NCBI GenBank assembly: GCA_026392845.1
Contig: JAPLBJ010000017.1
Location: 1 to 64,000 of the forward strand
From: Actinomycetota bacterium
GTDB lineage: Bacteria; Actinomycetota; Actinomycetes; Nanopelagicales; Nanopelagicaceae
Direction: 5' to 3'
Length of the DNA: 64,000 bases
The notes beneath the pieces were generated by a model. The model did not search any database and had not been told where the DNA came from. It worked only from the letters and a program-made list of their open reading frames with translations. Made by a program: the position numbers and the translations under genes. Below, one piece after another: positions 1 through 64,000 of the stretch. The first letter of the stretch is position 1. Each line of letters starts with the position of its first letter.

Positions 1-1191
1 AAAAAAATCACTGTGTCCTAATTCATCTTTATGTAATCGCCATCCCCATAAACAGGCAGCGCCATAAACAACTCCCATTGTTGAACCAGCACAGAGATTG
101 CTCCACGCTTCATGTCCTTGCCACCATCCTGCAGATTTTCCTATTGCTCCAGTGTTTTCATATGACGGTTCCCCATTTGCAACCGCGCGCTCTGGTTGGT
201 TGCGCCACATATCTGCAACACGTTCTTGAATATGTTCACCACCATGTCCAGTTTGGCACCACTGAAAATCTAACCACTCAGCACTTTGATGTGCGCTAGG
301 GCGTATGTGCGGCCTGTAATGAATCCCAGTTGGTTGTCCATAACAATCCCATTCGTGGAATTCTTTTCCACCAACTTCTACCTGTGCTTCAACACCTGTT
401 CCATCAGCACCCGCTAGATAAATCGCAGGTCGCGCACCATATCGAGCAACGATGTATCGACAAAACCGTGCATACTCTTGTGAATCAACAACGGGGCCAA
501 TTACTCCAAGCCCTTTCCAACCAAACCCAAAAAATAGTGGCGAATACACAGGAACAATTTCATTTTCAACTAATACTGAAATTAGTGAATCTAAATAATC
601 AAAATAGTCGGGATTGAGAAGATTGATGTGCCCTTCATGTAAATCTTCAAAGCCAACAGCAAATCCTTCATCAGCACCTCGATCTCGCGGACCGCGTGCC
701 CCCATATCTGGTTGTACAACCATAAGTAGAACTGCGTTAAAGCCTTTTGTTCTTCGATCTTTTGCGTAGAGCTTTACATCTTCAACGGTTGCACGCCACG
801 GTAGAGCCCATGCAGTATCTGCAACGATGAGATCAGGACTTCCGTCACGAAATTTTAGGTTGCGCTCCCCTGTTGGTAGCGACCAAAATCCTTTTTGATA
901 AAAGAGATTTTCGCTTATTTTCTCATTTGTAACTTCGAACGTATCCTCAAATTTGAACGACTGGTCTTCACAATTTGAAAAGAGCGAGATTCTCCACCTT
1001 CCAACCATTGGCGGAGCGAAACGAATTTTCCAATTATTTCCACCAGACCAAAAACCTGGACGTCTCATTACCGTGCCATCATCACACGTGAAATCTGCCC
1101 AAACTTCTACTTCGGTATATGCATTCTCGTAAGACTTAGATGATGTAAATAAAAATTCAATCTCTTGCCATAAAGAATGTGTAGAACTCAT
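1..1191 (-). CDS. DUF5060/DUF4038 (apiosidase-like) glycoside hydrolase, partial
   Basis: This frame is open on the minus strand from an ATG at 1191-1189 to the window edge, about 397 codons with no stop. It is missing from the ORF track because its end lies outside the window. The first ~90 residues look like a DUF5060 beta-sandwich (WSGGNNWKIRFAPP, then GRWRISLFS). From about residue 95 it resembles the DUF4038 TIM barrel of apiosidase-like glycosidases (DTAWALPWRAT, GFNAVLLMVVQPD, YFDYLDSLI). I see no signal peptide at the N-terminus, so it may act on imported oligosaccharides in the cytoplasm. Its ATG overlaps the mmsA stop as TAATG, so the two are probably translated together. The family call comes from motif resemblance; the substrate is unknown. 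Confidence 0.72.
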   Translation of the reverse strand, partial: MSSTHSLWQEIEFLFTSSKSYENAYTEVEVWADFTCDDGTVMRRPGFWSGGNNWKIRFAPPMVGRWRISLFSNCEDQSFKFEDTFEVTNEKISENLFYQKGFWSLPTGERNLKFRDGSPDLIVADTAWALPWRATVEDVKLYAKDRRTKGFNAVLLMVVQPDMGARGPRDRGADEGFAVGFEDLHEGHINLLNPDYFDYLDSLISVLVENEIVPVYSPLFFGFGWKGLGVIGPVVDSQEYARFCRYIVARYGARPAIYLAGADGTGVEAQVEVGGKEFHEWDCYGQPTGIHYRPHIRPSAHQSAEWLDFQWCQTGHGGEHIQERVADMWRNQPERAVANGEPSYENTGAIGKSAGWWQGHEAWSNLCAGSTMGVVYGAACLWGWRLHKDELGHSDFF

Positions 1192-2675
1192 TATGTGTTT
1201 TGAGGGAAACCCAAGTTGATTCCGCCATGGCTTGGATCTAACCAACGGCTCGTAACAACTTTGCCGCGAGTAAAGAAGTGAACTCCTTCAGTGCCATGTG
1301 CGTGAGAATCACCAAAGAGCGAGTTCTTCCAACCACCAAATGAGAAATAGGCCATTGGTACAGGAATTGGCACGTTGATACCTACCATTCCAACTTCTAC
1401 TTCATTTTGGAAACGGCGTGCCGCACCACCGTCATTAGTAAATATTGCAGTTCCATTTCCATATTCATGCTTATTCACTAAATCAAGTGCCTCGTCATAA
1501 CTCTTCACGCGAATAATGCTGAGAACTGGGCCAAAAATTTCTTCTTTATAGATACTCATTGAGGGTTTTACATTGTCGAAAAGTGTTGGTCCAAGCCAAA
1601 AACCATTTCCGTCTATCTTTACGGTGCGACCATCTTCTACAAGTGTCGCACCCTCTTTTACGCCTGCTTCAATATATGAAGCGACTTTATCGCGGTGAAC
1701 ACGGGTAACTAGCGGCCCCATATCTGAGCCCTTTGTTCCGTCACCAGTTTTAATCTTGTCCATGCGAGTTCTAATTTTTTCAATGAGAGCATCGGCTATT
1801 GGTTCCACCACAACGAGTACGCTTATTGCCATGCAACGCTCGCCGGCTGAACCAAAGCCTGCGTTGATTGCTGCATCTGCTGCTAATTCTAAATCTGCAT
1901 CTGGCAAGACAACCATGTGGTTTTTTGCGCCACCAAGTGCTTGAACACGCTTGCCAGCTTTAGTTCCGCTTTCGTAGACATAGCGGGCAATGGGTGTTGA
2001 ACCAACAAATGAGACAGATTTGATTCCTGGGTGAGTTAGGAGTGCATCAACACTTTCTTTATCTCCATGAACAACATTGAATACACCATCTGGCAATCCA
2101 GCCTTTTTCCATAGCTCTGCCATAAAAATGGCCGCACTTGGATCCTTCTCTGAAGGTTTCACAATCACTGTGTTGCCGCAAGCAATTGCAACTGGGAAGA
2201 ACCACATGGGAACCATTGCAGGGAAATTGAAAGGAGAAATAATTGCTACGGGGCCAAGTGCTTGGCGAATGGAATAAACATCAACACCCGTAGAAACTTC
2301 TTCTGAGAAACCACCTTTGAGAAGGTGTGGGATACCGCAAGAAAATTCAACAACTTCTAAACCACGAGTAACTTCACCGAGGGCATCGCTGAGCACTTTT
2401 CCGTGCTCTTCAGTAATGATTGCTGCAAGCTTTTCTTTGTTTTCATTAAGTAATTCGCGGAAAGCGAATAAAACTTGAGTACGTTTTGTAAGTGAACTAT
2501 GGCGCCATGATTTGAATGCTTCAGTAGCAACTCCCACCGCTTGATCTACGAGAGCGCTATCTGCAAAATCAACATTTCCAATAACTTCGCCAGTTGCTGG
2601 ATTGTAAATATCACCAGAACGAGCAGCCTTCGTTGTTGAAAATTCGCCATTTATCCAATGTGTGATTCTCTTCAT
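1191..2675 (-). CDS. mmsA: CoA-acylating methylmalonate/malonate semialdehyde dehydrogenase
   Basis: This 494-residue ALDH-superfamily enzyme converts methylmalonate semialdehyde to propionyl-CoA, or malonate semialdehyde to acetyl-CoA, using NAD and CoA. The full family length is present. Diagnostic segments are ISPFNFPAMVPMWFFP (about 146-161), GSTPIARYVY, GKRVQALGGAKNHMVVLPDA (241-260) and the nucleophile region FGSAGERCMA with Cys281. It belongs to the MmsA/IolA subgroup of valine, beta-alanine and inositol breakdown. No inositol genes are nearby. The divergent class III aminotransferase upstream would supply a semialdehyde, which favours beta-alanine or a similar amino acid as the source. 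A glycoside hydrolase gene follows with a 1-nt overlap. Confidence 0.93.
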   Translation of the reverse strand: MKRITHWINGEFSTTKAARSGDIYNPATGEVIGNVDFADSALVDQAVGVATEAFKSWRHSSLTKRTQVLFAFRELLNENKEKLAAIITEEHGKVLSDALGEVTRGLEVVEFSCGIPHLLKGGFSEEVSTGVDVYSIRQALGPVAIISPFNFPAMVPMWFFPVAIACGNTVIVKPSEKDPSAAIFMAELWKKAGLPDGVFNVVHGDKESVDALLTHPGIKSVSFVGSTPIARYVYESGTKAGKRVQALGGAKNHMVVLPDADLELAADAAINAGFGSAGERCMAISVLVVVEPIADALIEKIRTRMDKIKTGDGTKGSDMGPLVTRVHRDKVASYIEAGVKEGATLVEDGRTVKIDGNGFWLGPTLFDNVKPSMSIYKEEIFGPVLSIIRVKSYDEALDLVNKHEYGNGTAIFTNDGGAARRFQNEVEVGMVGINVPIPVPMAYFSFGGWKNSLFGDSHAHGTEGVHFFTRGKVVTSRWLDPSHGGINLGFPQNT

Positions 2676-2763
2676 GGGTATACGTTACTTCGCTTTTACC
2701 CATGCCCACTACCCCTTTAGGTGTTGGTCGTGATTAGATTGGTTACAAATAAAAGGGGATACC

Positions 2764-4113
2764 GTGGAAAAACCAGTAGCTAATCCAGAACTCGGCGCGC
2801 AGGTCTATGCAGATGATCGCGCAAATGTTTTTCACTCGTGGTCGGCGCAAAAACAGATTACGCCCATGGCTATTTCTGGAGCACAAGGTTCATACTTCTG
2901 GGATTACGCCGGTAAGAGTTATTTAGATTTTTCATGCCAATTAGTATTTACAAATATTGGCCATCAACATCCTACTGTTGTAAAAGCTATTCAAGAACAA
3001 GCAGCGGTACTAACAACCGTTGCACCGCAACATGCCAATATTGCGCGCAACGAAGCAGCAAAGCGAATTATTGAAGTTGCAAATGGCGGATTCGAAAAAG
3101 TATTTTTCACTAATGCCGGAGCTGATGCAGTAGAGAACGCAATTCGCATGGCGCGTATTCACACAGGAAGACATAAAATTCTCTCTACTTACCGTTCGTA
3201 TCACGGCAATACTGGCTCAGCAATTACCGCTACTGGTGATCCACGTCGATTCCCAAATGAATTCTCATTCGGTCACGTTCACTTCTGGGGTCCATATCTT
3301 TATCGCACAGCATTCTGGGCAACTAATGAAGCAGAAGAATGCCAGCGAGCGCTAGAACATCTTGAGCAGACAATTATTTTCGAAGGCCCAAAAACAATTG
3401 CGGCAATTCTTATTGAGAGCGTCCCAGGCACTGCAGGTGTATTAGTGCCACCTGTTGGGTATCTAGATGGAATTCGTGCCCTCTGCGATAAGTACGGCAT
3501 TCTCTGGATTAGCGATGAAGTAATGGCTGGCTTTGGCCGCACAGGCAAATGGTTTGCATACCAACACAGCAAATCAACTCCTGATCTCATTGTCTTTGCT
3601 AAGGGTGTTACCTCAGGTTACGTACCACTTGGTGGAGTAATTATTTCTGGTCCAATTGCTGCAACATTTGACGAAAGAGTATTTCCTGGTGGACTCACTT
3701 ATTCTGGTCACCCGTTAGCGTGCGCAACAGCTGTTGCAACCATTGATGTCATGAAATCAGAGAAAATGATTGAAAACGTTGCATCTATCGGCGAGAAGAT
3801 TATTGGTCCAGGACTTCATGCAATTGCCAAAAAACATCAACTAGTCGGCGATGTTCGCGGGCAAGGTGGTTTTTGGGGATTAGATATCGTTACTAATCGC
3901 GCTACCCGCGAGCCAATTGCTGCATATGGTGGATCAAGTCCTGCCATGAATGAAATTGTTGCGACATGTAAAAAGAATGGTTTGATGCCATTCAATAACT
4001 TCAACCGAATTCATATGAATCCACCATTGAATATCAGTGAAGCTGACGCTCAATTAGGAATGGATCTCTTGGATAAGTCGCTAGGTGAAATGGCACATCA
4101 CTACAAGGGATAA
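2764..4113 (+). CDS. class III PLP-dependent aminotransferase (omega-amino acid--pyruvate type)
   Basis: This 449-residue fold-type I aminotransferase starts at a GTG preceded by AAAAGGGG, a good ribosome binding site. Recognisable parts are FTNAGADAVENAIRMAR (about 115-131), the cofactor-binding Asp251 in ISDEVMAGFGRTG and the Schiff-base Lys280 in VFAKGVTSGYVPLGG. The family transfers amino groups from beta-alanine, taurine, putrescine or similar omega-amines to pyruvate or 2-oxoglutarate, giving semialdehydes. It is divergent from mmsA with an 88-bp gap. Beta-alanine to malonate semialdehyde to acetyl-CoA is therefore a reasonable inferred route. The exact amino donor cannot be read from the sequence. 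An ABC transporter ATPase follows 9 bp later. Confidence 0.85.
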   Translation: MEKPVANPELGAQVYADDRANVFHSWSAQKQITPMAISGAQGSYFWDYAGKSYLDFSCQLVFTNIGHQHPTVVKAIQEQAAVLTTVAPQHANIARNEAAKRIIEVANGGFEKVFFTNAGADAVENAIRMARIHTGRHKILSTYRSYHGNTGSAITATGDPRRFPNEFSFGHVHFWGPYLYRTAFWATNEAEECQRALEHLEQTIIFEGPKTIAAILIESVPGTAGVLVPPVGYLDGIRALCDKYGILWISDEVMAGFGRTGKWFAYQHSKSTPDLIVFAKGVTSGYVPLGGVIISGPIAATFDERVFPGGLTYSGHPLACATAVATIDVMKSEKMIENVASIGEKIIGPGLHAIAKKHQLVGDVRGQGGFWGLDIVTNRATREPIAAYGGSSPAMNEIVATCKKNGLMPFNNFNRIHMNPPLNISEADAQLGMDLLDKSLGEMAHHYKG

Positions 4114-4122
4114 ACTTCTGGT

Positions 4123-5049
4123 ATGTCTTCACCACTGATTACAGCGCGTGGGCTCACGAAAAAATTCGATGAGTTTGTTGCCGTCGACGAGATTGATTTT
4201 GATGTGGCTAGAGGCGAATCATTCGGACTACTTGGCCCAAATGGTGCGGGTAAGTCAACGACGATGCGCATTATTGGTGCAACTTCCCAGCGAACATCTG
4301 GTGATCTCACAATTCTTGGAATGGATCCTGAAAAATTCGGTCCACAGATTCGCGCGCACTTAGGCGTAGTCCCTCAGCAAGATAATTTGGATATGCAGTT
4401 ATCGGTAAGTGAAAATCTTTATATCTATGGTCGTTATTTCGGTCTTTCACGTAAATTTCTCAAAACAAAAATTGAAGAACTTCTTGAGTTCGCCCAATTA
4501 GAAGAAAAGCGCAATGCAAAAGTTGAATCACTTAGTGGTGGAATGAAGCGTCGTCTCACTATTGCTCGTGGATTAGTAAGTGAACCTGAAATTTTGATGC
4601 TCGATGAACCAACAACTGGGTTAGACCCGCAGGCGCGTCATATTCTCTGGGATCGATTGTTTCGCCTCAAAGAACAAGGGGTGACACTCGTTATTACAAC
4701 GCACTTTATGGATGAAGCCGAACAGCTCTGTGATCGCCTTGTTGTCATGGATAAGGGCAAAATCATGGCAGAGGGAAGTCCTGCGCAATTGATTAAGGAT
4801 TATTCAACAAAGGAAGTTCTTGAAATTCGTTTTGGTTCAGAGCGCAATAGTGCAATGGCCGAACAGTTGCGCGGGATGTGCGACCGTATTGAAGAATTAC
4901 CAGACCGTATTTTGCTCTATAGCGAAGATGGTGAAGCGCTGTTGGAGAAGATTTATAGCGCCGGAATGCACCCCAAGACTTCGCTTGTGCGTAGATCTTC
5001 TTTGGAAGATGTTTTCTTGCGCCTCACTGGAAGAACTCTCGTCGACTAA
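4123..5049 (+). CDS. ABC-2 type exporter, ATP-binding protein (NodI/DrrA-like)
   Basis: This 308-residue ATPase powers a two-permease exporter encoded by the next two genes. It has Walker A GPNGAGKST (38-46), a Q-loop in VVPQQDNLD, signature LSGGMKRR (137-144), Walker B EILMLDEPTTGLD (156-168) and a switch His in ITTHFMDEAEQL. The C-terminal ~80 residues carry the extra domain usual for DrrA/NodI proteins. Its TAA overlaps the next ATG by one base. The layout of one ATPase followed by two different ABC-2 permeases is the NodI/NodJ or daunorubicin-resistance arrangement. The exported compound is unknown, and the neighbouring aminotransferases do not settle it. Confidence 0.9.
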   Translation: MSSPLITARGLTKKFDEFVAVDEIDFDVARGESFGLLGPNGAGKSTTMRIIGATSQRTSGDLTILGMDPEKFGPQIRAHLGVVPQQDNLDMQLSVSENLYIYGRYFGLSRKFLKTKIEELLEFAQLEEKRNAKVESLSGGMKRRLTIARGLVSEPEILMLDEPTTGLDPQARHILWDRLFRLKEQGVTLVITTHFMDEAEQLCDRLVVMDKGKIMAEGSPAQLIKDYSTKEVLEIRFGSERNSAMAEQLRGMCDRIEELPDRILLYSEDGEALLEKIYSAGMHPKTSLVRRSSLEDVFLRLTGRTLVD

Positions 5050-5888
5050 TGAGTACTTCAAATATTCGCCAAGGCTCTTTAGAGATAGTCGATCAGGAAA
5101 AAATAATTTCTCGCGGCTCTCTCTATGTTGCTCAAGCACGTCTGGCTGCAATGATGAAATGGGTTTGGATGATCTTGGCAATCGCTGTTGCCAATCCAGT
5201 TCTTTACCTTTTATCAATTGGGGTAGGTGTTGGTGCATTCATTGATAAGAGCGCAGGGCCTGCAGGTATTGATGGTGTGAAGTATTTAACCTTTTTAGCT
5301 CCCGCTTTACTTGCAACTGCCGCGATTCAAGGTGCAATTGATGAATCTGTTTTCCCAACTCTTGAAGGTTTCAATGGGTGGAAAAATTTCTTTGGAATGA
5401 ACGCAACCCCTATTTCTGGAAACCAAATCGCTACTGGCGTCTTCTTGGCCTCTTTTGTTCGAGTAGTTGGAACTGTCATTATTTATTGGTTTGTAATGCT
5501 CGCTTTTGGAGCGTTGGAATCAAGTAAAGCGTGGTTAGCAATACCTACAGCCGTAATGGCTGGTGTCGCATTTGGATCAATTACGCAGGCAATTGCTGGG
5601 TTACTCAAAGATGAAAATATGTTTTTTGTTATTTTCAATCGATTCATCCTGATGCCGCTCTTTCTTTTTTCAGGTACTTTCTATCCTCTTTCTTCAATGC
5701 CGAGCTATCTGCAATGGATAGGTTGGATTTCACCCTTGTGGCATTCAACTGAACTTGGTCGCTATCTCACATATGGGCACGCCCTTACTCAGACGATGGC
5801 AATAACTCACATGGTCTTCCTTCTAACACTTCTTGTGCTTGGCATATTTTTCTCTCGTCGTATCTTCACCCAGAGGCTAGCAAAATGA
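5049..5888 (+). CDS. ABC-2 type exporter permease, first subunit
   Basis: This 279-residue integral membrane protein has about six hydrophobic segments, typical of the ABC-2 transporter family. Visible segments include WVWMILAIAVANPVLYLLSI near residue 40, FLAPALLATAAIQGAI, and the ABC-2 signature region FILMPLFLFSGTFYPLSSMP near residue 200, followed by LQWIGWISPLWHSTELGR. It starts one base inside the ATPase stop codon and overlaps the next permease by 4 nt (ATGA), so the three are one translationally coupled operon. It probably pairs with the second permease as a heterodimer in the membrane. Confidence 0.88.
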   Translation: MSTSNIRQGSLEIVDQEKIISRGSLYVAQARLAAMMKWVWMILAIAVANPVLYLLSIGVGVGAFIDKSAGPAGIDGVKYLTFLAPALLATAAIQGAIDESVFPTLEGFNGWKNFFGMNATPISGNQIATGVFLASFVRVVGTVIIYWFVMLAFGALESSKAWLAIPTAVMAGVAFGSITQAIAGLLKDENMFFVIFNRFILMPLFLFSGTFYPLSSMPSYLQWIGWISPLWHSTELGRYLTYGHALTQTMAITHMVFLLTLLVLGIFFSRRIFTQRLAK

Positions 5889-6712
5889 TAATTAGCGCAG
5901 CAGTTGCTATTGCCGAAGCGCGTCGCGGGCGATTAGGAGAGCGCGTTTACTCTGGGCGTTCTCGCGCAATCTTTGAACGCGGTTACATTGCATTCAAATC
6001 TTCTACCTGGATGGTGATCCTCTCTGGATTCGTTGAACCCGTGCTCTACCTCTTTGCTTTCGGTTATGGTCTTGGAGAGTTGATTGGCAATATTGAAAGT
6101 AATGGCTTGAGCATTCCTTATGCCGCATACATCGCACCAGCGCTCCTTGCCACAAGTGCCATGAATGGCGCGATTTATGACTCCACTATGAACATCTTCT
6201 TCAAACTCAATCATGATCGTATTTATCACGGCATGCTTGCAACATCACTTGGTCCACTAGATGTTGCACTTGGTGAAATTGGGCTAGCACTGCTTCGCGG
6301 TTTTCTTTATGGAGTTGGATTCATGGCCGTTGTCGCACCACTCGGATTGATTCCGAGTTTATGGGGAATCTTGGCGATTCCGGCTGCAGTACTTATTGCA
6401 TTTGGTTTTGCGGCTGTTGGTATGGCACTTACTACTTATATGAAATCTTTTCAGCAATTAGAAATAATTAATATCTTTTTGCTTCCTATGTTTTTATTCT
6501 CTGGTTCTTTTTATCCACTTTCTGTTTTCCCAGAGTGGTTACAATTTATTATTAAGGCACTACCGCTTTCACAAGCAATCCACTTAGTTAGAGGACTTAC
6601 TCTAGGGCAGATAAATATTGGACTTTTAGGCCATATTTCCTATTTTATTGTCATGATTGTTGTCGGACTTTTTTTCACAACAAAAAGATTAAATGCACTT
6701 TTTATGAAATAA
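5885..6712 (+). CDS. ABC-2 type exporter permease, second subunit
   Basis: This 275-residue permease is related to the preceding one but clearly diverged. It shares the family pattern of VEPVLYLFAFGYGLGEL near residue 55, IAPALLATSAMNGAI, and the late signature LLPMFLFSGSFYPLSVFPEW with a following LPLSQAIHLVRG. It is the last gene of the exporter operon, entered through an ATGA overlap. A 12-nt inverted repeat with a 4-nt loop (ATGCGT/ACGCAT, 6726-6741) lies just downstream but lacks a T-tract, so I do not call a terminator there. Substrate unknown. Confidence 0.88.
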   Translation: MIISAAVAIAEARRGRLGERVYSGRSRAIFERGYIAFKSSTWMVILSGFVEPVLYLFAFGYGLGELIGNIESNGLSIPYAAYIAPALLATSAMNGAIYDSTMNIFFKLNHDRIYHGMLATSLGPLDVALGEIGLALLRGFLYGVGFMAVVAPLGLIPSLWGILAIPAAVLIAFGFAAVGMALTTYMKSFQQLEIINIFLLPMFLFSGSFYPLSVFPEWLQFIIKALPLSQAIHLVRGLTLGQINIGLLGHISYFIVMIVVGLFFTTKRLNALFMK

Positions 6713-6754
6713 AGACATTTTTTTCATGCGTAAACACGCATAAAATTTCTGCAC

Positions 6755-6837
6755 TTGCTTTAAAGTCTTTACTTGCTAAACTCGGGGTGTAACAAACTCT
6801 GTAGGGAGTAAGGCATTAGGGGTTCCGGGAAAGCCTT
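6755..6837 (+). promoter_or_regulatory. possible promoter and hairpin leader of the second aminotransferase
   Basis: A weak -35-like TTGCTT (6755-6760) and -10-like TAAACT (6777-6782) are 16 bp apart. They are followed by two adjacent small hairpins: ACTC/GAGT (6796-6809) and AAGGC/GCCTT (6810-6837). The second one ends next to the start-codon region. It matches no riboswitch class that I recognise, and the stems are short enough to arise by chance. Confidence 0.25.
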
Positions 6838-6847
6838 GGAATCGAAA

Positions 6848-8251
6848 ATGCAAAAAATGAAAACCCACGCTAACCATGCGCAAACGTTTAGATCAGTACC
6901 CGCAACATCCGAGCCGTTATCAGTAACAAAAATACAGGCCCTGTTAGATCAAGAATGGGCGCGCTTTAAAGAAAACACTTCAGCCTCTGAAAAAGAGAGT
7001 GCTCTCGCGCTTCGAACAATGCCCATGGGTGTTCCTTCCAGCTTTCAACATTGGGATCCATATCCAATCTCAATCGTTTCAGCACAAGGTGCGTGGATGA
7101 CAGATGTTGATGGACGTCGCTTACTCGACCTATCAATGGGCTTTGGAGCAATGCTCGCTGGCCACCTAAACCCAGTTGTTGTGGCCGAAATTGAGGCATC
7201 TCTGAAAGAGGGAATGCTCTTCGTTACACCATCTCCAATTTCTCGCGATGCAGGCGAACGTATCTGTAAGCGTTTTTCTATTGACCAAGTTCGTTTTGCA
7301 AACTCTGGTACGGAAGCCACAATGTATGCAACTCGTCTTGCTCGCGCATATTCTGGAAAGAATGGCGTCGTAAAGATTGAGGGCGGATACCACGGATCAT
7401 TCGACCCACTTATGGTCTCTGCAAAGCCAGCACTCGATGAAGCCGGCGATGCGCAATCACCTAATGCTATTGCTTACATCGGAACAGTTCCTGGTGATGT
7501 CTATGTTGTTCCTTACAACAATCTTGTTGCTTTAGAGACAGTATTTGAAGAGCATGCAAAAGATATTGCCTGCTTTATTCTCGAACCTGTCCTAGAAAAT
7601 ATTGCAATTGTTCTCCCAGATGCTGGATACCTTGAGGGCGTTCGCGCACTCTGCGATCACTACGACATCATTCTTATATTTGATGAAGTAAAAACAGGAC
7701 TTACTGCTGGACCACAAGGTGCAGCGCAACGTCTTGGTGTTCAACCAGATCTGATCACACTTGCTAAATCAATTGGCGGTGGAGTTCCACTTGCAGCTTT
7801 TGGTGGCAAGAAGAAGTACATGGATGCAGTAGCCGATGGCCGTCTTGCACACTTCGGTACTTTCAACGGCAATCCACTAGCAATGGCTGGTGTACGTGCA
7901 GTTGATAAAATCTGTACAGATGAGGCACTTGCACATGCAGAAGCTCTAAACATGCAGGCACTTGAACGTATTACGCAAATTATTGAGCACTACCAATTAC
8001 CAGCACACACTGTTGGTTTTGGCGTAAAAGGTTGCATAACATGGTCAACGCTGCCCGTGCGCAACTACCGCGATTACAAAGCAACTAATTTCAAAATCGC
8101 AGAGCTCTCATGGCTCTGGTCCCTCAATCGTGGAGTAATTACGCCTCCAGGACTCGATGAACAATGGTTGATCTCTTTGGCGCACGGCCAAGAAGAGATT
8201 GATATTTTGGTAGAAGATTTCCGCAGTCTTGCGGAAGCGCTACGTAGCTAA
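6848..8251 (+). CDS. glutamate-1-semialdehyde aminomutase-like class III aminotransferase
   Basis: This PLP enzyme (about 467 residues) resembles glutamate-1-semialdehyde 2,1-aminomutase. Counting from the ORF-track TTG, it has FANSGTEATMYATRLAR (154-170), the PLP-binding Asp283 in IFDEVKTG and the catalytic Lys311 in ITLAKSIGGGVPLAAFGG. The stretch KSIGGGxPLAAFGG is close to HemL. However, the ~50-residue N-terminal extension and the diverged C-terminal half (GVKGCITWSTLPVRNY) point to an HemL-like aminotransferase of another role. The ORF track begins at TTG 6836, inside a hairpin arm. I prefer ATG 6848, with GGA seven bases upstream; ATG 6857 is also possible. It has no close operon partner, so the substrate is unresolved. 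Confidence 0.8.
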   Translation: MQKMKTHANHAQTFRSVPATSEPLSVTKIQALLDQEWARFKENTSASEKESALALRTMPMGVPSSFQHWDPYPISIVSAQGAWMTDVDGRRLLDLSMGFGAMLAGHLNPVVVAEIEASLKEGMLFVTPSPISRDAGERICKRFSIDQVRFANSGTEATMYATRLARAYSGKNGVVKIEGGYHGSFDPLMVSAKPALDEAGDAQSPNAIAYIGTVPGDVYVVPYNNLVALETVFEEHAKDIACFILEPVLENIAIVLPDAGYLEGVRALCDHYDIILIFDEVKTGLTAGPQGAAQRLGVQPDLITLAKSIGGGVPLAAFGGKKKYMDAVADGRLAHFGTFNGNPLAMAGVRAVDKICTDEALAHAEALNMQALERITQIIEHYQLPAHTVGFGVKGCITWSTLPVRNYRDYKATNFKIAELSWLWSLNRGVITPPGLDEQWLISLAHGQEEIDILVEDFRSLAEALRS

Positions 8252-8284
8252 CCAAATAACGTTTTTCGAAATCCATAAAAATCT

Positions 8285-9358
8285 TTAGGGAATTAGCGAA
8301 ACCTTAATTGATTCGTTTCCCGCCGAAACCATATCTAGTCCTTTTTGGAAATCTGCCAAAGGAAGTTGATGAGTACAGATTTTATCCAAGGGTAATTTCC
8401 CTGATTCAATCATGGCAATTGCGGCTGGCCAGCAATGTGGACCAAGATGAGCACCAAGAAGATCGAGTTCTTTATCATCGCTGATAATGCTCCAGTCGAC
8501 AGTGACATCTTCTTTGAAAACACTGTACAAAACAAAGGTTCCAAGTTTGCGCAAGATTTGTAGTCCTTGTGCCACGGCGCTTGGGTGGCCAGTGCCCTCT
8601 AAGTAGATATCTGCGCCATATCCTTCGGTCAATTCTCTAACTATCTCAATCGCATTTTCGCGACCGATATTGATAGTAAGAGTTGCGCCGCATTCTTTTG
8701 CAACTGCTAATTTACGATCATCTAGGTCTAAAGCAATGAGAATTGCAGGTTTCTTCACAGCAGCGCCAGCAATCATTCCAAGACCGATGGGACCACACCC
8801 AGCAACAACAACTACATCTGTATTCTTAATCTTTGCGCGTTCAACAGCGTGAAGTGCGCACGACAATGGTTCTGCATATGCAGCATGCGCTGGTTTTACA
8901 CTTTTAGAAATTTTGTGAACGCGAGAATGCGTAGAAAAAATCATGTACGAAGCCATTGCACCAGGAGTTTTTCTTTTGAATCCAAAAATCCCGTGAGGTG
9001 CGCACATCCAATATTCACCACGTTTGCAGTAACGACACTCTTCGCAAGGAACAATCTGTTCTGCGACAACTCGGTCCCCAACTACTACTCCCCAACGCTT
9101 GCTTGCTTCTTCATCAATTTGTGCAATCTCGCCAACGAATTCATGTCCTGGAATTACTTCAGTTTCAGCATATGCAGGTCTATTGGCATCTCCCCAAAAC
9201 TTTGATGCACCGTGATAACACTTCAAATCGCTAGCGCAGATACCCACTGCTTCTACTCTTACAAGTGCTTCACCTTTAGTTGGCGTAGGTATTTCAACAT
9301 CCTCTAACTTGTAATCCATCGGACCATGACATACGACTGCCTTCATTGTTGGGCTCAT
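8285..9358 (-). CDS. eltD: zinc-dependent polyol dehydrogenase, probable erythritol/L-threitol dehydrogenase
   Basis: This 357-residue medium-chain dehydrogenase carries catalytic zinc ligands Cys41 (GICASDLKCYHG), His72 and Glu73 (IPGHEFVG). Four structural zinc cysteines are at 105, 108, 111 and 119, and the NAD site is VVVAGCGPIGLG. Segments such as KFWGDANRPA, EQIVPCEEC, PGAMASYM and VDWSIISDDKELDLLGAHLGP closely resemble, from memory, mycobacterial EltD, which oxidises erythritol and L-threitol to erythrulose. It is the last gene of a four-gene minus-strand run with a TIM-like isomerase, an RpiB-like isomerase and a dihydroxyacetone-kinase-like enzyme, the same set as the mycobacterial tetritol pathway. 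The substrate is inferred from this combination. Confidence 0.78.
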   Translation of the reverse strand: MSPTMKAVVCHGPMDYKLEDVEIPTPTKGEALVRVEAVGICASDLKCYHGASKFWGDANRPAYAETEVIPGHEFVGEIAQIDEEASKRWGVVVGDRVVAEQIVPCEECRYCKRGEYWMCAPHGIFGFKRKTPGAMASYMIFSTHSRVHKISKSVKPAHAAYAEPLSCALHAVERAKIKNTDVVVVAGCGPIGLGMIAGAAVKKPAILIALDLDDRKLAVAKECGATLTINIGRENAIEIVRELTEGYGADIYLEGTGHPSAVAQGLQILRKLGTFVLYSVFKEDVTVDWSIISDDKELDLLGAHLGPHCWPAAIAMIESGKLPLDKICTHQLPLADFQKGLDMVSAGNESIKVSLIP

Positions 9359-9377
9359 GCGAGATCCTCTTTCTTTT

Positions 9378-10142
9378 TCATAGGTGTGCTGCTTTGATTG
9401 AAATACATTCTTGAACTATTGAAATATAAGTTTGAGGGTTATGAGATCTGCGACCCAGGAATAATCCATCACATGTTTGAGAGATCATTTCAAAGAGACC
9501 TTCACCCGCACTTCCCCCATAAAGTATCTGAAAATCTTCGATTTTCATATCCTCTAATTCGGTACGGATAAGTGAGCACATTTTATTGATATGTTCTGCA
9601 GAGGCTGGATGTTCAACCCCAATCGCCCATGTTGGCTCATATGCAATAACTAACTTCTTTAGATTCTTTTGGTCTTTGACCGCGCTTCTGATCTGGGTTT
9701 TTACCTCTGCCTGCGCTGACTTTTCTTCAGTGCTGAGCTCGCCTATGCAGACAATGGGGATGAGATTATTTCGAGCACTTGCTGCAATCTTGTGAGAAAT
9801 TACATCGTTACTTTCGCCAAAAAGTGTTCTTCTTTCGTGATGACCAATGAGTGCGTACTCGCAGCCCATTTGAGCTAGCAATTGAGGGCTGTTCTCACCA
9901 GTAAAAGCACCAGAATCATGCTCGCTTACATTTTGCGCTCCGATTGCAAGTTGAGAGCTAGATGTTTTTTCTACACATTGTGAAATCAATGGCGTCGCTG
10001 GAAGTAGAAAAAGTTCAACATCATCTTTATTGATACTGCCTAAGCCAGTAACTGCTGCCTCTAACCATGAAAGCGTTTGATCTCTATCCATATACATCTT
10101 GAGATTTACGCCTACCAATAGTTTGCTTGCACGACTTCCCAT
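9378..10142 (-). CDS. lerI: triosephosphate isomerase-like L-erythrulose-1-phosphate isomerase
   Basis: This 254-residue TIM barrel keeps the isomerase catalytic set: Asn13 and Lys15 in VGVNLKMY, His101 in LIGHHERR and Glu169 in VIAYEPTWAIG. A phosphate-binding segment YGGSAGEG and FLGRRS follow. The family's usual GNWKMN and GHSERR motifs are altered here to VNLKMY and GHHERR, which suggests a tetrose-phosphate paralogue and not the housekeeping TpiA. In the mycobacterial pathway, LerI turns L-erythrulose 1-phosphate into D-erythrulose 4-phosphate. It abuts derI (stop at 10143) and lies 19 bp before eltD, consistent with one transcript. A residual glycolytic TPI role cannot be excluded. Confidence 0.75.
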   Translation of the reverse strand: MGSRASKLLVGVNLKMYMDRDQTLSWLEAAVTGLGSINKDDVELFLLPATPLISQCVEKTSSSQLAIGAQNVSEHDSGAFTGENSPQLLAQMGCEYALIGHHERRTLFGESNDVISHKIAASARNNLIPIVCIGELSTEEKSAQAEVKTQIRSAVKDQKNLKKLVIAYEPTWAIGVEHPASAEHINKMCSLIRTELEDMKIEDFQILYGGSAGEGLFEMISQTCDGLFLGRRSHNPQTYISIVQECISIKAAHL

Positions 10143-10610
10143 CTATTGATCTTTATTTTCAAATTCAGTAATAAGTGCAACTTTTTGTGCCGATGCTGAA
10201 CTTTCATCAAAATGATATGTGAGCCATTCTTTTGCTAATCGTGATGCCAATTCAATACCAATAACACGTTGACCGAAAGTAAGGACTTGTGCATTATTAC
10301 TAAGAACAAGTCTTTCTACTGAATAACTATCGTGAGCTGTTGCTGCGCGTATTCCTTTTACTTTATTGGCAGAAATTGCGACTCCAAGACCGGTGCCACA
10401 AATCAACAATGCTCTATCAGCTTTCCCATCGGCAATCATCTGCGCTGCAGCAATAGCAACATCTGGATAAGGGGTTTTACTTGATGCATCAACCCCAACA
10501 TCTACTACCGATTCAACATTAGCGTCACTTTGTAATTGCTTTTTTAATATCTCTTTATATTGAAAGCCTGCATCGTCACTTCCGATTACTACGCGAAATT
10601 TCTCGGTCAT
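10143..10610 (-). CDS. derI: RpiB-family D-erythrulose-4-phosphate isomerase
   Basis: This RpiB/LacAB-family sugar-phosphate isomerase (155 residues) has [17 protein letters not shown] near the N-terminus and the catalytic Cys in [15 protein letters not shown]. The usual RpiB SDHAGF is SDDAGF, as I recall for EryI/DerI-type tetrose-phosphate isomerases. Known DerI converts D-erythrulose 4-phosphate to D-erythrose 4-phosphate, feeding the pentose phosphate pathway. The ORF track extends to 10637. I start at ATG 10610 (MTEKFRVV) because GGAAGGAAAA lies just upstream and the lerK TGA ends two bases before, a normal coupled junction. Ribose-5-phosphate isomerase is the alternative role. Confidence 0.78.
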
Positions 10611-10611
10611 A

Positions 10612-12330
10612 TCATTTTCCTTCCAAAAAATTAGCAATTGTAGAAATAATCATTGCTAGTGACGTTGCGCCTGGATCTTGATGGCCCAAACTTTTTTCCG
10701 CATGCGGGCGCGCGCGGCCGATTTTAGGAAGAAGATTTGCAGTCTCTGCGGCGGCACCTGTTGCCACATTGCTTGCACTGCGCCAGGCTTCTGGAAGTTC
10801 TTTCCCGGCTGCTTTACTTAGTTCTTTTGAGAATGGGATAAGTACATCTACAAGCGTCTTATCGCCAATCTGCGCTTTTCCAAATTTAGTGACTTCCGCA
10901 GATGCTCTAGCAATCGCACTGGCTACTACTTGCGCTGATGGTTTTACAGAATCACCAAATTCTTTACCAATTTCTCGAAGAATAATTCCCCAGATAATTC
11001 CTGAGGTTCCTCCTGCTTTATCAGACCAAGAATCTGCTGCCGCTTCAAGGGTGGATCCAGCACCTGCGCCAGCAGCTACAACTTCTTTTCCTGCAGTTGC
11101 TGCTGCGTGTGCCCCGCGTGCCATACCGATTCCATGATCACCATCGCCTGCATAGGAATCTAATAGTCCATATTCATCTGCTCGCTGGGCTGTATTCGTT
11201 TCGATGAGTTGCAAAATTTTCGCAATATTTTTAGCGCACTCGTGTGATTCGGAACTTCCTTTAGAAATTACTTTCTTCTCTTCTCGTGAAGAATTCACTT
11301 GAGATGAAGCAGAACTTAGAGAGATAGTGCCTTTTTTATACCCTGGTGTATACGTTGGCTTCTTCCAAAATCCTTCTTGCTCCTCATTGAGCCATGTAAA
11401 AGTAAGTGATGCCCCCGCCATTTCAAAGCTAGTAACAAGCTCACCGATTTCTGGTTCGACGATTTCAATATTCTTTTCTTTTAGCAGCGCAAAAATATTA
11501 TTATAGAGAACATAGAGTTCCTCATACTTCACGCCACCTAGACCATTAACCAATACGCAAAGACGAGTCTTTGAGTCATTGCGACAGGAATCAGGAGTTT
11601 CATCCAATAAGTGAGTAACAAGTTCTAGAGCTAATTCTTTTGAAGTTGGTATATCACTTTCACTAAGGCCTGGTTCACCATGAATACCTAAGCCAAGTGC
11701 CATTCGTCCCTTTGGAACCGTAAATAGCGGTTCCGTTTTGCCTGGCAAAGTACAACCAGAGAATGCAACACCAATAGTGCGAGTGCGCTCATTTGCTTCA
11801 ACGGCAACTCTATAAACCTCATCGAGTGAATAACCTGCCTCAGCAGCGGCGGCGGCAACTTTGAATACAAATAGATCGCCAGCAATTCCTCGGCGCTTAT
11901 GAAATTCCTCTTTACTCGCGCTCATAATGTCATCTGTTACAAGGACAGTTTTGCACGGGATGCCTTCGTCATTGAGTTGTGATTGCGCCAAATTAAAATT
12001 CATGACATCGCCAGCATAATTTCCATAACTCAATAAAACTCCGCCGCCTGCTTCCGCAGCTTTACAGACAGTGTGTACGCGCTGTGTCGATGGTGAAGAA
12101 AAAACATTTCCGACAACTGCGCCATGGGCTAAACCTGGGCCCACAATTCCAGCAAATGCTGGGTAATGTCCCGAGCCACCACCAATAACAACAGCAACAT
12201 GACCTTTTGTTTTCTCTTGATTTCTAACAACGCCACCTTGCACTCGTCTTACTAGATGAGAGTGTGCAGCTACGAATCCTTCTGTGGCTTCATCAACAAA
12301 ATCCTCGGGATCATTTAGTACGTATGGCAA
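10612..12330 (-). CDS. lerK: DhaK-DhaL fused ketose kinase, probable L-erythrulose 1-kinase
   Basis: This 572-residue ATP-dependent kinase joins a DhaK substrate domain (about 1-330) to a DhaL nucleotide domain (about 370-572) through a Ser-rich linker. The DhaK part has [13 protein letters not shown] (49-61) and His217 in GIHGEPG, the residue that binds the ketone as a hemiaminal. The DhaL part has the Mg-ADP binding [16 protein letters not shown]. Such fusions phosphorylate dihydroxyacetone, and in mycobacteria LerK phosphorylates L-erythrulose. It is the first gene of the minus-strand tetritol operon and is divergent from an SDR gene, with about 108 bp between the preferred starts. No PTS partner (DhaM) is seen, which agrees with the ATP-dependent type. 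Confidence 0.8.
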
Positions 12331-12438
12331 TGTGTAACCAATCTATTCATCTGCGGCCAAGAGCAAGGTTGAAGTATTCCAGATAGCCAGTAAAGTTACC
12401 AGAGTAAAATATTGCTTATATGGAAGTTGAGGCTCACT

Positions 12439-13194
12439 ATGACTGTTGATATGAACTTTTCACTCACCAACAAGATTGCTCTTGTCACAGGTGGTGCCTC
12501 TGGTATCGGAAAATCTATTTGCGAAAATTTTGCTAAAAAGGGCGTCACGGTAGCTGTCGTTGATATGAATATTGCCTCTGCTCAAAAGGTTGCAGCTGAT
12601 ATTGGGAATGGAGCAACTGCACACGTTTGCAACGTAACTGATATCGCCTCAATTGATAAGGCAGTTGCGGAAGTTATCTCAGCACATGGACGTATCGATA
12701 TTTTGGTCAATAGCGCAGGTATGGCTGCATTAGATCCCGCGGAGAGTGTAAAAGCATCAGACTGGAACACAACAATTGCAGTCAACCTAAGCGGTACCTT
12801 CTTTGTTTCTCAAAGTGTGGGACGAGAAATGTTGAAAGTCGGTAAAGGAAAAATTATTAACTTAGCCTCTCAAGCAGCAAGTGTTGCGCTAACAGATCAC
12901 GTTGCTTATTGTGCTTCCAAATTTGGAGTTCTCGGTGTAACAAAGGTTTTGGCATCTGAATGGGGCGGGCGCGGAATTAATGTGAATTCAGTCTCTCCAA
13001 CTGTTGTACTTACAGAATTAGGCAAGAAAGCATGGGCTGGCGAAAAAGGTGACGCTCATAAAGCACAGATTCCAGTTGGCCGATTTGCTGAACCTGAAGA
13101 AGTTGCAGCTGCCGTTATCTTCCTTGCATCCGATGGTGCTGACATGATTAATGGCGCTGACTTAGTTGTCGATGGTGGATACACAATCAGATAA
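12439..13194 (+). CDS. dthD: SDR-family dehydrogenase, probable D-threitol dehydrogenase
   Basis: This classical short-chain dehydrogenase (251 residues) has the cofactor motif TGGASGIGKS, an NSAG motif, and the catalytic Ser with YCASK (Tyr-x-x-x-Lys). A typical C-terminal substrate loop precedes NGADLVVDGG. The ORF track starts at TTG 12412. ATG 12439 is better, with GAGG eight bases upstream and a normal N-terminus for the family. It faces the four-gene tetritol operon. In Mycobacterium an SDR (DthD) oxidises D-threitol to D-erythrulose, so this position supports the same role, but SDR substrate calls are weak. No regulator or dedicated transporter gene adjoins. Confidence 0.68.
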   Translation: MTVDMNFSLTNKIALVTGGASGIGKSICENFAKKGVTVAVVDMNIASAQKVAADIGNGATAHVCNVTDIASIDKAVAEVISAHGRIDILVNSAGMAALDPAESVKASDWNTTIAVNLSGTFFVSQSVGREMLKVGKGKIINLASQAASVALTDHVAYCASKFGVLGVTKVLASEWGGRGINVNSVSPTVVLTELGKKAWAGEKGDAHKAQIPVGRFAEPEEVAAAVIFLASDGADMINGADLVVDGGYTIR

Positions 13195-13196
13195 TT

Positions 13197-13236
13197 AAAG
13201 AAGAAAAGCCCCCGGTGTGAAAGGCACCGAAGGCTT
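13197..13236 (-). terminator. intrinsic terminator of tRNA-Arg
   Basis: Read on the minus strand, the hairpin is AAGCC-TT-CGGTG, loop CCTTTCA, CACCG-GG-GGCTT, followed by TTCTTCTTT. It begins six bases after the tRNA end. On the plus strand it lacks a T-tract, so it probably serves the tRNA and not the SDR gene. Confidence 0.65.
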
Positions 13237-13242
13237 AACTCG

Positions 13243-13315
13243 TGCGCGCGAAGGGATTCGAACCCCTAACCTTCTGATCCGTAGTCAGATGCTCTATCCG
13301 TTGAGCTACGCGCGC
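13243..13315 (-). tRNA. tRNA-Arg (ACG anticodon)
   Basis: The minus strand folds as a 73-nt cloverleaf. The acceptor GCGCGCG pairs with CGCGCGC, the D-arm is AGCTCAACGGATAGAGC, the anticodon stem TCTGA/TCAGA encloses loop CTACGGA (anticodon ACG), and the T-arm carries GGTTCGAATCC. CCA is not encoded. The ORF-track peptide REGIRTPNLLIR here is a read-through artefact. Confidence 0.96.
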
Positions 13316-13381
13316 ATATTTAGTTTTGTTGAGCCTGCGAATCCTACCTGCTTTTGGCTAAGAGCCCAATTTTGCCCTTAT

Positions 13382-15766
13382 TTATTGGACTTCAACATTG
13401 ACCGCAAGGGATTCATCAAGGGCGCTAGAGGCAATCCAGATTTTCCATGAACCTGATTTGCGAACCCACCCTGATTCCCAAAAATCAAATGAATGCGCTG
13501 CAATAGAGATGCTTACTGATTTCTTTTCACCAGCACTAGCAAATACTTTTGCAAAACCTAATAGCTTTTTATTTGTTAGATTTGATTCTGGTGCGCCGTA
13601 AATCTGTACAACATCTGAGCCGCTTCGACTACCGCTATTTCTTACAGAAACTTCTAGGTTTAAGCCTTTATTCCATTCGTTTGAAAGCAGTTCTTTCTTC
13701 CATGTTGTGTAACCAAGCCCGTAACCAAAAGCGAATGATGGTTTGTTGCCGGACTTAATCCATGCACGATATCCGATATCGCTTCCCTCTTTATATTCAA
13801 GAATTCCTTTTACTGGAGTTACATCGCGTACCGGAAGATCCGATTCTTTATCCGGCCATGTTGTTGGTAGGCGCCCACCTGGTTCTGCTTCACCAAATAA
13901 AATATCAGCAATCGCGTTACCCATTTGCTGCCCAGGAAACCATGTTAGAAGAATTGCATCGACATCGTTTTTCCACGGCATCAGAATTGGTGATCCTGCA
14001 TTTATTACAACGATAGTTTTCTTACTTACCGCAGCAACTGCCTTTACGAGTTCATCTTGGCCTTCAGGTAGTTTCAAATCTGTTCGGTCAAAACCTTCGC
14101 TCTCGATTGCAGGTGTCGTTCCAACAAATACAATCGAAACATCACTTGTTTTTGCAATTGCAACAGCCCTTTCGCGCTCTTGTTGCAAAGTTCCTACAGG
14201 TTTTTTGAATCCAACATTGCATGCAATGACAGGAATATCTAAGCCACCTGTTTGAAATTCAAATACAAGCTCTGTTGCAACACCTTTTTTGAGCTCGCGA
14301 TCAACGCGCACCTCTGGAGGATTGAGAACAGCGCCGCCAATATCGTCGGTATCTGGCAGCACATCAGTATCAAGAATCTTGGCTCCATCTTGAGTAATTG
14401 TTACTGGTCCTACATAACCCACTCCAAATTGATGTTTTCCATCTTCATCTGGTGTGTATGTAAGTGAGACTTTCAAACTCTTTGTTCTAAATACCCAATC
14501 AATAGCCATCCAATTGAGCTGTCCGGCAAAGCGTTCTTCGCTATGAATAAGTACGCCGTTTTCATCGAATGCTTCGATCTGCATTCCAGGTTTTTTAGTC
14601 ATCGTGTTGATGGCATTACGCGCGCTAAATCGAGTCAACTTGCTATCGGCTTCAACGCCCATTGCATATGAAATTTTCGCTTTACTTGCTGCGCTAATTC
14701 CAACTAGTGGTGTAATTACTTCAACTGGAACAACTGTTGCGCTTCCGCCACCTTGTTCGCGCCCGGCAGATGCGTGCCCTCCAATTACAGCAATTGATAC
14801 CTCTTTGGCTAACGGCAGTGCATCGCTGTTTTTGAGAAGTACTGCGCCAGCAGATGATGCTTTGCGAGCAAAATCTTGAATAAATTCATTACTTAGGTTT
14901 TCTGGTTTTGGAGCAGGGCCAAATCCACCAACGCGTTGGGCCATGAGCAACAAGCGCTCAACCTTTGCATCGATTGCAGCCATTGAAACTTTGCCCTTAT
15001 TTACTGCAGCAACAAGTGCTGCTCCCCACGGTGTGTATGGACCAGGCATCGCTAGATCATTTGACGCGTTACCCGCATCCACTGTTGTGCGCACTGCCGT
15101 CCAGTCTGAAATTACAACACCATCAAATTTCCATTCACCCTTGAGTGGTTCATCAAGTAATGGGTTCTCAGTCATTGTTGGCCCATTTACCGAGTTATAC
15201 GCAGACATTACTAACCATGGCTTTGATTCTTCAATCGCAATTTCAAATGCTTTGAGATAGAGCTCTCGTAGCGTTTTTTCACTAACTACCGCGTTGAGTG
15301 TGTAGCGATCAGTTTCAGAGTCATTTGCAACATAATGCTTGAGCGTTGCGCCAACACCTTTTGCTTGAATTCCTTGAACAAATCCTGCAGCTAATTTTCC
15401 GCTGAGATATGGGTCTTCAGAGAAACATTCGAAGTGGCGACCACCAAGTGGTGAGCGATGCAAATTTATTGTTGGCCCGAGTACAACATCAACACCTTTG
15501 CGTCGCGCTTCAAATGCCATAACGCGTCCAACTTCTTTTAGTAGTTCGGTATCCCATGTTGATGCAATTGCAGTAGCTGAGGGCAAACTCAGCGATGGGT
15601 CACGTTCATCCCAAACTGGACCGCGCACACCTGAAGGACCATCAGAGACAACCATGCTTCGCAAACCAATAGATGGCAGTGGTGTTGTTGACCAAAAATC
15701 TTGTCCTGAAAGAAGTGAAACTTTTTCTTCAAGAGTTAACTTTGCAAGCATCTCTGAAATTTCCAT
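13382..15766 (-). CDS. GH3 beta-glucosidase with PA14-like insert
   Basis: This 794-residue glycoside hydrolase family 3 enzyme cleaves terminal beta-linked sugars from oligosaccharides. The N-terminal barrel has VVSDGPSGVRGP, LGPTINLHRSPLGGRHFECF (97-116) and the nucleophile Asp221 in GVVISDWTAVRTT. A PA14-like beta segment (about 390-500, for example WMAIDWVFRTKSLKVSLTYT) sits inside the second domain. IESEGFDRTDLKLPEGQ carries the expected acid/base region, and a fibronectin-III-like domain ends the protein. No signal peptide is visible, so it is probably cytoplasmic and acts on imported oligosaccharides. It stands alone between tRNA-Arg and an oxidoreductase. Confidence 0.92.
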   Translation of the reverse strand: MEISEMLAKLTLEEKVSLLSGQDFWSTTPLPSIGLRSMVVSDGPSGVRGPVWDERDPSLSLPSATAIASTWDTELLKEVGRVMAFEARRKGVDVVLGPTINLHRSPLGGRHFECFSEDPYLSGKLAAGFVQGIQAKGVGATLKHYVANDSETDRYTLNAVVSEKTLRELYLKAFEIAIEESKPWLVMSAYNSVNGPTMTENPLLDEPLKGEWKFDGVVISDWTAVRTTVDAGNASNDLAMPGPYTPWGAALVAAVNKGKVSMAAIDAKVERLLLMAQRVGGFGPAPKPENLSNEFIQDFARKASSAGAVLLKNSDALPLAKEVSIAVIGGHASAGREQGGGSATVVPVEVITPLVGISAASKAKISYAMGVEADSKLTRFSARNAINTMTKKPGMQIEAFDENGVLIHSEERFAGQLNWMAIDWVFRTKSLKVSLTYTPDEDGKHQFGVGYVGPVTITQDGAKILDTDVLPDTDDIGGAVLNPPEVRVDRELKKGVATELVFEFQTGGLDIPVIACNVGFKKPVGTLQQERERAVAIAKTSDVSIVFVGTTPAIESEGFDRTDLKLPEGQDELVKAVAAVSKKTIVVINAGSPILMPWKNDVDAILLTWFPGQQMGNAIADILFGEAEPGGRLPTTWPDKESDLPVRDVTPVKGILEYKEGSDIGYRAWIKSGNKPSFAFGYGLGYTTWKKELLSNEWNKGLNLEVSVRNSGSRSGSDVVQIYGAPESNLTNKKLLGFAKVFASAGEKKSVSISIAAHSFDFWESGWVRKSGSWKIWIASSALDESLAVNVEVQ

Positions 15767-15803
15767 GGAGGAAACCTATCAGCGTAAATAAAGCTTGCCT
15801 ACT

Positions 15804-17084
15804 TTAAATCCCTGCAATCTCACATGCTTGACTGCGCTCGATGACTTTGCGACGGGGTTTGCCCGCCTTTTCGCCTTCAGCCACTTCATGTGCGTTCAAC
15901 TTCTCCCACGCACTTTGATCTATATGTTTTTTGCCTGCTAATAATTCAGCAATATCTGTTGAATTCTTTGGCGCGTGTAGTTGAGTAACTAATTTTTCTA
16001 TAACTGCAGCTGCATCTGATTTATTTGTGCCGATAACACCAGATGGCCCGCGCTTTGCCCAACCAACAACATAAATATTATCTTTTACATGTCCCTCTTT
16101 ATTTAGAACTTTTCCACTTTCGTATGGAACTCCATCAATTCCTGCAGCCTGATAACCGATTGCCGTAATTACTAAACCACAAGGAATTGTTACTTCTCCA
16201 TTTGGGGTGGAATACGTAATCGATTCAACACGATCAGTGCCGTTGATAGATATAGGTGTGTGCTGAAATAAAAATTCAATAGTTCGCGCATGACCTTTAT
16301 TTTCAAGACCAGCAATGAGTAGCATCGCATCCAAATTACTCTTCACATCTTTTTCGGGCGAATCCCCTGCGCGCGCAATTGCGCCATTGATATCACTCTT
16401 ATTCATAAGAACATTTGTATGTTCTAGTTTTGGAAGTTCACGCAATTCTGGCGAAGTAAATGCAGCATGTTCGGCGCCTCGGCGAGCACTTATATAAACC
16501 TTACGTATTTTGCTCTCTTTGAATATTTCAAGTGCGTGATCTGCCGTATCTGTTGGGTCTAATTCACTGGGTTCAAGTGCAAGCATTCTGCCAACATCCA
16601 TAGCAACATTTCCGGCGCCAATAACTATTGCAGTCTTGCAATCTAGTGGCACAAAAAGATTGGCAAAATCTGGATGGCCGTTATACCAAGGTACAAAATC
16701 AGCAGCCGATAAAGAACCCGGCAAATCTTCTCCTGGAATTCCTAATTTTTTACCGATCGCAGAACCAGTGGCAATTACTACTGCATCATATTTTTCTTGT
16801 AGCTGATTAATAGTTACATCACTGCCCAGCTCAATATTTGCAAACAATCGAAAATTCTCAGTTGTTGCAATTTTCTCAAAAACCTTAGAGACGCTCTTAA
16901 TTTTGGGGTGATCTGGTGCAACCCCTGAGCGAACAAGCCCCCATGGTGTTGGAAGTCTTTCAATCATGTCGATTGAGAATTGAAGTTCGGGTGTTTCTAA
17001 ATTCTGCAGTGCTAGCGCAGCAAAGTAACCTGCAGGTCCTGCGCCAACGATTACCACTTTATAGGTGGGCACGTTAGACCTCAT
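15804..17084 (-). CDS. fprA: FprA-type ferredoxin/adrenodoxin--NADP+ reductase
   Basis: This 426-residue flavoprotein moves electrons between NADPH and a ferredoxin. It has the FAD dinucleotide fold VIVGAGPAGYFAALAL (11-26), the family segment RSGVAPDHPKIKSVS, and an NADP fold VIGAGNVAMDVGRML. GPSGVIGTNKSDA near the C-terminus is typical of adrenodoxin-reductase-like FprA enzymes of actinobacteria. It lies between GH3 and a zinc alcohol dehydrogenase on the same strand, with short gaps. No ferredoxin gene is adjacent, so its partner is elsewhere. Annotators may also call it an FAD-dependent oxidoreductase or glutamate-synthase-like small subunit; the residue pattern favours FprA. Confidence 0.85.
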   Translation of the reverse strand: MRSNVPTYKVVIVGAGPAGYFAALALQNLETPELQFSIDMIERLPTPWGLVRSGVAPDHPKIKSVSKVFEKIATTENFRLFANIELGSDVTINQLQEKYDAVVIATGSAIGKKLGIPGEDLPGSLSAADFVPWYNGHPDFANLFVPLDCKTAIVIGAGNVAMDVGRMLALEPSELDPTDTADHALEIFKESKIRKVYISARRGAEHAAFTSPELRELPKLEHTNVLMNKSDINGAIARAGDSPEKDVKSNLDAMLLIAGLENKGHARTIEFLFQHTPISINGTDRVESITYSTPNGEVTIPCGLVITAIGYQAAGIDGVPYESGKVLNKEGHVKDNIYVVGWAKRGPSGVIGTNKSDAAAVIEKLVTQLHAPKNSTDIAELLAGKKHIDQSAWEKLNAHEVAEGEKAGKPRRKVIERSQACEIAGI

Positions 17085-17117
17085 TTCTCTGTGGAGATGA
17101 TTGCGGTATTGAGCAAA

Positions 17118-18158
17118 CTACATCGTTGAATTATCAATAACAAAGCGATAGCGCACATCACTGGCTACAACTCTGTCGAATGCTTCATTGATATAGCTGG
17201 CTGGAATAACTTCAATTTCTGGCAAAACATTATGCTCGCCACAGAAATTGAGCATGTCCTGAGTTTCTTGTACTCCAGAAATGAGTGAAAGCGTGAATAC
17301 ACGTTGCTTAGAAACTCCAACACTTGTAGATAATGAAACTGTAGGAGTTGGATCGGCGCCAATTACAACAAATGCTCCATCAAATTTGAGCAATTCATAA
17401 TAACCAGCTGTATCTACAGTCACACTTACCGTGTTTAGAATAAGATCAAAATTCTCTTTTAGTGAAGCAAAGGCGTTTGCTTCCATTTTATGAAATGCAA
17501 ATGCACCCATTTTTAGAGCATCCTCTTTTTTCTTATCAGAATGGGACAAAATCGTAACTTCGGCGCCCATTGCTTTCGCTAACTTCAAACCAACATGTCC
17601 TAATCCACCAAATCCAATGATCGCAACTTTCTTACCTGGGCCAGCATTCCAACGCTTGAGCGGCGCCCACAAAGTAGAACCTGCACATAACAACGGTGCA
17701 GCTGCATCGAGTGGAAGATTTTTCGGAATAGAAACTACAAAATTATGATTTATTACAGCAGATTGTGTGTAACCACCTTGTGTGACAGTTCCATCGCGAT
17801 CAGTTGATCCATATGTAAAGATTGCGCCGTTTTGGCAGAACTGTTCGTGACCAGTTTTGCATGGTTCACAGTTCAGACAAGAATTAACTAGGCAACCCAC
17901 ACCAACATGATCACCGATTTTAAACTTTGTTACATTTTTTCCAACTGCCGTTACTTTTCCAGCAAGTTCATGGCCGGGAGATAATGGATATGTTTGCTTG
18001 CCCCACTCACCACGAACTGTGTGAATATCGGAGTGGCAGATACCGCAAAAAAGTACATCGAATTGCACATCATCTGGACCAACGTCGCGTCGATCAACCA
18101 TTGTTGCAACTAGTGGAGCACCTTCTGAGGGCGCTGCATATGCTTTTACTTTTGTCAT
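17118..18158 (-). CDS. zinc-dependent NAD(P) alcohol dehydrogenase (cinnamyl-alcohol/YahK type)
   Basis: This 346-residue medium-chain dehydrogenase reduces aldehydes or oxidises alcohols. The catalytic zinc site is Cys41 (FCGICHSD) with His63-Glu64 (SPGHELAG). Structural zinc cysteines are at 94, 97, 100 and 108 (CLNCEPCKTGHEQFC). The nucleotide fold is IIGFGGLGHVGLKLAKAMG. The pattern GICHSDIHTVRGEWG places it with the YahK/cinnamyl-alcohol dehydrogenase branch, which usually uses NADPH. AAGGAG sits just before the ATG. The 5' leader directly upstream is made of a decayed tRNA-Ser 5' half (18171-18224), an unusual junction described separately. Confidence 0.9.
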   Translation of the reverse strand: MTKVKAYAAPSEGAPLVATMVDRRDVGPDDVQFDVLFCGICHSDIHTVRGEWGKQTYPLSPGHELAGKVTAVGKNVTKFKIGDHVGVGCLVNSCLNCEPCKTGHEQFCQNGAIFTYGSTDRDGTVTQGGYTQSAVINHNFVVSIPKNLPLDAAAPLLCAGSTLWAPLKRWNAGPGKKVAIIGFGGLGHVGLKLAKAMGAEVTILSHSDKKKEDALKMGAFAFHKMEANAFASLKENFDLILNTVSVTVDTAGYYELLKFDGAFVVIGADPTPTVSLSTSVGVSKQRVFTLSLISGVQETQDMLNFCGEHNVLPEIEVIPASYINEAFDRVVASDVRYRFVIDNSTM

Positions 18159-18170
18159 TGTGGCTCCTTA

Positions 18171-18224
18171 GGACCTTACCTTGTGAGCGGTTAGGCACAC
18201 CAGACCAGGCTATTCGACATCTTA
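18171..18224 (-). pseudogene. decayed 5' half of a tRNA-Ser(GCT)
   Basis: These 54 bases align without gaps to positions 19539-19592, the 5' half of the intact tRNA-Ser(GCT), with 41 identities by hand count. They cover the acceptor 5' strand, D-arm, anticodon arm and the start of the variable arm. The GCT triplet is kept, but the base before it has changed to C and two anticodon-stem pairs are lost. No variable arm, T-arm or acceptor 3' strand follows. The copy is in direct orientation to the intact gene, 1.3 kb away, and forms the leader of the alcohol dehydrogenase gene. Confidence 0.8.
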
Positions 18225-18264
18225 TGTAAGTGCCTATTCTACAGGGGTACTGGATACTTATCTT

Positions 18265-19479
18265 ATGGTGCCTTGGCGTGGAGCGATGCTGGATATCTCC
18301 CGACATTATTTTGATAAAGATTTTATAAAAAAGACGATGAGCGCCCTGGCGCTTTTTGATTACAACGTACTACACCTACATTTGACAGATGATCAGGGTT
18401 GGAGATTCGAAAGTAAAAAATTTCCTCTTCTACATGAAGTGGGATCGCGCCGCCTCAAGAGTCAAATCAGTCATTCTTTACAGCCTCAAGAATTTAAATA
18501 CCAAGTCCATGAAGGTTTTCTAAGCCAGGCTGATATAAAAGAAATTGTTGATCATGGTAAGTCGCTCAAGATTGATGTCGTCCCAGAAATTAATATTCCG
18601 GGACATACAGGTGCCCTTCTAGCCGCATATCCCCAATTCGGAGTAAATAGAGAAACAGTTGAGGTGAGTGGAGGGTGGGGAATATCGAATCATCTTCTAA
18701 GACCTTTCCCTGATACATTCGAGTTTTTGCGCGAATTGTTTATGGAAGTCAGTTCAGTTTTTCCTTCTGAATATATACACGTTGGCGGAGACGAATCCCT
18801 CATTGATAACTGGTTAAAAGATCCTGAAATTGTTTCCTTCATGAAGGAACGAGAATTCTCTACACCAAAAGAGCTCTTTATTTATTTTATGAAAGAGATT
18901 GAAGTAATTATAAATACTCTTGGTAAGAAGATGATTACGTGGGATGATGCATTTGCCTTCAACCCAAGTCAAGCAACTCACGCGACAGTTATGTCATGGC
19001 GTGGAGCAGATATCGCTAAGACTGCAATGGAACATGGCCGCAACGTAATTTTGTCCCCAGTCTTCCCTACATATTTTGATTACTCACAAGAACTTTCTGA
19101 GTCGGAGCCACTTGCAATCGGGGGACCTGTCACTTTGGAAGATGTTCTCTCTTTTAAACCAACCGATGGCGTGCTTGGAGTTCAATGTCAGATTTGGTCC
19201 GAATATATAGAGAACCCATCTCATCTTGAATATATGATGTGGCCTCGAGCTGCAGCTTTAGCATTTGCAGCATGGGGTGATGGCGATAATTTTATGCAAT
19301 ATTTCAACGAGCGTCGGGCAGATTTAGATTCTCTCGGCATCACTATCCGTGAAATAGAGCCTCTTCAAAGAAAAAACATCGGTGATCTCGGTGTCGGCAA
19401 ATATCACCCGGGCTATCCCATTACATCTATGATGCAAAAACTTGAAGAATCGGCGGCAAGTGGCGAAGTTGCGCATTAG
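18265..19479 (+). CDS. GH20 beta-N-acetylhexosaminidase, catalytic barrel only
   Basis: This 404-residue protein matches the catalytic TIM barrel of family 20 hexosaminidases, which release terminal GlcNAc/GalNAc. It starts directly at the barrel (PWRGAMLDISRHYFD), then LHLHLTDDQGWR (36-47), VVPEINIPGHTGA, and the catalytic pair Asp176-Glu177 in HVGGDESLIDNW. WGDGDNFMQYFNERR is near the end. The ~100-150-residue GH20b domain that normally precedes the barrel is absent, and no good ribosome binding site precedes ATG 18265. The open frame runs back only to a TGA inside the tRNA remnant. The gene may be a truncated import or a naturally short form; the active site looks intact. Confidence 0.82.
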   Translation: MVPWRGAMLDISRHYFDKDFIKKTMSALALFDYNVLHLHLTDDQGWRFESKKFPLLHEVGSRRLKSQISHSLQPQEFKYQVHEGFLSQADIKEIVDHGKSLKIDVVPEINIPGHTGALLAAYPQFGVNRETVEVSGGWGISNHLLRPFPDTFEFLRELFMEVSSVFPSEYIHVGGDESLIDNWLKDPEIVSFMKEREFSTPKELFIYFMKEIEVIINTLGKKMITWDDAFAFNPSQATHATVMSWRGADIAKTAMEHGRNVILSPVFPTYFDYSQELSESEPLAIGGPVTLEDVLSFKPTDGVLGVQCQIWSEYIENPSHLEYMMWPRAAALAFAAWGDGDNFMQYFNERRADLDSLGITIREIEPLQRKNIGDLGVGKYHPGYPITSMMQKLEESAASGEVAH

Positions 19480-19503
19480 CGCACAATGCAAAATAAATAA
19501 GAG

Positions 19504-19592
19504 CGGAGACGAGGAGATTTGAACTCCTGAAGGCTTTTAGACCTTACCTCGTTAGCAGTGAGGCGCACTCGACCGGGCTATGCGACGTCTCC
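19504..19592 (-). tRNA. tRNA-Ser (GCT anticodon)
   Basis: This is an 89-nt class II tRNA on the minus strand. The acceptor GGAGACG pairs with CGTCTCC, the anticodon loop CTGCTAA gives GCT, a long variable arm follows, and the T-arm carries GGAGTTCAAATCTCC. The A31-C39 position of the anticodon stem is mismatched, leaving four pairs. CCA is not encoded. Its 5' half is duplicated in decayed form at 18171-18224. A small TGCGC/GCGCA hairpin overlaps the neighbouring GH20 stop, without a T-tract. Confidence 0.95.
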
Positions 19593-19642
19593 AAGTGGTG
19601 GCTGTAGTTTACATCTAATTTCTACTCGCAGTATCCTGCCGT

Positions 19643-19957
19643 ATGACTTATGAACTGCGAATTTACACAGCGAATCCAGGAAAAATCGACGCACTCTGTG
19701 CCCGCTTTAGAAACCACACCGTTGCCCTTTTTGCCAAACACAATATGGAAAGCATCGGTTATTGGCTTGAAGATGCACACACAGATGTATTGACCTACGT
19801 CATTAAACATTCTGGAGATCCGGCTAAGAATTGGGAAGCATTTATTGCTGATCCTGTGTGGATTGCTGCAAAGGATGCATCAGAAGTTGATGGACCACTT
19901 GTTGAATCAATTGATTCGCGTTACATGACATCAACTGATTTCTCTGCATTGAAATAG
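19643..19957 (+). CDS. NIPSNAP-family protein
   Basis: This 104-residue protein has the NIPSNAP ferredoxin-like fold pattern: YELRIYTANPGKIDAL at the start, then a helix with RFRNHTVALFAKHNM, then IGYWLEDAHTDVLTYVIKH. The family is widespread and its biochemical role is poorly defined; members are small dimeric alpha-beta barrels. It lies 19 bp before the Xaa-Pro aminopeptidase gene on the same strand, so the two probably share a transcript. No catalytic residues can be named. Confidence 0.82.
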   Translation: MTYELRIYTANPGKIDALCARFRNHTVALFAKHNMESIGYWLEDAHTDVLTYVIKHSGDPAKNWEAFIADPVWIAAKDASEVDGPLVESIDSRYMTSTDFSALK

Positions 19958-19976
19958 TTATTGTTAGGCTAATCCG

Positions 19977-21410
19977 ATGAGCGCTGAAGAGAAGAAGTCT
20001 GGCCGAGTTTATGATGTAGAGCCATCACAGCTCTATGCAGAATTTATGAAAACTGGTTGGGCTCCATCTCCACTTCATGGAATAACTCCAGATGATGTTG
20101 CAACATATGCCTTCTCGCGACGTCAAGCACTCTCAGCAGCATTTCCAGGAATGCGTTTAATATTGCCTTCCGGAAATTACAAAGTGCGCAGCAATGACAC
20201 TGATTATCTCTATCGTCCACATTCAGCTTTTGCTTATTACACAGGTGTGCAGGGCGTCGAGGCAACGGCGGACGCTGTCTTGGTAATGGAACCAAGTGGT
20301 GATTCACATGAACCGATTCTTTTTATAAATCCTCGCTCAACTCGCGATACCGATGCATTTTATAAAGATGCGCGCTACGGAGAATTATGGGTTGGCCGCC
20401 GCTTTACTCTTGAAGAGGCACAGGCTCGATATCAAATCGCAACTCGCAAAATTAGTGAATTAGAAGCCTTCTTAGCTAAAGATAAAGGCGCTCTTGTTAT
20501 TCGCAATCAAGATACATTGATTGATTCAATTATAAGTAAGAATGTTCGCGATGACGAGTTAGCTAATTTCACATCGGTGCATCGTATGATCAAAGATGAT
20601 TATGAAATTAAAGAGATGCAACGAGCGATCGATGCAACACATTCAGGTTTTAACGACATTATTCGTGCACTTCCAGCAGCTGTTGAAACACCTCGCGGAG
20701 AAAGAGTTGTTGAGGCTGCTTTTTATGGTCGTGCGCGTATTGAAGGTAATGATCTCGGCTATAACACCATCGCGGCCTCTGGTGCGCATGCCTGCGTACT
20801 GCACTGGACTCGAAACGATGGCGCAGTTCGAAATGGCGAACTCATTCTCATTGATGCTGGAATAGAGATGGATTCTTATTACACAGCAGATATAACAAGA
20901 ACTTTGCCAGTGAGTGGAAGGTTTTCTCCGGAGCAGCGCGCGCTATATATGTTGGTATATCGAGCTCAGCAAGCAGGCTTTGATGCAGTAAAAGCTGGTG
21001 CAGATTTTCTTGATATAAATCGTGCTTGCCATCGTGTTATTGCACAAGGGCTACATGATTTAGGAGTTCTAACAGTTAGCGTCGATGAATCCATGCAACC
21101 AGAAATTGGTTTACACCGTCGTTGGACACTTCACGGTGTAAGCCACATGTTAGGCATGGATGTTCATGACTGTGCGCAAGCGCGTAAAGATCAATATACC
21201 GAAGCAAAACTTCGCGCAGGAATGATTTTGACTGTTGAACCAGGCTTCTACATTCAACCTGATGATGAATTATTCCCACCTGAGTATCGTGGTATCGGAA
21301 TTCGAATTGAAGATGATGTTCTGGTTACCGAGGATGGTTACATAAATCTAAGTACGAATATTCCTAGTCATCCAGATGAGATTGAAGATTGGATGCAATC
21401 TCTACGCTAA
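19977..21410 (+). CDS. pepP: Xaa-Pro aminopeptidase (M24B)
   Basis: This 477-residue metallopeptidase removes an N-terminal residue that precedes proline. The N-terminal AMP_N domain (about 30-180) includes RLILPSGNYKVRSNDTDY. The pita-bread domain carries the di-metal ligands: Asp in LIDAGIEMDSYYTADITRT (two Asp), His in HGVSHMLGMDVHD, Glu in TVEPGFYIQ and Glu in GIRIEDDVLVT. The full family length is present. It probably follows the NIPSNAP gene in one operon. Its 3' end overlaps the convergent crcB gene by 9 bp. Confidence 0.93.
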   Translation: MSAEEKKSGRVYDVEPSQLYAEFMKTGWAPSPLHGITPDDVATYAFSRRQALSAAFPGMRLILPSGNYKVRSNDTDYLYRPHSAFAYYTGVQGVEATADAVLVMEPSGDSHEPILFINPRSTRDTDAFYKDARYGELWVGRRFTLEEAQARYQIATRKISELEAFLAKDKGALVIRNQDTLIDSIISKNVRDDELANFTSVHRMIKDDYEIKEMQRAIDATHSGFNDIIRALPAAVETPRGERVVEAAFYGRARIEGNDLGYNTIAASGAHACVLHWTRNDGAVRNGELILIDAGIEMDSYYTADITRTLPVSGRFSPEQRALYMLVYRAQQAGFDAVKAGADFLDINRACHRVIAQGLHDLGVLTVSVDESMQPEIGLHRRWTLHGVSHMLGMDVHDCAQARKDQYTEAKLRAGMILTVEPGFYIQPDDELFPPEYRGIGIRIEDDVLVTEDGYINLSTNIPSHPDEIEDWMQSLR

Positions 21411-21737
21411 TTGAAGTCCACACCACGCAGCGAGAAGTCCTATCCCGAGTGAGAGCACTAAGTTCATCGCTGCATCTTTGTACCGCCTAAGTTCAAATGC
21501 TAAGTAAATATCGAGCATAAATGTTGACCATGTTGTAAATGCTCCGGCAAAACCAATTGCTAGTAGATCATTAACTTTTTCGCTGCTCTTGAACGTCATT
21601 CCTAGTAGGAAAGATCCCAGAATATTGACAAGAAAAATTCCATAAGGTTTGTTGGTGAATTTTCGAATGTATTGATCTATTGCAAAGCGGGCTGGCGCAC
21701 CAATGGCAGCCCCAAGAATTACATATAAGGTATTCAT
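21402..21737 (-). CDS. crcB: CrcB/Fluc fluoride channel subunit 1
   Basis: This 111-residue four-helix membrane protein belongs to the Fluc fluoride exporters. It has GAAIGAPARFAIDQYI in the first helix, the conserved Asn in LVNILGSFLLG, and AGAFTTWSTFMLD, which matches the TTFST-type pore signature. Its start overlaps the upstream crcB copy by 4 nt. Two unequal adjacent copies usually build an antiparallel heterodimer. It is the last gene of the run behind sdhAB and overlaps pepP at the 3' end. Confidence 0.9.
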   Translation of the reverse strand: MNTLYVILGAAIGAPARFAIDQYIRKFTNKPYGIFLVNILGSFLLGMTFKSSEKVNDLLAIGFAGAFTTWSTFMLDIYLAFELRRYKDAAMNLVLSLGIGLLAAWCGLQLA

Positions 21738-22087
21738 GAGCGCACTGGAATAACTCTGCGGGCGAGGGGCAAAATAATAATGATAATGATTATTGATGTA
21801 ACAAGGTTCTCTGCCAGAAATAGCAGCCCACCTTCACGTGGTTCTAACGATTGAGCCGTCACAGCTGAAAATGTTGTTAGTCCCGCACAAAAACCAGGGA
21901 GCAAAAGATGGCGCAGCTCTGTAATTCCTCGTCGCTCCATTAGTACAAGGAGCGCGGATGCCAGTGCTACTCCCACCATATTTGCAACAAGAGTTCCCGT
22001 GCGATCATCAGGAATTATTACGCTGAGAAAATAGCGAAGAAGAGTTCCGAATACTCCGCCGATCGATACAAGTACTAATGACTTCAA
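21734..22087 (-). CDS. crcB: CrcB/Fluc fluoride channel subunit 2
   Basis: This 117-residue Fluc paralogue has GGVFGTLLRYFLS, the conserved Asn region VANMVGVALAS and the pore signature CAGLTTFSAVTAQS. It differs markedly from its neighbour, as expected for subunits that insert in opposite orientations. It starts 3 bp after the sdhB stop. I find no fluoride riboswitch in the 3-bp gap or in the 5' leader of the sdh operon, so its expression may follow respiration genes. Confidence 0.9.
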   Translation of the reverse strand: MKSLVLVSIGGVFGTLLRYFLSVIIPDDRTGTLVANMVGVALASALLVLMERRGITELRHLLLPGFCAGLTTFSAVTAQSLEPREGGLLFLAENLVTSIIIIIIILPLARRVIPVRS

Positions 22088-22090
22088 GTA

Positions 22091-22852
22091 CTAAACAATA
22101 CCCTCGCGTTTGCGAATCTTTGAGCCTAGCCAGCGAATTGGATCATATTTTTCATCAACAACGCGCTCCTTCATAGGAATGATGGCGTTATCTGTGATTC
22201 GAATATGTTCTGGGCACACTTCTGTGCAGCACTTGGTGATGTTACACATTCCAAGTCCATGCTCTTCTTGCGCTGTTTTCTTTCGATTCTTCAAAGTATC
22301 TAGTGGGTGCATATCTAATTCAGCGATGCGAATAAAGAATCGTGGACCAGCAAAAGATTTCTTATTCACTTCGTGATCGCGGATTACGTGACATGTGTCT
22401 TGGCACAAGAAACATTCAATACATTTACGGAACTCTTGGCTGCGCTCGACATCTACTTGTTCCATACGCGCTTCACCCGGTTTCAAATTCTCAGGGTGTG
22501 AATATGCAGGAATCTCCATGGCTTTTCTATAGTTGAAAGAAACATCCGTTACTAAATCTTTGATAACTGGGAATGCACGAAGCGGTGTAACAGTAATTGT
22601 CTCGTCATCGCCATATGCAGAAACTTGAGTCATACAAGCAAGACGTGGCTTTCCGTTGATTTCCATTGAACAAGATCCACATTTTCCTGCTTTACAGTTC
22701 CAGCGAACTGCAAGGTCGCCCATTTGTGTTGCTTGAACACGGTGAATTACATCGAGAACAACTTCACCATCATTAGCCTCTACAACAACATCTTGTAGAC
22801 CGCCATTGGTCGAGTCGCCTCTCCAGATACGAAGATTTAGTTTGCGTGCCAT
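22091..22852 (-). CDS. sdhB: succinate dehydrogenase iron-sulfur subunit (Sdh1 type)
   Basis: This 253-residue subunit passes electrons from the flavoprotein to quinone. The N-terminal [2Fe-2S] domain has CKAGKCGSCSMEINGKPRLAC. The C-terminal domain binds the other two clusters through CIECFLCQDTCHV and CNITKCCTEVCPEHI. The size and Cys spacing resemble the actinobacterial Sdh1 enzyme (the Rv0247c type). It overlaps sdhA by one base and is followed directly by the crcB pair. Confidence 0.93.
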   Translation of the reverse strand: MARKLNLRIWRGDSTNGGLQDVVVEANDGEVVLDVIHRVQATQMGDLAVRWNCKAGKCGSCSMEINGKPRLACMTQVSAYGDDETITVTPLRAFPVIKDLVTDVSFNYRKAMEIPAYSHPENLKPGEARMEQVDVERSQEFRKCIECFLCQDTCHVIRDHEVNKKSFAGPRFFIRIAELDMHPLDTLKNRKKTAQEEHGLGMCNITKCCTEVCPEHIRITDNAIIPMKERVVDEKYDPIRWLGSKIRKREGIV

Positions 22853-24735
22853 TAGTTGGATCCGCCTTTCGTAATTTCTTCTGGTGTCATGTACTTCTCT
22901 AATTCATGAATATCAAAGAGATCAAAGAGTTCTTTGGGGATTGGCAGGAGGGCTTGTGCTCTCACGCTAACTTTATCTCCATCAAAACTCGAGATGTGGT
23001 TTACCTGGCGCCATTTGTTATTCATGCCGGGGAAATCGTCGCGGGTATGTCCGCCGCGAGATTCTTCACGCAAGATTGCAGACTTTGCAGTGCTTTCGGC
23101 AACGAGCAACATATTGTCTAGGTCAAAGGCTAAATGGAAACCAGGATTGAATTTTCTGTCTCCGGCTACTGCAATATTTGCACTTCGCGCACGAATTGCT
23201 GCAATCTTTTCGATTGCTTCTTGTAATTCAGATCCGGTGCGAATAATTCCAACTAAGTTATGAGTGATTTCTTGAAGTTCGGCGTGAAGTGAATAGGCAT
23301 TCTCTCCGCCAGTGCGACTAAATGGTGCTTCGATACGCGCAGCTGCAGCCTTGATTGCCGCATCACTGACTGGATTTTCACCATTCTTCTTTGCATATTC
23401 AGATGCGCCCATTCCTGCGCGGCGTCCAAATACTAAAAGATCTGAGAGCGAGTTTCCGCCGAGTCGATTAGAGCCATGCATTCCACCTGCAACTTCACCT
23501 GCTGCAAATAATCCTGGAACTCCAATTGCTGCTGCAGTATCTGGCTCTACTTCAACGCCGCCCATTACATAGTGACATGTTGGGCCAACTTCCATTGCCT
23601 CTTTTGTAATGTCAACGCCAGCAAGTTCATAGAACTGGTGCCACATTGATGGGAGGCGCTTCTTAATTACTTCTGCCGATAAACGCTTTGAAACATCGAG
23701 GAAAACTCCACCGTGCTCTGTTCCGCGGCCAGCTTTTACTTCAGAGTTAATTGCGCGAGCAACTTCGTCACGAGGCAATAGTTCTGGTGGGCGGCGGTTA
23801 TTATCTTGATCGAGATACCAACGATCTGCTTCTGCTTCATTATCGGCATAAATATTCTTGAAAACTTCTGGAATGTATTTGAACATAAATCGCTCGCCCA
23901 CATTGTTTGTAAGGATTCCACCTTCACCGCGAACTGATTCAGTTACAAGAATTCCACGCACTGATGGTGGCCAGACCATTCCTGTTGGGTGGAATTGCAA
24001 AAATTCCATATCAACTAAATTTGCTCCGGCTCTAAGGGCGAGTGCATGGCCATCGCCAGTACCTTCCCAAGAGTTAGATGTAATTTTGAAAGTTTTGCCT
24101 ACGCCACCAGTTGCAATAATTACAGATTTTGCATCAAAGAGAACTTCGCTTCCACTTTCGCGCCAATATCCATAAACACCAGCGACTTTGCCATTTTCCT
24201 TAATAATTTCTGTAACTGTAAGTTCAGAAAATACCTTCATGTGGCTTTCGGCATTACCGTGATCGCGAGCATCTTGTTGTTGCAGTGCAACAATGCGCTG
24301 TTGCATTGTGCGAATAAGTTCTAGACCAGTGCGATCGCCAACGTGTGCAAGGCGTGGGTATTCATGTCCGCCGAAGTTACGTTGTGAAATCTTTCCCTCT
24401 TTAGTGCGATCAAATAGAGCGCCCCATACTTCAAGTTCCCAAATGCGATCTGGAGATTCCTTAGCGTGTAATTCAGCCATTCTGTAATGGTTGAGGAATT
24501 TTCCACCGCGCATTGTGTCGCGAAAGTGCACCATCCAGTTATCGCCAGAGTTGACGTTACCCATTGAAGCAGCTGCGCCGCCTTCAGCCATAACTGTGTG
24601 TGCTTTGCCAAAGAGTGATTTACAGATAATTGCAACGCTAAGGCCAGATTCGCGCGCTTCTACTGCTGCGCGAAGACCTGCGCCACCTGCACCGATGACG
24701 ACTACGTCGTACTTATATTTTTCTAAGTTAGTCAT
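22852..24735 (-). CDS. sdhA: succinate dehydrogenase flavoprotein subunit (Sdh1 type)
   Basis: This 627-residue catalytic subunit oxidises succinate to fumarate. It has the FAD fold VVVIGAGGAGLRAAVEA (11-27), His46 in FGKAHTVMAEGGAAA for covalent FAD attachment, FHPTGMVWPPS, and the active-site region GVFLDVSKRL with MGGVEVEPDT. GEVAGGMHGSNRLGGNSL is near residue 400. It lies 11 bp after the membrane anchor gene, so the order is anchor-sdhA-sdhB. This matches Mycobacterium Sdh1 (Rv0249c-Rv0247c). Confidence 0.95.
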   Translation of the reverse strand: MTNLEKYKYDVVVIGAGGAGLRAAVEARESGLSVAIICKSLFGKAHTVMAEGGAAASMGNVNSGDNWMVHFRDTMRGGKFLNHYRMAELHAKESPDRIWELEVWGALFDRTKEGKISQRNFGGHEYPRLAHVGDRTGLELIRTMQQRIVALQQQDARDHGNAESHMKVFSELTVTEIIKENGKVAGVYGYWRESGSEVLFDAKSVIIATGGVGKTFKITSNSWEGTGDGHALALRAGANLVDMEFLQFHPTGMVWPPSVRGILVTESVRGEGGILTNNVGERFMFKYIPEVFKNIYADNEAEADRWYLDQDNNRRPPELLPRDEVARAINSEVKAGRGTEHGGVFLDVSKRLSAEVIKKRLPSMWHQFYELAGVDITKEAMEVGPTCHYVMGGVEVEPDTAAAIGVPGLFAAGEVAGGMHGSNRLGGNSLSDLLVFGRRAGMGASEYAKKNGENPVSDAAIKAAAARIEAPFSRTGGENAYSLHAELQEITHNLVGIIRTGSELQEAIEKIAAIRARSANIAVAGDRKFNPGFHLAFDLDNMLLVAESTAKSAILREESRGGHTRDDFPGMNNKWRQVNHISSFDGDKVSVRAQALLPIPKELFDLFDIHELEKYMTPEEITKGGSN

Positions 24736-24746
24736 GATCGCTCTCT

Positions 24747-25547
24747 TTAGAAGAAGTAGAAATTAGTCCAGGCGCCAGATGCAACTTGGCGAACATAAAT
24801 ATCGGCAAATGCAACTGCAGCTAATGAGTACCAAGCAAATCGTGGGTGTGAGTGATTGAGTACAGAGACCCAACTCCACAATTTATATCGCACTGGGTGT
24901 TTTGAGAAATGCTTGAGTCGACCACCAAGTGTGTGGCGACATGTGTGGCATGACAATGAATATAGCCACAGCATTGTTGTGCTGAGAACAAGAACAAGTG
25001 AGCCAACGCTCATATGGCCCCATTCACCTTCAACGCTTTTAAATGAAATTATTGCATCGTAGGTAAGGATCACATTAAAAATTAGTCCCGCATAGAAAAA
25101 CCAACGGTGCCCATTTTGTAAAATAAGTGGTGCGCGTGTTTCACCAGTGTATTTAGAGTGTGGCTCTGCAACTGCGCATGCAGGTGGCGACATCCAAAAT
25201 GCACGGTAATACGCCTTGCGGTAGTAATAGCAGGTCATGCGGAATCCAAGTGGGAAAATCAAAATAATCAGCGCTGGTGAAAGTGCAAAGTTGAATATTT
25301 CTGCACTCACTGGAGTCCAACCAAAAATTGTTGCTTCAGGAACACATGCTTTAGAAAGACATGGCGAATAGAAAGGAGAGATTAGGTGGTCCTTGTAATA
25401 ATTCGCACCTTCAAATGCTCTAAAGGTTGCATAGATAACAAAACTAAAAAGAACACCGAAGGTAATTGCGGGCTGTAGCCAGTATTTATCAGTGCGCAGG
25501 GTGCGCTCTTTTATCTTTGCTCTCGCTGGTGAAAATACACCTGACAT
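24747..25547 (-). CDS. succinate dehydrogenase membrane anchor (Sdh1 type)
   Basis: This 266-residue protein with about five hydrophobic segments opens the sdh operon. Segments include WLQPAITFGVLFSFVIYATF near residue 25, LSPALIILIFPLGFRM, GLIFNVILTYDAI and LVLVLSTTMLWLYSL. Several histidines (HLISPFYSPC, CHTCRHTLGG, HSHPRFAW) could ligate heme. Its size and position match the single large anchor of actinobacterial Sdh1 and not the separate SdhC/SdhD of classical enzymes. The call rests mainly on context, since anchor sequences diverge quickly. Confidence 0.85.
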   Translation of the reverse strand: MSGVFSPARAKIKERTLRTDKYWLQPAITFGVLFSFVIYATFRAFEGANYYKDHLISPFYSPCLSKACVPEATIFGWTPVSAEIFNFALSPALIILIFPLGFRMTCYYYRKAYYRAFWMSPPACAVAEPHSKYTGETRAPLILQNGHRWFFYAGLIFNVILTYDAIISFKSVEGEWGHMSVGSLVLVLSTTMLWLYSLSCHTCRHTLGGRLKHFSKHPVRYKLWSWVSVLNHSHPRFAWYSLAAVAFADIYVRQVASGAWTNFYFF

Positions 25548-25658
25548 ATTTCTAGCCCCTTTAGTAATTCCTACGGAGCAAGTCTCCTCCCGGTGTGAAG
25601 AGAGTGCTAGGTGTAGCTCTGCTTATGGGCTATGAAGTCAGCCACAAAAAAAGAAAAA

Positions 25659-25744
25659 TGGCGGAGGGCGTGGGATTTGAACCCACGAAACTTTCGTTTG
25701 CCGGTTTTCAAGACCGGTGCACTCGGCCGCTATGCGAGCCCTCC
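25659..25744 (-). tRNA. tRNA-Ser (TGA anticodon)
   Basis: This class II tRNA lies on the minus strand. The acceptor GGAGGGC pairs with GCCCTCC, the anticodon stem CCGGT/ACCGG encloses loop CTTGAAA (anticodon TGA), a long variable arm follows, and the T-arm carries GTGGGTTCAAATCCCAC. CCA is encoded (RC of 25659-25661), unlike the other four tRNAs here. A TTTTTCTTTTTTT tract follows at once and may act as its terminator. The 25595-25792 ORF is a shadow of this gene. Confidence 0.96.
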
Positions 25745-25794
25745 GTGGGAGAGATTACCCGAGAATCACAAGAGTTGAAAATTAAGGATTGAAA

Positions 25795-26607
25795 TTAGGC
25801 AGGAAGATCGAGTAATTCCTCGATGATTATCGCAACACCATCTTCTGTGTGGGGGCGAGCAATTCCTTTTGCATGTTTTGCTCCATCTGGATGACCATCG
25901 GCCATTGCATAAGAGCGACCACACCATTGCAACATTGAAAAATCATTTGGGTTATCGCCAAATGAAACACAATCTTGTGCATCAATTCCGAGTCGGGCTG
26001 CCATCTTCGCAAGTGTGGTGCCTTTTGAAACATCGAGTGCAGAAATTTCCAATAGCGAATCGTGCGGATTTGAATGTGTAACAGTTACTAAACCTTCAAG
26101 TTCTTTTGTTGCAATTGCTAACATCTCATCTGAAGTATGTTCTTGGTTAGAACAACGTGCCAACATTTTGAGCGCAGGGGAACTTATGATTTCTTCAATT
26201 TTATCTACGCCTATATTGTCGATTCCGACATCCCAGCGAGGTACATAAATCTTTTCACGATGAAAATAATTATGTGATTCAACTGCAAAAGATATTTCTG
26301 GAATTGCTTTACGCAATCTCTTCACAGTCTCTAACTGCGCATCTACCGGCATTAGCCATTCTTCTAATACTTTTTCATTCTTAAGGTCATACAACATCGC
26401 ACCGTTTCCACAAATGGCCTTTCCGATTCTAAATGCTGCTTGAATTTCTGGCATCCAGCGCGGAGGGCGTCCCGTTACATAAAAGATTTCAATCCCCATG
26501 GAATGTGCGCGCCTAAATACATCGATGGTGCGTTGAGATATCTCTCCGTAGTGAGCTACAACAGTTCCATCTAGATCTGTAGCAATAAGTTTGGGGCGCT
26601 TATTCAC
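25795..26607 (-). CDS. Cof-type HAD-IIB phosphatase
   Basis: This 270-residue haloacid dehalogenase-like hydrolase has the nucleophile motif [13 protein letters not shown] at the N-terminus (Asp-x-Asp), a motif II Thr in [10 protein letters not shown], Lys in [13 protein letters not shown] and the metal-binding [13 protein letters not shown]. The C2B cap lies between about residues 80 and 190. Such enzymes dephosphorylate sugar phosphates, FMN-type cofactors or pyridoxal phosphate; the substrate cannot be told from sequence. Its ATG overlaps the serS stop by 4 nt, so it is co-translated with serS. This resembles the actinobacterial serS-HAD arrangement. Confidence 0.88.
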
Positions 26608-27866
26608 ACCAACTCAAATCGTTTAGTTCCTAAGAATGGCTGCAGGGCTTGTGGCACATTGACACTTCCATCTGCGTTTTGATGGTTCTCAAGAATCGCA
26701 ACAATCATGCGCGGGATTGCAACAAGTGTTCCATTGAGTGTTGCAACAGCCCTTGTGCCATCGCTATCTTTGAATCGAATGTTTAGCCGACGTGCTTGAA
26801 ACTCTGCGCAGTTAGAAGTGCTTGTTACTTCGCGATATGCCTTCTGCGTAGGAATCCAGGCCTCAATATCAAATTTTCGGTTCGCACTTGAGCCAAGATC
26901 TCCTGATGCAACATCAATGACTCTGTATGGGATTTCCATCGCATTAAGGAAATCTTTTTCCCATTGCAATAAACGCTTATGTTCTTCTAGCGCTTGATCT
27001 GGATGACAGAAAGAAAACATCTCTACTTTGTCGAATTGGTGAACGCGAATAATCCCGCGCGTATCTTTTCCATATGTTCCTGCTTCGCGACGGAAACATG
27101 TTGAATAACCTGCATAACGCAAAGGTAGTTTTTCTACAGGTAGAACTTCGTCCATGTGATACGCGGCGAGTGGAACTTCGCTAGTTCCAACTAAATACAT
27201 TCCATCTTTTTCTAAATGGTAAACATTTTCTGCCGCCTGACCAAGAAAACCCGTACCTTCCATTGCGGGAGGATTTACTAAGACTGGAGGAATTACAGGA
27301 GTAAATCCAGCCTTGACTGCAGATGAAATTGCATAGTTCACTAATGCGAATTCAAGAAGTGCGCCAACACCGGTGAGGTAGTAAGAACGTGAGCCTGAAA
27401 CTTTTGCACCACGCTCTGTATCGATTGCACCCAGTAATTTTCCTAACTCCACATGATCTTTAGGTTCAAAGTCGGTAAATTCGCGAGGTGTGCCAACATG
27501 TTCAAGAATGACAAAATCTTCTTCTTTTCCTATTGGTGCATTCGGATCTAAAAGATTAGAAAGCTGAAGTGCAATTACTTGAGTTTGCGCTTCAAGTTCA
27601 GCTCTTATCGCATCAGCGCTCTTTACTTTATTTGCTAAATCTTTAGCGCTTTCGAGTAATTTTGCTTTTTCATCACCCTTTGCCCCGCCAACCGATTTAG
27701 ATAGCGTGTTTTGCTCTGCTCGCAGTAACTCGAATTCATTGATTGCCGCTCTGCGCTTTTCATCAATTGCGATAACTTGATCGACAAGAGTTACATCTTC
27801 TCCGCGACCTTTTTGTGAAGCGCGAACTACATCAGGATTCTCGCGTAAGAATTTGATGTCGATCAT
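26604..27866 (-). CDS. serS: seryl-tRNA synthetase
   Basis: This 420-residue class II synthetase charges tRNA-Ser. The N-terminal ~100 residues form the antiparallel coiled-coil arm that contacts the long variable arm ([16 protein letters not shown] and following). The catalytic core has motif 2 [20 protein letters not shown] and motif 3 [18 protein letters not shown], with [11 protein letters not shown] binding the serine. The start is [15 protein letters not shown], the usual family N-terminus. It adjoins pheA end to end (stop of pheA at 27867) and overlaps the HAD gene. Two tRNA-Ser genes lie within 9 kb. Confidence 0.96.
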
Positions 27867-28694
27867 TTATTTGACCTTTTCTCGCGGGTACGAACCTAGG
27901 AATCTAATATCTTCACACTTCTGGCGAAGGCTCGCTACGGCTTCTGCAACTGGTGCATCATTGATATGGCCCTCGACATCAATAATGAAATGGTAATGCC
28001 CGAGTTCGCGTCCAGTAGGGCGACTCTGAATAAAAGTTAGGTTGACTTCGCGCTTTGCAAATTCAGTCAATATTTCTAGCAGCGCACCAACGTGATCGAT
28101 TCCAATAAAGATAGCCATGGAGGTGCGATCGAGTCCGGTTCGCGGCGGGATGGTTCCTGGCTTTGATACCAATACAAATCGAGTAATTGCTCCATCGTTA
28201 TCGCCAATATTGTCAGCGATTATTGTTAGGCCGTAGTGAGCTGCTGCGACAGGGGCCGCGATCGCAGCATCAAATTCTCCGCGTGAAATTGATTCAGCCG
28301 CTGCCGCTGTTGAAGCTGTTGGAATAATTTCAGCATTTGGGTAATTCAATGCGACATATGTACGACACTGCGCTTCGGCATGCGGGTGTGTGGCAATTCT
28401 TTTTATATCTGTTGTGCCATGTTTTACCATCAAAGCGAAAGAGACGGGCAAAGTCACTTCAGCAACAATTGTGAGTGCTTCACCGGTTGCAAGTTCATCG
28501 AGTGTGCGGGCTACAACACCCTCTACGGAATTCTCAATTGGGACTAAGGCAAAGTGTGCATTTCCCTCGCGTACTGAATTGAGAGCAGCTGTCACATTTG
28601 CATATGGCTTGAGTGAATCATTTGCAGAAGTGATCTTTTTTAGTGCCGCCTCAGTAAAGGTGCCCTTTGGTCCTAAGTATCCGTATGTTCCCAC
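27867..28694 (-). CDS. pheA: prephenate dehydratase
   Basis: This 275-residue monofunctional enzyme converts prephenate to phenylpyruvate for phenylalanine synthesis. The periplasmic-binding-like catalytic domain (about 1-180) starts YGYLGPKGTFTEAALKK and includes the catalytic Thr-Arg-Phe in DGAITRFVLVSK and IPIENSVEGVV-like VPIENSVEGVVART. The C-terminal ACT domain (about 195-270) with FIQSRPTGRELGHYHFIID contains the ESRP-like site where phenylalanine inhibits. There is no chorismate mutase domain. The gene sits between GDPD and serS on the same strand, with gaps of 0-3 bp. Confidence 0.95.
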   Translation of the reverse strand: MGTYGYLGPKGTFTEAALKKITSANDSLKPYANVTAALNSVREGNAHFALVPIENSVEGVVARTLDELATGEALTIVAEVTLPVSFALMVKHGTTDIKRIATHPHAEAQCRTYVALNYPNAEIIPTASTAAAAESISRGEFDAAIAAPVAAAHYGLTIIADNIGDNDGAITRFVLVSKPGTIPPRTGLDRTSMAIFIGIDHVGALLEILTEFAKREVNLTFIQSRPTGRELGHYHFIIDVEGHINDAPVAEAVASLRQKCEDIRFLGSYPREKVK

Positions 28695-28697
28695 CGA

Positions 28698-29375
28698 CTA
28701 ATGATACCCGAGTACATCACGTGCACGTGACGGGGTATTTGTAATTAGAACTTTGACCTTATTGCGCTCACAAAATTGCATATCTTCATCTTTATCGACA
28801 GTCCAGACAAATAAATCACGAGTTTCGCTCAAATATGTTGAATCTTCTCTCAACATTTGAATACTTGGTCCTAAATTCTTTGCTGATGAAAAGCGACGCA
28901 TTAATCGTGAATGGCTTGGGTGCAGAAGAGCCACAGTTTTCTGTTCTGGTGCTAATTTCTTAATCCGTTCGATTGCTAACCAAGAAAATGACATTATCGA
29001 TATTTCTTCGTTATGAATTTCTTGATTCAATAAAGTGAGCACACTCTCTTCGATCTTGTTTGCCGTTGGCACCGGATGTTTTGTCTCTATCGCTACTTCT
29101 TTTTTATTATCTCTAGCGAGGACAAGTAGTTCTTCGAGTGTGAGTATCTCTGGGTATTCCCTGCGAATCTGTGCGTACTTCATCTCTGCGATTCGCCCTG
29201 AAACACCAGCACATCGCTGGAGGTCGGCATCGTGCCAGAGCAGAGCCACATTATCTTTTGATAAACGGACATCGCATTCGAATCCATCCACGCCTTGAGC
29301 GATAGCGCCGTTATAAGCGCGCAATGTGTGCTCAGGAAAATCCTTCGAGGCTCCGCGGTGGGCGTAGATTTTCAT
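28698..29375 (-). CDS. glycerophosphodiester phosphodiesterase
   Basis: This 225-residue GDPD-family enzyme hydrolyses glycerophosphodiesters to glycerol 3-phosphate and an alcohol. It has YAHRGASKDFPEHTLRAY at the start (catalytic His-Arg and Glu), GVDGFECDVRLSKD for metal binding, LLWHDADLQRCAGVSG with the second His, and KEVAIETKHP. The ORF track extends 52 residues upstream to 29531. That stretch overlaps the divergent pstP gene and lacks family similarity, so I start at ATG 29375 (MKIYAHRG). No signal peptide is present, so it acts in the cytoplasm. Confidence 0.9.
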   Translation of the reverse strand: MKIYAHRGASKDFPEHTLRAYNGAIAQGVDGFECDVRLSKDNVALLWHDADLQRCAGVSGRIAEMKYAQIRREYPEILTLEELLVLARDNKKEVAIETKHPVPTANKIEESVLTLLNQEIHNEEISIMSFSWLAIERIKKLAPEQKTVALLHPSHSRLMRRFSSAKNLGPSIQMLREDSTYLSETRDLFVWTVDKDEDMQFCERNKVKVLITNTPSRARDVLGYH

Positions 29376-29406
29376 ATGCAAGATTAGCACCGTTAGGCTT
29401 ACGTCT

Positions 29407-30192
29407 ATGAGTAGCAAAGGTGCGCAATACTTTTTTGAAAGTTCCGCGCGCTCTGTTCTCGGTTTGGTTCGTGAAGGTAATGAAGATTCAGGATTTACTT
29501 CCGCAAAGTTGATTGCTGTTGCCGATGGCATGGGGGGTCATGCGGGTGGAGAAGTTGCTTCGCGCATTGCAATAAAGACTTTGGCATCACTGACTCCAGT
29601 TTTATCGAATCCTGAAATTGATTCAGACTCAATCGAAGATCTTCTGCAGAATTCTTTACACACTATTGATAATGAAATTGGCGAACATGCACGCGAAGCA
29701 ATAGAAGTACGTGGAATGGGTACAACCCTTACCGCCTTATTGCTTTACGGGGCAAAGATTGCACTTTTACATGTCGGTGATTCACGCGCCTACCGCTTAC
29801 GTGGAAATGATTTAGAACAACTAAGTTGTGATCACACCGTTATGCAGGAACTGCTCGATCAAGGAGCTATTACTCCTGCTGATATTCGTGATCATCCGCA
29901 ACGTTCCGTACTCACACAGGCCCTTATGGGCGATGGCAATGTAACACCAGTTTTGCAAATTTTTGATGTAAAGGCAGAGGATCGCTTTATTGTATGTAGT
30001 GACGGTTTATCTAGTGTGCTCAGTGATAAAGAGATGAAAGCATTGTTGAAAAAGAAAACTGCAGACGAATCAATTACTGCACTCATTGACGCCACTTATA
30101 TCAACGGGGCACCTGACAATATTTCTATAATCATTGCCGATGTAGTTGCTTCAAGTGAAGTATCAACGCACTTTATTGGGGCTGCGCAATGA
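29407..30192 (+). CDS. pstP: PP2C-family Ser/Thr phosphatase PstP
   Basis: This 261-residue metal-dependent phosphatase reverses PknB phosphorylation. Motifs are VREGNEDSGF (metal Asp), VADGMGGHAGGEVASR (38-53), LLHVGDSRAYRLR, QALMGDG and APDNISIIIADVV. Mycobacterial PstP has in addition a juxtamembrane linker, a membrane helix and an extracellular tail; here the protein ends right after the catalytic domain, so it should be cytosolic. It overlaps pknB by 4 nt. Its start is 31 bp from the divergent GDPD start, leaving very little room for a promoter. Confidence 0.93.
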   Translation: MSSKGAQYFFESSARSVLGLVREGNEDSGFTSAKLIAVADGMGGHAGGEVASRIAIKTLASLTPVLSNPEIDSDSIEDLLQNSLHTIDNEIGEHAREAIEVRGMGTTLTALLLYGAKIALLHVGDSRAYRLRGNDLEQLSCDHTVMQELLDQGAITPADIRDHPQRSVLTQALMGDGNVTPVLQIFDVKAEDRFIVCSDGLSSVLSDKEMKALLKKKTADESITALIDATYINGAPDNISIIIADVVASSEVSTHFIGAAQ

Positions 30193-31736
30193 TGAATCTA
30201 ACGTTGGGCGGCCGCTACGTTCTGGGCGAAATGATTGGCACTGGCGGAATGGCTGATGTTTACAGAGCCCATGATCAACGCCTTGCTCGCGAGGTAGCTG
30301 TAAAAGTATTGCGTAGCGATCTTGCGCGCGATCCTTCCTTTGTCGCTCGTTTTCGCAAAGAAGCATTTGCAGCAGCCGGTCTCAACCATCCTGGAATCGT
30401 GGCTGTTTATGACTCGGGTGAAGAACCTGCGCCATACATTGTTATGGAATTAGTCTCTGGACACACATTGCGCGACCTCATTCATCGTGGCGAACGAATT
30501 CCTCTTGCTCGCGCGCTAGAAATTGGCGAAGGAGTTCTTGCAGCGTTGGAATATTCACACGAGCGCGGAATTGTGCATCGAGATATAAAGCCTGCAAACA
30601 TCATGATTACCGATCAAGGTGATGTAAAGGTTATGGATTTTGGTATTGCTCGCGCTCTCGATGATTTAGGTGCAACTCTTACAAGTACCTGGAACATTGT
30701 CGGAACTGCTCAGTATTTATCTCCCGAGCAAGCGCTAGGTGAAATCGCCGATGCACGTAGCGATATTTACTCAACTGGTTGTTTGCTTTACGAAGTTCTA
30801 ACAGGGCAACCACCTTTTACTGGTGATACACCTGTCTCTATCGCATACCAACATGTTTCAGGAGAATTAGCGCTGCCAAGCAAAATTGAACCAACGCTGC
30901 CTGAGGGAATCGACATACTTTTATCTGTAGCGCTAGCTAAAAAAGCAGAAGATAGGTACCAATCTGCAGGGCTAATGCTTGATGATTTATTCAAAATACA
31001 TTCTGGTGAAACCGTCACAACAAAGATGGTGAAAAAACCAATAAACCGCCGCACACTATTTAGTGTAATTGGCGCTTCAATTCTAATCTTGGCAGTTGCC
31101 GGTGCTGGTTTATTTGCTTCACGCCCAGGTGAGCCCTCCGTCGGTAATGAAATCCCAAATGTTGTTGGTCTCACAGAGGTTGCTGCACGCGCATTGCTCT
31201 CTGATTATGTTGTTACCGTCACCAGAGCGCACGATTCTCGTATCCCGAAAGATCGAGTCGCTAGCCAAATTCCTTTAGCAACAACACGTGTGAAATCTGG
31301 ATCTGGTGTTGTGCTCACAATTTCTGATGGCCCTGGTGATTCTGTTGTTCCTACAAATCTAGTTGGGTTATCACTACAAGATGCACGCGCATCACTTTCG
31401 GCTGCAGGTTTAGTTGTCTCACTCACTGAGGCCATTCCATCCGATGAGGCTCAAGGAACTGTTTTGAAAGTTACACCCGAGCCAGGGTCAACAATTACTG
31501 CCGGCAGCGGTGTTGTATTGCAGATTGCAAGTGGTGAGGTTGAAGTTCCTAATCTCATTGGTATTGATGGCATACAAGCTAAGACTCTTCTGGTTCAAGC
31601 TGGTTTCCTTATCAATGAATTAGAGGCGAGCGATCCTGATCAACCAACTGGTGTTGTAATTCGTCAAGCACCTGATGGTGGAACAACTCAAACAATCGGC
31701 AAATCTGTAACAATTACAATAAATAAAACTCCGTAA
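30189..31736 (+). CDS. pknB: PASTA-domain Ser/Thr kinase PknB
   Basis: This 515-residue membrane kinase senses peptidoglycan or lipid II and controls growth and division. The kinase domain (about 1-265) has GTGGMADVYRAHD, the ATP Lys in REVAVKVLRSD, the catalytic loop IVHRDIKPANIM and VMDFGIARA. A Lys-Pro juxtamembrane segment leads to a membrane helix (about 291-312, LFSVIGASILILAVAGAGLF). Three extracellular PASTA repeats follow (starting near IPNVVGLTE, PTNLVGLSL and VPNLIGIDG); Mycobacterium has four. It pairs with pstP through an ATGA overlap and is convergent with pabA. Confidence 0.95.
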   Translation: MMNLTLGGRYVLGEMIGTGGMADVYRAHDQRLAREVAVKVLRSDLARDPSFVARFRKEAFAAAGLNHPGIVAVYDSGEEPAPYIVMELVSGHTLRDLIHRGERIPLARALEIGEGVLAALEYSHERGIVHRDIKPANIMITDQGDVKVMDFGIARALDDLGATLTSTWNIVGTAQYLSPEQALGEIADARSDIYSTGCLLYEVLTGQPPFTGDTPVSIAYQHVSGELALPSKIEPTLPEGIDILLSVALAKKAEDRYQSAGLMLDDLFKIHSGETVTTKMVKKPINRRTLFSVIGASILILAVAGAGLFASRPGEPSVGNEIPNVVGLTEVAARALLSDYVVTVTRAHDSRIPKDRVASQIPLATTRVKSGSGVVLTISDGPGDSVVPTNLVGLSLQDARASLSAAGLVVSLTEAIPSDEAQGTVLKVTPEPGSTITAGSGVVLQIASGEVEVPNLIGIDGIQAKTLLVQAGFLINELEASDPDQPTGVVIRQAPDGGTTQTIGKSVTITINKTP

Positions 31737-32366
31737 TTATTTTTTGCCGACAACTGGTGATAGACCTACAGCTTTACTTTGTGCATCTTTGTCGCCACAT
31801 TGAGTGAGCCAATTCGCAAGCATCTGATGTCCGTGCTCTGTCAATACAGATTCTGGATGGAACTGCACGCCTTCGATTGGAATTTTTGTATGTCGCATCG
31901 ACATGATAATTCCTGAATCTGTTGAACCAGTAATCTCAATTTCTGGCGGGACGGTATCTCGTTCAACGGCAAGTGAGTGATATCGAGTTGCCGTAAATGG
32001 AGATGGGAGATTAACTAAAACGCCACCGCCTTGGTGATTTACTTGAGATGTTTTTCCATGAAGTAATTCTGGCGCGCGCGAAACTGTTGCACCAAATGCA
32101 ACACCAATTGCTTGGTGTCCAAGGCAAACACCGAAGAGTGGAATATTATTTTCTGCGCAGTATGTGATCATCGCTATTGAAACTCCTGCGCGCTCTGGCG
32201 TTCCGGGTCCAGGAGAAATAAGAACTCCGTCGTAATTTTTAGCCTCACTCGCCTCTACTTCGTCATTTCTTACAACAGTGCACTGCGCGCCAAGTTGGGC
32301 AAGGTATTGCACAAGGTTGTAGACAAAGGAGTCATAGTTATCGACTACAAGGATTTTGGTCGCCAC
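31737..32366 (-). CDS. pabA: glutamine amidotransferase of anthranilate/aminodeoxychorismate synthase
   Basis: This 209-residue class I glutamine amidotransferase supplies ammonia to TrpE or PabB. The nucleophile Cys lies in LFGVCLGHQAIGVAFG, the His-Glu pair in GVQFHPESVLTEHG, and VDNYDSFVYNLVQYLAQLG opens the protein. Actinobacterial genomes carry this gene next to pknB, as here (the Rv0013 position). The synthase partner is not in the window, so whether it serves folate, tryptophan or both cannot be told. It is convergent with pknB with no gap. Confidence 0.93.
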   Translation of the reverse strand: MATKILVVDNYDSFVYNLVQYLAQLGAQCTVVRNDEVEASEAKNYDGVLISPGPGTPERAGVSIAMITYCAENNIPLFGVCLGHQAIGVAFGATVSRAPELLHGKTSQVNHQGGGVLVNLPSPFTATRYHSLAVERDTVPPEIEITGSTDSGIIMSMRHTKIPIEGVQFHPESVLTEHGHQMLANWLTQCGDKDAQSKAVGLSPVVGKK

Positions 32367-32440
32367 GCGCTAATTCTCTCCTATTGCTCGGGCTCTCACT
32401 ATCCTTTTCATTTCTAGGCAAACTGGTGTAACTTCGCCTT

Positions 32441-32707
32441 ATGCCAAAGTCTAAATTGCGTAAAAAGGTTGTTGAACAGCGTACCCATGAGCAAGAAGAG
32501 GTCGTTCACGCTCCACAAGGCCCACTTGAGAGCCCTGCCTGGCTTGCTCCAACAATGGTGACTGCATTTTTGATCGGTCTTCTCTGGATTGTGACTTTCT
32601 ATGTCACTCAGACTCGTTTTCCAATCCCAGGTATTGGTGCATGGAACATGATCGTCGGATTCTCATTTATTGGCGTGGGATTCTCCCTCGCTACGAAATG
32701 GCGCTAA
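32441..32707 (+). CDS. crgA: cell division protein CrgA
   Basis: This 88-residue actinobacterial septation protein has a basic, charged N-terminus (MPKSKLRKKVVEQRTHEQEE) and two membrane helices (about 33-52 and 64-83, with GAWNMIVGFSFIGVGFSLAT). CrgA links FtsZ, PBPs and other divisome proteins. The family signature NP/AW-type segment before helix 1 (LESPAWLAPTM) is present. Its position between pabA and a rhomboid/ppiA pair follows the actinobacterial gene order. It ends 50 bp from the convergent rhomboid gene. Confidence 0.93.
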   Translation: MPKSKLRKKVVEQRTHEQEEVVHAPQGPLESPAWLAPTMVTAFLIGLLWIVTFYVTQTRFPIPGIGAWNMIVGFSFIGVGFSLATKWR

Positions 32708-32757
32708 TTACACGCATGTAATTCTCCACACGGTGGATAACTTCTGTGGATAAAGTT

Positions 32758-33312
32758 TTACCGTTTTTGACGAAGCAAGAGTGTTGAAGCGATTGCTCCC
32801 CCGATAAGTCCACCCAGATGTGCACGCCAATCAACGCCACCCAATGCAAATCCAAATGCGAAGTTAATTCCAACTATGACTGCAATAGATCGAATATCTG
32901 CGCCAATTTTTCGTCCAACAACTGCCATTGCGCCGAAGAGTCCAAAGACTGCCCCGGATGCACCTACGGATGGTTGGTTGGCGGCTGCTAAGTAATTCGA
33001 TAAGAGCGATCCACTAACTAGTGAGATGAAAAATATTATCAAAAATCTTTCTTTTCCAAATGCAGCTTCAATTGGATTTCCTAAAACCGTCAGTGCATAC
33101 ATATTAAATCCAAGGTGAAAAATTCCTCCGTGTGTGAGGGCAACTGTTAGTAATCGATACCACTCACCACGGGCAGTTCCATGAATTTGTCCATCATTGA
33201 GAATTGCTTCTTTGATGAGAAATAATTGTTGTTCTAAATTTGGAACAAGTAATTGCACTAAGTAGGCAGCACAAATAATTGTGATGAGTGTGAGAGTTGC
33301 AGAACGCTTCAT
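32758..33312 (-). CDS. rhomboid-family intramembrane serine protease
   Basis: This 184-residue six-helix membrane protease has the catalytic Ser in VGASGAVFGLFGAM and the catalytic His in DWRAHLGGLIGGAIA. The N-terminal helix is followed by GEWYRLLTVALTHGGIFHLGFNMYAL, the loop typical of rhomboids. The core six-helix form has no extra domains. It lies directly after ppiA on the same strand (15-bp gap). In Mycobacterium a rhomboid also neighbours this ppiA/crgA region. Substrates are unknown. Confidence 0.92.
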   Translation of the reverse strand: MKRSATLTLITIICAAYLVQLLVPNLEQQLFLIKEAILNDGQIHGTARGEWYRLLTVALTHGGIFHLGFNMYALTVLGNPIEAAFGKERFLIIFFISLVSGSLLSNYLAAANQPSVGASGAVFGLFGAMAVVGRKIGADIRSIAVIVGINFAFGFALGGVDWRAHLGGLIGGAIASTLLLRQKR

Positions 33313-33326
33313 CAGCGCGATTTAGA

Positions 33327-33842
33327 TTATTTGATGCTAACGCTATTGATTGTAATTGGCGTTGATGGCCGATCTTGAGGTCCTGTCTTTGCTTTACCAA
33401 TAGCGTCAACTACAGCCTGGCTAGCAGAATCCTTTACTTCGCCAAAAATACTGTGCTTGCGATTCAACCACGTCGTTGGCGCAACAGTGATAAAGAATTG
33501 TGAACCATTTGTTCCTGGTCCTGAATTCGCCATTGCAAGAATGTATGGGCGATCAAAAGTTAGTTCTCCGTGAAATTCATCTGCAAACTTGTAACCTGGT
33601 CCACCGGTTCCTTGACCAAGTGGATCTCCACCTTGAATCATGAAGCCATCGATAACGCGGTGAAATACTGTGCCGTCATACAAATTTGCATTTGATTTTT
33701 CGCCAGTGCGTGGATCTACCCATTCGCGAGCGCCTGTTGCGAGTTCAACAAAGTTTGCAACTGTCTTTGGCGCATGGTTTGGGAAAAGTTCAATAACAAT
33801 GTCACCCATTGAAGTGTGGAGAGTTGCAGTATTTGTTGACAT
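33327..33842 (-). CDS. ppiA: cyclophilin-type peptidyl-prolyl isomerase
   Basis: This 171-residue cyclophilin speeds proline isomerisation during protein folding. It has [21 protein letters not shown] with the catalytic Arg, [22 protein letters not shown] with the Phe, Trp and His of the active site, and [10 protein letters not shown]. No signal peptide is present, so it is cytosolic. The gene lies between tRNA-Ala and the rhomboid gene, as in most actinobacterial origins. Confidence 0.95.
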
Positions 33843-33891
33843 AAATGAACCGCTTTCTTTTGATTAGTTTTATATATCGTCGACGTACTTG

Positions 33892-33964
33892 TGGAGACCA
33901 GGGGAATCGAACCCCTAACCCCTGCCTTGCAAAGGCAGTGCTCTACCAATTGAGCTAGGTCCCC
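33892..33964 (-). tRNA. tRNA-Ala (TGC anticodon)
   Basis: This is a 73-nt cloverleaf on the minus strand. The acceptor GGGGACC pairs with GGTCTCC (one G-T pair), the anticodon stem CTGCC/GGCAG encloses loop TTTGCAA (anticodon TGC), and the T-arm is TAGGGGTTCGATTCCCCT. CCA is not encoded. It lies 13 bp after tRNA-Ile, so both probably come from one precursor. Confidence 0.97.
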
Positions 33965-33977
33965 GTGTTGAGCGGGG

Positions 33978-34052
33978 TGGGCCTAGATGGACTCGAACCA
34001 TCGACCTCTTCCTTATCAGGGAAGCGCTCTAACCAGGCTGAGCTATAGGCCC
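33978..34052 (-). tRNA. tRNA-Ile (GAT anticodon)
   Basis: This is a 75-nt cloverleaf on the minus strand. The acceptor GGGCCTA pairs with TAGGCCC, the anticodon stem CTTCC/GGAAG encloses loop CTGATAA (anticodon GAT), and the T-arm is GATGGTTCGAGTCCATC. It follows gyrA by 76 bp. The tRNA-Ile/tRNA-Ala pair behind gyrA is a conserved actinobacterial origin feature; the DUF3566 membrane protein gene often found between gyrA and tRNA-Ile is absent. Confidence 0.97.
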
Positions 34053-34128
34053 GCAATTGCGTTAGACGCAATCACAGAAGCGCAAGGTTACCTTGAACTT
34101 TGCGTGAGCCCAAACTCAGGCTCTTACC

Positions 34129-36612
34129 CTACTGATTTTTCGGGGAAATCTCATCTTCGCTGTTTTTAGTTACTGAAAGCAGGCTCACACCATCATCAAG
34201 ATTGACCAAACGCACACCCATTGAGTCACGCCCTGTTTGGCGAACCTCTGCAGCAGGTGTTCGCATCACTGTGCCTGCCGATGTAATTGCAAGCACTTCA
34301 TCTTCATTACGAAGAACTAGTGCGCTGACTAATGATCCTCTGGAATCTTCATCAATCTTTGCAGCCTTGATTCCAATACCACCTCTACCTTGAACTCGAT
34401 ATTCATCGATAGGGGTTTTCTTTCCGTAACCACCATCGGTTGCAGTAAATACATATGAATCTGTTGCCAGTGATGTATCTATACGAGCCATTGTTAGCAA
34501 CTCATCATCTTTCTTAAACTTCATTCCAATAACGCCGCTAGTTGAGCGCCCCATTGGTCGTAAGGATTCGTCATCGACTACAAAACGCAATGACATTCCT
34601 TTTCTAGAAACTAAAAGCAATTCATCTCCCACATTCATGAGTGATGCACTTACAACTTCATCACTATTTTTGAGAGATATCGCAATAAGTCCACCTGTAC
34701 GTGGTGAGTCATATTCGCTCAATGGCGTCTTCTTTACAAGACCACTCTTTGTTGCAAGGACTAAGAATGGAGAAATTTCATAATCTTTTATTGAAAGTAC
34801 TTGTGCGATTTTCTCTTCTGGTTTGAATGCCATGAGATTTGCAACATGTTGACCACGCGCATCGCGTCCAGCATCTGGTAATTCATGAACTTTTGAACGG
34901 TACACACGTCCCTGATTTGTGAAAAAGAGCAACCAGTCATGTGTTGATGCAATAAAGAAATGATCAACAACGTCATCTTCTTTCAGTGCAGCACCCTTTA
35001 CTCCTCTTCCACCACGGCGTTGTGATCTGTAAAGATCGGCCATGGTGCGCTTTGAGTAACCACCTCGAGTAATTGTTACAACTACATCTTGATCCGGGAT
35101 TAAGTCTTCTGCAGAGAAATCGCCTTCACTTGCAACGATTTGAGTGCGGCGTTCATCGCCATATTTTGCAACTAATTCTTCCAGCTCTGTTTTGATTATT
35201 TCACGCTGTTTTTCAGGGCTAGCAAGGATTGTATTGAGTTCAATAATGTCAGCCATCAATCCTTCGTACTCGTCATTGATTTTCTGGCGCTCAAGTGCTG
35301 CAATTCTACGCAACTGCATATCCAGAATTGCATTTGCTTGTATTTCATCGACATCGAGTAATTTCATCAAACCTGTGCGAGCCTCTTCAGGTGTTGTGCT
35401 TGCGCGAATCAAAGCGATAACAGCGTCAAGTGCATCAAGTGCCTTGAGATAGCCAAGAAGAATATGAGCACGTTTTTCTTTTTCAACTAAGCGGAATTTA
35501 GTGCGGCGCACAATTACTTCTACTTGATGTTCGATATAGAAACGGATGAATTCATCGAGGCGCAGCGTGCGTGGTACCCCGTCGACGAGTGCCAACATAT
35601 TTGCACCGAATGTATCTTGGAGTTGTGTCTGCTTGTAAAGGTTATTGAGTACGACTTTTGGAATTGCTGAACTTTGAAGCACAATAACTAGGCGTTGTCC
35701 TAAGCGCTCATTGCCTTCGTCGCGAACATCTGCAATGCCTTTGATTTTTCCATCTTTGACGAGCTCTGCAATTTTTAGTGCGAGATTGTCAGGGTTTACT
35801 TGGTATGGAAGTTCGGAGATAACTAAACATGTGCGCTTATTTATCTCTTCTACTTGTACAACGGCGCGCATTGTGATTGAACCACGTCCGGTGCGATAGG
35901 CACTCTCAATTCCTGTGCGCCCGACAATAAGTGCTTTTGTTGGAAAGTCTGGTCCTTTTACAATCTTTAGTAACTGTGTAAGTAACTCATCTGATTTTGC
36001 TTCAGGGTGTGCAAGTGCCCAGGCGACACCTTCACCGATTTCGCGAAGGTTGTGCGGTGGAATATTTGTAGCCATTCCAACTGCAATACCCGCGCTGCCA
36101 TTTACTAATAAGTTTGGGAAACGACTTGGTAGAACTGTTGGTTCTTGTGATCGCCCATCGTAGTTAGGTACAAAATTGACTGTATCTTCATCGATATCTC
36201 GCATCATCTCCATTGCTATAGGAGATAGGCGAGCCTCTGTGTAACGCATTGCTGCAGCTGGATCATTACCGGGGGAGCCAAAGTTTCCATTGCCATCGAT
36301 GAGTGGATAGCGCAGTGACCAATGTTGGGCTAAACGAACAACGGTGTCATAAATAGCCCCATCTCCATGTGGATGGTAATTACCCATGACGTCACCAACG
36401 ATGCGCGACGATTTGTAGTAACCCTTATCAGGGCGATATCCAGCGTCATACATTGCGTAGAGAACACGGCGGTGTACTGGTTTCAAACCATCTCTAATAT
36501 CTGGAAGTGCGCGTCCGACGATAACGCTCATTGCATAATCTAAATATGAGCGCGCCATCTCCACCTGGAGATCTACTGTTTCGATTCTATCGAAATCTTT
36601 ATTTTCATCCAT
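34129..36612 (-). CDS. gyrA: DNA gyrase subunit A
   Basis: This 827-residue subunit breaks and rejoins DNA while the complex introduces negative supercoils. The catalytic Tyr lies in [18 protein letters not shown]. The quinolone-determining stretch reads [15 protein letters not shown], with Gly where E. coli has Ser83 and Mycobacterium has Ala. The C-terminal half is the beta-pinwheel DNA-wrapping domain, with the GyrA-box [10 protein letters not shown] (about 530-540), which identifies gyrase over topoisomerase IV. It starts 8 bp after the gyrB stop and is read with it. Confidence 0.97.
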
Positions 36613-36620
36613 GGTTTTTC

Positions 36621-38591
<1,971 letters not shown>

Positions 38592-38765
38592 TCAACCCCT
38601 GAAAATGGCGCTAGAGGCGAAATTCCCACCTAGCAGTCTTTTATCCTATCGGTAAATTAGCAGTAGAGATACTCGTGAGAAGGCTTAGTAACCCCATTTG
38701 GCGCACGTTTGGCTAATGGGTGAGGGTTCCTATTAGAGAAGGTGAAGAAATGACCTTTTTTACGC

Positions 38766-39230
38766 TCAACCGTAGGTGTCGCGGGGTCCACGCGCGCCCC
38801 GGATTGTGCGGATCCCTTTTTTCCAATTTGGGGCATGAGGGCCGATAAAAACCAATGATTCAACCAAGGCACCTGATGCGCTCTTTTGGATTGTCGCTAG
38901 TAGTTCATTTGAAACCATTGTTAGTTGGGTTGCCCATGCAGTTGAACTTGTTTGCACAGTAAGTACGCCATCGAGAATAGAGAGTGGGGTTGTGTGCGCA
39001 GCTATATCACTTCCAACAATGGAAGGCCATGTTGTGTAAAGGGTTCCCTCTGCGATTCCGCTTTTCCAGTCGCGCTCTTGAATAAGGTTGGAAACAAGAT
39101 CGCTAATTAATTCTGGATCACCGTTGTCTTTCCGCTCTTTTTGCACAACTGGTGTACTAGTTCTAAATTTTTTCGAGTATCCAGTTTTAAAACTTTTGAA
39201 AAGATCAATAGCTAAATCGCGTTTAGACAT
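38766..39230 (-). CDS. dciA: DUF721 / DciA-like replicative helicase loader
   Basis: This 154-residue protein carries the DUF721 domain from about residue 55 (WPSIVGSDIAAHTTPLSILD, then LTVQTSSTAWATQLTM and ELLATIQKSASG). DciA is the ancestral loader of DnaB in bacteria without DnaC or DnaI. Its ATG overlaps the recF stop as TAATG. The order dnaA-dnaN-recF-DUF721-gyrB is conserved across actinobacteria. The N-terminal ~50 residues are charged and probably flexible. The helicase gene dnaB lies at the far end of this window. Confidence 0.88.
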   Translation of the reverse strand: MSKRDLAIDLFKSFKTGYSKKFRTSTPVVQKERKDNGDPELISDLVSNLIQERDWKSGIAEGTLYTTWPSIVGSDIAAHTTPLSILDGVLTVQTSSTAWATQLTMVSNELLATIQKSASGALVESLVFIGPHAPNWKKGIRTIRGARGPRDTYG

Positions 39231-40324
39231 TAGCCTTTTCCTTTCTTTACCACACCGGGTGTTACATAATATTTTTCACTCAGTAATTCTCTTGGTAGGT
39301 CGGCTTCAACCGCTGTAGTGATAAATGTTTGTTCCGCAATTGTTGTTGCATGTATTAATTGTTGACGCCTCGATACATCTAGCTCTGCAAAAATATCATC
39401 GAGTATAAGAATTGGCTCTGAGCCATCGTTTTTCAATAAATTGAATGATGCTAAACGAAGTGATATTGCCATCGACCATGATTCTCCGTGGCTTGCGTAA
39501 CCTTTTGCTGGAAATTCTCCAAGGTGTAAATCTAAATCATCTCTATGTGGACCAATAAGTGAGACTCCGCGCTCTATCTCTTGATATGCAACTTCTTCTA
39601 AACGCGCAGAAAGCACACTTATATTATTATCAAAATTTGCAGACACGCCTTCTGTGCTGCATTTATAAGCGATAGATGCTTTCTTTACTTCATTGAGTTG
39701 TGCATAGTTTGTTGTCACAAAGGGATTAAGTGCTTCAACTAATGCGATTCGCTCCGCTGTTAGCGCTGCGCCAAATTTTATAAGTTGTTCATTCCAAGGA
39801 ATAAGAGCGCTTTGTGAAGATCGCGTTTTTAGAAGAGCATTACGTTGTTTTACAACTCTTTCATAATCAGCAATAACGCCTGCTAGTCGCGGGCTTCGTG
39901 TAATAAGTAGGCGGTCTAAGAAATCGCGCCTAGTTGATGGATCCCCACGTACTAAATCTAAATCTTCGGGCGAGAAATAAATTATTTGGCAGGCGCCTAA
40001 AATTTCGCGCTGGCTACGTGTTGGGTTTTGATTCAGGCGTGCACGGTTGGCTTTATTGAGATTAATCTCTAAATCAACCTGAAGGGTTCGTCCATCTTTT
40101 TCTATTTCTGCTCGAATAATTGCTTGGTTGGCGCCGAGAGAAATAAGGGGTTGGTTACTTGAAACTCGATGGGAAGAAAGAAAGGCCAAATAAATAAGAG
40201 ATTCAGCAATGTTCGTTTTGCCGGAACCGTTATCTCCGATAAATGTGTTTACGCCTTGCTTTAGTTCTAACCTTAATTTCGGATACGAGCGAAAGTTAGT
40301 TAGCTCTAATTCGTTTATGCGCAC
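39230..40324 (-). CDS. recF: DNA repair protein RecF
   Basis: This 364-residue SMC-like ATPase loads RecA at gapped DNA. It has Walker A in TFIGDNGSGKTNIAESL (about 30-46), FSPEDLDLVRGDPSTRRDFLD (RecF-specific), ABC-type signature region YASHGESWSMAISLRL, and Walker B PILILDDIFAELD. The start MRINELELTNFRSYPKLRLEL is typical. It lies 18 bp after dnaN and shares one base with dciA. Confidence 0.96.
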   Translation of the reverse strand: MRINELELTNFRSYPKLRLELKQGVNTFIGDNGSGKTNIAESLIYLAFLSSHRVSSNQPLISLGANQAIIRAEIEKDGRTLQVDLEINLNKANRARLNQNPTRSQREILGACQIIYFSPEDLDLVRGDPSTRRDFLDRLLITRSPRLAGVIADYERVVKQRNALLKTRSSQSALIPWNEQLIKFGAALTAERIALVEALNPFVTTNYAQLNEVKKASIAYKCSTEGVSANFDNNISVLSARLEEVAYQEIERGVSLIGPHRDDLDLHLGEFPAKGYASHGESWSMAISLRLASFNLLKNDGSEPILILDDIFAELDVSRRQQLIHATTIAEQTFITTAVEADLPRELLSEKYYVTPGVVKKGKG

Positions 40325-40342
40325 GCGAAGCTCTTATAAATA

Positions 40343-41473
40343 TTAGGAGGCGTAACGCATAGGCATGAGAAGGTAGCGGTAGTTTTCGATCGCTGCGCCC
40401 GCTGGTTCTTTTTTACCCATTAAAATCGCTGGCTTGTTTGGGCCAGTAAAAGAAATTTGTACAAAAGGTGTACCGATTGCTTGTAAGCCATCAGCTAGAA
40501 AAACAGGGTTGAAGGCAATTGAAATATCTTCACCGTTGAGAAGAATTGAAATCTCCTCCGTTGCTTGTGCTTCTTCACCAGCACCTGCTTCAAGGGATAA
40601 CGATGTTCCCGAAAATTCCAAACGGAGTGGAACTGTTTTATCTGTTACAAGAGCAACACGACGTACGGAATCTAAAAATGGGGCTACTTCAATAACCGCA
40701 GTTGTAGTTACGTCTTGTGGGAGTAAATGGCGGTATGGAGGAAATGTTCCATCCAGCATTCTCGATGTCATTGTTTTTCCGTCGCCCGCAAAACCAGCAA
40801 GTCGATCATTGCTTGTTGTTGGAGCAAATGAAATTGAAACATTTTTTGAGTGTGTTAGTGATTTAGCTGCATCAGCGATAGTCCGTGCGCGCATAAGTGC
40901 TGTGAGTGAAAGGTTTGGTGTTGTTGGCTCCCATTGAATTTCACGAACAGCAAGGCGGTATCTATCTGTTGCTGCCAAAGTCACACTTTCTTCATTTATT
41001 TCAATATGTACGCCGGTAAGTGTTGGTAGTGAATCGTCGCGACCTGCAGCAATTGCAACTTGAGCAACAGCGGTTGCAAATGTGTCACTTGGTACTACAC
41101 CTGTTGATGCTGGTAGTTCCGGCAAGTTTGGATACTCAGTAATTGAAAGCGTTGGTAAAGTAAATTTTGCGCTACCGCTAGTTACGAGAACACGGGATCC
41201 ATCTAACGCAAAAGTTATTGGTTTATTTGGAAGAGAACGGCAAATTTCAGCAAGCAGTTTTCCTGGAACTAAAACTTTTCCTTTTTCTTTTATTTCTGCG
41301 GCGAAATGGGACTTACTTGCTGTCTCTAAATCTGAGGCGGAGAGAAGCACATCGTCACCACTTGCATCGATAACAATTCCTAGAAGTTCTGTTTTTATAG
41401 GGCGGGTTGAAAGGCTTCGGGAAACCCAATTGACTCCATCAACTAGTGCGCCTTGTCCTACTGTAAATTTCAC
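40343..41473 (-). CDS. dnaN: DNA polymerase III beta clamp
   Basis: This 376-residue sliding clamp holds the replicative polymerase on DNA. It shows the three-domain beta-clamp pattern, with DDVLLSASDLETASKSHF in domain 1, LPTLTGVHIEINEESVTLAATDRYRLAVRE at the domain 1/2 junction, and the C-terminal GPNKPAILMGK and YRYLLMPMRY, which ends in the partner-binding pocket. It lies across oriC from dnaA on the same strand. The 353-bp gap to dnaA is described as oriC. Confidence 0.97.
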   Translation of the reverse strand: MKFTVGQGALVDGVNWVSRSLSTRPIKTELLGIVIDASGDDVLLSASDLETASKSHFAAEIKEKGKVLVPGKLLAEICRSLPNKPITFALDGSRVLVTSGSAKFTLPTLSITEYPNLPELPASTGVVPSDTFATAVAQVAIAAGRDDSLPTLTGVHIEINEESVTLAATDRYRLAVREIQWEPTTPNLSLTALMRARTIADAAKSLTHSKNVSISFAPTTSNDRLAGFAGDGKTMTSRMLDGTFPPYRHLLPQDVTTTAVIEVAPFLDSVRRVALVTDKTVPLRLEFSGTSLSLEAGAGEEAQATEEISILLNGEDISIAFNPVFLADGLQAIGTPFVQISFTGPNKPAILMGKKEPAGAAIENYRYLLMPMRYAS

Positions 41474-41826
41474 AAGCTTCTCCCTGTATTTGTCATTTGA
41501 AAGTCTTTCATAGTTTGTGGGTTCGCCACAGAGCGGGTTTTATCTATATATAAGTAGTAGTAGTAACCAGAAGGCTTTACTGTGGATAAGAAAGAAAAGT
41601 CCACTTCAAAAGCCTTATTCCAGGCTTTTTGAATGTGGGTAAACCAAAGAAAGGTGTGGGTAGAAAAAAACGAAAAGCGATCACTTTTCATAAACAAGAC
41701 CCCTTCCTTCTCTAAGTAAAAAGATACCCACAGAAATTCTGCACATATCCACACTTATCCACACCTTTTCCCCAACTGGGGGTAAAAAGGATTATCTAGG
41801 CGAAAACCCCTAAATCGGACCTTTTA
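41474..41826. other. oriC: oriC region (dnaA-dnaN spacer) with DnaA boxes, DnaA-trios and AT-rich tract
   Basis: This 353-bp spacer holds two perfect DnaA boxes: TTATCCACA on the minus strand at 41581-41589 and on the plus strand at 41755-41763. Near-matches are at 41634-41642 (TTACCCACA, minus), 41655-41663 (CTACCCACA, minus), 41724-41732 and 41745-41753. Moving left from the 41581 box there is a 14-nt linker, five trinucleotides reading 3'-AAT GAT GAT GAT GAA-5' on the plus strand (41552-41566), then TTTTATCTATATATA (about 41537-41551). This is the box, linker, DnaA-trio and AT-rich order of a bacterial origin unwinding element. The ORF at 41470-41754 is spurious. Confidence 0.88.
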
Positions 41827-43239
41827 CTAATTACGTGCTTGTTGTTTGATCCGGTTGGTCAACTCAGTGACCTGGTTATAGATCGAACGACGCTCTGCCA
41901 TAAGTTGGCGAATCTTGCGGTCTGCATGCATCACTGTTGTGTGATCACGCCCCCCGAAAGTCTGACCAATTTTTGGAAGAGAAAGATCTGTTAGTTCACG
42001 ACACAAGTACATAGCGATCTGTCGCGCATTTACTAACACTCGAGAACGCGAAGTGCCACAAAGATCGTCGAGCGTGAGGCTGAAATATGCAGCGGTCTGA
42101 GCCATGATCGTGGCCCCTGTTATTTCAGGAGTTAGTTCATTAGGAATCAAATCTTTCAAAACAATTTCAGCAAGTGATAAATCAACACCCTGGCGATTCA
42201 AGCTAGCGAAAGCGGTAACACGGATAAGGGCACCTTCAAGTTCGCGAATATTTGTTGAGATTTTGCTCGCGATATATTCCAACACATCATCGGGTGCATT
42301 GAGTTTATCTTGCGCGGCTTTTTTACGAAGAATCGCAATACGTGTTTCTAATTCAGGTGGCTGAATATCTGTAATCAAACCCCACTCGAAACGAGAACGT
42401 AGTCGATCTTCCAAAGTTGTTAATTGCTTTGGGGGGCGATCGCTAGAAATAACAATTTGTTTGTTTGCGTTGTACAAAGTATTAAACGTATGAAAAAACT
42501 CTTCTTGAGTACGTTCTTTGTTTTCTAAAAATTGAATATCGTCTACAAGCAGAACATCTAAATCGCGGTAGCGGCGCTGAAAAGCAGAGGCTTTATCATC
42601 ACGGATTGAGTTAATGAAGTCATTAGTAAACTCTTCACTTGATACATAACGAACTCGAACACTGCCATATAACTCTTTTGCATACGCACCAATAGCGTGC
42701 AATAAGTGGGTCTTTCCAAGTCCTGATTCACCATAAATAAATAACGGGTTGTATGCCTTCGCAGGGGCTTCAGCAACTGCAACAGCTGCGGCGTGCGCAA
42801 AACGATTTGATGCACCGATAACAAATGTTTCAAATATATAACGTGGGTTTAGTTGCGATTGTTCTCCGCCCTTAGTGATCGACGCAGCCGAAATATCATC
42901 GCGCCCAGTTCCTGATTTAGGTGGCATGAATTCAATATCAACTTCTGGGATTGGAAGATTTAAAGATTCCAAAGATTCATCGACCGTAACTGCAATATTT
43001 GCTTTCTCGCCGAGTTCGCGTGTGAGCACATCGCCAACAATTGCGCGAAGACGACTCTCTAAAACATCTTTCGCAAAAGCATTTGGTGCAGCAACTAATA
43101 AATTTGTAACACCGTTGCCTTGAAGCAGACCCAAAGGTTTTGTTAGTTGTAAGAAAGCTCGATGTTGTGGGGCATCGACTGCAACCTCTTCAATTACCCG
43201 GCTCCACAGTTGGGTCAGTTCGACCTCTTTTACATCCAT
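41827..43239 (-). CDS. dnaA: chromosomal replication initiator DnaA
   Basis: This 470-residue AAA+ initiator binds DnaA boxes and opens oriC. Domain I (about 1-90) begins [19 protein letters not shown]; a short linker follows. Domain III has [19 protein letters not shown] (Walker A), [20 protein letters not shown] (Walker B) and the initiator-specific motif. Domain IV ends with the box-recognition helix-turn-helix [16 protein letters not shown]. Domain II is short compared with high-GC actinobacteria. Boxes at 43255-43388, upstream of the gene, suggest the usual autorepression. Confidence 0.97.
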
Positions 43240-43515
43240 TAAGCGCCCCTTTGGTAATCCACAGTGTTATCCACAGGCTGTGGTCTAAACCTCAGATTGA
43301 GCCCTGTAATGGGCCTTCTGTGGTCCTTCCCTGTGGATAGAAGGGAAAAGTAGGGCTTCTTGGAGAAAATAGCAACTGGTTATCCACAATTTATATATGG
43401 AGGGATATGGGAAGTGGCCAGTTTGCCAACCTTATCCCCAGACCTCTACCGTTACTTCCTTGTTCCACTTCCCCCGCATTTATGACCTGATTTTTGATCG
43501 CTATAAGGAGTCTTC
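43240..43515. promoter_or_regulatory. dnaA-rpmH divergent region with DnaA boxes
   Basis: This 276-bp spacer drives dnaA leftward and rpmH rightward. It contains perfect TTATCCACA boxes at 43267-43275 and 43380-43388, plus TAATCCACA at 43255-43263 and the minus-strand CTATCCACA at 43332-43340. I see no open frame of note. The boxes may regulate dnaA, form part of a bipartite origin, or both. Individual promoters could not be placed with confidence. Confidence 0.7.
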
Positions 43516-43653
43516 ATGACAAAGCGCACCTTTCAACCTAATACACGCCGTCGCGCCAAAAAACATGGTTTCCGCGCACGCATGGCAACACGTGCTGGTC
43601 GCGCAGTTCTAGCTGCTCGCCGCGCTAAAGGTCGCCTACGCCTCTCTGCGTAA
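43516..43653 (+). CDS. rpmH: 50S ribosomal protein L34
   Basis: This 45-residue basic protein is too short for the ORF track. It reads [20 protein letters not shown] at the start and ends GRLRLSA, the standard L34 pattern with the actinobacterial N-terminal form. ATAAGGAG lies eight bases before the ATG. It opens the rightward rpmH-rnpA-yidD-yidC-khpB-rsmG-parA-parB run and lies 29 bp before rnpA. Confidence 0.97.
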
Positions 43654-43682
43654 TTACCGAAAGCACACAAGGAATAACTCGC

Positions 43683-44030
43683 GTGCTTCCAAAAAATGCA
43701 CGTCTAACAGATAGCAATGAGTTTGCTCGCGCCACAAAAAGCGGATTGCGCGTGTCAACGCAAAACTTTATTGGCTATTTGTATCTAAATAATAGTGAGG
43801 AAGAAACACGCGCTGGAATTATAATTAGTAAGAGCGTTGGAGGTTCAGTGGTCCGACACCTAGTATCGCGCAAAGTACGACATATCCTCGCCGAAGAAAT
43901 TAAGAATCTTCCTGCAAACTCTCTTCTTGTGATCCGCGCACTAAACGGGGCGGCCAAAGCACACCACCAAGAGGAAATTTCTTTGATTGTCACAAAACTC
44001 ATTAAGAAATCTTCCGAGGTGAAGAAGTGA
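43683..44030 (+). CDS. rnpA: ribonuclease P protein component
   Basis: This 115-residue basic protein helps RNase P RNA mature tRNA 5' ends. It begins at GTG 43683 (MLPKNARLTDSNEFARATKSG). The central RNP-type motif is represented by IIISKSVGGSVVRHLVSRKVRHIL, where the family usually has RNRxKR; here the sequence VVRHLVSRKVRH is an actinobacterial variant. SLLVIRALNGAA follows. It overlaps yidD by 4 nt. Confidence 0.93.
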   Translation: MLPKNARLTDSNEFARATKSGLRVSTQNFIGYLYLNNSEEETRAGIIISKSVGGSVVRHLVSRKVRHILAEEIKNLPANSLLVIRALNGAAKAHHQEEISLIVTKLIKKSSEVKK

Positions 44031-44260
44031 TAAGAAAAATTTGCGTTGGAGCTATTCGTTTTTACCAAAAATGGATCTCCCCAAGTTTTGCTCCTCGCTG
44101 CAAGTACTACCCATCATGTTCAAGTTACGCAGCAACAGCAATCGAGAACTATGGAATCAAAGGTGTGGCTATGGCGACTTGGCGATTAGTTCGATGTAAC
44201 CCGTGGTCACATGGTGGTGTTGATTATGTTATTACTAAAGAGAAGGCAGGAACTAACTAA
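44027..44260 (+). CDS. yidD: membrane protein insertion efficiency factor YidD
   Basis: This 77-residue protein has the family pattern AIRFYQKWISPSFAPRCKYYPSCSSYAATAIENYG, with three conserved cysteines, and ATWRLVRCNPWSHGGVDYV. YidD is membrane associated and assists YidC. It starts at GTG 44027 inside the rnpA stop region, and its TAA shares a base with the yidC ATG, so the three are translated together. Confidence 0.95.
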   Translation: MIRKICVGAIRFYQKWISPSFAPRCKYYPSCSSYAATAIENYGIKGVAMATWRLVRCNPWSHGGVDYVITKEKAGTN

Positions 44261-45165
44261 TGGATACGATCCTAAACCCATTGTATTTCGCTGTTTCTTG
44301 GGTCATCATCACAATCCACGAACTTCTCTCCCCAATCTTTAGCGCAGACTCTGGTGTTTCATGGAGTCTTTCAATTATTGGCCTCGTGATTATTATCCGC
44401 ATTCTTCTTATTCCATTATTTGTAAAACAAATTAAGAGCCAGCGCGCCCTTACTGCTTTGCAACCGCAAATGAAAGAGATTCAAAAGAAGTATAAAGATG
44501 ATCGCCAAAAGCAATCAGAAGAGATGATGAAGCTTTACAAAGAACACAAGACAAACCCACTTGCCTCATGTTTTCCAATACTTGCACAAGCACCTATTTT
44601 CTTTGCTCTCTTTACTGTGCTCAACGGGATCGGTAAAAACCCTCCCGTAAAACATGGAGTGCTAACTCAAGAAGATGTCGTTAGCGCCGCCCAAGCTAAG
44701 TTTTTTGGCGCTCCAATTTCAGATACTTTCTTAGGAACAGATATAACAACAGTAAAAATTGTTACTGTTTTTCTCATTGCTTTTATGTCAGCGACAACTT
44801 TTACAACACAGCGTCAGTTGATGGTAAAAGGAATGCCAAAGATGGATTCCAGCAACAACATGATGTTGCAACAACAAAAAATTATGTTGTATTTGTTCCC
44901 AGTTATATTTGCAATCTCTGGCGTGAACTTTCCAATCGGTGTTCTTATTTATTGGTCAACAACAAACTTATGGACATGGGGACAGCAGTACTACGTCATT
45001 AAGAGAAACCCAACTCCAGGTTCTCCTGCATATGAAGAGTTAGAAAGAAAACGCAAACAAAAAAATGGAGATCTTCAAACTCCAGATTCAGGATCGAATG
45101 AAACGGTCCAGGAGCCAGAGATAAAAGGACAGCGCAAGCAACCAAAGAAAAAGAAGAAGAAATAG
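44260..45165 (+). CDS. yidC: membrane protein insertase YidC
   Basis: This 301-residue Oxa1/YidC protein inserts membrane proteins. The 60KD_IMP domain covers about residues 35-245. The cytoplasmic coiled loop LKEIQKKYKDDRQKQSEEMM-type segment (here QMKEIQKKYKDDRQKQSEEM) follows helix 1, then NPLASCFPILAQAPIFFALF, and helices near 165 and 215. The hydrophilic groove Arg lies in IIRILLIPLFVKQIKSQRAL. The C-terminus is lysine rich (KKKKKK). There is no large periplasmic domain, as expected outside proteobacteria. Confidence 0.96.
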   Translation: MDTILNPLYFAVSWVIITIHELLSPIFSADSGVSWSLSIIGLVIIIRILLIPLFVKQIKSQRALTALQPQMKEIQKKYKDDRQKQSEEMMKLYKEHKTNPLASCFPILAQAPIFFALFTVLNGIGKNPPVKHGVLTQEDVVSAAQAKFFGAPISDTFLGTDITTVKIVTVFLIAFMSATTFTTQRQLMVKGMPKMDSSNNMMLQQQKIMLYLFPVIFAISGVNFPIGVLIYWSTTNLWTWGQQYYVIKRNPTPGSPAYEELERKRKQKNGDLQTPDSGSNETVQEPEIKGQRKQPKKKKKK

Positions 45166-45220
45166 GACAAATAGCCTTAATTCCACACAATGTGGACATT
45201 ATCAATAAAGGAGCAGTACA

Positions 45221-45721
45221 TTGAGCGAAATTGAAACTGTAGAAGAGAAAAGCCCACTCAAAGGAGTCGCCAAACTAGAAGAAGAGGGCGATATCGCCGC
45301 GGACTACCTAGAGGCACTCCTAGATATCGCAGACCTTGATGGCGATATTGATATCGATGTGGAAAATGACCGCGCAGCCCTTGCCATAGTCGGGGGAAAA
45401 CTCAACCACCTCGTTGGTAGCAATGGTGAGGTCCTAGATGCAATTCAAGAGCTGACTCGCCTCGCTGTACAGACGGCAACCGGGGATCGCAGCCGGCTTA
45501 TGCTCGACATTGAGGGCTTTCGCGCTGGACGCAAGAGCGAACTCAAAAAGTTGGCAGAGGAGAAGGCGGCGGAGGCAAAGAGCACTGGAGCCTCAATCAA
45601 GCTTGCCCCAATGAATGCCTTTGAGCGCAAAATCATCCACGACACAATTCAAGATCTAGGCCTAACAAGTGAATCTGATGGCGAAGATCCAAACCGCTTT
45701 GTCGTGATCTACCCTGCCTAA
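45221..45721 (+). CDS. khpB: KhpB/Jag RNA-binding protein (KH-R3H)
   Basis: This 166-residue protein has an acidic N-terminus (~45 residues), a KH-like domain (ALAIVGGKLNHLVGSNGEVLDAIQELT, GxxG loop) and an R3H domain ending MNAFERKIIHDTIQDLGLTSESDGEDPNRFV. The Jag_N domain of firmicute homologues is absent. It begins at TTG 45221; AAAGGAG seven bases upstream decides this start. KhpB binds small RNAs and affects cell shape, and is a PASTA-kinase target in firmicutes. Confidence 0.92.
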   Translation: MSEIETVEEKSPLKGVAKLEEEGDIAADYLEALLDIADLDGDIDIDVENDRAALAIVGGKLNHLVGSNGEVLDAIQELTRLAVQTATGDRSRLMLDIEGFRAGRKSELKKLAEEKAAEAKSTGASIKLAPMNAFERKIIHDTIQDLGLTSESDGEDPNRFVVIYPA

Positions 45722-45736
45722 AGCCAGACTCTGCCT

Positions 45737-46342
45737 ATGAGCTCTCCTGAGGTTTCACGTGAAACCCTCATCGAGCGATATTTTCCCGAGAGAAAAGATG
45801 AGATTGCTGCCTATTCGCGCCTCCTGATAGGGGCGGGAATCGAGCGAGGCCTCATTGGGCCCCGTGAAGGAGAGCGCATCTGGGAGCGCCATATCTTCAA
45901 CTGCCTTCCCATTATTAGCCTCCTCCCCCAAAAAAGCAGCCTCATAGATATTGGTTCAGGCGCTGGGTTGCCCGGAATAGTTATCGCCCTTGCTCGCCCA
46001 GATCTGAGTGTGAGCCTTATTGAACCCCTTGAGCGCAGACAAGATTTCCTTGAAGAGGCGATTGCTCCACTTGTTGCCAATGGGGCAAAAATCAAAGTCC
46101 TTCGTGGCCAAGCCCAAGATTTTAGGGAGCAGGCCCACTGTGTCACCGCCCGAGCAGTTGCGCCGCTGGAGAAGTTGCGCCGCATTAGTTGGCACCTCAT
46201 CAAGGTAGGTGGCTCCCTCCTTGCTATGAAGGGGGAATCAGCGCAGGAAGAGATGAAGAGCGTGAAGAATTCCATCCTCCACGAGATAACTCTTGAGGGT
46301 CTTGAGCTCGGTCGAATCGTTGAGCTACGCAAGGGTGGTTAG
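45737..46342 (+). CDS. rsmG: 16S rRNA m7G527 methyltransferase RsmG
   Basis: This 201-residue SAM methyltransferase modifies G527 of 16S rRNA. It has the SAM motif LIDIGSGAGLPGIVIALARP, LIEPLERRQDFLEEAI and TARAVAPLEKL. The N-terminus contains SPEVSRETLIERY, encoded across a perfect parS site (45751-45766). It ends 8 bp before parA. A ribosome binding site is not obvious, suggesting translation from the khpB transcript. Confidence 0.95.
   Translation: MSSPEVSRETLIERYFPERKDEIAAYSRLLIGAGIERGLIGPREGERIWERHIFNCLPIISLLPQKSSLIDIGSGAGLPGIVIALARPDLSVSLIEPLERRQDFLEEAIAPLVANGAKIKVLRGQAQDFREQAHCVTARAVAPLEKLRRISWHLIKVGGSLLAMKGESAQEEMKSVKNSILHEITLEGLELGRIVELRKGG
45751..45766. promoter_or_regulatory. parS: parS centromere site 1 (within rsmG)
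   Basis: GGTTTCACGTGAAACC is a perfect 16-bp palindrome that contains the GTTTCACGTGAAAC core of chromosomal parS. ParB should bind here, spread, and recruit ParA and condensin to segregate the origin. It is inside the rsmG coding sequence, about 1.5 kb upstream of parB and 4 kb from oriC. Confidence 0.93.
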
Positions 46343-46350
46343 ATAGCCGC

Positions 46351-47262
46351 GTGGATGATTCACGTGAAACCAAGAAAGTTATAGGCGTTCGCCGCCTCAA
46401 AGAGGCGATGGCTAAACCTGGCGCACTTCGCATCATCACCGTCGCTAATCAAAAAGGTGGCGTAGGCAAAACAACGACAACAGTGAATCTGGCGGCAGCC
46501 CTTTCTATGGGTGGTCTGCGCGTACTCGTTATTGACCTAGATCCACAGGGCAATGCCTCAACCGCCCTTGGGGTGGAGCATCTTGATAATGAGGGTATTT
46601 ATGAAGCCTTGATGGGCAAAGCAACAATGGAATCTGTTGTACAAAAAGTTGCTGGATTTCCCGCCCTTGAATGCATCTCATCTAATACTTCCCTTGCACA
46701 AGCCGAAATTGAATTAGTACCAATGGTTGCTCGCGAATTTCGTTTGCGCGAAGCAATCGAAGAGTTAGTGCAATTGCGCACCACACAAAATATTGCCTAC
46801 GACTACATATTTATTGATTGCCCACCAAGTCTTGGTCTATTAACAATAAATGCACTCACTGCTGCAAAAGAAATGTTGATTCCAATTCAATGCGAATATT
46901 ACGCACTTGAAGGTTTGTCACAACTTCTAAAAACATTTGAATTAGTAAAAAAGAGATTGAATATAGAATTAAAACTTTCCACATTTGTACTCACTATGTT
47001 TGATAGCAGAACACGACTAGCTAATGATGTCGCAGATGAAATTAGAAAACATTACCCAAATGAACTTATTAATATTCCTATACCGCGCGCAGTGCGTGTA
47101 TCGGAGGCACCAGGTTATAACCAAACTGTAATGACTTACGATGCATCATCACCTGGCGCGGTTGCATATATGCAAATAGCGCGGGAGTTGGCGGATCGCG
47201 GAAAACCATTTGATTCCAATGTAGTGAGCATCAATTACAAGCGCGAAGGTGAGATTGCATAA
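46351..47262 (+). CDS. parA: chromosome partitioning ATPase ParA
   Basis: This 303-residue deviant-Walker ATPase moves ParB-parS complexes. It has the signature VANQKGGVGKTTTTVNLAAAL (about 31-51), LVIDLDPQGNASTALG, YIFIDCPPSLGLLT and a switch region near residue 200. The start is GTG 46351; the first codons overlap a second parS-like site. It lacks the helix-turn-helix of plasmid ParA. Its stop overlaps the parB start. Confidence 0.96.
   Translation: MDDSRETKKVIGVRRLKEAMAKPGALRIITVANQKGGVGKTTTTVNLAAALSMGGLRVLVIDLDPQGNASTALGVEHLDNEGIYEALMGKATMESVVQKVAGFPALECISSNTSLAQAEIELVPMVAREFRLREAIEELVQLRTTQNIAYDYIFIDCPPSLGLLTINALTAAKEMLIPIQCEYYALEGLSQLLKTFELVKKRLNIELKLSTFVLTMFDSRTRLANDVADEIRKHYPNELINIPIPRAVRVSEAPGYNQTVMTYDASSPGAVAYMQIARELADRGKPFDSNVVSINYKREGEIA
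46357..46370. promoter_or_regulatory. parS: parS site 2 (start of parA, one mismatch)
   Basis: GATTCACGTGAAAC matches the 14-bp core GTTTCACGTGAAAC with one substitution. It lies in codons 3-7 of parA and is 0.6 kb from the perfect site, a spacing common for origin-proximal parS clusters. It may also allow ParB to influence parAB expression. Confidence 0.8.
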
Positions 47263-48122
47263 TGGCAAGACGTGGTGGACTCGGTACTAATTTAGATGCG
47301 TTGATTCCAACATCTCTCACTGTTGCAGGAAATGAAGTCGGTCAACAAAATGAAGTTCTAATTTCTTCTATCTCACCAAACCCACGCCAACCACGTAAAA
47401 ACTTTGATGAAGTTGCACTTAATGAATTAATTGCTTCGATAAAAGAAATTGGAATATTGCAACCACCTGTTGTTCGCCAAACATCACCAGGACGCTATGA
47501 ACTCATTATGGGAGAGCGTCGCTTCCGCGCCGCAAAAGCTGCAGGACTTACTTCAATTCCTGTAATCATTAGACAAACACCAGATAATGAATTATTGCGC
47601 GAAGCACTTATTGAAAATATTCACCGTAGCGAACTCAATCCACTTGAAGAAGGCGCTGCCTATTCACAATTACTTACTGATTTTAATTGCACACATGAAG
47701 AATTAGCGACAAAACTTGGTCGCTCTCGCCCATTAATCTCAAACATGATTCGTCTTATGAACTTGCCCACTTCGGTTCAACGATCTGTCGCATCAGGTTT
47801 GATTTCCGCAGGACACGCTCGCGCGCTACTTGGCCTAGCATCTGCTCAAGAGATTGAAGCACTCGCAAAAAGAATCATTTCCGAAGGACTAAGCGTGCGC
47901 TCTGTCGAAGAGATTATTACTTCTTCATCTCCTTCCAAAAGCGCTAAAAAGAAAGCGAAGAAGAACGCAACCCCTATCGAATTTAGTGAAATTGCCGATC
48001 GTATTGGCGACGCCCTCGACACTCGCGCAACAATTGAGGGAACTCCTGCAAAAGGCAAAATAATTATCGAATATGCAGGTATAGAAGATTTACAACGAAT
48101 TACAAAAGCAATAGAGGGTTAG
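47262..48122 (+). CDS. parB: chromosome partitioning protein ParB
   Basis: This 286-residue CTP-dependent DNA clamp binds parS. It has the ParB/Srx domain with NPRQPRKNFDEVALNELIASI, LIMGERRFRAAKAAG and LIENIHRSELNPLEEG. The helix-turn-helix is around EELATKLGRSRPLISNMIRL. A Lys-rich linker (SKSAKKKAKKN) leads to the dimerisation domain ending GKIIIEYAGIEDLQRITKAI. It overlaps the convergent aminotransferase by 4 bp at the 3' end. Confidence 0.96.
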   Translation: MARRGGLGTNLDALIPTSLTVAGNEVGQQNEVLISSISPNPRQPRKNFDEVALNELIASIKEIGILQPPVVRQTSPGRYELIMGERRFRAAKAAGLTSIPVIIRQTPDNELLREALIENIHRSELNPLEEGAAYSQLLTDFNCTHEELATKLGRSRPLISNMIRLMNLPTSVQRSVASGLISAGHARALLGLASAQEIEALAKRIISEGLSVRSVEEIITSSSPSKSAKKKAKKNATPIEFSEIADRIGDALDTRATIEGTPAKGKIIIEYAGIEDLQRITKAIEG

Positions 48123-49399
48123 TTCTTTAGCTCATATCCGCTATGGCGGCGCTCAATCTCTTGCTTTATGACCCCACCTAACGCCTTAACGCCTTCACGA
48201 ATTCGTTCGGGGGTTGGATAACAATATGAAAGGCGCATAGCCCAACTACCAAGTCCATCGGCATAAAAGGCAGTTCCTGGTACATAGGCAACCTTTGCAA
48301 CGATTGCTTTAGGCATCATTGCTTTTGTATCAATTTCCGGCGGCAATGTAACCCAAACATAGAAACCACCACCAGGTTTTGTCCATGTTGCAGAGGCAGG
48401 AAAATGTTCAGTGAGCGACTCAAGCATTGCATCACGGCGAACTTTATAAAGATTACAAAAACTAGCAATCTGATCACGCCATGGCTGATCTGCTAAGTAA
48501 TTAGAAATTGTTAGTTGAGTAAAGTTTGAAGGACACAAAATAGAAGACTCACTAGCAATAACTAATTTTTCTTTGAGTGATGGTGGAACAAGTGCCCAGC
48601 CAACGCGCAACCCAGGAGAGATTGTTTTAGAGAAAGAACCAAGATAAATAACATTCTCACTATCTTCGGCGCGCATTGCATCAGGAGATGGACGATCAAA
48701 ACCTAATAAACCGTAAGGATTATCTTCAACAACAAAAATCTCTTCCTTGCGACAGATTTCGAGAATCTCTGTACGGCGATCTGCCGGCAAGAGAACACCA
48801 GATGGATTTTGATAATTTGGAATCAAATACAAAAACTTTATTTTCCGTCCTTCAGCACGAACACTCTTGATTGCTTGACGCAGTGCTTCAGGGACCATTC
48901 CATTTGCATCTAACTCAACATGTACAACAGATGCTTCATATTGATGGAAAGTTCCAAGTGCACCCACGTATGACGGTGCTTCAACAAGTACAACGTCGCC
49001 CGGGTCGATAAAAATACGAGAAATCAGATCTAGTGCCTGTTGAGATCCTGTTGTAACAACAATGTCATCAGCATTAGCTCGAATTCCTTCGAGAGCCATC
49101 ACATCGCATATTTGTTCGCGCAATTTTGGATGGCCTTGACCACTTCCGTATTGCAGCGCTTCGGCGCCATTTATAGAAATTAAGTTATGAACAACATCGG
49201 CCATCATTCCCATTGGTAGCGCAGAAAGATTTGGCATTCCACCCGCAAGAGAAACAATTTCAGGACGCGAAGCAACAGCAAAGAGTGAACGGATTTCACT
49301 CGGCTGCATTCCAACAGCTCGGGCAGCAAATCGGCGTTCGAGGTGCTGTGGGTCGCCAGTTTGGAAACGTGACGTTAGCTCGCTCATGGCGCACATCAT
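48119..49399 (-). CDS. PLP-dependent aminotransferase (2-aminoadipate/MocR-like fold I)
   Basis: This 426-residue class I/II aminotransferase has VTTGSQQALDLISRIFI, LYLIPNYQNPSGVLLP, VVEDNPYGLLGF (Asp for PLP) and the Schiff-base Lys in YLGSFSKTISPGLRVGW. It lacks the GntR winged helix of MocR regulators. The closest type is the LysN/2-aminoadipate or aromatic/branched-chain aminotransferase group. Mycobacterium has no exact equivalent next to parB that I can name. Starts at 49399, 49396 or 49387 are all possible (MMCAMSELTS). Substrate undecided. Confidence 0.87.
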   Translation of the reverse strand: MMCAMSELTSRFQTGDPQHLERRFAARAVGMQPSEIRSLFAVASRPEIVSLAGGMPNLSALPMGMMADVVHNLISINGAEALQYGSGQGHPKLREQICDVMALEGIRANADDIVVTTGSQQALDLISRIFIDPGDVVLVEAPSYVGALGTFHQYEASVVHVELDANGMVPEALRQAIKSVRAEGRKIKFLYLIPNYQNPSGVLLPADRRTEILEICRKEEIFVVEDNPYGLLGFDRPSPDAMRAEDSENVIYLGSFSKTISPGLRVGWALVPPSLKEKLVIASESSILCPSNFTQLTISNYLADQPWRDQIASFCNLYKVRRDAMLESLTEHFPASATWTKPGGGFYVWVTLPPEIDTKAMMPKAIVAKVAYVPGTAFYADGLGSWAMRLSYCYPTPERIREGVKALGGVIKQEIERRHSGYELKN

Positions 49400-49432
49400 T
49401 CCACATAGTCACGTTTATGCGCGACGAGTTAT

Positions 49433-50431
49433 TTAGCGACGAATACCCGCGCTACGAAGATCAGATAAACGAAGTGTGCCCGTTTTTGCATCATCTTCAG
49501 CAGCTAAATAAAGTCGCTGAATCGCAATTACTAGGGCCTCAGCAATAACGTCACGAAAATCAGGGCGGCTCAGGCGCGATAAATCACCTTCATTGGAGAG
49601 GTAACCCAAATCAATTCTTACCGCAGGGGCTTTTGTAAGGCGTAACAAGTCCCAACTTTTTACATGTGTATGGCAATTTACTAAATCTGTTCTCGCACAA
49701 ATTTCACGCTGGACTACATTCGCGAAGCGTTCCCCCACTACAGAATGAATCCCATGTGCATCTGCTCCATAAAAATAAGTTGAACAACCATGAGCTAATT
49801 CATTTCTATAAGTATCTGTATTCAAAGAGATCATTAAATCGGCGCCACTTTTGTTTGTAAAAGCAATACGTTCTGTTTCGGTTGGATTATTTTTAGCTCC
49901 GCGAGAGAGAAAAACACTAGCGCCAAGTGCCAGTAAGCGACCTTCAGTTCTAACCGCAACATCATGGACAATGCTTTCATTGTCTCCACCGGCGGGATCT
50001 AAAACAATAACTTTATTAGCTAGTGCTGGCCCACGATTTTTTTGCACAGCACTTTCACGAAGTACGGAGGGCAATCCACCTGAAACAATTCGTGAAAGCC
50101 TAAGCAAGGCAATAATTGTTGCTGGTCCACACTTTCCATCAGATGTGATTCCTGCAGAGCGCTGAAATTCCTTTACGGCACTCTCTGTGCGCACTCCAAA
50201 AATTCCATCGACTCGTCCGCAATCGAAACCCATTTCTGTAAGCCTTGATTGCAAGGTCGCAACATCATCACCCCGTATCAATGGGGTTTCTTGTAAATAA
50301 AGTGAGCGATCTCCAAGTTTCCAGCGCGCCTCCTCTAGCGCACGCGAAGTTACTTCATCAATAACGCCCGTGATGTTGAGACCGCGTTGTTGTTGAAACG
50401 AACGTAACTCATCAGGAGAGAGCTCTTTCAT
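49433..50431 (-). CDS. cwlM: CwlM-like amidase-fold protein, predicted inactive
   Basis: This 332-residue protein has two peptidoglycan-binding-1 repeats (about 1-40 and 50-112, VATLQSRLTEMGFDCGRVDG) followed by an Amidase_3 domain (about 140-310). The zinc and catalytic residues of active amidases are lost: DPGHGG is DPAGGD (145-150), the SIHAN-type His is Asn204 in SLNTD, and the catalytic Glu is Asp274 in VRIDLGYLSN. There is no signal peptide. Its place beside trxA-trxB matches CwlM (Rv3915), a cytoplasmic, PknB-phosphorylated activator of MurA. I infer the same role here. Confidence 0.87.
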   Translation of the reverse strand: MKELSPDELRSFQQQRGLNITGVIDEVTSRALEEARWKLGDRSLYLQETPLIRGDDVATLQSRLTEMGFDCGRVDGIFGVRTESAVKEFQRSAGITSDGKCGPATIIALLRLSRIVSGGLPSVLRESAVQKNRGPALANKVIVLDPAGGDNESIVHDVAVRTEGRLLALGASVFLSRGAKNNPTETERIAFTNKSGADLMISLNTDTYRNELAHGCSTYFYGADAHGIHSVVGERFANVVQREICARTDLVNCHTHVKSWDLLRLTKAPAVRIDLGYLSNEGDLSRLSRPDFRDVIAEALVIAIQRLYLAAEDDAKTGTLRLSDLRSAGIRR

Positions 50432-50459
50432 AATTTCTCTCCTTCAATTCCAGAACTGA

Positions 50460-50783
50460 TTAAATAAAACCTTCGAGCTCTTTGAGAAGAGCAGGCTTTG
50501 GTTTTGCGCCAACGATTGACTTTACAATCTGGCCATTGTGAAAAAGATTCATTGTTGGAATTGATGTAATTCCATATTTGATAGCAATAGCTGACTCTTC
50601 ATCAGTATTGAGTTTTACAATCTTGATCTTGTCGCCATGCTCATTTGAAATTTCTTCAAGGATTGGTCCAACTGCGCGGCATGGCCCACACCATTCTGCC
50701 CAAAAATCAACGAGAACTGGGGTCGTGCTCTTGAGTACAACTTCATCAAAATTAGCTGTCGTTACTGCAGTTGTGCCGGCCAT
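50460..50783 (-). CDS. trxA: thioredoxin
   Basis: This 107-residue disulfide reductase has the active site FWAEWCGPCRAVGP and the cis-Pro in GITSIPTMNLFHNGQ. It is a single-domain cytosolic protein. It lies 39 bp downstream of trxB on the same strand, before cwlM, which is the standard actinobacterial trxB-trxA-cwlM order. Confidence 0.97.
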   Translation of the reverse strand: MAGTTAVTTANFDEVVLKSTTPVLVDFWAEWCGPCRAVGPILEEISNEHGDKIKIVKLNTDEESAIAIKYGITSIPTMNLFHNGQIVKSIVGAKPKPALLKELEGFI

Positions 50784-50822
50784 GATTACTCCTTGGATTT
50801 AGATGTGTCTACGGATTGAACT

Positions 50823-51752
50823 TTAGTGGTGCGAGAGAAATTTTTCAGCATCAAGGGCTGCCTGACAGCCTGATCCTGCAGCAGTAATTGCCTGTCGATA
50901 GGTGTGATCAACCAAATCTCCACACGCAAAAACTCCTGGCAGATTTGTACGCGTTGATCTTCCTTCAACTTTCACATAGCCCTCACCATCGAGATCTATC
51001 TGAGTGGTTATTAGTTCACTACGAGGAATATGTCCGATAGCAACAAAGAGACCGGTGAAATCACGAGTACTCACTGATCCATCTAGAGTGTTTCGTAACT
51101 GAAGTGCTTCTACTTTTTCGGCGCCGAGAACATCAGTGACTTCTGTATTCCATAAAAATTCAATCTTCGGATTTGCGTGCGCGCGATCAGCCATAATTTT
51201 TGAAGCGCGCAAAGAGTCGCGACGATGAATCAAAACAACTTTATCTGCAAATTTTGTTAGAAAAGTAGCTTCTTCTATTGCAGAGTCACCACCGCCGACA
51301 ACAGCAATTGTTTGATTGCGAAAGAAGAAACCATCACATGTGGCACACCATGAAACACCGCGCCCAGATAACCTTTTTTCATTTACTAATCCGATTTCAC
51401 GATAGGCAGAACCCATCGCCAAAATTACAGATTTTGCTTTTATAGTATTTCCGGATCCATCTTTTAGAACTTTGATATCGCCAGAGAGATCCATTTCAAC
51501 AATATCGTCGGTGACAAGTTCACTACCAAAACGTGCAGCTTGTTTGCGCATTGAATCCATAAGATCAGGACCCATCACACCATCAACAAAACCAGGAAAA
51601 TTTTCAACCTCAGTTGTATTCATAAGCGCCCCACCTGCGGTGACCGAGCCTTCATAAATCAGTGGTGATAGTTGCGCGCGTGAAGCATAAATTGCTGCCG
51701 TGTATCCAGCAGGTCCAGAACCAACAATGACAACTTCTCTAACATCACTCAT
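50823..51752 (-). CDS. trxB: thioredoxin reductase
   Basis: This 309-residue flavoenzyme reduces thioredoxin with NADPH. It has the FAD fold [20 protein letters not shown], the redox pair in [13 protein letters not shown] (Cys-Ala-Thr-Cys), an NADPH fold [15 protein letters not shown] and the C-terminal [21 protein letters not shown]. It is low-molecular-weight type, matching thioredoxin next door. Confidence 0.97.
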
Positions 51753-51782
51753 ATATTCACCATAACCCTAATTTATCTCCTT

Positions 51783-53420
51783 TTATTCCACGCTCTTGTT
51801 GCGACCCATAAATGAGGCGACCAACTCTTTACCCATTGAAACCTCTTCAATACGCAGCAATCGAGCAGTGAAGAAGAAACCAATAAAACTAATAACCATC
51901 ACAAAAAGTAGTTCTAGCGCTCGTATTCCAGAGGAACTATTTGCACCTACCCAATCAAAATAGATCGAGATTGCAAAGAGAGGGACCATTGCAATTAGTG
52001 AGGCAAGTAATAAGCGAAAATGTTGTGGCGCAAAATCTCGCAGCGCTAGTTTCCCAATATGGCGCTTGAGAAGAAAGAGTGTGATGAAGAGCCCAACCAA
52101 ATAGCTAATTGAGAAAGCTGCACCTAATCCCACGGTTACCCATTTGTTTTGAAGAGTTGATAAAAATAAATAAGAGAGCCCAACCGAAATAACGTTTATG
52201 ACAAGGATTGAGCTCACCTGAGTGCGGGTATCTTCAAAGGCGTTGAACCCTCGTATTAAAATTAAGTTGATAGAAAATGCAACAAGTCCAAAACTAAGAG
52301 CGGATAAGACGTAACCGATATAGCGAGAATCGTCTGATCCGATACCAAAAAATAGCACCTCTGTAATTAGTGGACCGAATAACAATAATGCAACTGCGCT
52401 GGGCACAGTTATTACGCCGACCATGCGAATAGCACGCACCAATTGTTCACGAACTTCATCTACCTTTTTATCTATAGCAAGGCGCGATAGATGTGGAAGC
52501 ATTGCAGTAACTATAGAAATTGTGACAATTGAATATGGCAATAACATGATGAGGTATGCATTACTAAACGGTGTGACTCCAACACCCGTTGTTATGCCAT
52601 CTTTTGCACTTCGAACAGCAGCGCTAGTTGCAACATTGACAGTTACCAAATAACCAACTTGTGAGATAAATACATAAAGTAGCGTCCAGCCAGCTAACGT
52701 AAATGACTTTCCTAATCCTTGAATCCCCCACATGGGACGAATGCGAATTCCAGATCTATAAACAACAGGAATGAGAATCAGCGCTTGTACAACTATTGCA
52801 AAAGTTGTGCCCCAACCCAGTATTTGTATTTGCGCATCTGTAATTGTTGCAACAGTGAGTGCAGGTGAGTAATAAAGTACTGCTCCAAATATTACAATTC
52901 CAACAATATTATTAGCTATTGGCGCCCACATAAGAGGGCCAAATGAGCCACGTGAATTAGCCACTTGGCCTAACATTGTAAATAAACCCAAGAAGAAAAT
53001 TTGTGGCAAGCAATAACGAGTAAATGCGATTGCGATATCGCGCTCATGTTCAAAGCCAGAGGTAAAGAACTCGGGTGCATATAAACGAACCAAAAACGGA
53101 GCAAAAATTACACCAATAGCAACCAGAGCTAACAAAATAATTGAAATGGTAGTAACTAAACGTGAAGCAAATGCGTGACCACCATCTTCATCATTGAACG
53201 AGCGCACAAGTTGTGGAACAAAGATTGCTGTTAGAGCGCCACCAACTAATAAGTTATAAAGAATATTTGGCATTGTATTCGCGACGTTGTACGTATCGGC
53301 CAAAAGCGCCGTACCCAATACAGCCACAATAAGTAAACCGCGAATAAATCCTGTTATACGGGAGAGAATTGTTCCGACCGCCATGATGCCCGATGCGCGA
53401 TAAAGGTCCTGAGATTTCAC
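51783..53420 (-). CDS. murJ: lipid II flippase MurJ (MviN)
   Basis: This 545-residue multi-pass protein (about 14 helices) flips lipid II for peptidoglycan synthesis. It has the family pattern SGIMAVGTILSRITGFIRGLL at the start, FVPQLVRSFNDEDGGHAFAS, FSNAYLIMLLPYSIVTISIVTAMLP and a charged central cavity. The ORF track starts at 53501. I prefer GTG 53420, because GGAGGT precedes it by seven bases and it overlaps the upstream stop as GTGA. The large C-terminal kinase-like domain of Mycobacterium MviN is absent. Confidence 0.93.
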   Translation of the reverse strand: MKSQDLYRASGIMAVGTILSRITGFIRGLLIVAVLGTALLADTYNVANTMPNILYNLLVGGALTAIFVPQLVRSFNDEDGGHAFASRLVTTISIILLALVAIGVIFAPFLVRLYAPEFFTSGFEHERDIAIAFTRYCLPQIFFLGLFTMLGQVANSRGSFGPLMWAPIANNIVGIVIFGAVLYYSPALTVATITDAQIQILGWGTTFAIVVQALILIPVVYRSGIRIRPMWGIQGLGKSFTLAGWTLLYVFISQVGYLVTVNVATSAAVRSAKDGITTGVGVTPFSNAYLIMLLPYSIVTISIVTAMLPHLSRLAIDKKVDEVREQLVRAIRMVGVITVPSAVALLLFGPLITEVLFFGIGSDDSRYIGYVLSALSFGLVAFSINLILIRGFNAFEDTRTQVSSILVINVISVGLSYLFLSTLQNKWVTVGLGAAFSISYLVGLFITLFLLKRHIGKLALRDFAPQHFRLLLASLIAMVPLFAISIYFDWVGANSSSGIRALELLFVMVISFIGFFFTARLLRIEEVSMGKELVASFMGRNKSVE

Positions 53421-54526
53421 TTCTTTGACCTCCGAATTCTTCGAACGCTTTGTGCGACAGCTGCAAGGAAGAGAATAATCGCTGCTCCAGTTGTAAACCA
53501 CGCTACTCGCGTATCAATGACTGTGAGATTTAGCGAGAGCATTGCTGGCTCGCCAACATTATTACCTTTGCTATCTGTTAGTTGAGCTTCAATGGTGGTG
53601 TTTCCAGGTGCAACGACACTGACATCCATCGACAATTGTAATTTTGAATTTGCAGCAATTGTAATGTCGCGAATATTTGGTGTGTAAGCCTTGAAATTAT
53701 CGGGTGTGAGCCACAGATCTAGAGTGATAGGCACAGGATATTTATTAGTGATGGTGACAGGAACTTTTACTTCTGCAGATGTAAGTCTGTATTTACCCTC
53801 GTTAACGCTTATTTTACCAACTTCATTCTTTACAGTTTTTGTTGCTTGTAAAGAAAAATAATTACGATTTTCACGATTGAGAGAAGGTGATAAAAGAATC
53901 GCCAATTTTGCTCGAAGTGCTTTCAATTCAGCATCATCGACAACCCTAGATAACTCTGTAAGACGTTGCCTATTTTTGGTATAGCTAACTTTTTGCAAAT
54001 TACTCAAGCGAGATACTGCTTTTGTAGGAGTAAAACTTGGACGGGTTGAAACCAAACGGATCAAATTCTTACTAAGGGATTCATTGCCATATGAAAAATA
54101 CATTTTGAGTTCGCTAGGCGCTAATCGCTTAGCGAGCTTTATATCTGGGTTTCCATAAGCAAGGGCAACGACTTGGTTGCGAGAAGTTACATATCGCAAT
54201 TGTGTAATCCAACTAAGGGCAATATCACTTCCGACGCCAGGATCCTCGTTTACTAACGAATACTTATTGGTCATCGCAACCACTTCATCAACCAGAGCGG
54301 GATCAATAATCCATGTTCGATTAGTTTTTATCGGCACATAAACAAGTGCTCCAAGTCGCCCTGTTGGTGACAAACTTTGTGCCAATAAGTCATCCCTAAA
54401 AAAGCCATCAAAATTTCTATGGGTAACTTCTGTTACTACAACAAATTCATTTTCAATAGCTGTAGCGGGAGGTATGGAGATTGCAACAATCAAAATTGTC
54501 GCTAGAAAAGTCAGAAACTTTTTCAT
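53417..54526 (-). CDS. secreted/membrane-anchored DUF6049-like protein
   Basis: This 369-residue protein has a signal peptide (MKKFLTFLATILIVAISIPP, cleavage near ATA-IE) and one C-terminal membrane helix (about 342-360, AWFTTGAAIILFLAAVAQSV) with a basic tail, so most of it should lie outside the membrane. A beta-rich domain near residues 245-330 resembles a CARDB/Ig-like fold (VPVTITNKYPVPITLDLW). Its position between the Nudix gene and murJ matches Rv3909-type DUF6049 proteins. It is much shorter than the ~800-residue mycobacterial form. Function unknown; cell-envelope biogenesis is likely from context. Confidence 0.72.
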   Translation of the reverse strand: MKKFLTFLATILIVAISIPPATAIENEFVVVTEVTHRNFDGFFRDDLLAQSLSPTGRLGALVYVPIKTNRTWIIDPALVDEVVAMTNKYSLVNEDPGVGSDIALSWITQLRYVTSRNQVVALAYGNPDIKLAKRLAPSELKMYFSYGNESLSKNLIRLVSTRPSFTPTKAVSRLSNLQKVSYTKNRQRLTELSRVVDDAELKALRAKLAILLSPSLNRENRNYFSLQATKTVKNEVGKISVNEGKYRLTSAEVKVPVTITNKYPVPITLDLWLTPDNFKAYTPNIRDITIAANSKLQLSMDVSVVAPGNTTIEAQLTDSKGNNVGEPAMLSLNLTVIDTRVAWFTTGAAIILFLAAVAQSVRRIRRSKK

Positions 54527-55110
54527 AAAACTAATTCCCCACTACGGGCAATCAATTTCTTTTCATCGGGATAAGCTAGCTTCTCTACAATTTCTGTTAG
54601 CGGAAACCATGCGACCTCATCAACTTCAGTGATTTGTGCTTGTAGCGATCCACCAACTTCGCGGAAAAGAAAATGATGTACAGTTTTATGAATTCTTTTC
54701 CCGCCAGCCATGAACCAAAAATCAATAACACCTAATGATTTTGCAATCTCTGAAGTAATCCCAGTTTCCTCTGCAACCTCACGAATTGCGGCTTCTTCTG
54801 GCGATTCACCTTCTTCTATATGTCCCTTTGGTAGCGACCACAACAAGCGAGTTCCGGTGACATCTTTGTGATCAAAGCGCCCAATAAGTAGGCCTAATTT
54901 TCCCGTGGCGTCGATAACTAAACCACCAGCACTAACTTCATCTACACGCTTGGCATACGGTTTTGCGGCGCTCTTCTTTGCACTTTTAGGCGCGCTAGTG
55001 CTTTCTGCGCTTGTCGTACTCTCACTACTTTGGGGGCTGCGATGTGCGGGCTTTCGTCGCCTGCGTTTTTTCTTCGTGCCTTCGCTGCCCGCACCAGGTG
55101 CCGGGATCAT
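54523..55110 (-). CDS. Nudix hydrolase
   Basis: This 195-residue protein has a Nudix domain from about residue 60 (SAGGLVIDATGKLGLLIG), with the Nudix box GHIEEGESPEEAAIREVAEETGI. A ~55-residue N-terminus rich in Lys, Ser and Ala (KKKRRRRKPAHRS) is probably disordered. It corresponds to the Rv3908/MutT4 position upstream of the MviN region. Substrate is likely a nucleoside diphosphate derivative and is not determined. It overlaps the next gene by 4 nt, and its start is 32 bp from the divergent cca gene. Confidence 0.9.
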   Translation of the reverse strand: MIPAPGAGSEGTKKKRRRRKPAHRSPQSSESTTSAESTSAPKSAKKSAAKPYAKRVDEVSAGGLVIDATGKLGLLIGRFDHKDVTGTRLLWSLPKGHIEEGESPEEAAIREVAEETGITSEIAKSLGVIDFWFMAGGKRIHKTVHHFLFREVGGSLQAQITEVDEVAWFPLTEIVEKLAYPDEKKLIARSGELVL

Positions 55111-55142
55111 GAAGCAAGGGTACTGCTCTAGCCTTATCTATT

Positions 55143-56573
55143 GTGAAGAGTGCATTAGGAGCCGCAGGCGAGTTAGCCATCCGCTCCCTCATCGAGAAGG
55201 CGCCATTGGCGAGCTCACTCGCACAAGCATTTTCAGCAAAGGGTTACACACTCGCATTGGTTGGCGGCCCAGTTCGCGATGCGATTTTAGGGCGCCTCGG
55301 TAACGATCTTGATTTCACAACGAACGCAAAACCTGAAGAGAGTAAAAAAATATTGCATGGGTGGGCAGAACATGTGTGGGATACAGGAATTGCATTTGGA
55401 ACTGTTGCCGGAAAATTAGGAGATACAACAGTTGAGGTAACTACATACCGCAGCGATGTTTATGAAAAAGATTCACGCAAACCAGAAGTTTCTTATGGTG
55501 AAACCATCGAAGGAGATTTATCGCGAAGAGATTTTCGTGTCAATTCCATGGCGCTCGAACTCACTGGTCCGACACCAGAATTTATAGATCCTTTTGACGG
55601 TTTGAGTGATCTCACTAAAAAAATTCTACAAACTCCAGGAAAACCAGAAGATTCTTTCTCCGATGATCCATTGCGCATGTTGCGTGCTGCACGATTTGCA
55701 AGTCAACTTAATTTTGAAATTGCACCAAATGTTTTAGTTGCGATGAAAGAAATGGCATCTCGACTCAGCATAATCTCTGCGGAAAGAATCAGAGAGGAGC
55801 TATCTAAGATTCTTATGTCACAAAATCCAAGACTAGGAATAACAATTCTTGTTGATACTGGACTTGCAGAAATAGTTCTCCCTGAGATTCCGAAACTGCG
55901 TTTAGAGGTAGATGAGCATCATCACCATAAGGATGTTTACGAACATTCGATAACTGTTTTGGAACAGGCAATAGAGCACGAAGATCGTCTCGGTGGACCT
56001 AATCTTGTAATTCGCCTTGCTGCGCTGTTACACGATATTGGAAAACCGAAAACTCGAAACCTTATTGAAGGCGGCGGAGTCTCATTTCATCACCACGAAG
56101 TTGTTGGAGCGCGCCTTGCCAAAAAACGCTTACAGGAGCTTCGTTTTGATGGGCACACAGTTGAAGAGGTAGAAACACTCATTGCGCTACATCTGCGTTT
56201 TCATGGATATGGCGATGGTGAATGGAGTGACTCGGCAGTGCGACGCTACGTTCGCGATGCAGGAGATTTATTAGTACACCTTCACGTTCTAACTCGCGCT
56301 GATTGCACAACACGTAACAAAACTAAAGCTGCTCGATTAGCTGCAACGTATGACAGCTTAGAAGCGCGTATTGCTGTTTTGATGGAGCAAGAAGAATTAT
56401 CAAAGATCCGCCCAGATTTAGATGGTGCACAAGTTATGGAAATTCTTGATCTCAAGCCATCGCGAGCAGTTGGTCAAGCGATGGATTTCCTTATGGAATT
56501 ACGTTTAGAGCGTGGGCAACTCGGAGCCGAAGTTGCGAGAGAAGAGTTACTAAAGTGGTGGCGCACTAGGTAA
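55143..56573 (+). CDS. cca: CCA tRNA nucleotidyltransferase
   Basis: This 476-residue class II nucleotidyltransferase adds or repairs 3' CCA. It has LALVGGPVRDAILGRLGNDLDFTTN (metal Asp pair), SRRDFRVNSMALEL, and DPLRMLRAARFASQL. The C-terminal half adds an HD phosphohydrolase domain (LLHDIGKPKTR, SFHHHEVVGARLAKKRL). The start is GTG 55143. Four of five tRNA genes in this window lack an encoded CCA, so the activity is required. Overlaps the convergent MFS gene by 8 bp. Corresponds to Rv3907c pcnA. Confidence 0.95.
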   Translation: MKSALGAAGELAIRSLIEKAPLASSLAQAFSAKGYTLALVGGPVRDAILGRLGNDLDFTTNAKPEESKKILHGWAEHVWDTGIAFGTVAGKLGDTTVEVTTYRSDVYEKDSRKPEVSYGETIEGDLSRRDFRVNSMALELTGPTPEFIDPFDGLSDLTKKILQTPGKPEDSFSDDPLRMLRAARFASQLNFEIAPNVLVAMKEMASRLSIISAERIREELSKILMSQNPRLGITILVDTGLAEIVLPEIPKLRLEVDEHHHHKDVYEHSITVLEQAIEHEDRLGGPNLVIRLAALLHDIGKPKTRNLIEGGGVSFHHHEVVGARLAKKRLQELRFDGHTVEEVETLIALHLRFHGYGDGEWSDSAVRRYVRDAGDLLVHLHVLTRADCTTRNKTKAARLAATYDSLEARIAVLMEQEELSKIRPDLDGAQVMEILDLKPSRAVGQAMDFLMELRLERGQLGAEVAREELLKWWRTR

Positions 56574-57837
56574 GTTGCATGAATTTAGACGGGCGTAACA
56601 GTCGTACTGCTCCAAGATAATATGCAAGAGTTACAAGAAGTGGTACCACTGCAGAGACACCTGAAACAGGGAGTAACAGGGCAGCAATAAGTGCACCTGA
56701 AACAATTGCACCATTGACAATCACATCGTAGAGCGCAAAAACGCGACCCCTAAAGTAATCATCAATTTTTGATTGTACGAGTGCATCATTAGTAACTTTC
56801 AGATTCTGTCCGCAAAATGCCGTAAAGAACGCGGTTACAATAAGTGTTACTTGACTTTGATGCACAGCTAAAACAATTGGGAAAAAAGCACTTGCAAATA
56901 GAGATAGTCGCATCCATCGATGTCGTCCAAAACGAGCAACTCCGTATGGCGCAAGAAATGCTCCTAAAGTAAGGCCAACGCCTGCAAAACTGAGAGCAAA
57001 ACCAAATCCGGCAAGACCTTCCTCTGGTTTATTGGGATCATTAAAAGTATTTCTCTCTAGTAAAAGCGCTGTCAATGTAAGAGCAGTAAGCCCACCTCTA
57101 TGTATTGCCGTTGCTGCAATTCCACGAGCCGCATCGGTATGTTCTTGGAGAAACCCAAGCCCTTCGCGCATATCACGAATACCATTCATAAAACTCGCAA
57201 CTGCTCGCTCATGTGAAAGAGGACCAATTTCACTTTTATTTAGACGTGTTGTTAGTAAAGCAGCAGTCAAGTAACCAATTGCTGCAATAAGAATAAGTAA
57301 AGAATCTGCATGGTTTGCAATAGTAAAGGAATCAACTAAAGAGCGAACGCCAACACCAATGCCACCACCTATAACAACAAGTACCGATCCACCAGTTACT
57401 GCAATTGCATTCGCAGAAATTAGTGAGCGTGGTTCGATAAGTAAAGGTAAACCAGCAGATAGTCCAGCAAGAATGAGTCGGTTGATTCCAAATGCAATGA
57501 GCACAAATACCGTTAACTCAATTCCAGTTTTTCCACTAAAAATAAGTAAGGAAACAATTGATAAATTAATTGCCCGCGCCATATTAGAAAAGAAAAGCGC
57601 ACGTTGTCTAGAAACGCGATCCAATATTGTCCCCACAAAAGGACCAACAACTGAATAAGGTAAAAGAACAACAGCAAAACCAAGTGCGGCACTTAATGCA
57701 TTTGCTTGGCGTTCGGGCGAGAAAAGTACAAAAGAAGCCAACGCACTTTGAAAAAGCCCATCAGTTATTTGCCCGCTCCAACGAACGGCAAGTAAACGCG
57801 AGAGCCGAGGATGGCGCAGAAGTGCCCAGAAACTCAT
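56566..57837 (-). CDS. MFS transporter
   Basis: This 423-residue protein with about 12 hydrophobic segments belongs to the major facilitator superfamily. Markers are LLPYSVVGPFVGTILDRVSRQRALF near residue 60 (the MFS loop 2-3 motif), LGAFLAPYGVARFGRHRWMRLSLF and FRGRVFALYDVIVNG, which recalls the enterobactin exporter/multidrug efflux subgroup. No substrate-defining partner adjoins. It is convergent with cca and divergent from the DUF5318 gene. Confidence 0.88.
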   Translation of the reverse strand: MSFWALLRHPRLSRLLAVRWSGQITDGLFQSALASFVLFSPERQANALSAALGFAVVLLPYSVVGPFVGTILDRVSRQRALFFSNMARAINLSIVSLLIFSGKTGIELTVFVLIAFGINRLILAGLSAGLPLLIEPRSLISANAIAVTGGSVLVVIGGGIGVGVRSLVDSFTIANHADSLLILIAAIGYLTAALLTTRLNKSEIGPLSHERAVASFMNGIRDMREGLGFLQEHTDAARGIAATAIHRGGLTALTLTALLLERNTFNDPNKPEEGLAGFGFALSFAGVGLTLGAFLAPYGVARFGRHRWMRLSLFASAFFPIVLAVHQSQVTLIVTAFFTAFCGQNLKVTNDALVQSKIDDYFRGRVFALYDVIVNGAIVSGALIAALLLPVSGVSAVVPLLVTLAYYLGAVRLLRPSKFMQLT

Positions 57838-57880
57838 AGGAGAAGCGTAGTAAGAAAGAAGCGATTATTCTTTACTCCTT

Positions 57881-58294
57881 ATGAAATCCCTCCGCTCCTA
57901 TATCGACTATTCACTCGATAAGCGCGCGACCTTACTGGCACTTTTTCGTGGCGCCGTAGATGCGTGTGATGCAGATCCATACTTGATGCGTGCAGCGAAG
58001 TTTCATGGCGAGAAAGTAAATAGAAACTGTCCAGTATGTAAAAAACTATCTTTAGTAGAACTTAGATACACATTCGGTGATCAGTTAGGTCAATACTCAG
58101 GGCGAATCAAAACCCCAGAAGAGTTAGCTGCAATGGAATGTGAGTTCGGGGAATTTCGCGTCTATATTGTTGAAGTTTGCCGAGATTGTTCTTGGAATCA
58201 CCTGTGTGCCTCCTTTGTTCTAGGTGATGGTGTTGAGCGCAAGGCACCCCGTCGAGTACGCACCTTGGAAGATGACGATTGGGTGAAGGGGTAA
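57881..58294 (+). CDS. DUF5318 zinc-ribbon-like protein
   Basis: This 137-residue protein belongs to the actinobacterial family found immediately before ponA (the Rv0049 position). Two Cys pairs, NCPVCKK (about residue 48) and VEVCRDCSWNHLC (about 104), could bind zinc. The C-terminus is basic then acidic (RKAPRRVRTLEDDDWVKG). It starts with SLRSYIDYSLDKRATL. Its function is unknown. Ten bases separate it from ponA, so the two are probably in one operon. Confidence 0.85.
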   Translation: MKSLRSYIDYSLDKRATLLALFRGAVDACDADPYLMRAAKFHGEKVNRNCPVCKKLSLVELRYTFGDQLGQYSGRIKTPEELAAMECEFGEFRVYIVEVCRDCSWNHLCASFVLGDGVERKAPRRVRTLEDDDWVKG

Positions 58295-58303
58295 CCTTTA
58301 CAA

Positions 58304-60211
58304 ATGCTGCGCAAATTTCTAATCAGATCAGCCATCTTTATTGGCGGTTTTGGATTTATTGCCGCTGCAACACTTTTTGCTCTTGCCTATTTCACCGTTT
58401 CAATTCCAGATCCAAATGCTTATGTAAATAGTCAATCAACAATTATTCAATATTCCAATGGCGCTGAAATCGGGCGAGTGGGAACTCAGAATCGCCAAAT
58501 CGTTCCACTTGCAAAAATTCCACTCAATGTACGTCATGCTGTATTAGCTGCTGAAGATCGCAACTTCTATTCCAATCGTGCATTTAGCGCAACAGGAATT
58601 GCACGAGCAGTATTCAATAATTTACGCGGTGGTTCACTACAAGGTGGATCAACAATTACACAGCAATATGCAAAAACAGCCTTTTTATCCCCCAGTCGAA
58701 CAATTCAAAGAAAAATCAAAGAATTAGTAATTGCAATCAAACTCGAGAACTCACTTAGCAAAGATCAAATTTTTGAAAATTACTTGAATACTATTTATTT
58801 TGGACGTGGTTCCTACGGTGTTATGACTGCTTCGCAACAGTATTTCAATCGCAATGTTGAACAACTTACAAATTCTCAAGCAGCCGTGATTGCGAGTATT
58901 TTGCGCTCACCTGGACTCTATGATCCTGCTTTCAAAAAAGGAAACGAAGAACGCCTGAAGGCCCGTTTTCAATATGTAATAAATGGAATGATTGATGCGA
59001 AGTGGCTGACTAAAGAAGATGCAGCCAAAATGAAATATCCAACAGTTGCACCACGCGCAACTTCGGGTTCACTCAGTGGTCCTAAAGGACATGTGATTGA
59101 AGCGGTACAAAAAGAATTAGCAAAACTGGGATTTTCTCAAGACCAACTATTAGTCGGCGGATTAGTTATTCGCACAACGATTGATCAGAAGGCACAGCAA
59201 TCTGCAATTGATGCAGTAAATAAGCTAACCCCCAAAGGTGCGCCAGAGAACTTACATATTGGCTTAGTTGCAATTAGGCCGGGTACAGGTGAAATTATTG
59301 CGCTTTACGGTGGCGCGGATTATCTAAAACGACAACTCAGCGATGCAACACAAGCGATTGCATTAGCAGGTTCCACCTTCAAACCATTTGCAATAATTGC
59401 AGGACTTGAAGCAGGTATTCCACTTACTTCAATGTGGAATGGTGATAGCCCACAAACATTTGATGATGCTGGAAAACCATATGAAGTCTCTAATTATGGC
59501 GATGAAGGCTGGGGCCAGATATCACTTATGGAGGCAACAAAGCACTCAGTAAATACAATCTTTGTTCCACTCGGAATCAAAGCCGGTCCTGACAATGTTG
59601 TTGACGTAGCACGTCGAGCTGGTATTCCAGAAAGTGTTGCGATGATGCCAACACCATCTGTTGTGTTAGGTGTTGCAAGCCCACACGTAATTGATGTTGC
59701 AAATGCATATGCAACATTTGCTGCGCAAGGAATTTACTCCAAACCATATTTAGTAGCCCAAGTCATAGGTTCAAATAAGGGAATTTTGTATGAAGGAAAA
59801 GCTCAAACTCAAGAAGTATTTAGTAAAGAAGTTATGGCTGACCTTACATATTCACTCAAAGGTGTAGTCAATGGCGGAACAGGATCAGCTGCCCTTGCAC
59901 TTGGCCGACCAGCTGCAGGCAAAACAGGTACTAGCCAACAAAATGCATCAGCATGGTTTAGTGCATATGTTCCACAACTTGCTGCTTCCGTTGCATTTTT
60001 TAGAGATAGCGCAAGTGAATCACTCAATGGCATTGGTGGTCTTACATCCGTAACAGGTGGAACATTCCCTGCACGTATCTGGACAGCATTTATGAAAGGT
60101 GCACTCAAGGGAGAACCAGTAATGGATTTCCCCGCCCCATCAAATATCGGAGGGCTAGATCCCATTGAAATGACTTCTGGTGGAGTTCAAACCATCAAGA
60201 AGAAGAAGTGA
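58304..60211 (+). CDS. ponA: bifunctional class A penicillin-binding protein
   Basis: This 635-residue enzyme polymerises and cross-links peptidoglycan. A short cytoplasmic tail and one membrane helix (about 8-32) precede the GT51 domain with AAEDRNFYSNRAFSATGIARA, RGGSLQGGSTITQQYAKTAF and KIKELVIAIKLE. The transpeptidase domain has the Ser-x-x-Lys in AGSTFKPFAIIAGLE, the Ser-Val-Asn in KHSVNTIFVP and GKTGTSQQNASAWF. No PASTA or long Pro-rich tail is seen, unlike larger actinobacterial PBPs. It follows DUF5318 and leads into a GT87 gene. Confidence 0.95.
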   Translation: MLRKFLIRSAIFIGGFGFIAAATLFALAYFTVSIPDPNAYVNSQSTIIQYSNGAEIGRVGTQNRQIVPLAKIPLNVRHAVLAAEDRNFYSNRAFSATGIARAVFNNLRGGSLQGGSTITQQYAKTAFLSPSRTIQRKIKELVIAIKLENSLSKDQIFENYLNTIYFGRGSYGVMTASQQYFNRNVEQLTNSQAAVIASILRSPGLYDPAFKKGNEERLKARFQYVINGMIDAKWLTKEDAAKMKYPTVAPRATSGSLSGPKGHVIEAVQKELAKLGFSQDQLLVGGLVIRTTIDQKAQQSAIDAVNKLTPKGAPENLHIGLVAIRPGTGEIIALYGGADYLKRQLSDATQAIALAGSTFKPFAIIAGLEAGIPLTSMWNGDSPQTFDDAGKPYEVSNYGDEGWGQISLMEATKHSVNTIFVPLGIKAGPDNVVDVARRAGIPESVAMMPTPSVVLGVASPHVIDVANAYATFAAQGIYSKPYLVAQVIGSNKGILYEGKAQTQEVFSKEVMADLTYSLKGVVNGGTGSAALALGRPAAGKTGTSQQNASAWFSAYVPQLAASVAFFRDSASESLNGIGGLTSVTGGTFPARIWTAFMKGALKGEPVMDFPAPSNIGGLDPIEMTSGGVQTIKKKK

Positions 60212-60214
60212 CGC

Positions 60215-61432
60215 TTGCGCCCAACGGCTCGAGTCTTGGTCGCACTTGCGATTCTTGCTTCGCTTTTCTCTTTTATAAAATTTAGTCATTGCGAAGGTAA
60301 AAATTGGGCAACCCCCGATCAATATGTGCACGCTTGTTACTCAGATTTACCATCGCTATTTGGCGATCGCGAACTCAATAAACATAAATGGGCTTATCTA
60401 GGCACAGAAAAAGCAGTGGAATACCCAGTAATTACTGGTCTTGTCATGTATGCAACTGCATTGATAACACCGTCAAATTCGAATAGCGCTACAAATTATT
60501 TTCTAATCAATGCTTTCCTTATCGCCCTTCTATTTATATTTATAGTAGTTCTTATCGCACATATAAAACCAAATTATTGGTATCTACTTCCTGTTGCTCC
60601 GGCAATGATTGCATCGCTCTATATTAATTGGGATCTTTGGGCAATTACATCGATGCTAATCGCAATTTATTGGTTTGATAAAGAGAAATATAAATGGAGC
60701 GCACTTGCACTTGGTATTTCAATCTCGACAAAATTCATGCCAATATTTTTGTTACTACCAATATTTCTTATTCTCTGGCGCAAAAATAGAATTCGTGAAA
60801 TTGCGCAATACTCAGGAATTGTTATTGCATCATGGTTAGCAATAAATCTGCCAGTCGCTCTCACCACCACGCAAGGATGGTGGCGTTTCTATGATTTGAA
60901 TTTGTCACGTGGTGCTGATTGGGGGTCGCCATGGTTAGCATTTTCAATACTGGGAATAAATCTAGCAAATCTGAATTACCTGACAATTTTGGCGCTACTT
61001 GCAGGCCTGACGATAATTACACTAATCTTTTTTGAATTTTCTATAACCCCAAAACTTGCGCAAATGAGTTTTATTCTTCTTGCTGTAGTAATGATTGTAA
61101 GTAAGGTCTATTCACCACAATATGTTTTGTGGCTTACTCCTCTTGCAATTCTTGCCCTGAACAAAGAGAGCATTCATGCTTTTTGGATCTGGCAAGGTGG
61201 CGAAATTATTTATCACATTGCAATCTGGCAACATCTTGCAACGGTTACTGGAGCCACCTTCGGGCTGCCGGCCAAGGGGTACGCCCTTCTCACACTCTTG
61301 CGTATCGCCACGACCATCTATCTCATCGCCGTAATCGCCCGCATCGCCATCAGAAATTCACGCACAGATGAGACCCGTCCACACACCAGGCTCTTCGATT
61401 TTCTCTTTGAGGGCTCTTCAAGTTACCCTTAG
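60215..61432 (+). CDS. GT87-family membrane glycosyltransferase (Rv0051-like)
   Basis: This 405-residue protein has around 10 hydrophobic segments and resembles polyprenyl-phosphate-mannose-dependent GT87 (DUF2029) enzymes. A hydrophilic N-terminal loop (DQYVHACYSDLPSLFGDRELN) precedes AEYPVITGLV-like VEYPVITGLVMYATAL, and LSRGADWGSPWLAFSILG and SKVYSPQYVLWLTPLAIL are conserved-type segments. It begins at TTG 60215, three bases after the ponA stop, and has no strong ribosome binding site. The position between ponA and rpsF matches Rv0051. The sugar and acceptor are not known. Confidence 0.85.
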   Translation: MRPTARVLVALAILASLFSFIKFSHCEGKNWATPDQYVHACYSDLPSLFGDRELNKHKWAYLGTEKAVEYPVITGLVMYATALITPSNSNSATNYFLINAFLIALLFIFIVVLIAHIKPNYWYLLPVAPAMIASLYINWDLWAITSMLIAIYWFDKEKYKWSALALGISISTKFMPIFLLLPIFLILWRKNRIREIAQYSGIVIASWLAINLPVALTTTQGWWRFYDLNLSRGADWGSPWLAFSILGINLANLNYLTILALLAGLTIITLIFFEFSITPKLAQMSFILLAVVMIVSKVYSPQYVLWLTPLAILALNKESIHAFWIWQGGEIIYHIAIWQHLATVTGATFGLPAKGYALLTLLRIATTIYLIAVIARIAIRNSRTDETRPHTRLFDFLFEGSSSYP

Positions 61433-61440
61433 CCCTCCTC

Positions 61441-61462
61441 GAAGAACCCATATGGGTACTTC
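61441..61462. repeat. palindrome GAAG-ACCCATATGGGT-CTTC
   Basis: A 12-bp perfect palindrome (ACCCATATGGGT) is flanked by GAAG and CTTC arms, in the gap between the GT87 gene and rpsF. No T-tract follows on either strand, so it is either an operator-like site or a hairpin of a transcript that continues into rpsF. Confidence 0.55.
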
Positions 61463-61473
61463 AAGGAAGCACT

Positions 61474-61527
61474 AACCCTCCTGTCACGGAAATACCGTGG
61501 CCGTCTTAGTCCAGAGGAGGTCGGGTT
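61474..61527 (+). promoter_or_regulatory. rpsF leader with sequestered Shine-Dalgarno (S6:S18-type candidate)
   Basis: AACCCTCCT (61474-61482) can pair with AGGAGG (61515-61520) and GGGTT (61523-61527), which would hide the ribosome binding site of rpsF. Inside is a hairpin CACGG-AAATA-CCGTG (61485-61499) followed by GCCGTC. A CCG in this kind of setting is the hallmark of the S6:S18 autoregulatory leader. The secondary structure is by eye only. Confidence 0.5.
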
Positions 61528-61531
61528 ACGC

Positions 61532-61816
61532 ATGCGTCACTATGAATTAATGGTCATTCTCGATCCAGAACTTGAAGAACGTACAGTCACACCAAGCCTT
61601 GAGACATATCTCAAAATCATTAAAGACAGCGGAGGCCGCGTCGACAAGCTCGATGTATGGGGCCGTCGTCGTATGTCATTTGAGATTCTAAAAAAAGGTG
61701 AAGGTATTTACGCAGTTGTTGATATGCACTGCGAGCCAGCTGCCATCAAAGAGTTAGATCGTCAACTCAATTTGAATGAGTCAGTTCTGCGCACCAAAGT
61801 TATTCGTCCAGAATAA
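61532..61816 (+). CDS. rpsF: 30S ribosomal protein S6
   Basis: This 94-residue protein starts [19 protein letters not shown] and has [20 protein letters not shown], the standard S6 pattern. It pairs with S18 on the platform of the small subunit. The ATG is 11 bases after AGGAGG, a longish spacing, with the site itself inside a potential stem. It opens rpsF-ssb-rpsR-rplI. Confidence 0.97.
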
Positions 61817-61862
61817 TTTAAGAATTTATAGCACGGACCTAAAAGAGATTAGAGGATAAAAA

Positions 61863-62369
61863 ATGGCAGCAGGCGATACAAACATCACTCTCATCGGTAA
61901 CTTAACTGATGATCCAGAGCTACGTTTCACCCCTTCTGGTTACGCGGTTGCAAACTTTACGGTTGCATCCACTCCTCGAAATTACGATCGCACAACAAAT
62001 ACTTGGAAAGATGGAGACACTCTTTATCTCAGATGTTCTATTTGGCGCGAAGCGGCAGAGAGCGTTGCAGAGTCACTTACAAAAGGAACTCGTGTAATGG
62101 TTACTGGTCGTTTGAAGCAGCGTTCATATGAAACAAAAGAGGGTGAAAAGCGAACTGTCTTTGAGGTAGAAGTTGATGAAGTCGGTCCATCACTTCGCTA
62201 CGCAACAGCAAAGGTCACACGTACCCAACGCCAAGGCGGAGCACCAGCAGGTGGAGGATTTTCTGCTCCAGCAGGAGATTCAATCAACGATGATCCTTGG
62301 GCTGCAGCATCTTCAACGCCAACTGGCGGAGGATGGGCAACCACAACTAACGACGAACCACCATTTTAA
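61863..62369 (+). CDS. ssb: single-stranded DNA-binding protein
   Basis: This 168-residue tetramer-forming protein has an OB fold (about 1-110, [57 protein letters not shown]). A Gly/Ala-rich linker is followed by an acidic C-terminal tip DEPPF, the partner-binding tail. GAGGATAAAAA precedes the ATG. It sits between rpsF and rpsR, as in nearly all actinobacteria. Confidence 0.97.
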
Positions 62370-62444
62370 AAAACAAACCTATCCATCCATTCCTAGTTAT
62401 AACCGTAAGGTAAAAAATTAGGGCACCCGATAAGGAGCACCACA

Positions 62445-62732
62445 ATGGGAGCAAGAAATAATAAGGCTCTACGCGAGCCAAAGAACAAGGGCGCAAAAGC
62501 AGCTGCCCTCAATAAGAAGTTCAAGAAGAAGCCTTGCAGCTTCTGCCAGAACAAGGTGAGCTATATCGATTACAAAGATATTGCAACACTTCGTAAGTAC
62601 ATCTCGGATCGCGGAAAGATTCGCGCTCGCCGAGTAACAGGTGCTTGCACACAACATCAACGCTCCATTGCAACTGCTGTAAAGAACAGCCGTGAAGTTG
62701 CTTTGTTGCCTTACACATCGACAGCAAGATAA
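62445..62732 (+). CDS. rpsR: 30S ribosomal protein S18
   Basis: This 95-residue protein has a basic N-terminal extension (about 30 residues, [20 protein letters not shown]), then [19 protein letters not shown] and [25 protein letters not shown]. The CxxC (CSFC) with the later Cys suggests a zinc-binding (C+) form. The extension is longer than in E. coli S18. It is 75 bp after ssb and 14 bp before rplI; AAGGAG lies before the ATG. Confidence 0.95.
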
Positions 62733-62746
62733 GGAGCGAATCAACT

Positions 62747-63193
62747 ATGAAACTCATCCTTACTCGTGAAGTTGCAGGACTCGGTTCTGCAGGAGATGTT
62801 GTAACTGTAAAAGATGGTTTTGCTCGCAATTTCTTGCTGCCACGTGGCAATGCAATTGCTTGGTCACTCGGTGGCGAAAAGCAGATCCTGAGCATCCGTC
62901 GTGCTCGCTCTGCTCGCGAAATTCGCGATATCGACCACGCAAAAGAGATCAAGGCAAAGCTTGAGTCAACAACAATTACCGCAAAGGTAAAAGTTGGCGC
63001 AAAGGGCGTTCTCTTCGGTTCTGTAACAGATAAAGATGTAGCAGCTGCAATCAAGAGCGCTGTTGCAATCGATATCGATCGTCACAGCATCAAGACAAAG
63101 GGCCACATCAAGAAGATCGGAAACCACGAAGTAAAGGTTTCACTTGGTCACAACGTTGTCGCAACCGTGACAGTAAGCGTTGTTGCTCAATAA
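62747..63193 (+). CDS. rplI: 50S ribosomal protein L9
   Basis: This 148-residue two-domain protein has the N-terminal MKLILTREVAGLGSAGDVVTV and KDGFARNFLLPRGNAIAWS, the family signature, and a long connecting helix (IDHAKEIKAKLE) to the C-terminal domain. It is the last gene of the rpsF operon and is followed by a strong terminator. Confidence 0.97.
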   Translation: MKLILTREVAGLGSAGDVVTVKDGFARNFLLPRGNAIAWSLGGEKQILSIRRARSAREIRDIDHAKEIKAKLESTTITAKVKVGAKGVLFGSVTDKDVAAAIKSAVAIDIDRHSIKTKGHIKKIGNHEVKVSLGHNVVATVTVSVVAQ

Positions 63194-63211
63194 ATAGTTA
63201 GTAATAAAGAG

Positions 63212-63244
63212 CCCGTCGCACTCGCGGCGGGTTTTTTATTTTAA
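63212..63244 (+). terminator. intrinsic terminator after rplI
   Basis: CCCGTCGC-ACTC-GCGGCGGG forms an eight-pair stem (one G-T) with a 4-nt loop, followed by TTTTTTATTTT. It lies 18 bp after the rplI stop and should end the rpsF-ssb-rpsR-rplI transcript, leaving dnaB to its own promoter. Confidence 0.9.
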
Positions 63245-63536
63245 ATCTCAACTAATGAGAAGTAGAAAAATACTTTCCTCCACAGGTACGCAAAGAGAAA
63301 ACGCCCGTATGACCTGCACTTATAGCAAGGTGTAACCCCTCATGGCAAAGTTACCCACAGAGCGTCCACCGATATTTACACAGGAAAAGTGCAATATTCA
63401 CCTAGTTACCCACAACCTTATGCACACCCAGATTGGGTGATATTCGCTATCAATTGAGCGTGCATCTACGGTTACACCATCGGAACATACGCGAGATTAC
63501 GCGTAAATGTCAGTGCGTAATGAGAGGGTGGTCGAT
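63245..63536 (+). promoter_or_regulatory. dnaB upstream region with DnaA-like boxes and an inverted repeat
   Basis: This ~290-bp stretch has no supported gene. Two TTACCCACA sequences (63351-63359 and 63406-63414) differ from the DnaA box consensus by one base. An inverted repeat CACCCA-GAT-TGGGTG is at 63425-63439. The region should hold the dnaB promoter, but I cannot place it with confidence. The boxes suggest possible DnaA influence on helicase expression. Confidence 0.5.
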
Positions 63537-64000
63537 GTGAGCATCGCAGAATTCCCTTCCCAAAGCAGCAACCGTAATCAAAACATAAATGCAGTTGGTG
63601 CTGAATTTGAGCGCACTCCCCCACAAGATTTATTAGCAGAGCAGAGTGTTCTTGGTGGAATGTTATTGAGCAAAGATGCAATCGCTGACGTTATTGAAAT
63701 TCTCAAAGAGCGTGATTTTTATCGACCAGCACATGAATTAATTTACGATGCAATTCTTGATCTCTATGGGCGCGGTGAACCAGCGGATGCTGTAACTGTC
63801 TCAGCTGAACTTACAAAGCGTGGAGATATTGCACGCGCAGGCGGCGCACCATATTTACATACACTTATTTCATCTGTACCAACAGCTGCAAATGCTGGCT
63901 ACTACGCAAAGATTGTTCGAGAACAAGCAATCATGCGCCGCCTTGTTGAAGCAGGTACAAAAATTGTGCAACTCGGTTACACAACTGAAGGCGAAGTAGA
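63537..64000 (+). CDS. dnaB: replicative DNA helicase DnaB, N-terminal part
   Basis: The gene runs off the window after about 154 codons. The N-terminal domain begins VSIAEFPSQSS, then FERTPPQDLLAEQSVLGGML and LSKDAIADVIEILKERDFYRPAHEL, the usual actinobacterial DnaB start. GTG 63537 has GAGAGGG eight bases upstream and matches family starts. ATG 63507 would add ten residues and has a weak site. The RecA-like motor domain lies beyond the edge, so an intein cannot be ruled out. Its probable loader DciA is encoded at 38.8 kb. Confidence 0.95.
   Translation, partial: MSIAEFPSQSSNRNQNINAVGAEFERTPPQDLLAEQSVLGGMLLSKDAIADVIEILKERDFYRPAHELIYDAILDLYGRGEPADAVTVSAELTKRGDIARAGGAPYLHTLISSVPTAANAGYYAKIVREQAIMRRLVEAGTKIVQLGYTTEGEV

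Follow-up and report, generated by a model that had tools for sequence, protein, structure and literature searches.

The locus around tRNA-Ser(GCT) in the window, the whole stretch of 64,000 nucleotides analysed here from the genome of a small freshwater-type actinobacterium (G000), belongs to the known tRNA-linked flexible genomic islands. It harbours a single GH20 gene as cargo, and on the far side of this cargo lies the decayed 5′ half of a second tRNA-Ser copy, an unusual side for a 5′ remnant. Along the strand of the tRNA, the gene order is M24 peptidase (antisense), NIPSNAP (antisense), tRNA-Ser, GH20 (antisense), the 5′-half remnant, adh, FNR, GH3 and tRNA-Arg. The features of the locus are as follows.

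15804..17084, minus strand: ferredoxin-NADP-reductase-like gene (FNR), ancestral 3′ neighbour of the tRNA in the genus; about 20-26 nt past the tRNA in L085, L088, L120 and L125.
17118..18158, minus strand: adh, zinc alcohol dehydrogenase (PF08240/PF00107), distal border of the variable segment.
18164..18169, minus strand: ribosome-binding site AAGGAG of adh, seen in the sequence just downstream of the remnant.
18171..18224, minus strand: remnant of the second tRNA-Ser copy, 5′ half (tRNA nt 1-53), with a homologous remnant in G003 and G006.
18236..18241, minus strand: putative -10 hexamer TAGAAT of the remnant, facing adh; function proposed from the sequence.
18265..19479, plus strand: GH20 beta-N-acetylhexosaminidase, short form, cargo gene (PF00728, 2.9e-93; HVGGDE motif present).
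19503..19592, minus strand: intact tRNA-Ser(GCT) gene (ARAGORN; Rfam RF00005, 47.5 bits), identical in G003, G006, G143 and G035.
19606..19611, minus strand: putative -10 hexamer TAAACT of the intact tRNA, likewise proposed from the sequence.
19643..19957, plus strand: NIPSNAP gene (PF07978), proximal flank, found in G003, G006, G035 and G143.
19977..21410, plus strand: M24 peptidase (domain match; genus loci), ancestral 5′ neighbour of the tRNA in the genus.

The remnant and the 5′ half of the intact gene (19539-19592) align without gaps and in the same orientation, with 41 of 54 positions identical, exactly the count made by hand in an earlier note on this DNA; all 41 matches fall within 51 nt. 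GH20 is the sole gene between the two copies, as that note had also stated, and the distance between them is about 1.3 kb. Neither ARAGORN nor Rfam called the remnant as a tRNA. The Smith-Waterman score of tRNA-Ser against the whole adh-GH20 intergenic region, which measures 106 nt and is half filled by the remnant, was 33. Among 5000 dinucleotide-preserving shuffles of this region the mean score was 8.7 (sd 1.6, maximum 23), and none reached 33, so that the repeat passes the shuffled-sequence test which the earlier note had named. The same remnant is present in G003 and G006, with 88% identity to the tRNA.

Relatives of the locus were searched in 135 genomes of the genus. The relatives come from actinobacterial MAGs, taken to be of freshwater origin from their isolate names; most of the genomes are draft MAGs, and the completeness of G143 is 74%. 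Among the 135 genomes, only five have a close homologue of adh, namely G000, G143, G003, G006 and G035. Two related species, G003 and G006, show the same arrangement of tRNA, GH20, half tRNA and adh as the window, and the other two do not, so that the case of all relatives sharing it, which the earlier note had named as refuting its reading, does not arise. In G035, adh lies about 30 nt after one complete tRNA-Ser, lacks the remnant and has its ribosome-binding site directly following; this junction was obtained by joining two contigs over an identical overlap of 149 nt. Judged by its gene order, G035 is the empty site, with adh beside an intact tRNA-Ser, that the earlier note had proposed to look for. 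G143 is the closest relative of the window (FNR with 94% nucleotide identity), and possesses M24-NIPSNAP-tRNA intact on one contig and adh-FNR-GH3 on another. Its homology to the window ends at 19503, the 3′ end of the tRNA, and resumes at 18167, the joint of remnant and adh leader, and genes other than GH20 adjoin each border. The segment between tRNA and adh is thus a replaceable cassette space.

Some further observations were made in these relatives. The adh gene of G035 carries ATC in place of the ATG start codon on both overlapping contig ends (L098 around 60, L099 94), possibly a start-codon loss or an alternative start. G035 also possesses a sugar-use island of 10.7 kb (L098 285-11003) on the 5′ side of the tRNA, between the tRNA and NIPSNAP, with what look by eye like parts of an ABC transporter, a glycosidase gene and an MFS-like gene; no tRNA fragment was detected at its far end. 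Two public MAGs titled Bifidobacterium breve (L108, CAMDHH010000019.1, and L109, CAMCCH010000051.1) belong to the genus of the window, and these titles look like misassignments, being implausible for a genome of 1.3-1.4 Mb.

The adh leader CCTAAGGAGCCACAAT is common to G000 and G035. In G035, tRNA nt 90 and then a spacer of 19 nt that includes a T-run precede it; the joint in G000 is directly to tRNA nt 53. Compared with G035, the window therefore lacks 56 nt, of which 37 belong to the tRNA and 19 to the spacer. The fragment is explained best by duplication of the tRNA followed by decay, which the earlier note had offered as its alternative, since the comparison with G035 reads as a second copy minus about 56 nt.

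A likely history of the locus is one in which the tRNA copy came with the GH20 segment or was duplicated by it, the copy on the adh side decayed, its promoter and 5′ half were kept as the adh leader, and the segment passed between species. The ancestor would have had adh directly downstream of tRNA-Ser, as G035 still does. A GH20-bearing segment would then have arrived with a copy of tRNA-Ser, or have duplicated the tRNA, most likely by recombination at the tRNA-Ser hotspot, resulting in the order tRNA, GH20, tRNA, adh. The copy on the NIPSNAP side would have retained its native promoter flank and remained functional, and the redundant copy on the adh side would have been shortened by about 56 nt, comprising tRNA nt 54-90 together with the T-run, and then drifted. 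Its promoter and 5′ half would persist as promoter and 5′ leader of adh because adh otherwise would have no upstream region of its own. Recombination would later have carried the segment comprising GH20 and the remnant from one related species to another. Two complete tRNA-Ser copies on either side of GH20 were seen in none of the genomes, and it is for this reason that the once complete second copy is something that we infer.

Silent divergence was used to follow the transfer of the segment. Between G000 and G003, divergence at 4-fold sites is 0.21 in GH20, 0.46 in FNR, 0.47 in M24, 0.53 in NIPSNAP and 0.36 in adh, and the lower value of GH20 differs from FNR, M24 and adh with Fisher p = 1e-6, 2e-7 and 0.005, respectively. 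The silent divergence of GH20 is about half that of its neighbours, which indicates that GH20 moved between lineages; on these site counts, GH20 and the flanking remnant are younger in these lineages than the common ancestor, or have been exchanged since. The divergence of adh is uneven, with 0.30 between G000 and G035 compared to 0.62 for FNR. In the body of the remnant, 12-13 of 53 sites differ between G000 and G003/G006, similar to the silent sites of GH20 (0.19-0.21), which argues for neutral decay with no constraint on the remnant.

GH20 is present in ten of the 135 genomes, and only G000, G003 and G006 among them show the arrangement with remnant and adh. In four of the other seven GH20 genomes, the gene is located on the far side of FNR (protein identity 67-69%), near tRNA-Arg wherever tRNA-Arg is on the same stretch. 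GH20 relatives outside the clade of the window (L110-L113) were not beside tRNA-Ser on the stretch examined. A truncation of GH20 by the insertion was considered and rejected: relatives at 63-70% identity begin at almost the same place, with MMxWRGAMLD. The gene lacks the N-terminal domain found in most solved GH20s, and by comparison with these homologous sequences it is a normal short form. A compositionally alien origin finds no support in the GC content (0.423, compared to 0.420-0.442 in the neighbours); GC3 is somewhat higher (0.356, compared to 0.288-0.304). The main proposal of the earlier note, an insertion or duplication at the tRNA with GH20 as cargo, is thus supported by the empty site in G035, the other cargo in G143, the presence of GH20 in few genomes and its reduced silent divergence.

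The remnant lies wholly inside the 5′ leader of adh, and AAGGAG starts 2-3 nt past it. Its likeness to the tRNA gene probably extends to the promoter further upstream, where the resemblance to the native tRNA promoter is only loose. The hexamer TAGAAT is located 17 nt before remnant nt 1, the position matching TAAACT of the intact gene, and its counterparts are TAGAAT in G006 and TAGGAT in G003; most tRNA-Ser(GCT) genes in the genus have TARACT at the same offset as TAAACT. A sigma-70 consensus scan detected no sigma-70 site at the putative -10 of the remnant, and the putative promoter shows a divergence of 0.18-0.20 over 40 nt, with no visible constraint. By its position, the remnant promoter may drive adh. 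In the genus, the start of FNR is often 20-26 nt past the tRNA, and adh in G035 is placed much the same; given this short spacing, genes behind tRNA-Ser(GCT) are probably transcribed from the tRNA promoter, which would explain the survival of the promoter half.

The arrangement of the window clade, in which a promoter-like hexamer and a 5′ stub are followed 3-25 nt later by the start of a codirectional gene, recurs in G074, G099 and G112, there with TARACT as the hexamer. Insertions might repeatedly fuse the tRNA promoter and 5′ stub to a protein gene, which would make the site a landing pad that supplies its own promoter to integrase-less cassettes moved in trans; we regard this extension as unlikely. 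If true, cargo or neighbour genes would be transcribed from the promoter of an essential tRNA.

Across the genus, tRNA-Ser(GCT) is an island hotspot and a recurrent landing site of cassettes. Fragments of anticodon-arm and variable-arm types, both 5′ and 3′, flank different cargo, in one case with an integrase; partial tRNA matches cut by contig ends (G107, G111, G132, G136, G140, G144 and G035 C71) were left out of the survey. Most genuine attachment fragments break at the anticodon arm. In G063 (L100 4935-13133), a 5′ fragment (nt 1-47) is followed by an HTH gene, a tyrosine integrase (phrog_1, 5.6e-19) and then the intact tRNA. This element also carries two DNA methyltransferases, and its integrase was missed by Pfam and found by PHROGs. 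Other 5′ fragments were found in G108 (nt 1-47) and G074 (nt 1-41). In G002, G079, G097 and G125, 3′ fragments from nt 30 are preceded by an arm of about 45 nt that is almost unchanged from genome to genome (aactggttaaataagcgtagatgagaga..aaccctgcagt), which places the crossover in the anticodon arm; the cargo differs among these four genomes despite the shared arm. No recombinase beyond one or two of Xer size was detected in them, so that the attachment arm occurs without its integrase. A second crossover, in the variable arm, is seen in G139 and G150, where 3′ fragments from nt 48 lie behind an almost identical 60-nt arm. The positions of these elements are given below.

L102 (G002) 7395-7455; L104 (G079) 1410-1470; L161 (G125) 10760-10820; L162 (G097) 633-693: shared arm of about 45 nt.
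L159 (G150) 6578-6620; L160 (G139) 4076-4118: variable-arm fragments, about 1.6 kb downstream of the intact tRNA.

Two loci of the genus have a more complex structure. G112 possesses three tRNA-Ser copies in a row on L158, a 5′ fragment 1-70 (3717-3786), the intact gene (6901-6990) and a 5′ fragment 1-51 (9177-9227), the last of which has the same wrong-side geometry as the remnant in the window. In G002, the intact tRNA-Ser on L103 (7027-7406) is followed by the first FNR codons only and then by unrelated sequence, and a different contig has the full FNR, located behind the 3′ fragment; part of this flanking gene may have been brought along by the incoming element.

Besides the history proposed above, the tRNA gene could simply have been duplicated in tandem on the spot, and GH20 could have entered between the two copies afterwards in a separate event; this would lead to an identical end state. 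GH20 can move within this neighbourhood, as its presence in seven other genomes of the genus indicates, in four of them across FNR near tRNA-Arg. However, no relative was seen with a cargo-less tandem pair of tRNA-Ser, and remnant and GH20 co-occur in three of three genomes with similar divergence, which makes independent arrival unlikely.

Still less probable is a single site-specific integration at the 5′ half or anticodon arm of tRNA-Ser, with GH20 as the leftover and the 5′ fragment as the displaced attachment end. Elements of this kind exist in the genus, as in G063 and G074, and 5′-fragment islands are known (159 of 3919 in Islander, PMC4383910). After integration, a displaced 5′ fragment comes to lie upstream of the tRNA that has been regenerated, and Islander rejects 5′ fragments that are downstream (PMC4383910); in the window, however, the fragment lies downstream of the intact tRNA. 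It also reaches nt 53, past the anticodon arm (nt 30-46), and the cargo is one gene of 1.2 kb. No integrase is hidden at the locus, since the phrog_1 matches of the genome are its only two recombinases, both of Xer size and on other contigs. The suggestion in the earlier note that the 5′-half copy could be an integrase footprint thus fails on side, extent and the lack of a nearby integrase. The remnant in the window ends at nt 53 and lacks the attachment arm of the 3′ fragments of the genus. Two complete copies could also arise in two steps, if a 3′-type element landed in the displaced 5′ fragment of a 5′-type element and thereby restored the first complete tRNA.

The remnant could also be a functional tRNA-like leader regulating adh, e.g. 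by binding a tRNA-processing or aminoacylation factor, and in agreement with this, the 5′ leader of adh contains the whole of it in three species. Nevertheless, it folds no better than shuffled sequences (z 0.48), Rfam does not recognise it, its stem pairs are broken and it diverges at a neutral rate. The regulatory fold was ruled out by Rfam and the folding score, a literature search for tRNA-derived leaders returned nothing relevant, and such a function is very improbable. Chance similarity, for which no point was counted in favour, retains practically no probability and is counted as refuted by the shuffles and by the identity in G003 and G006.

Decay of a second tRNA copy beside GH20 can be compared with known systems. 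Cassette exchange at tRNA genes with partial tRNA repeats is known from streamlined aquatic bacteria, namely actinobacteria (Ca. Actinomarinales, PMC7771536) and methylotrophs (fGI-2 of Ca. Methylopumilus, PMC10872708). Similar to these additive flexible genomic islands, small cassettes turn over beside the tRNA, partial-tRNA direct repeats are present and cargo differs between close relatives (GH20 in G000, G003 and G006, other genes in G143, none in G035), as at many loci of the genus; transfer of cassettes between lineages, also a feature of such islands, is reflected in the silent divergence of GH20. In contrast to them, the window repeats the 5′ half beside GH20, beyond the cargo as seen from the intact tRNA, and this half is now the leader of the next gene.

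With the tDNA islands of Islander (PMC4383910), the locus shares an intact tRNA and a fragment of the same tDNA in direct orientation that bracket the cargo. However, Islander places 5′ fragments upstream or 3′ fragments downstream, with an integrase within the island and a length of 2-200 kb, whereas in the window the 5′ fragment is downstream, only GH20 lies between the copies and the length falls short of this range. Other loci of the genus fit the Islander definition well. Tycheposons, as far as PMC10872708 describes them, were found in Prochlorococcus, and have a tRNA border and a tyrosine recombinase gene in the island. By that description, the window has in common with them the tRNA-anchored exchange of cargo in streamlined aquatic bacteria, and differs in its one-gene cargo and in having no recombinase between tRNA-Ser and FNR.

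The locus clearly records gene turnover linked to a tRNA, of an ordinary kind. It shows that part of a tRNA next to cargo does not on its own amount to an integrase footprint; what decides is which half remains and on what side it lies. A tRNA-Ser(GCT) cassette hotspot is documented across a genus of small-genome actinobacteria, in which a displaced tRNA copy can become the probable promoter and leader of the adjoining gene.
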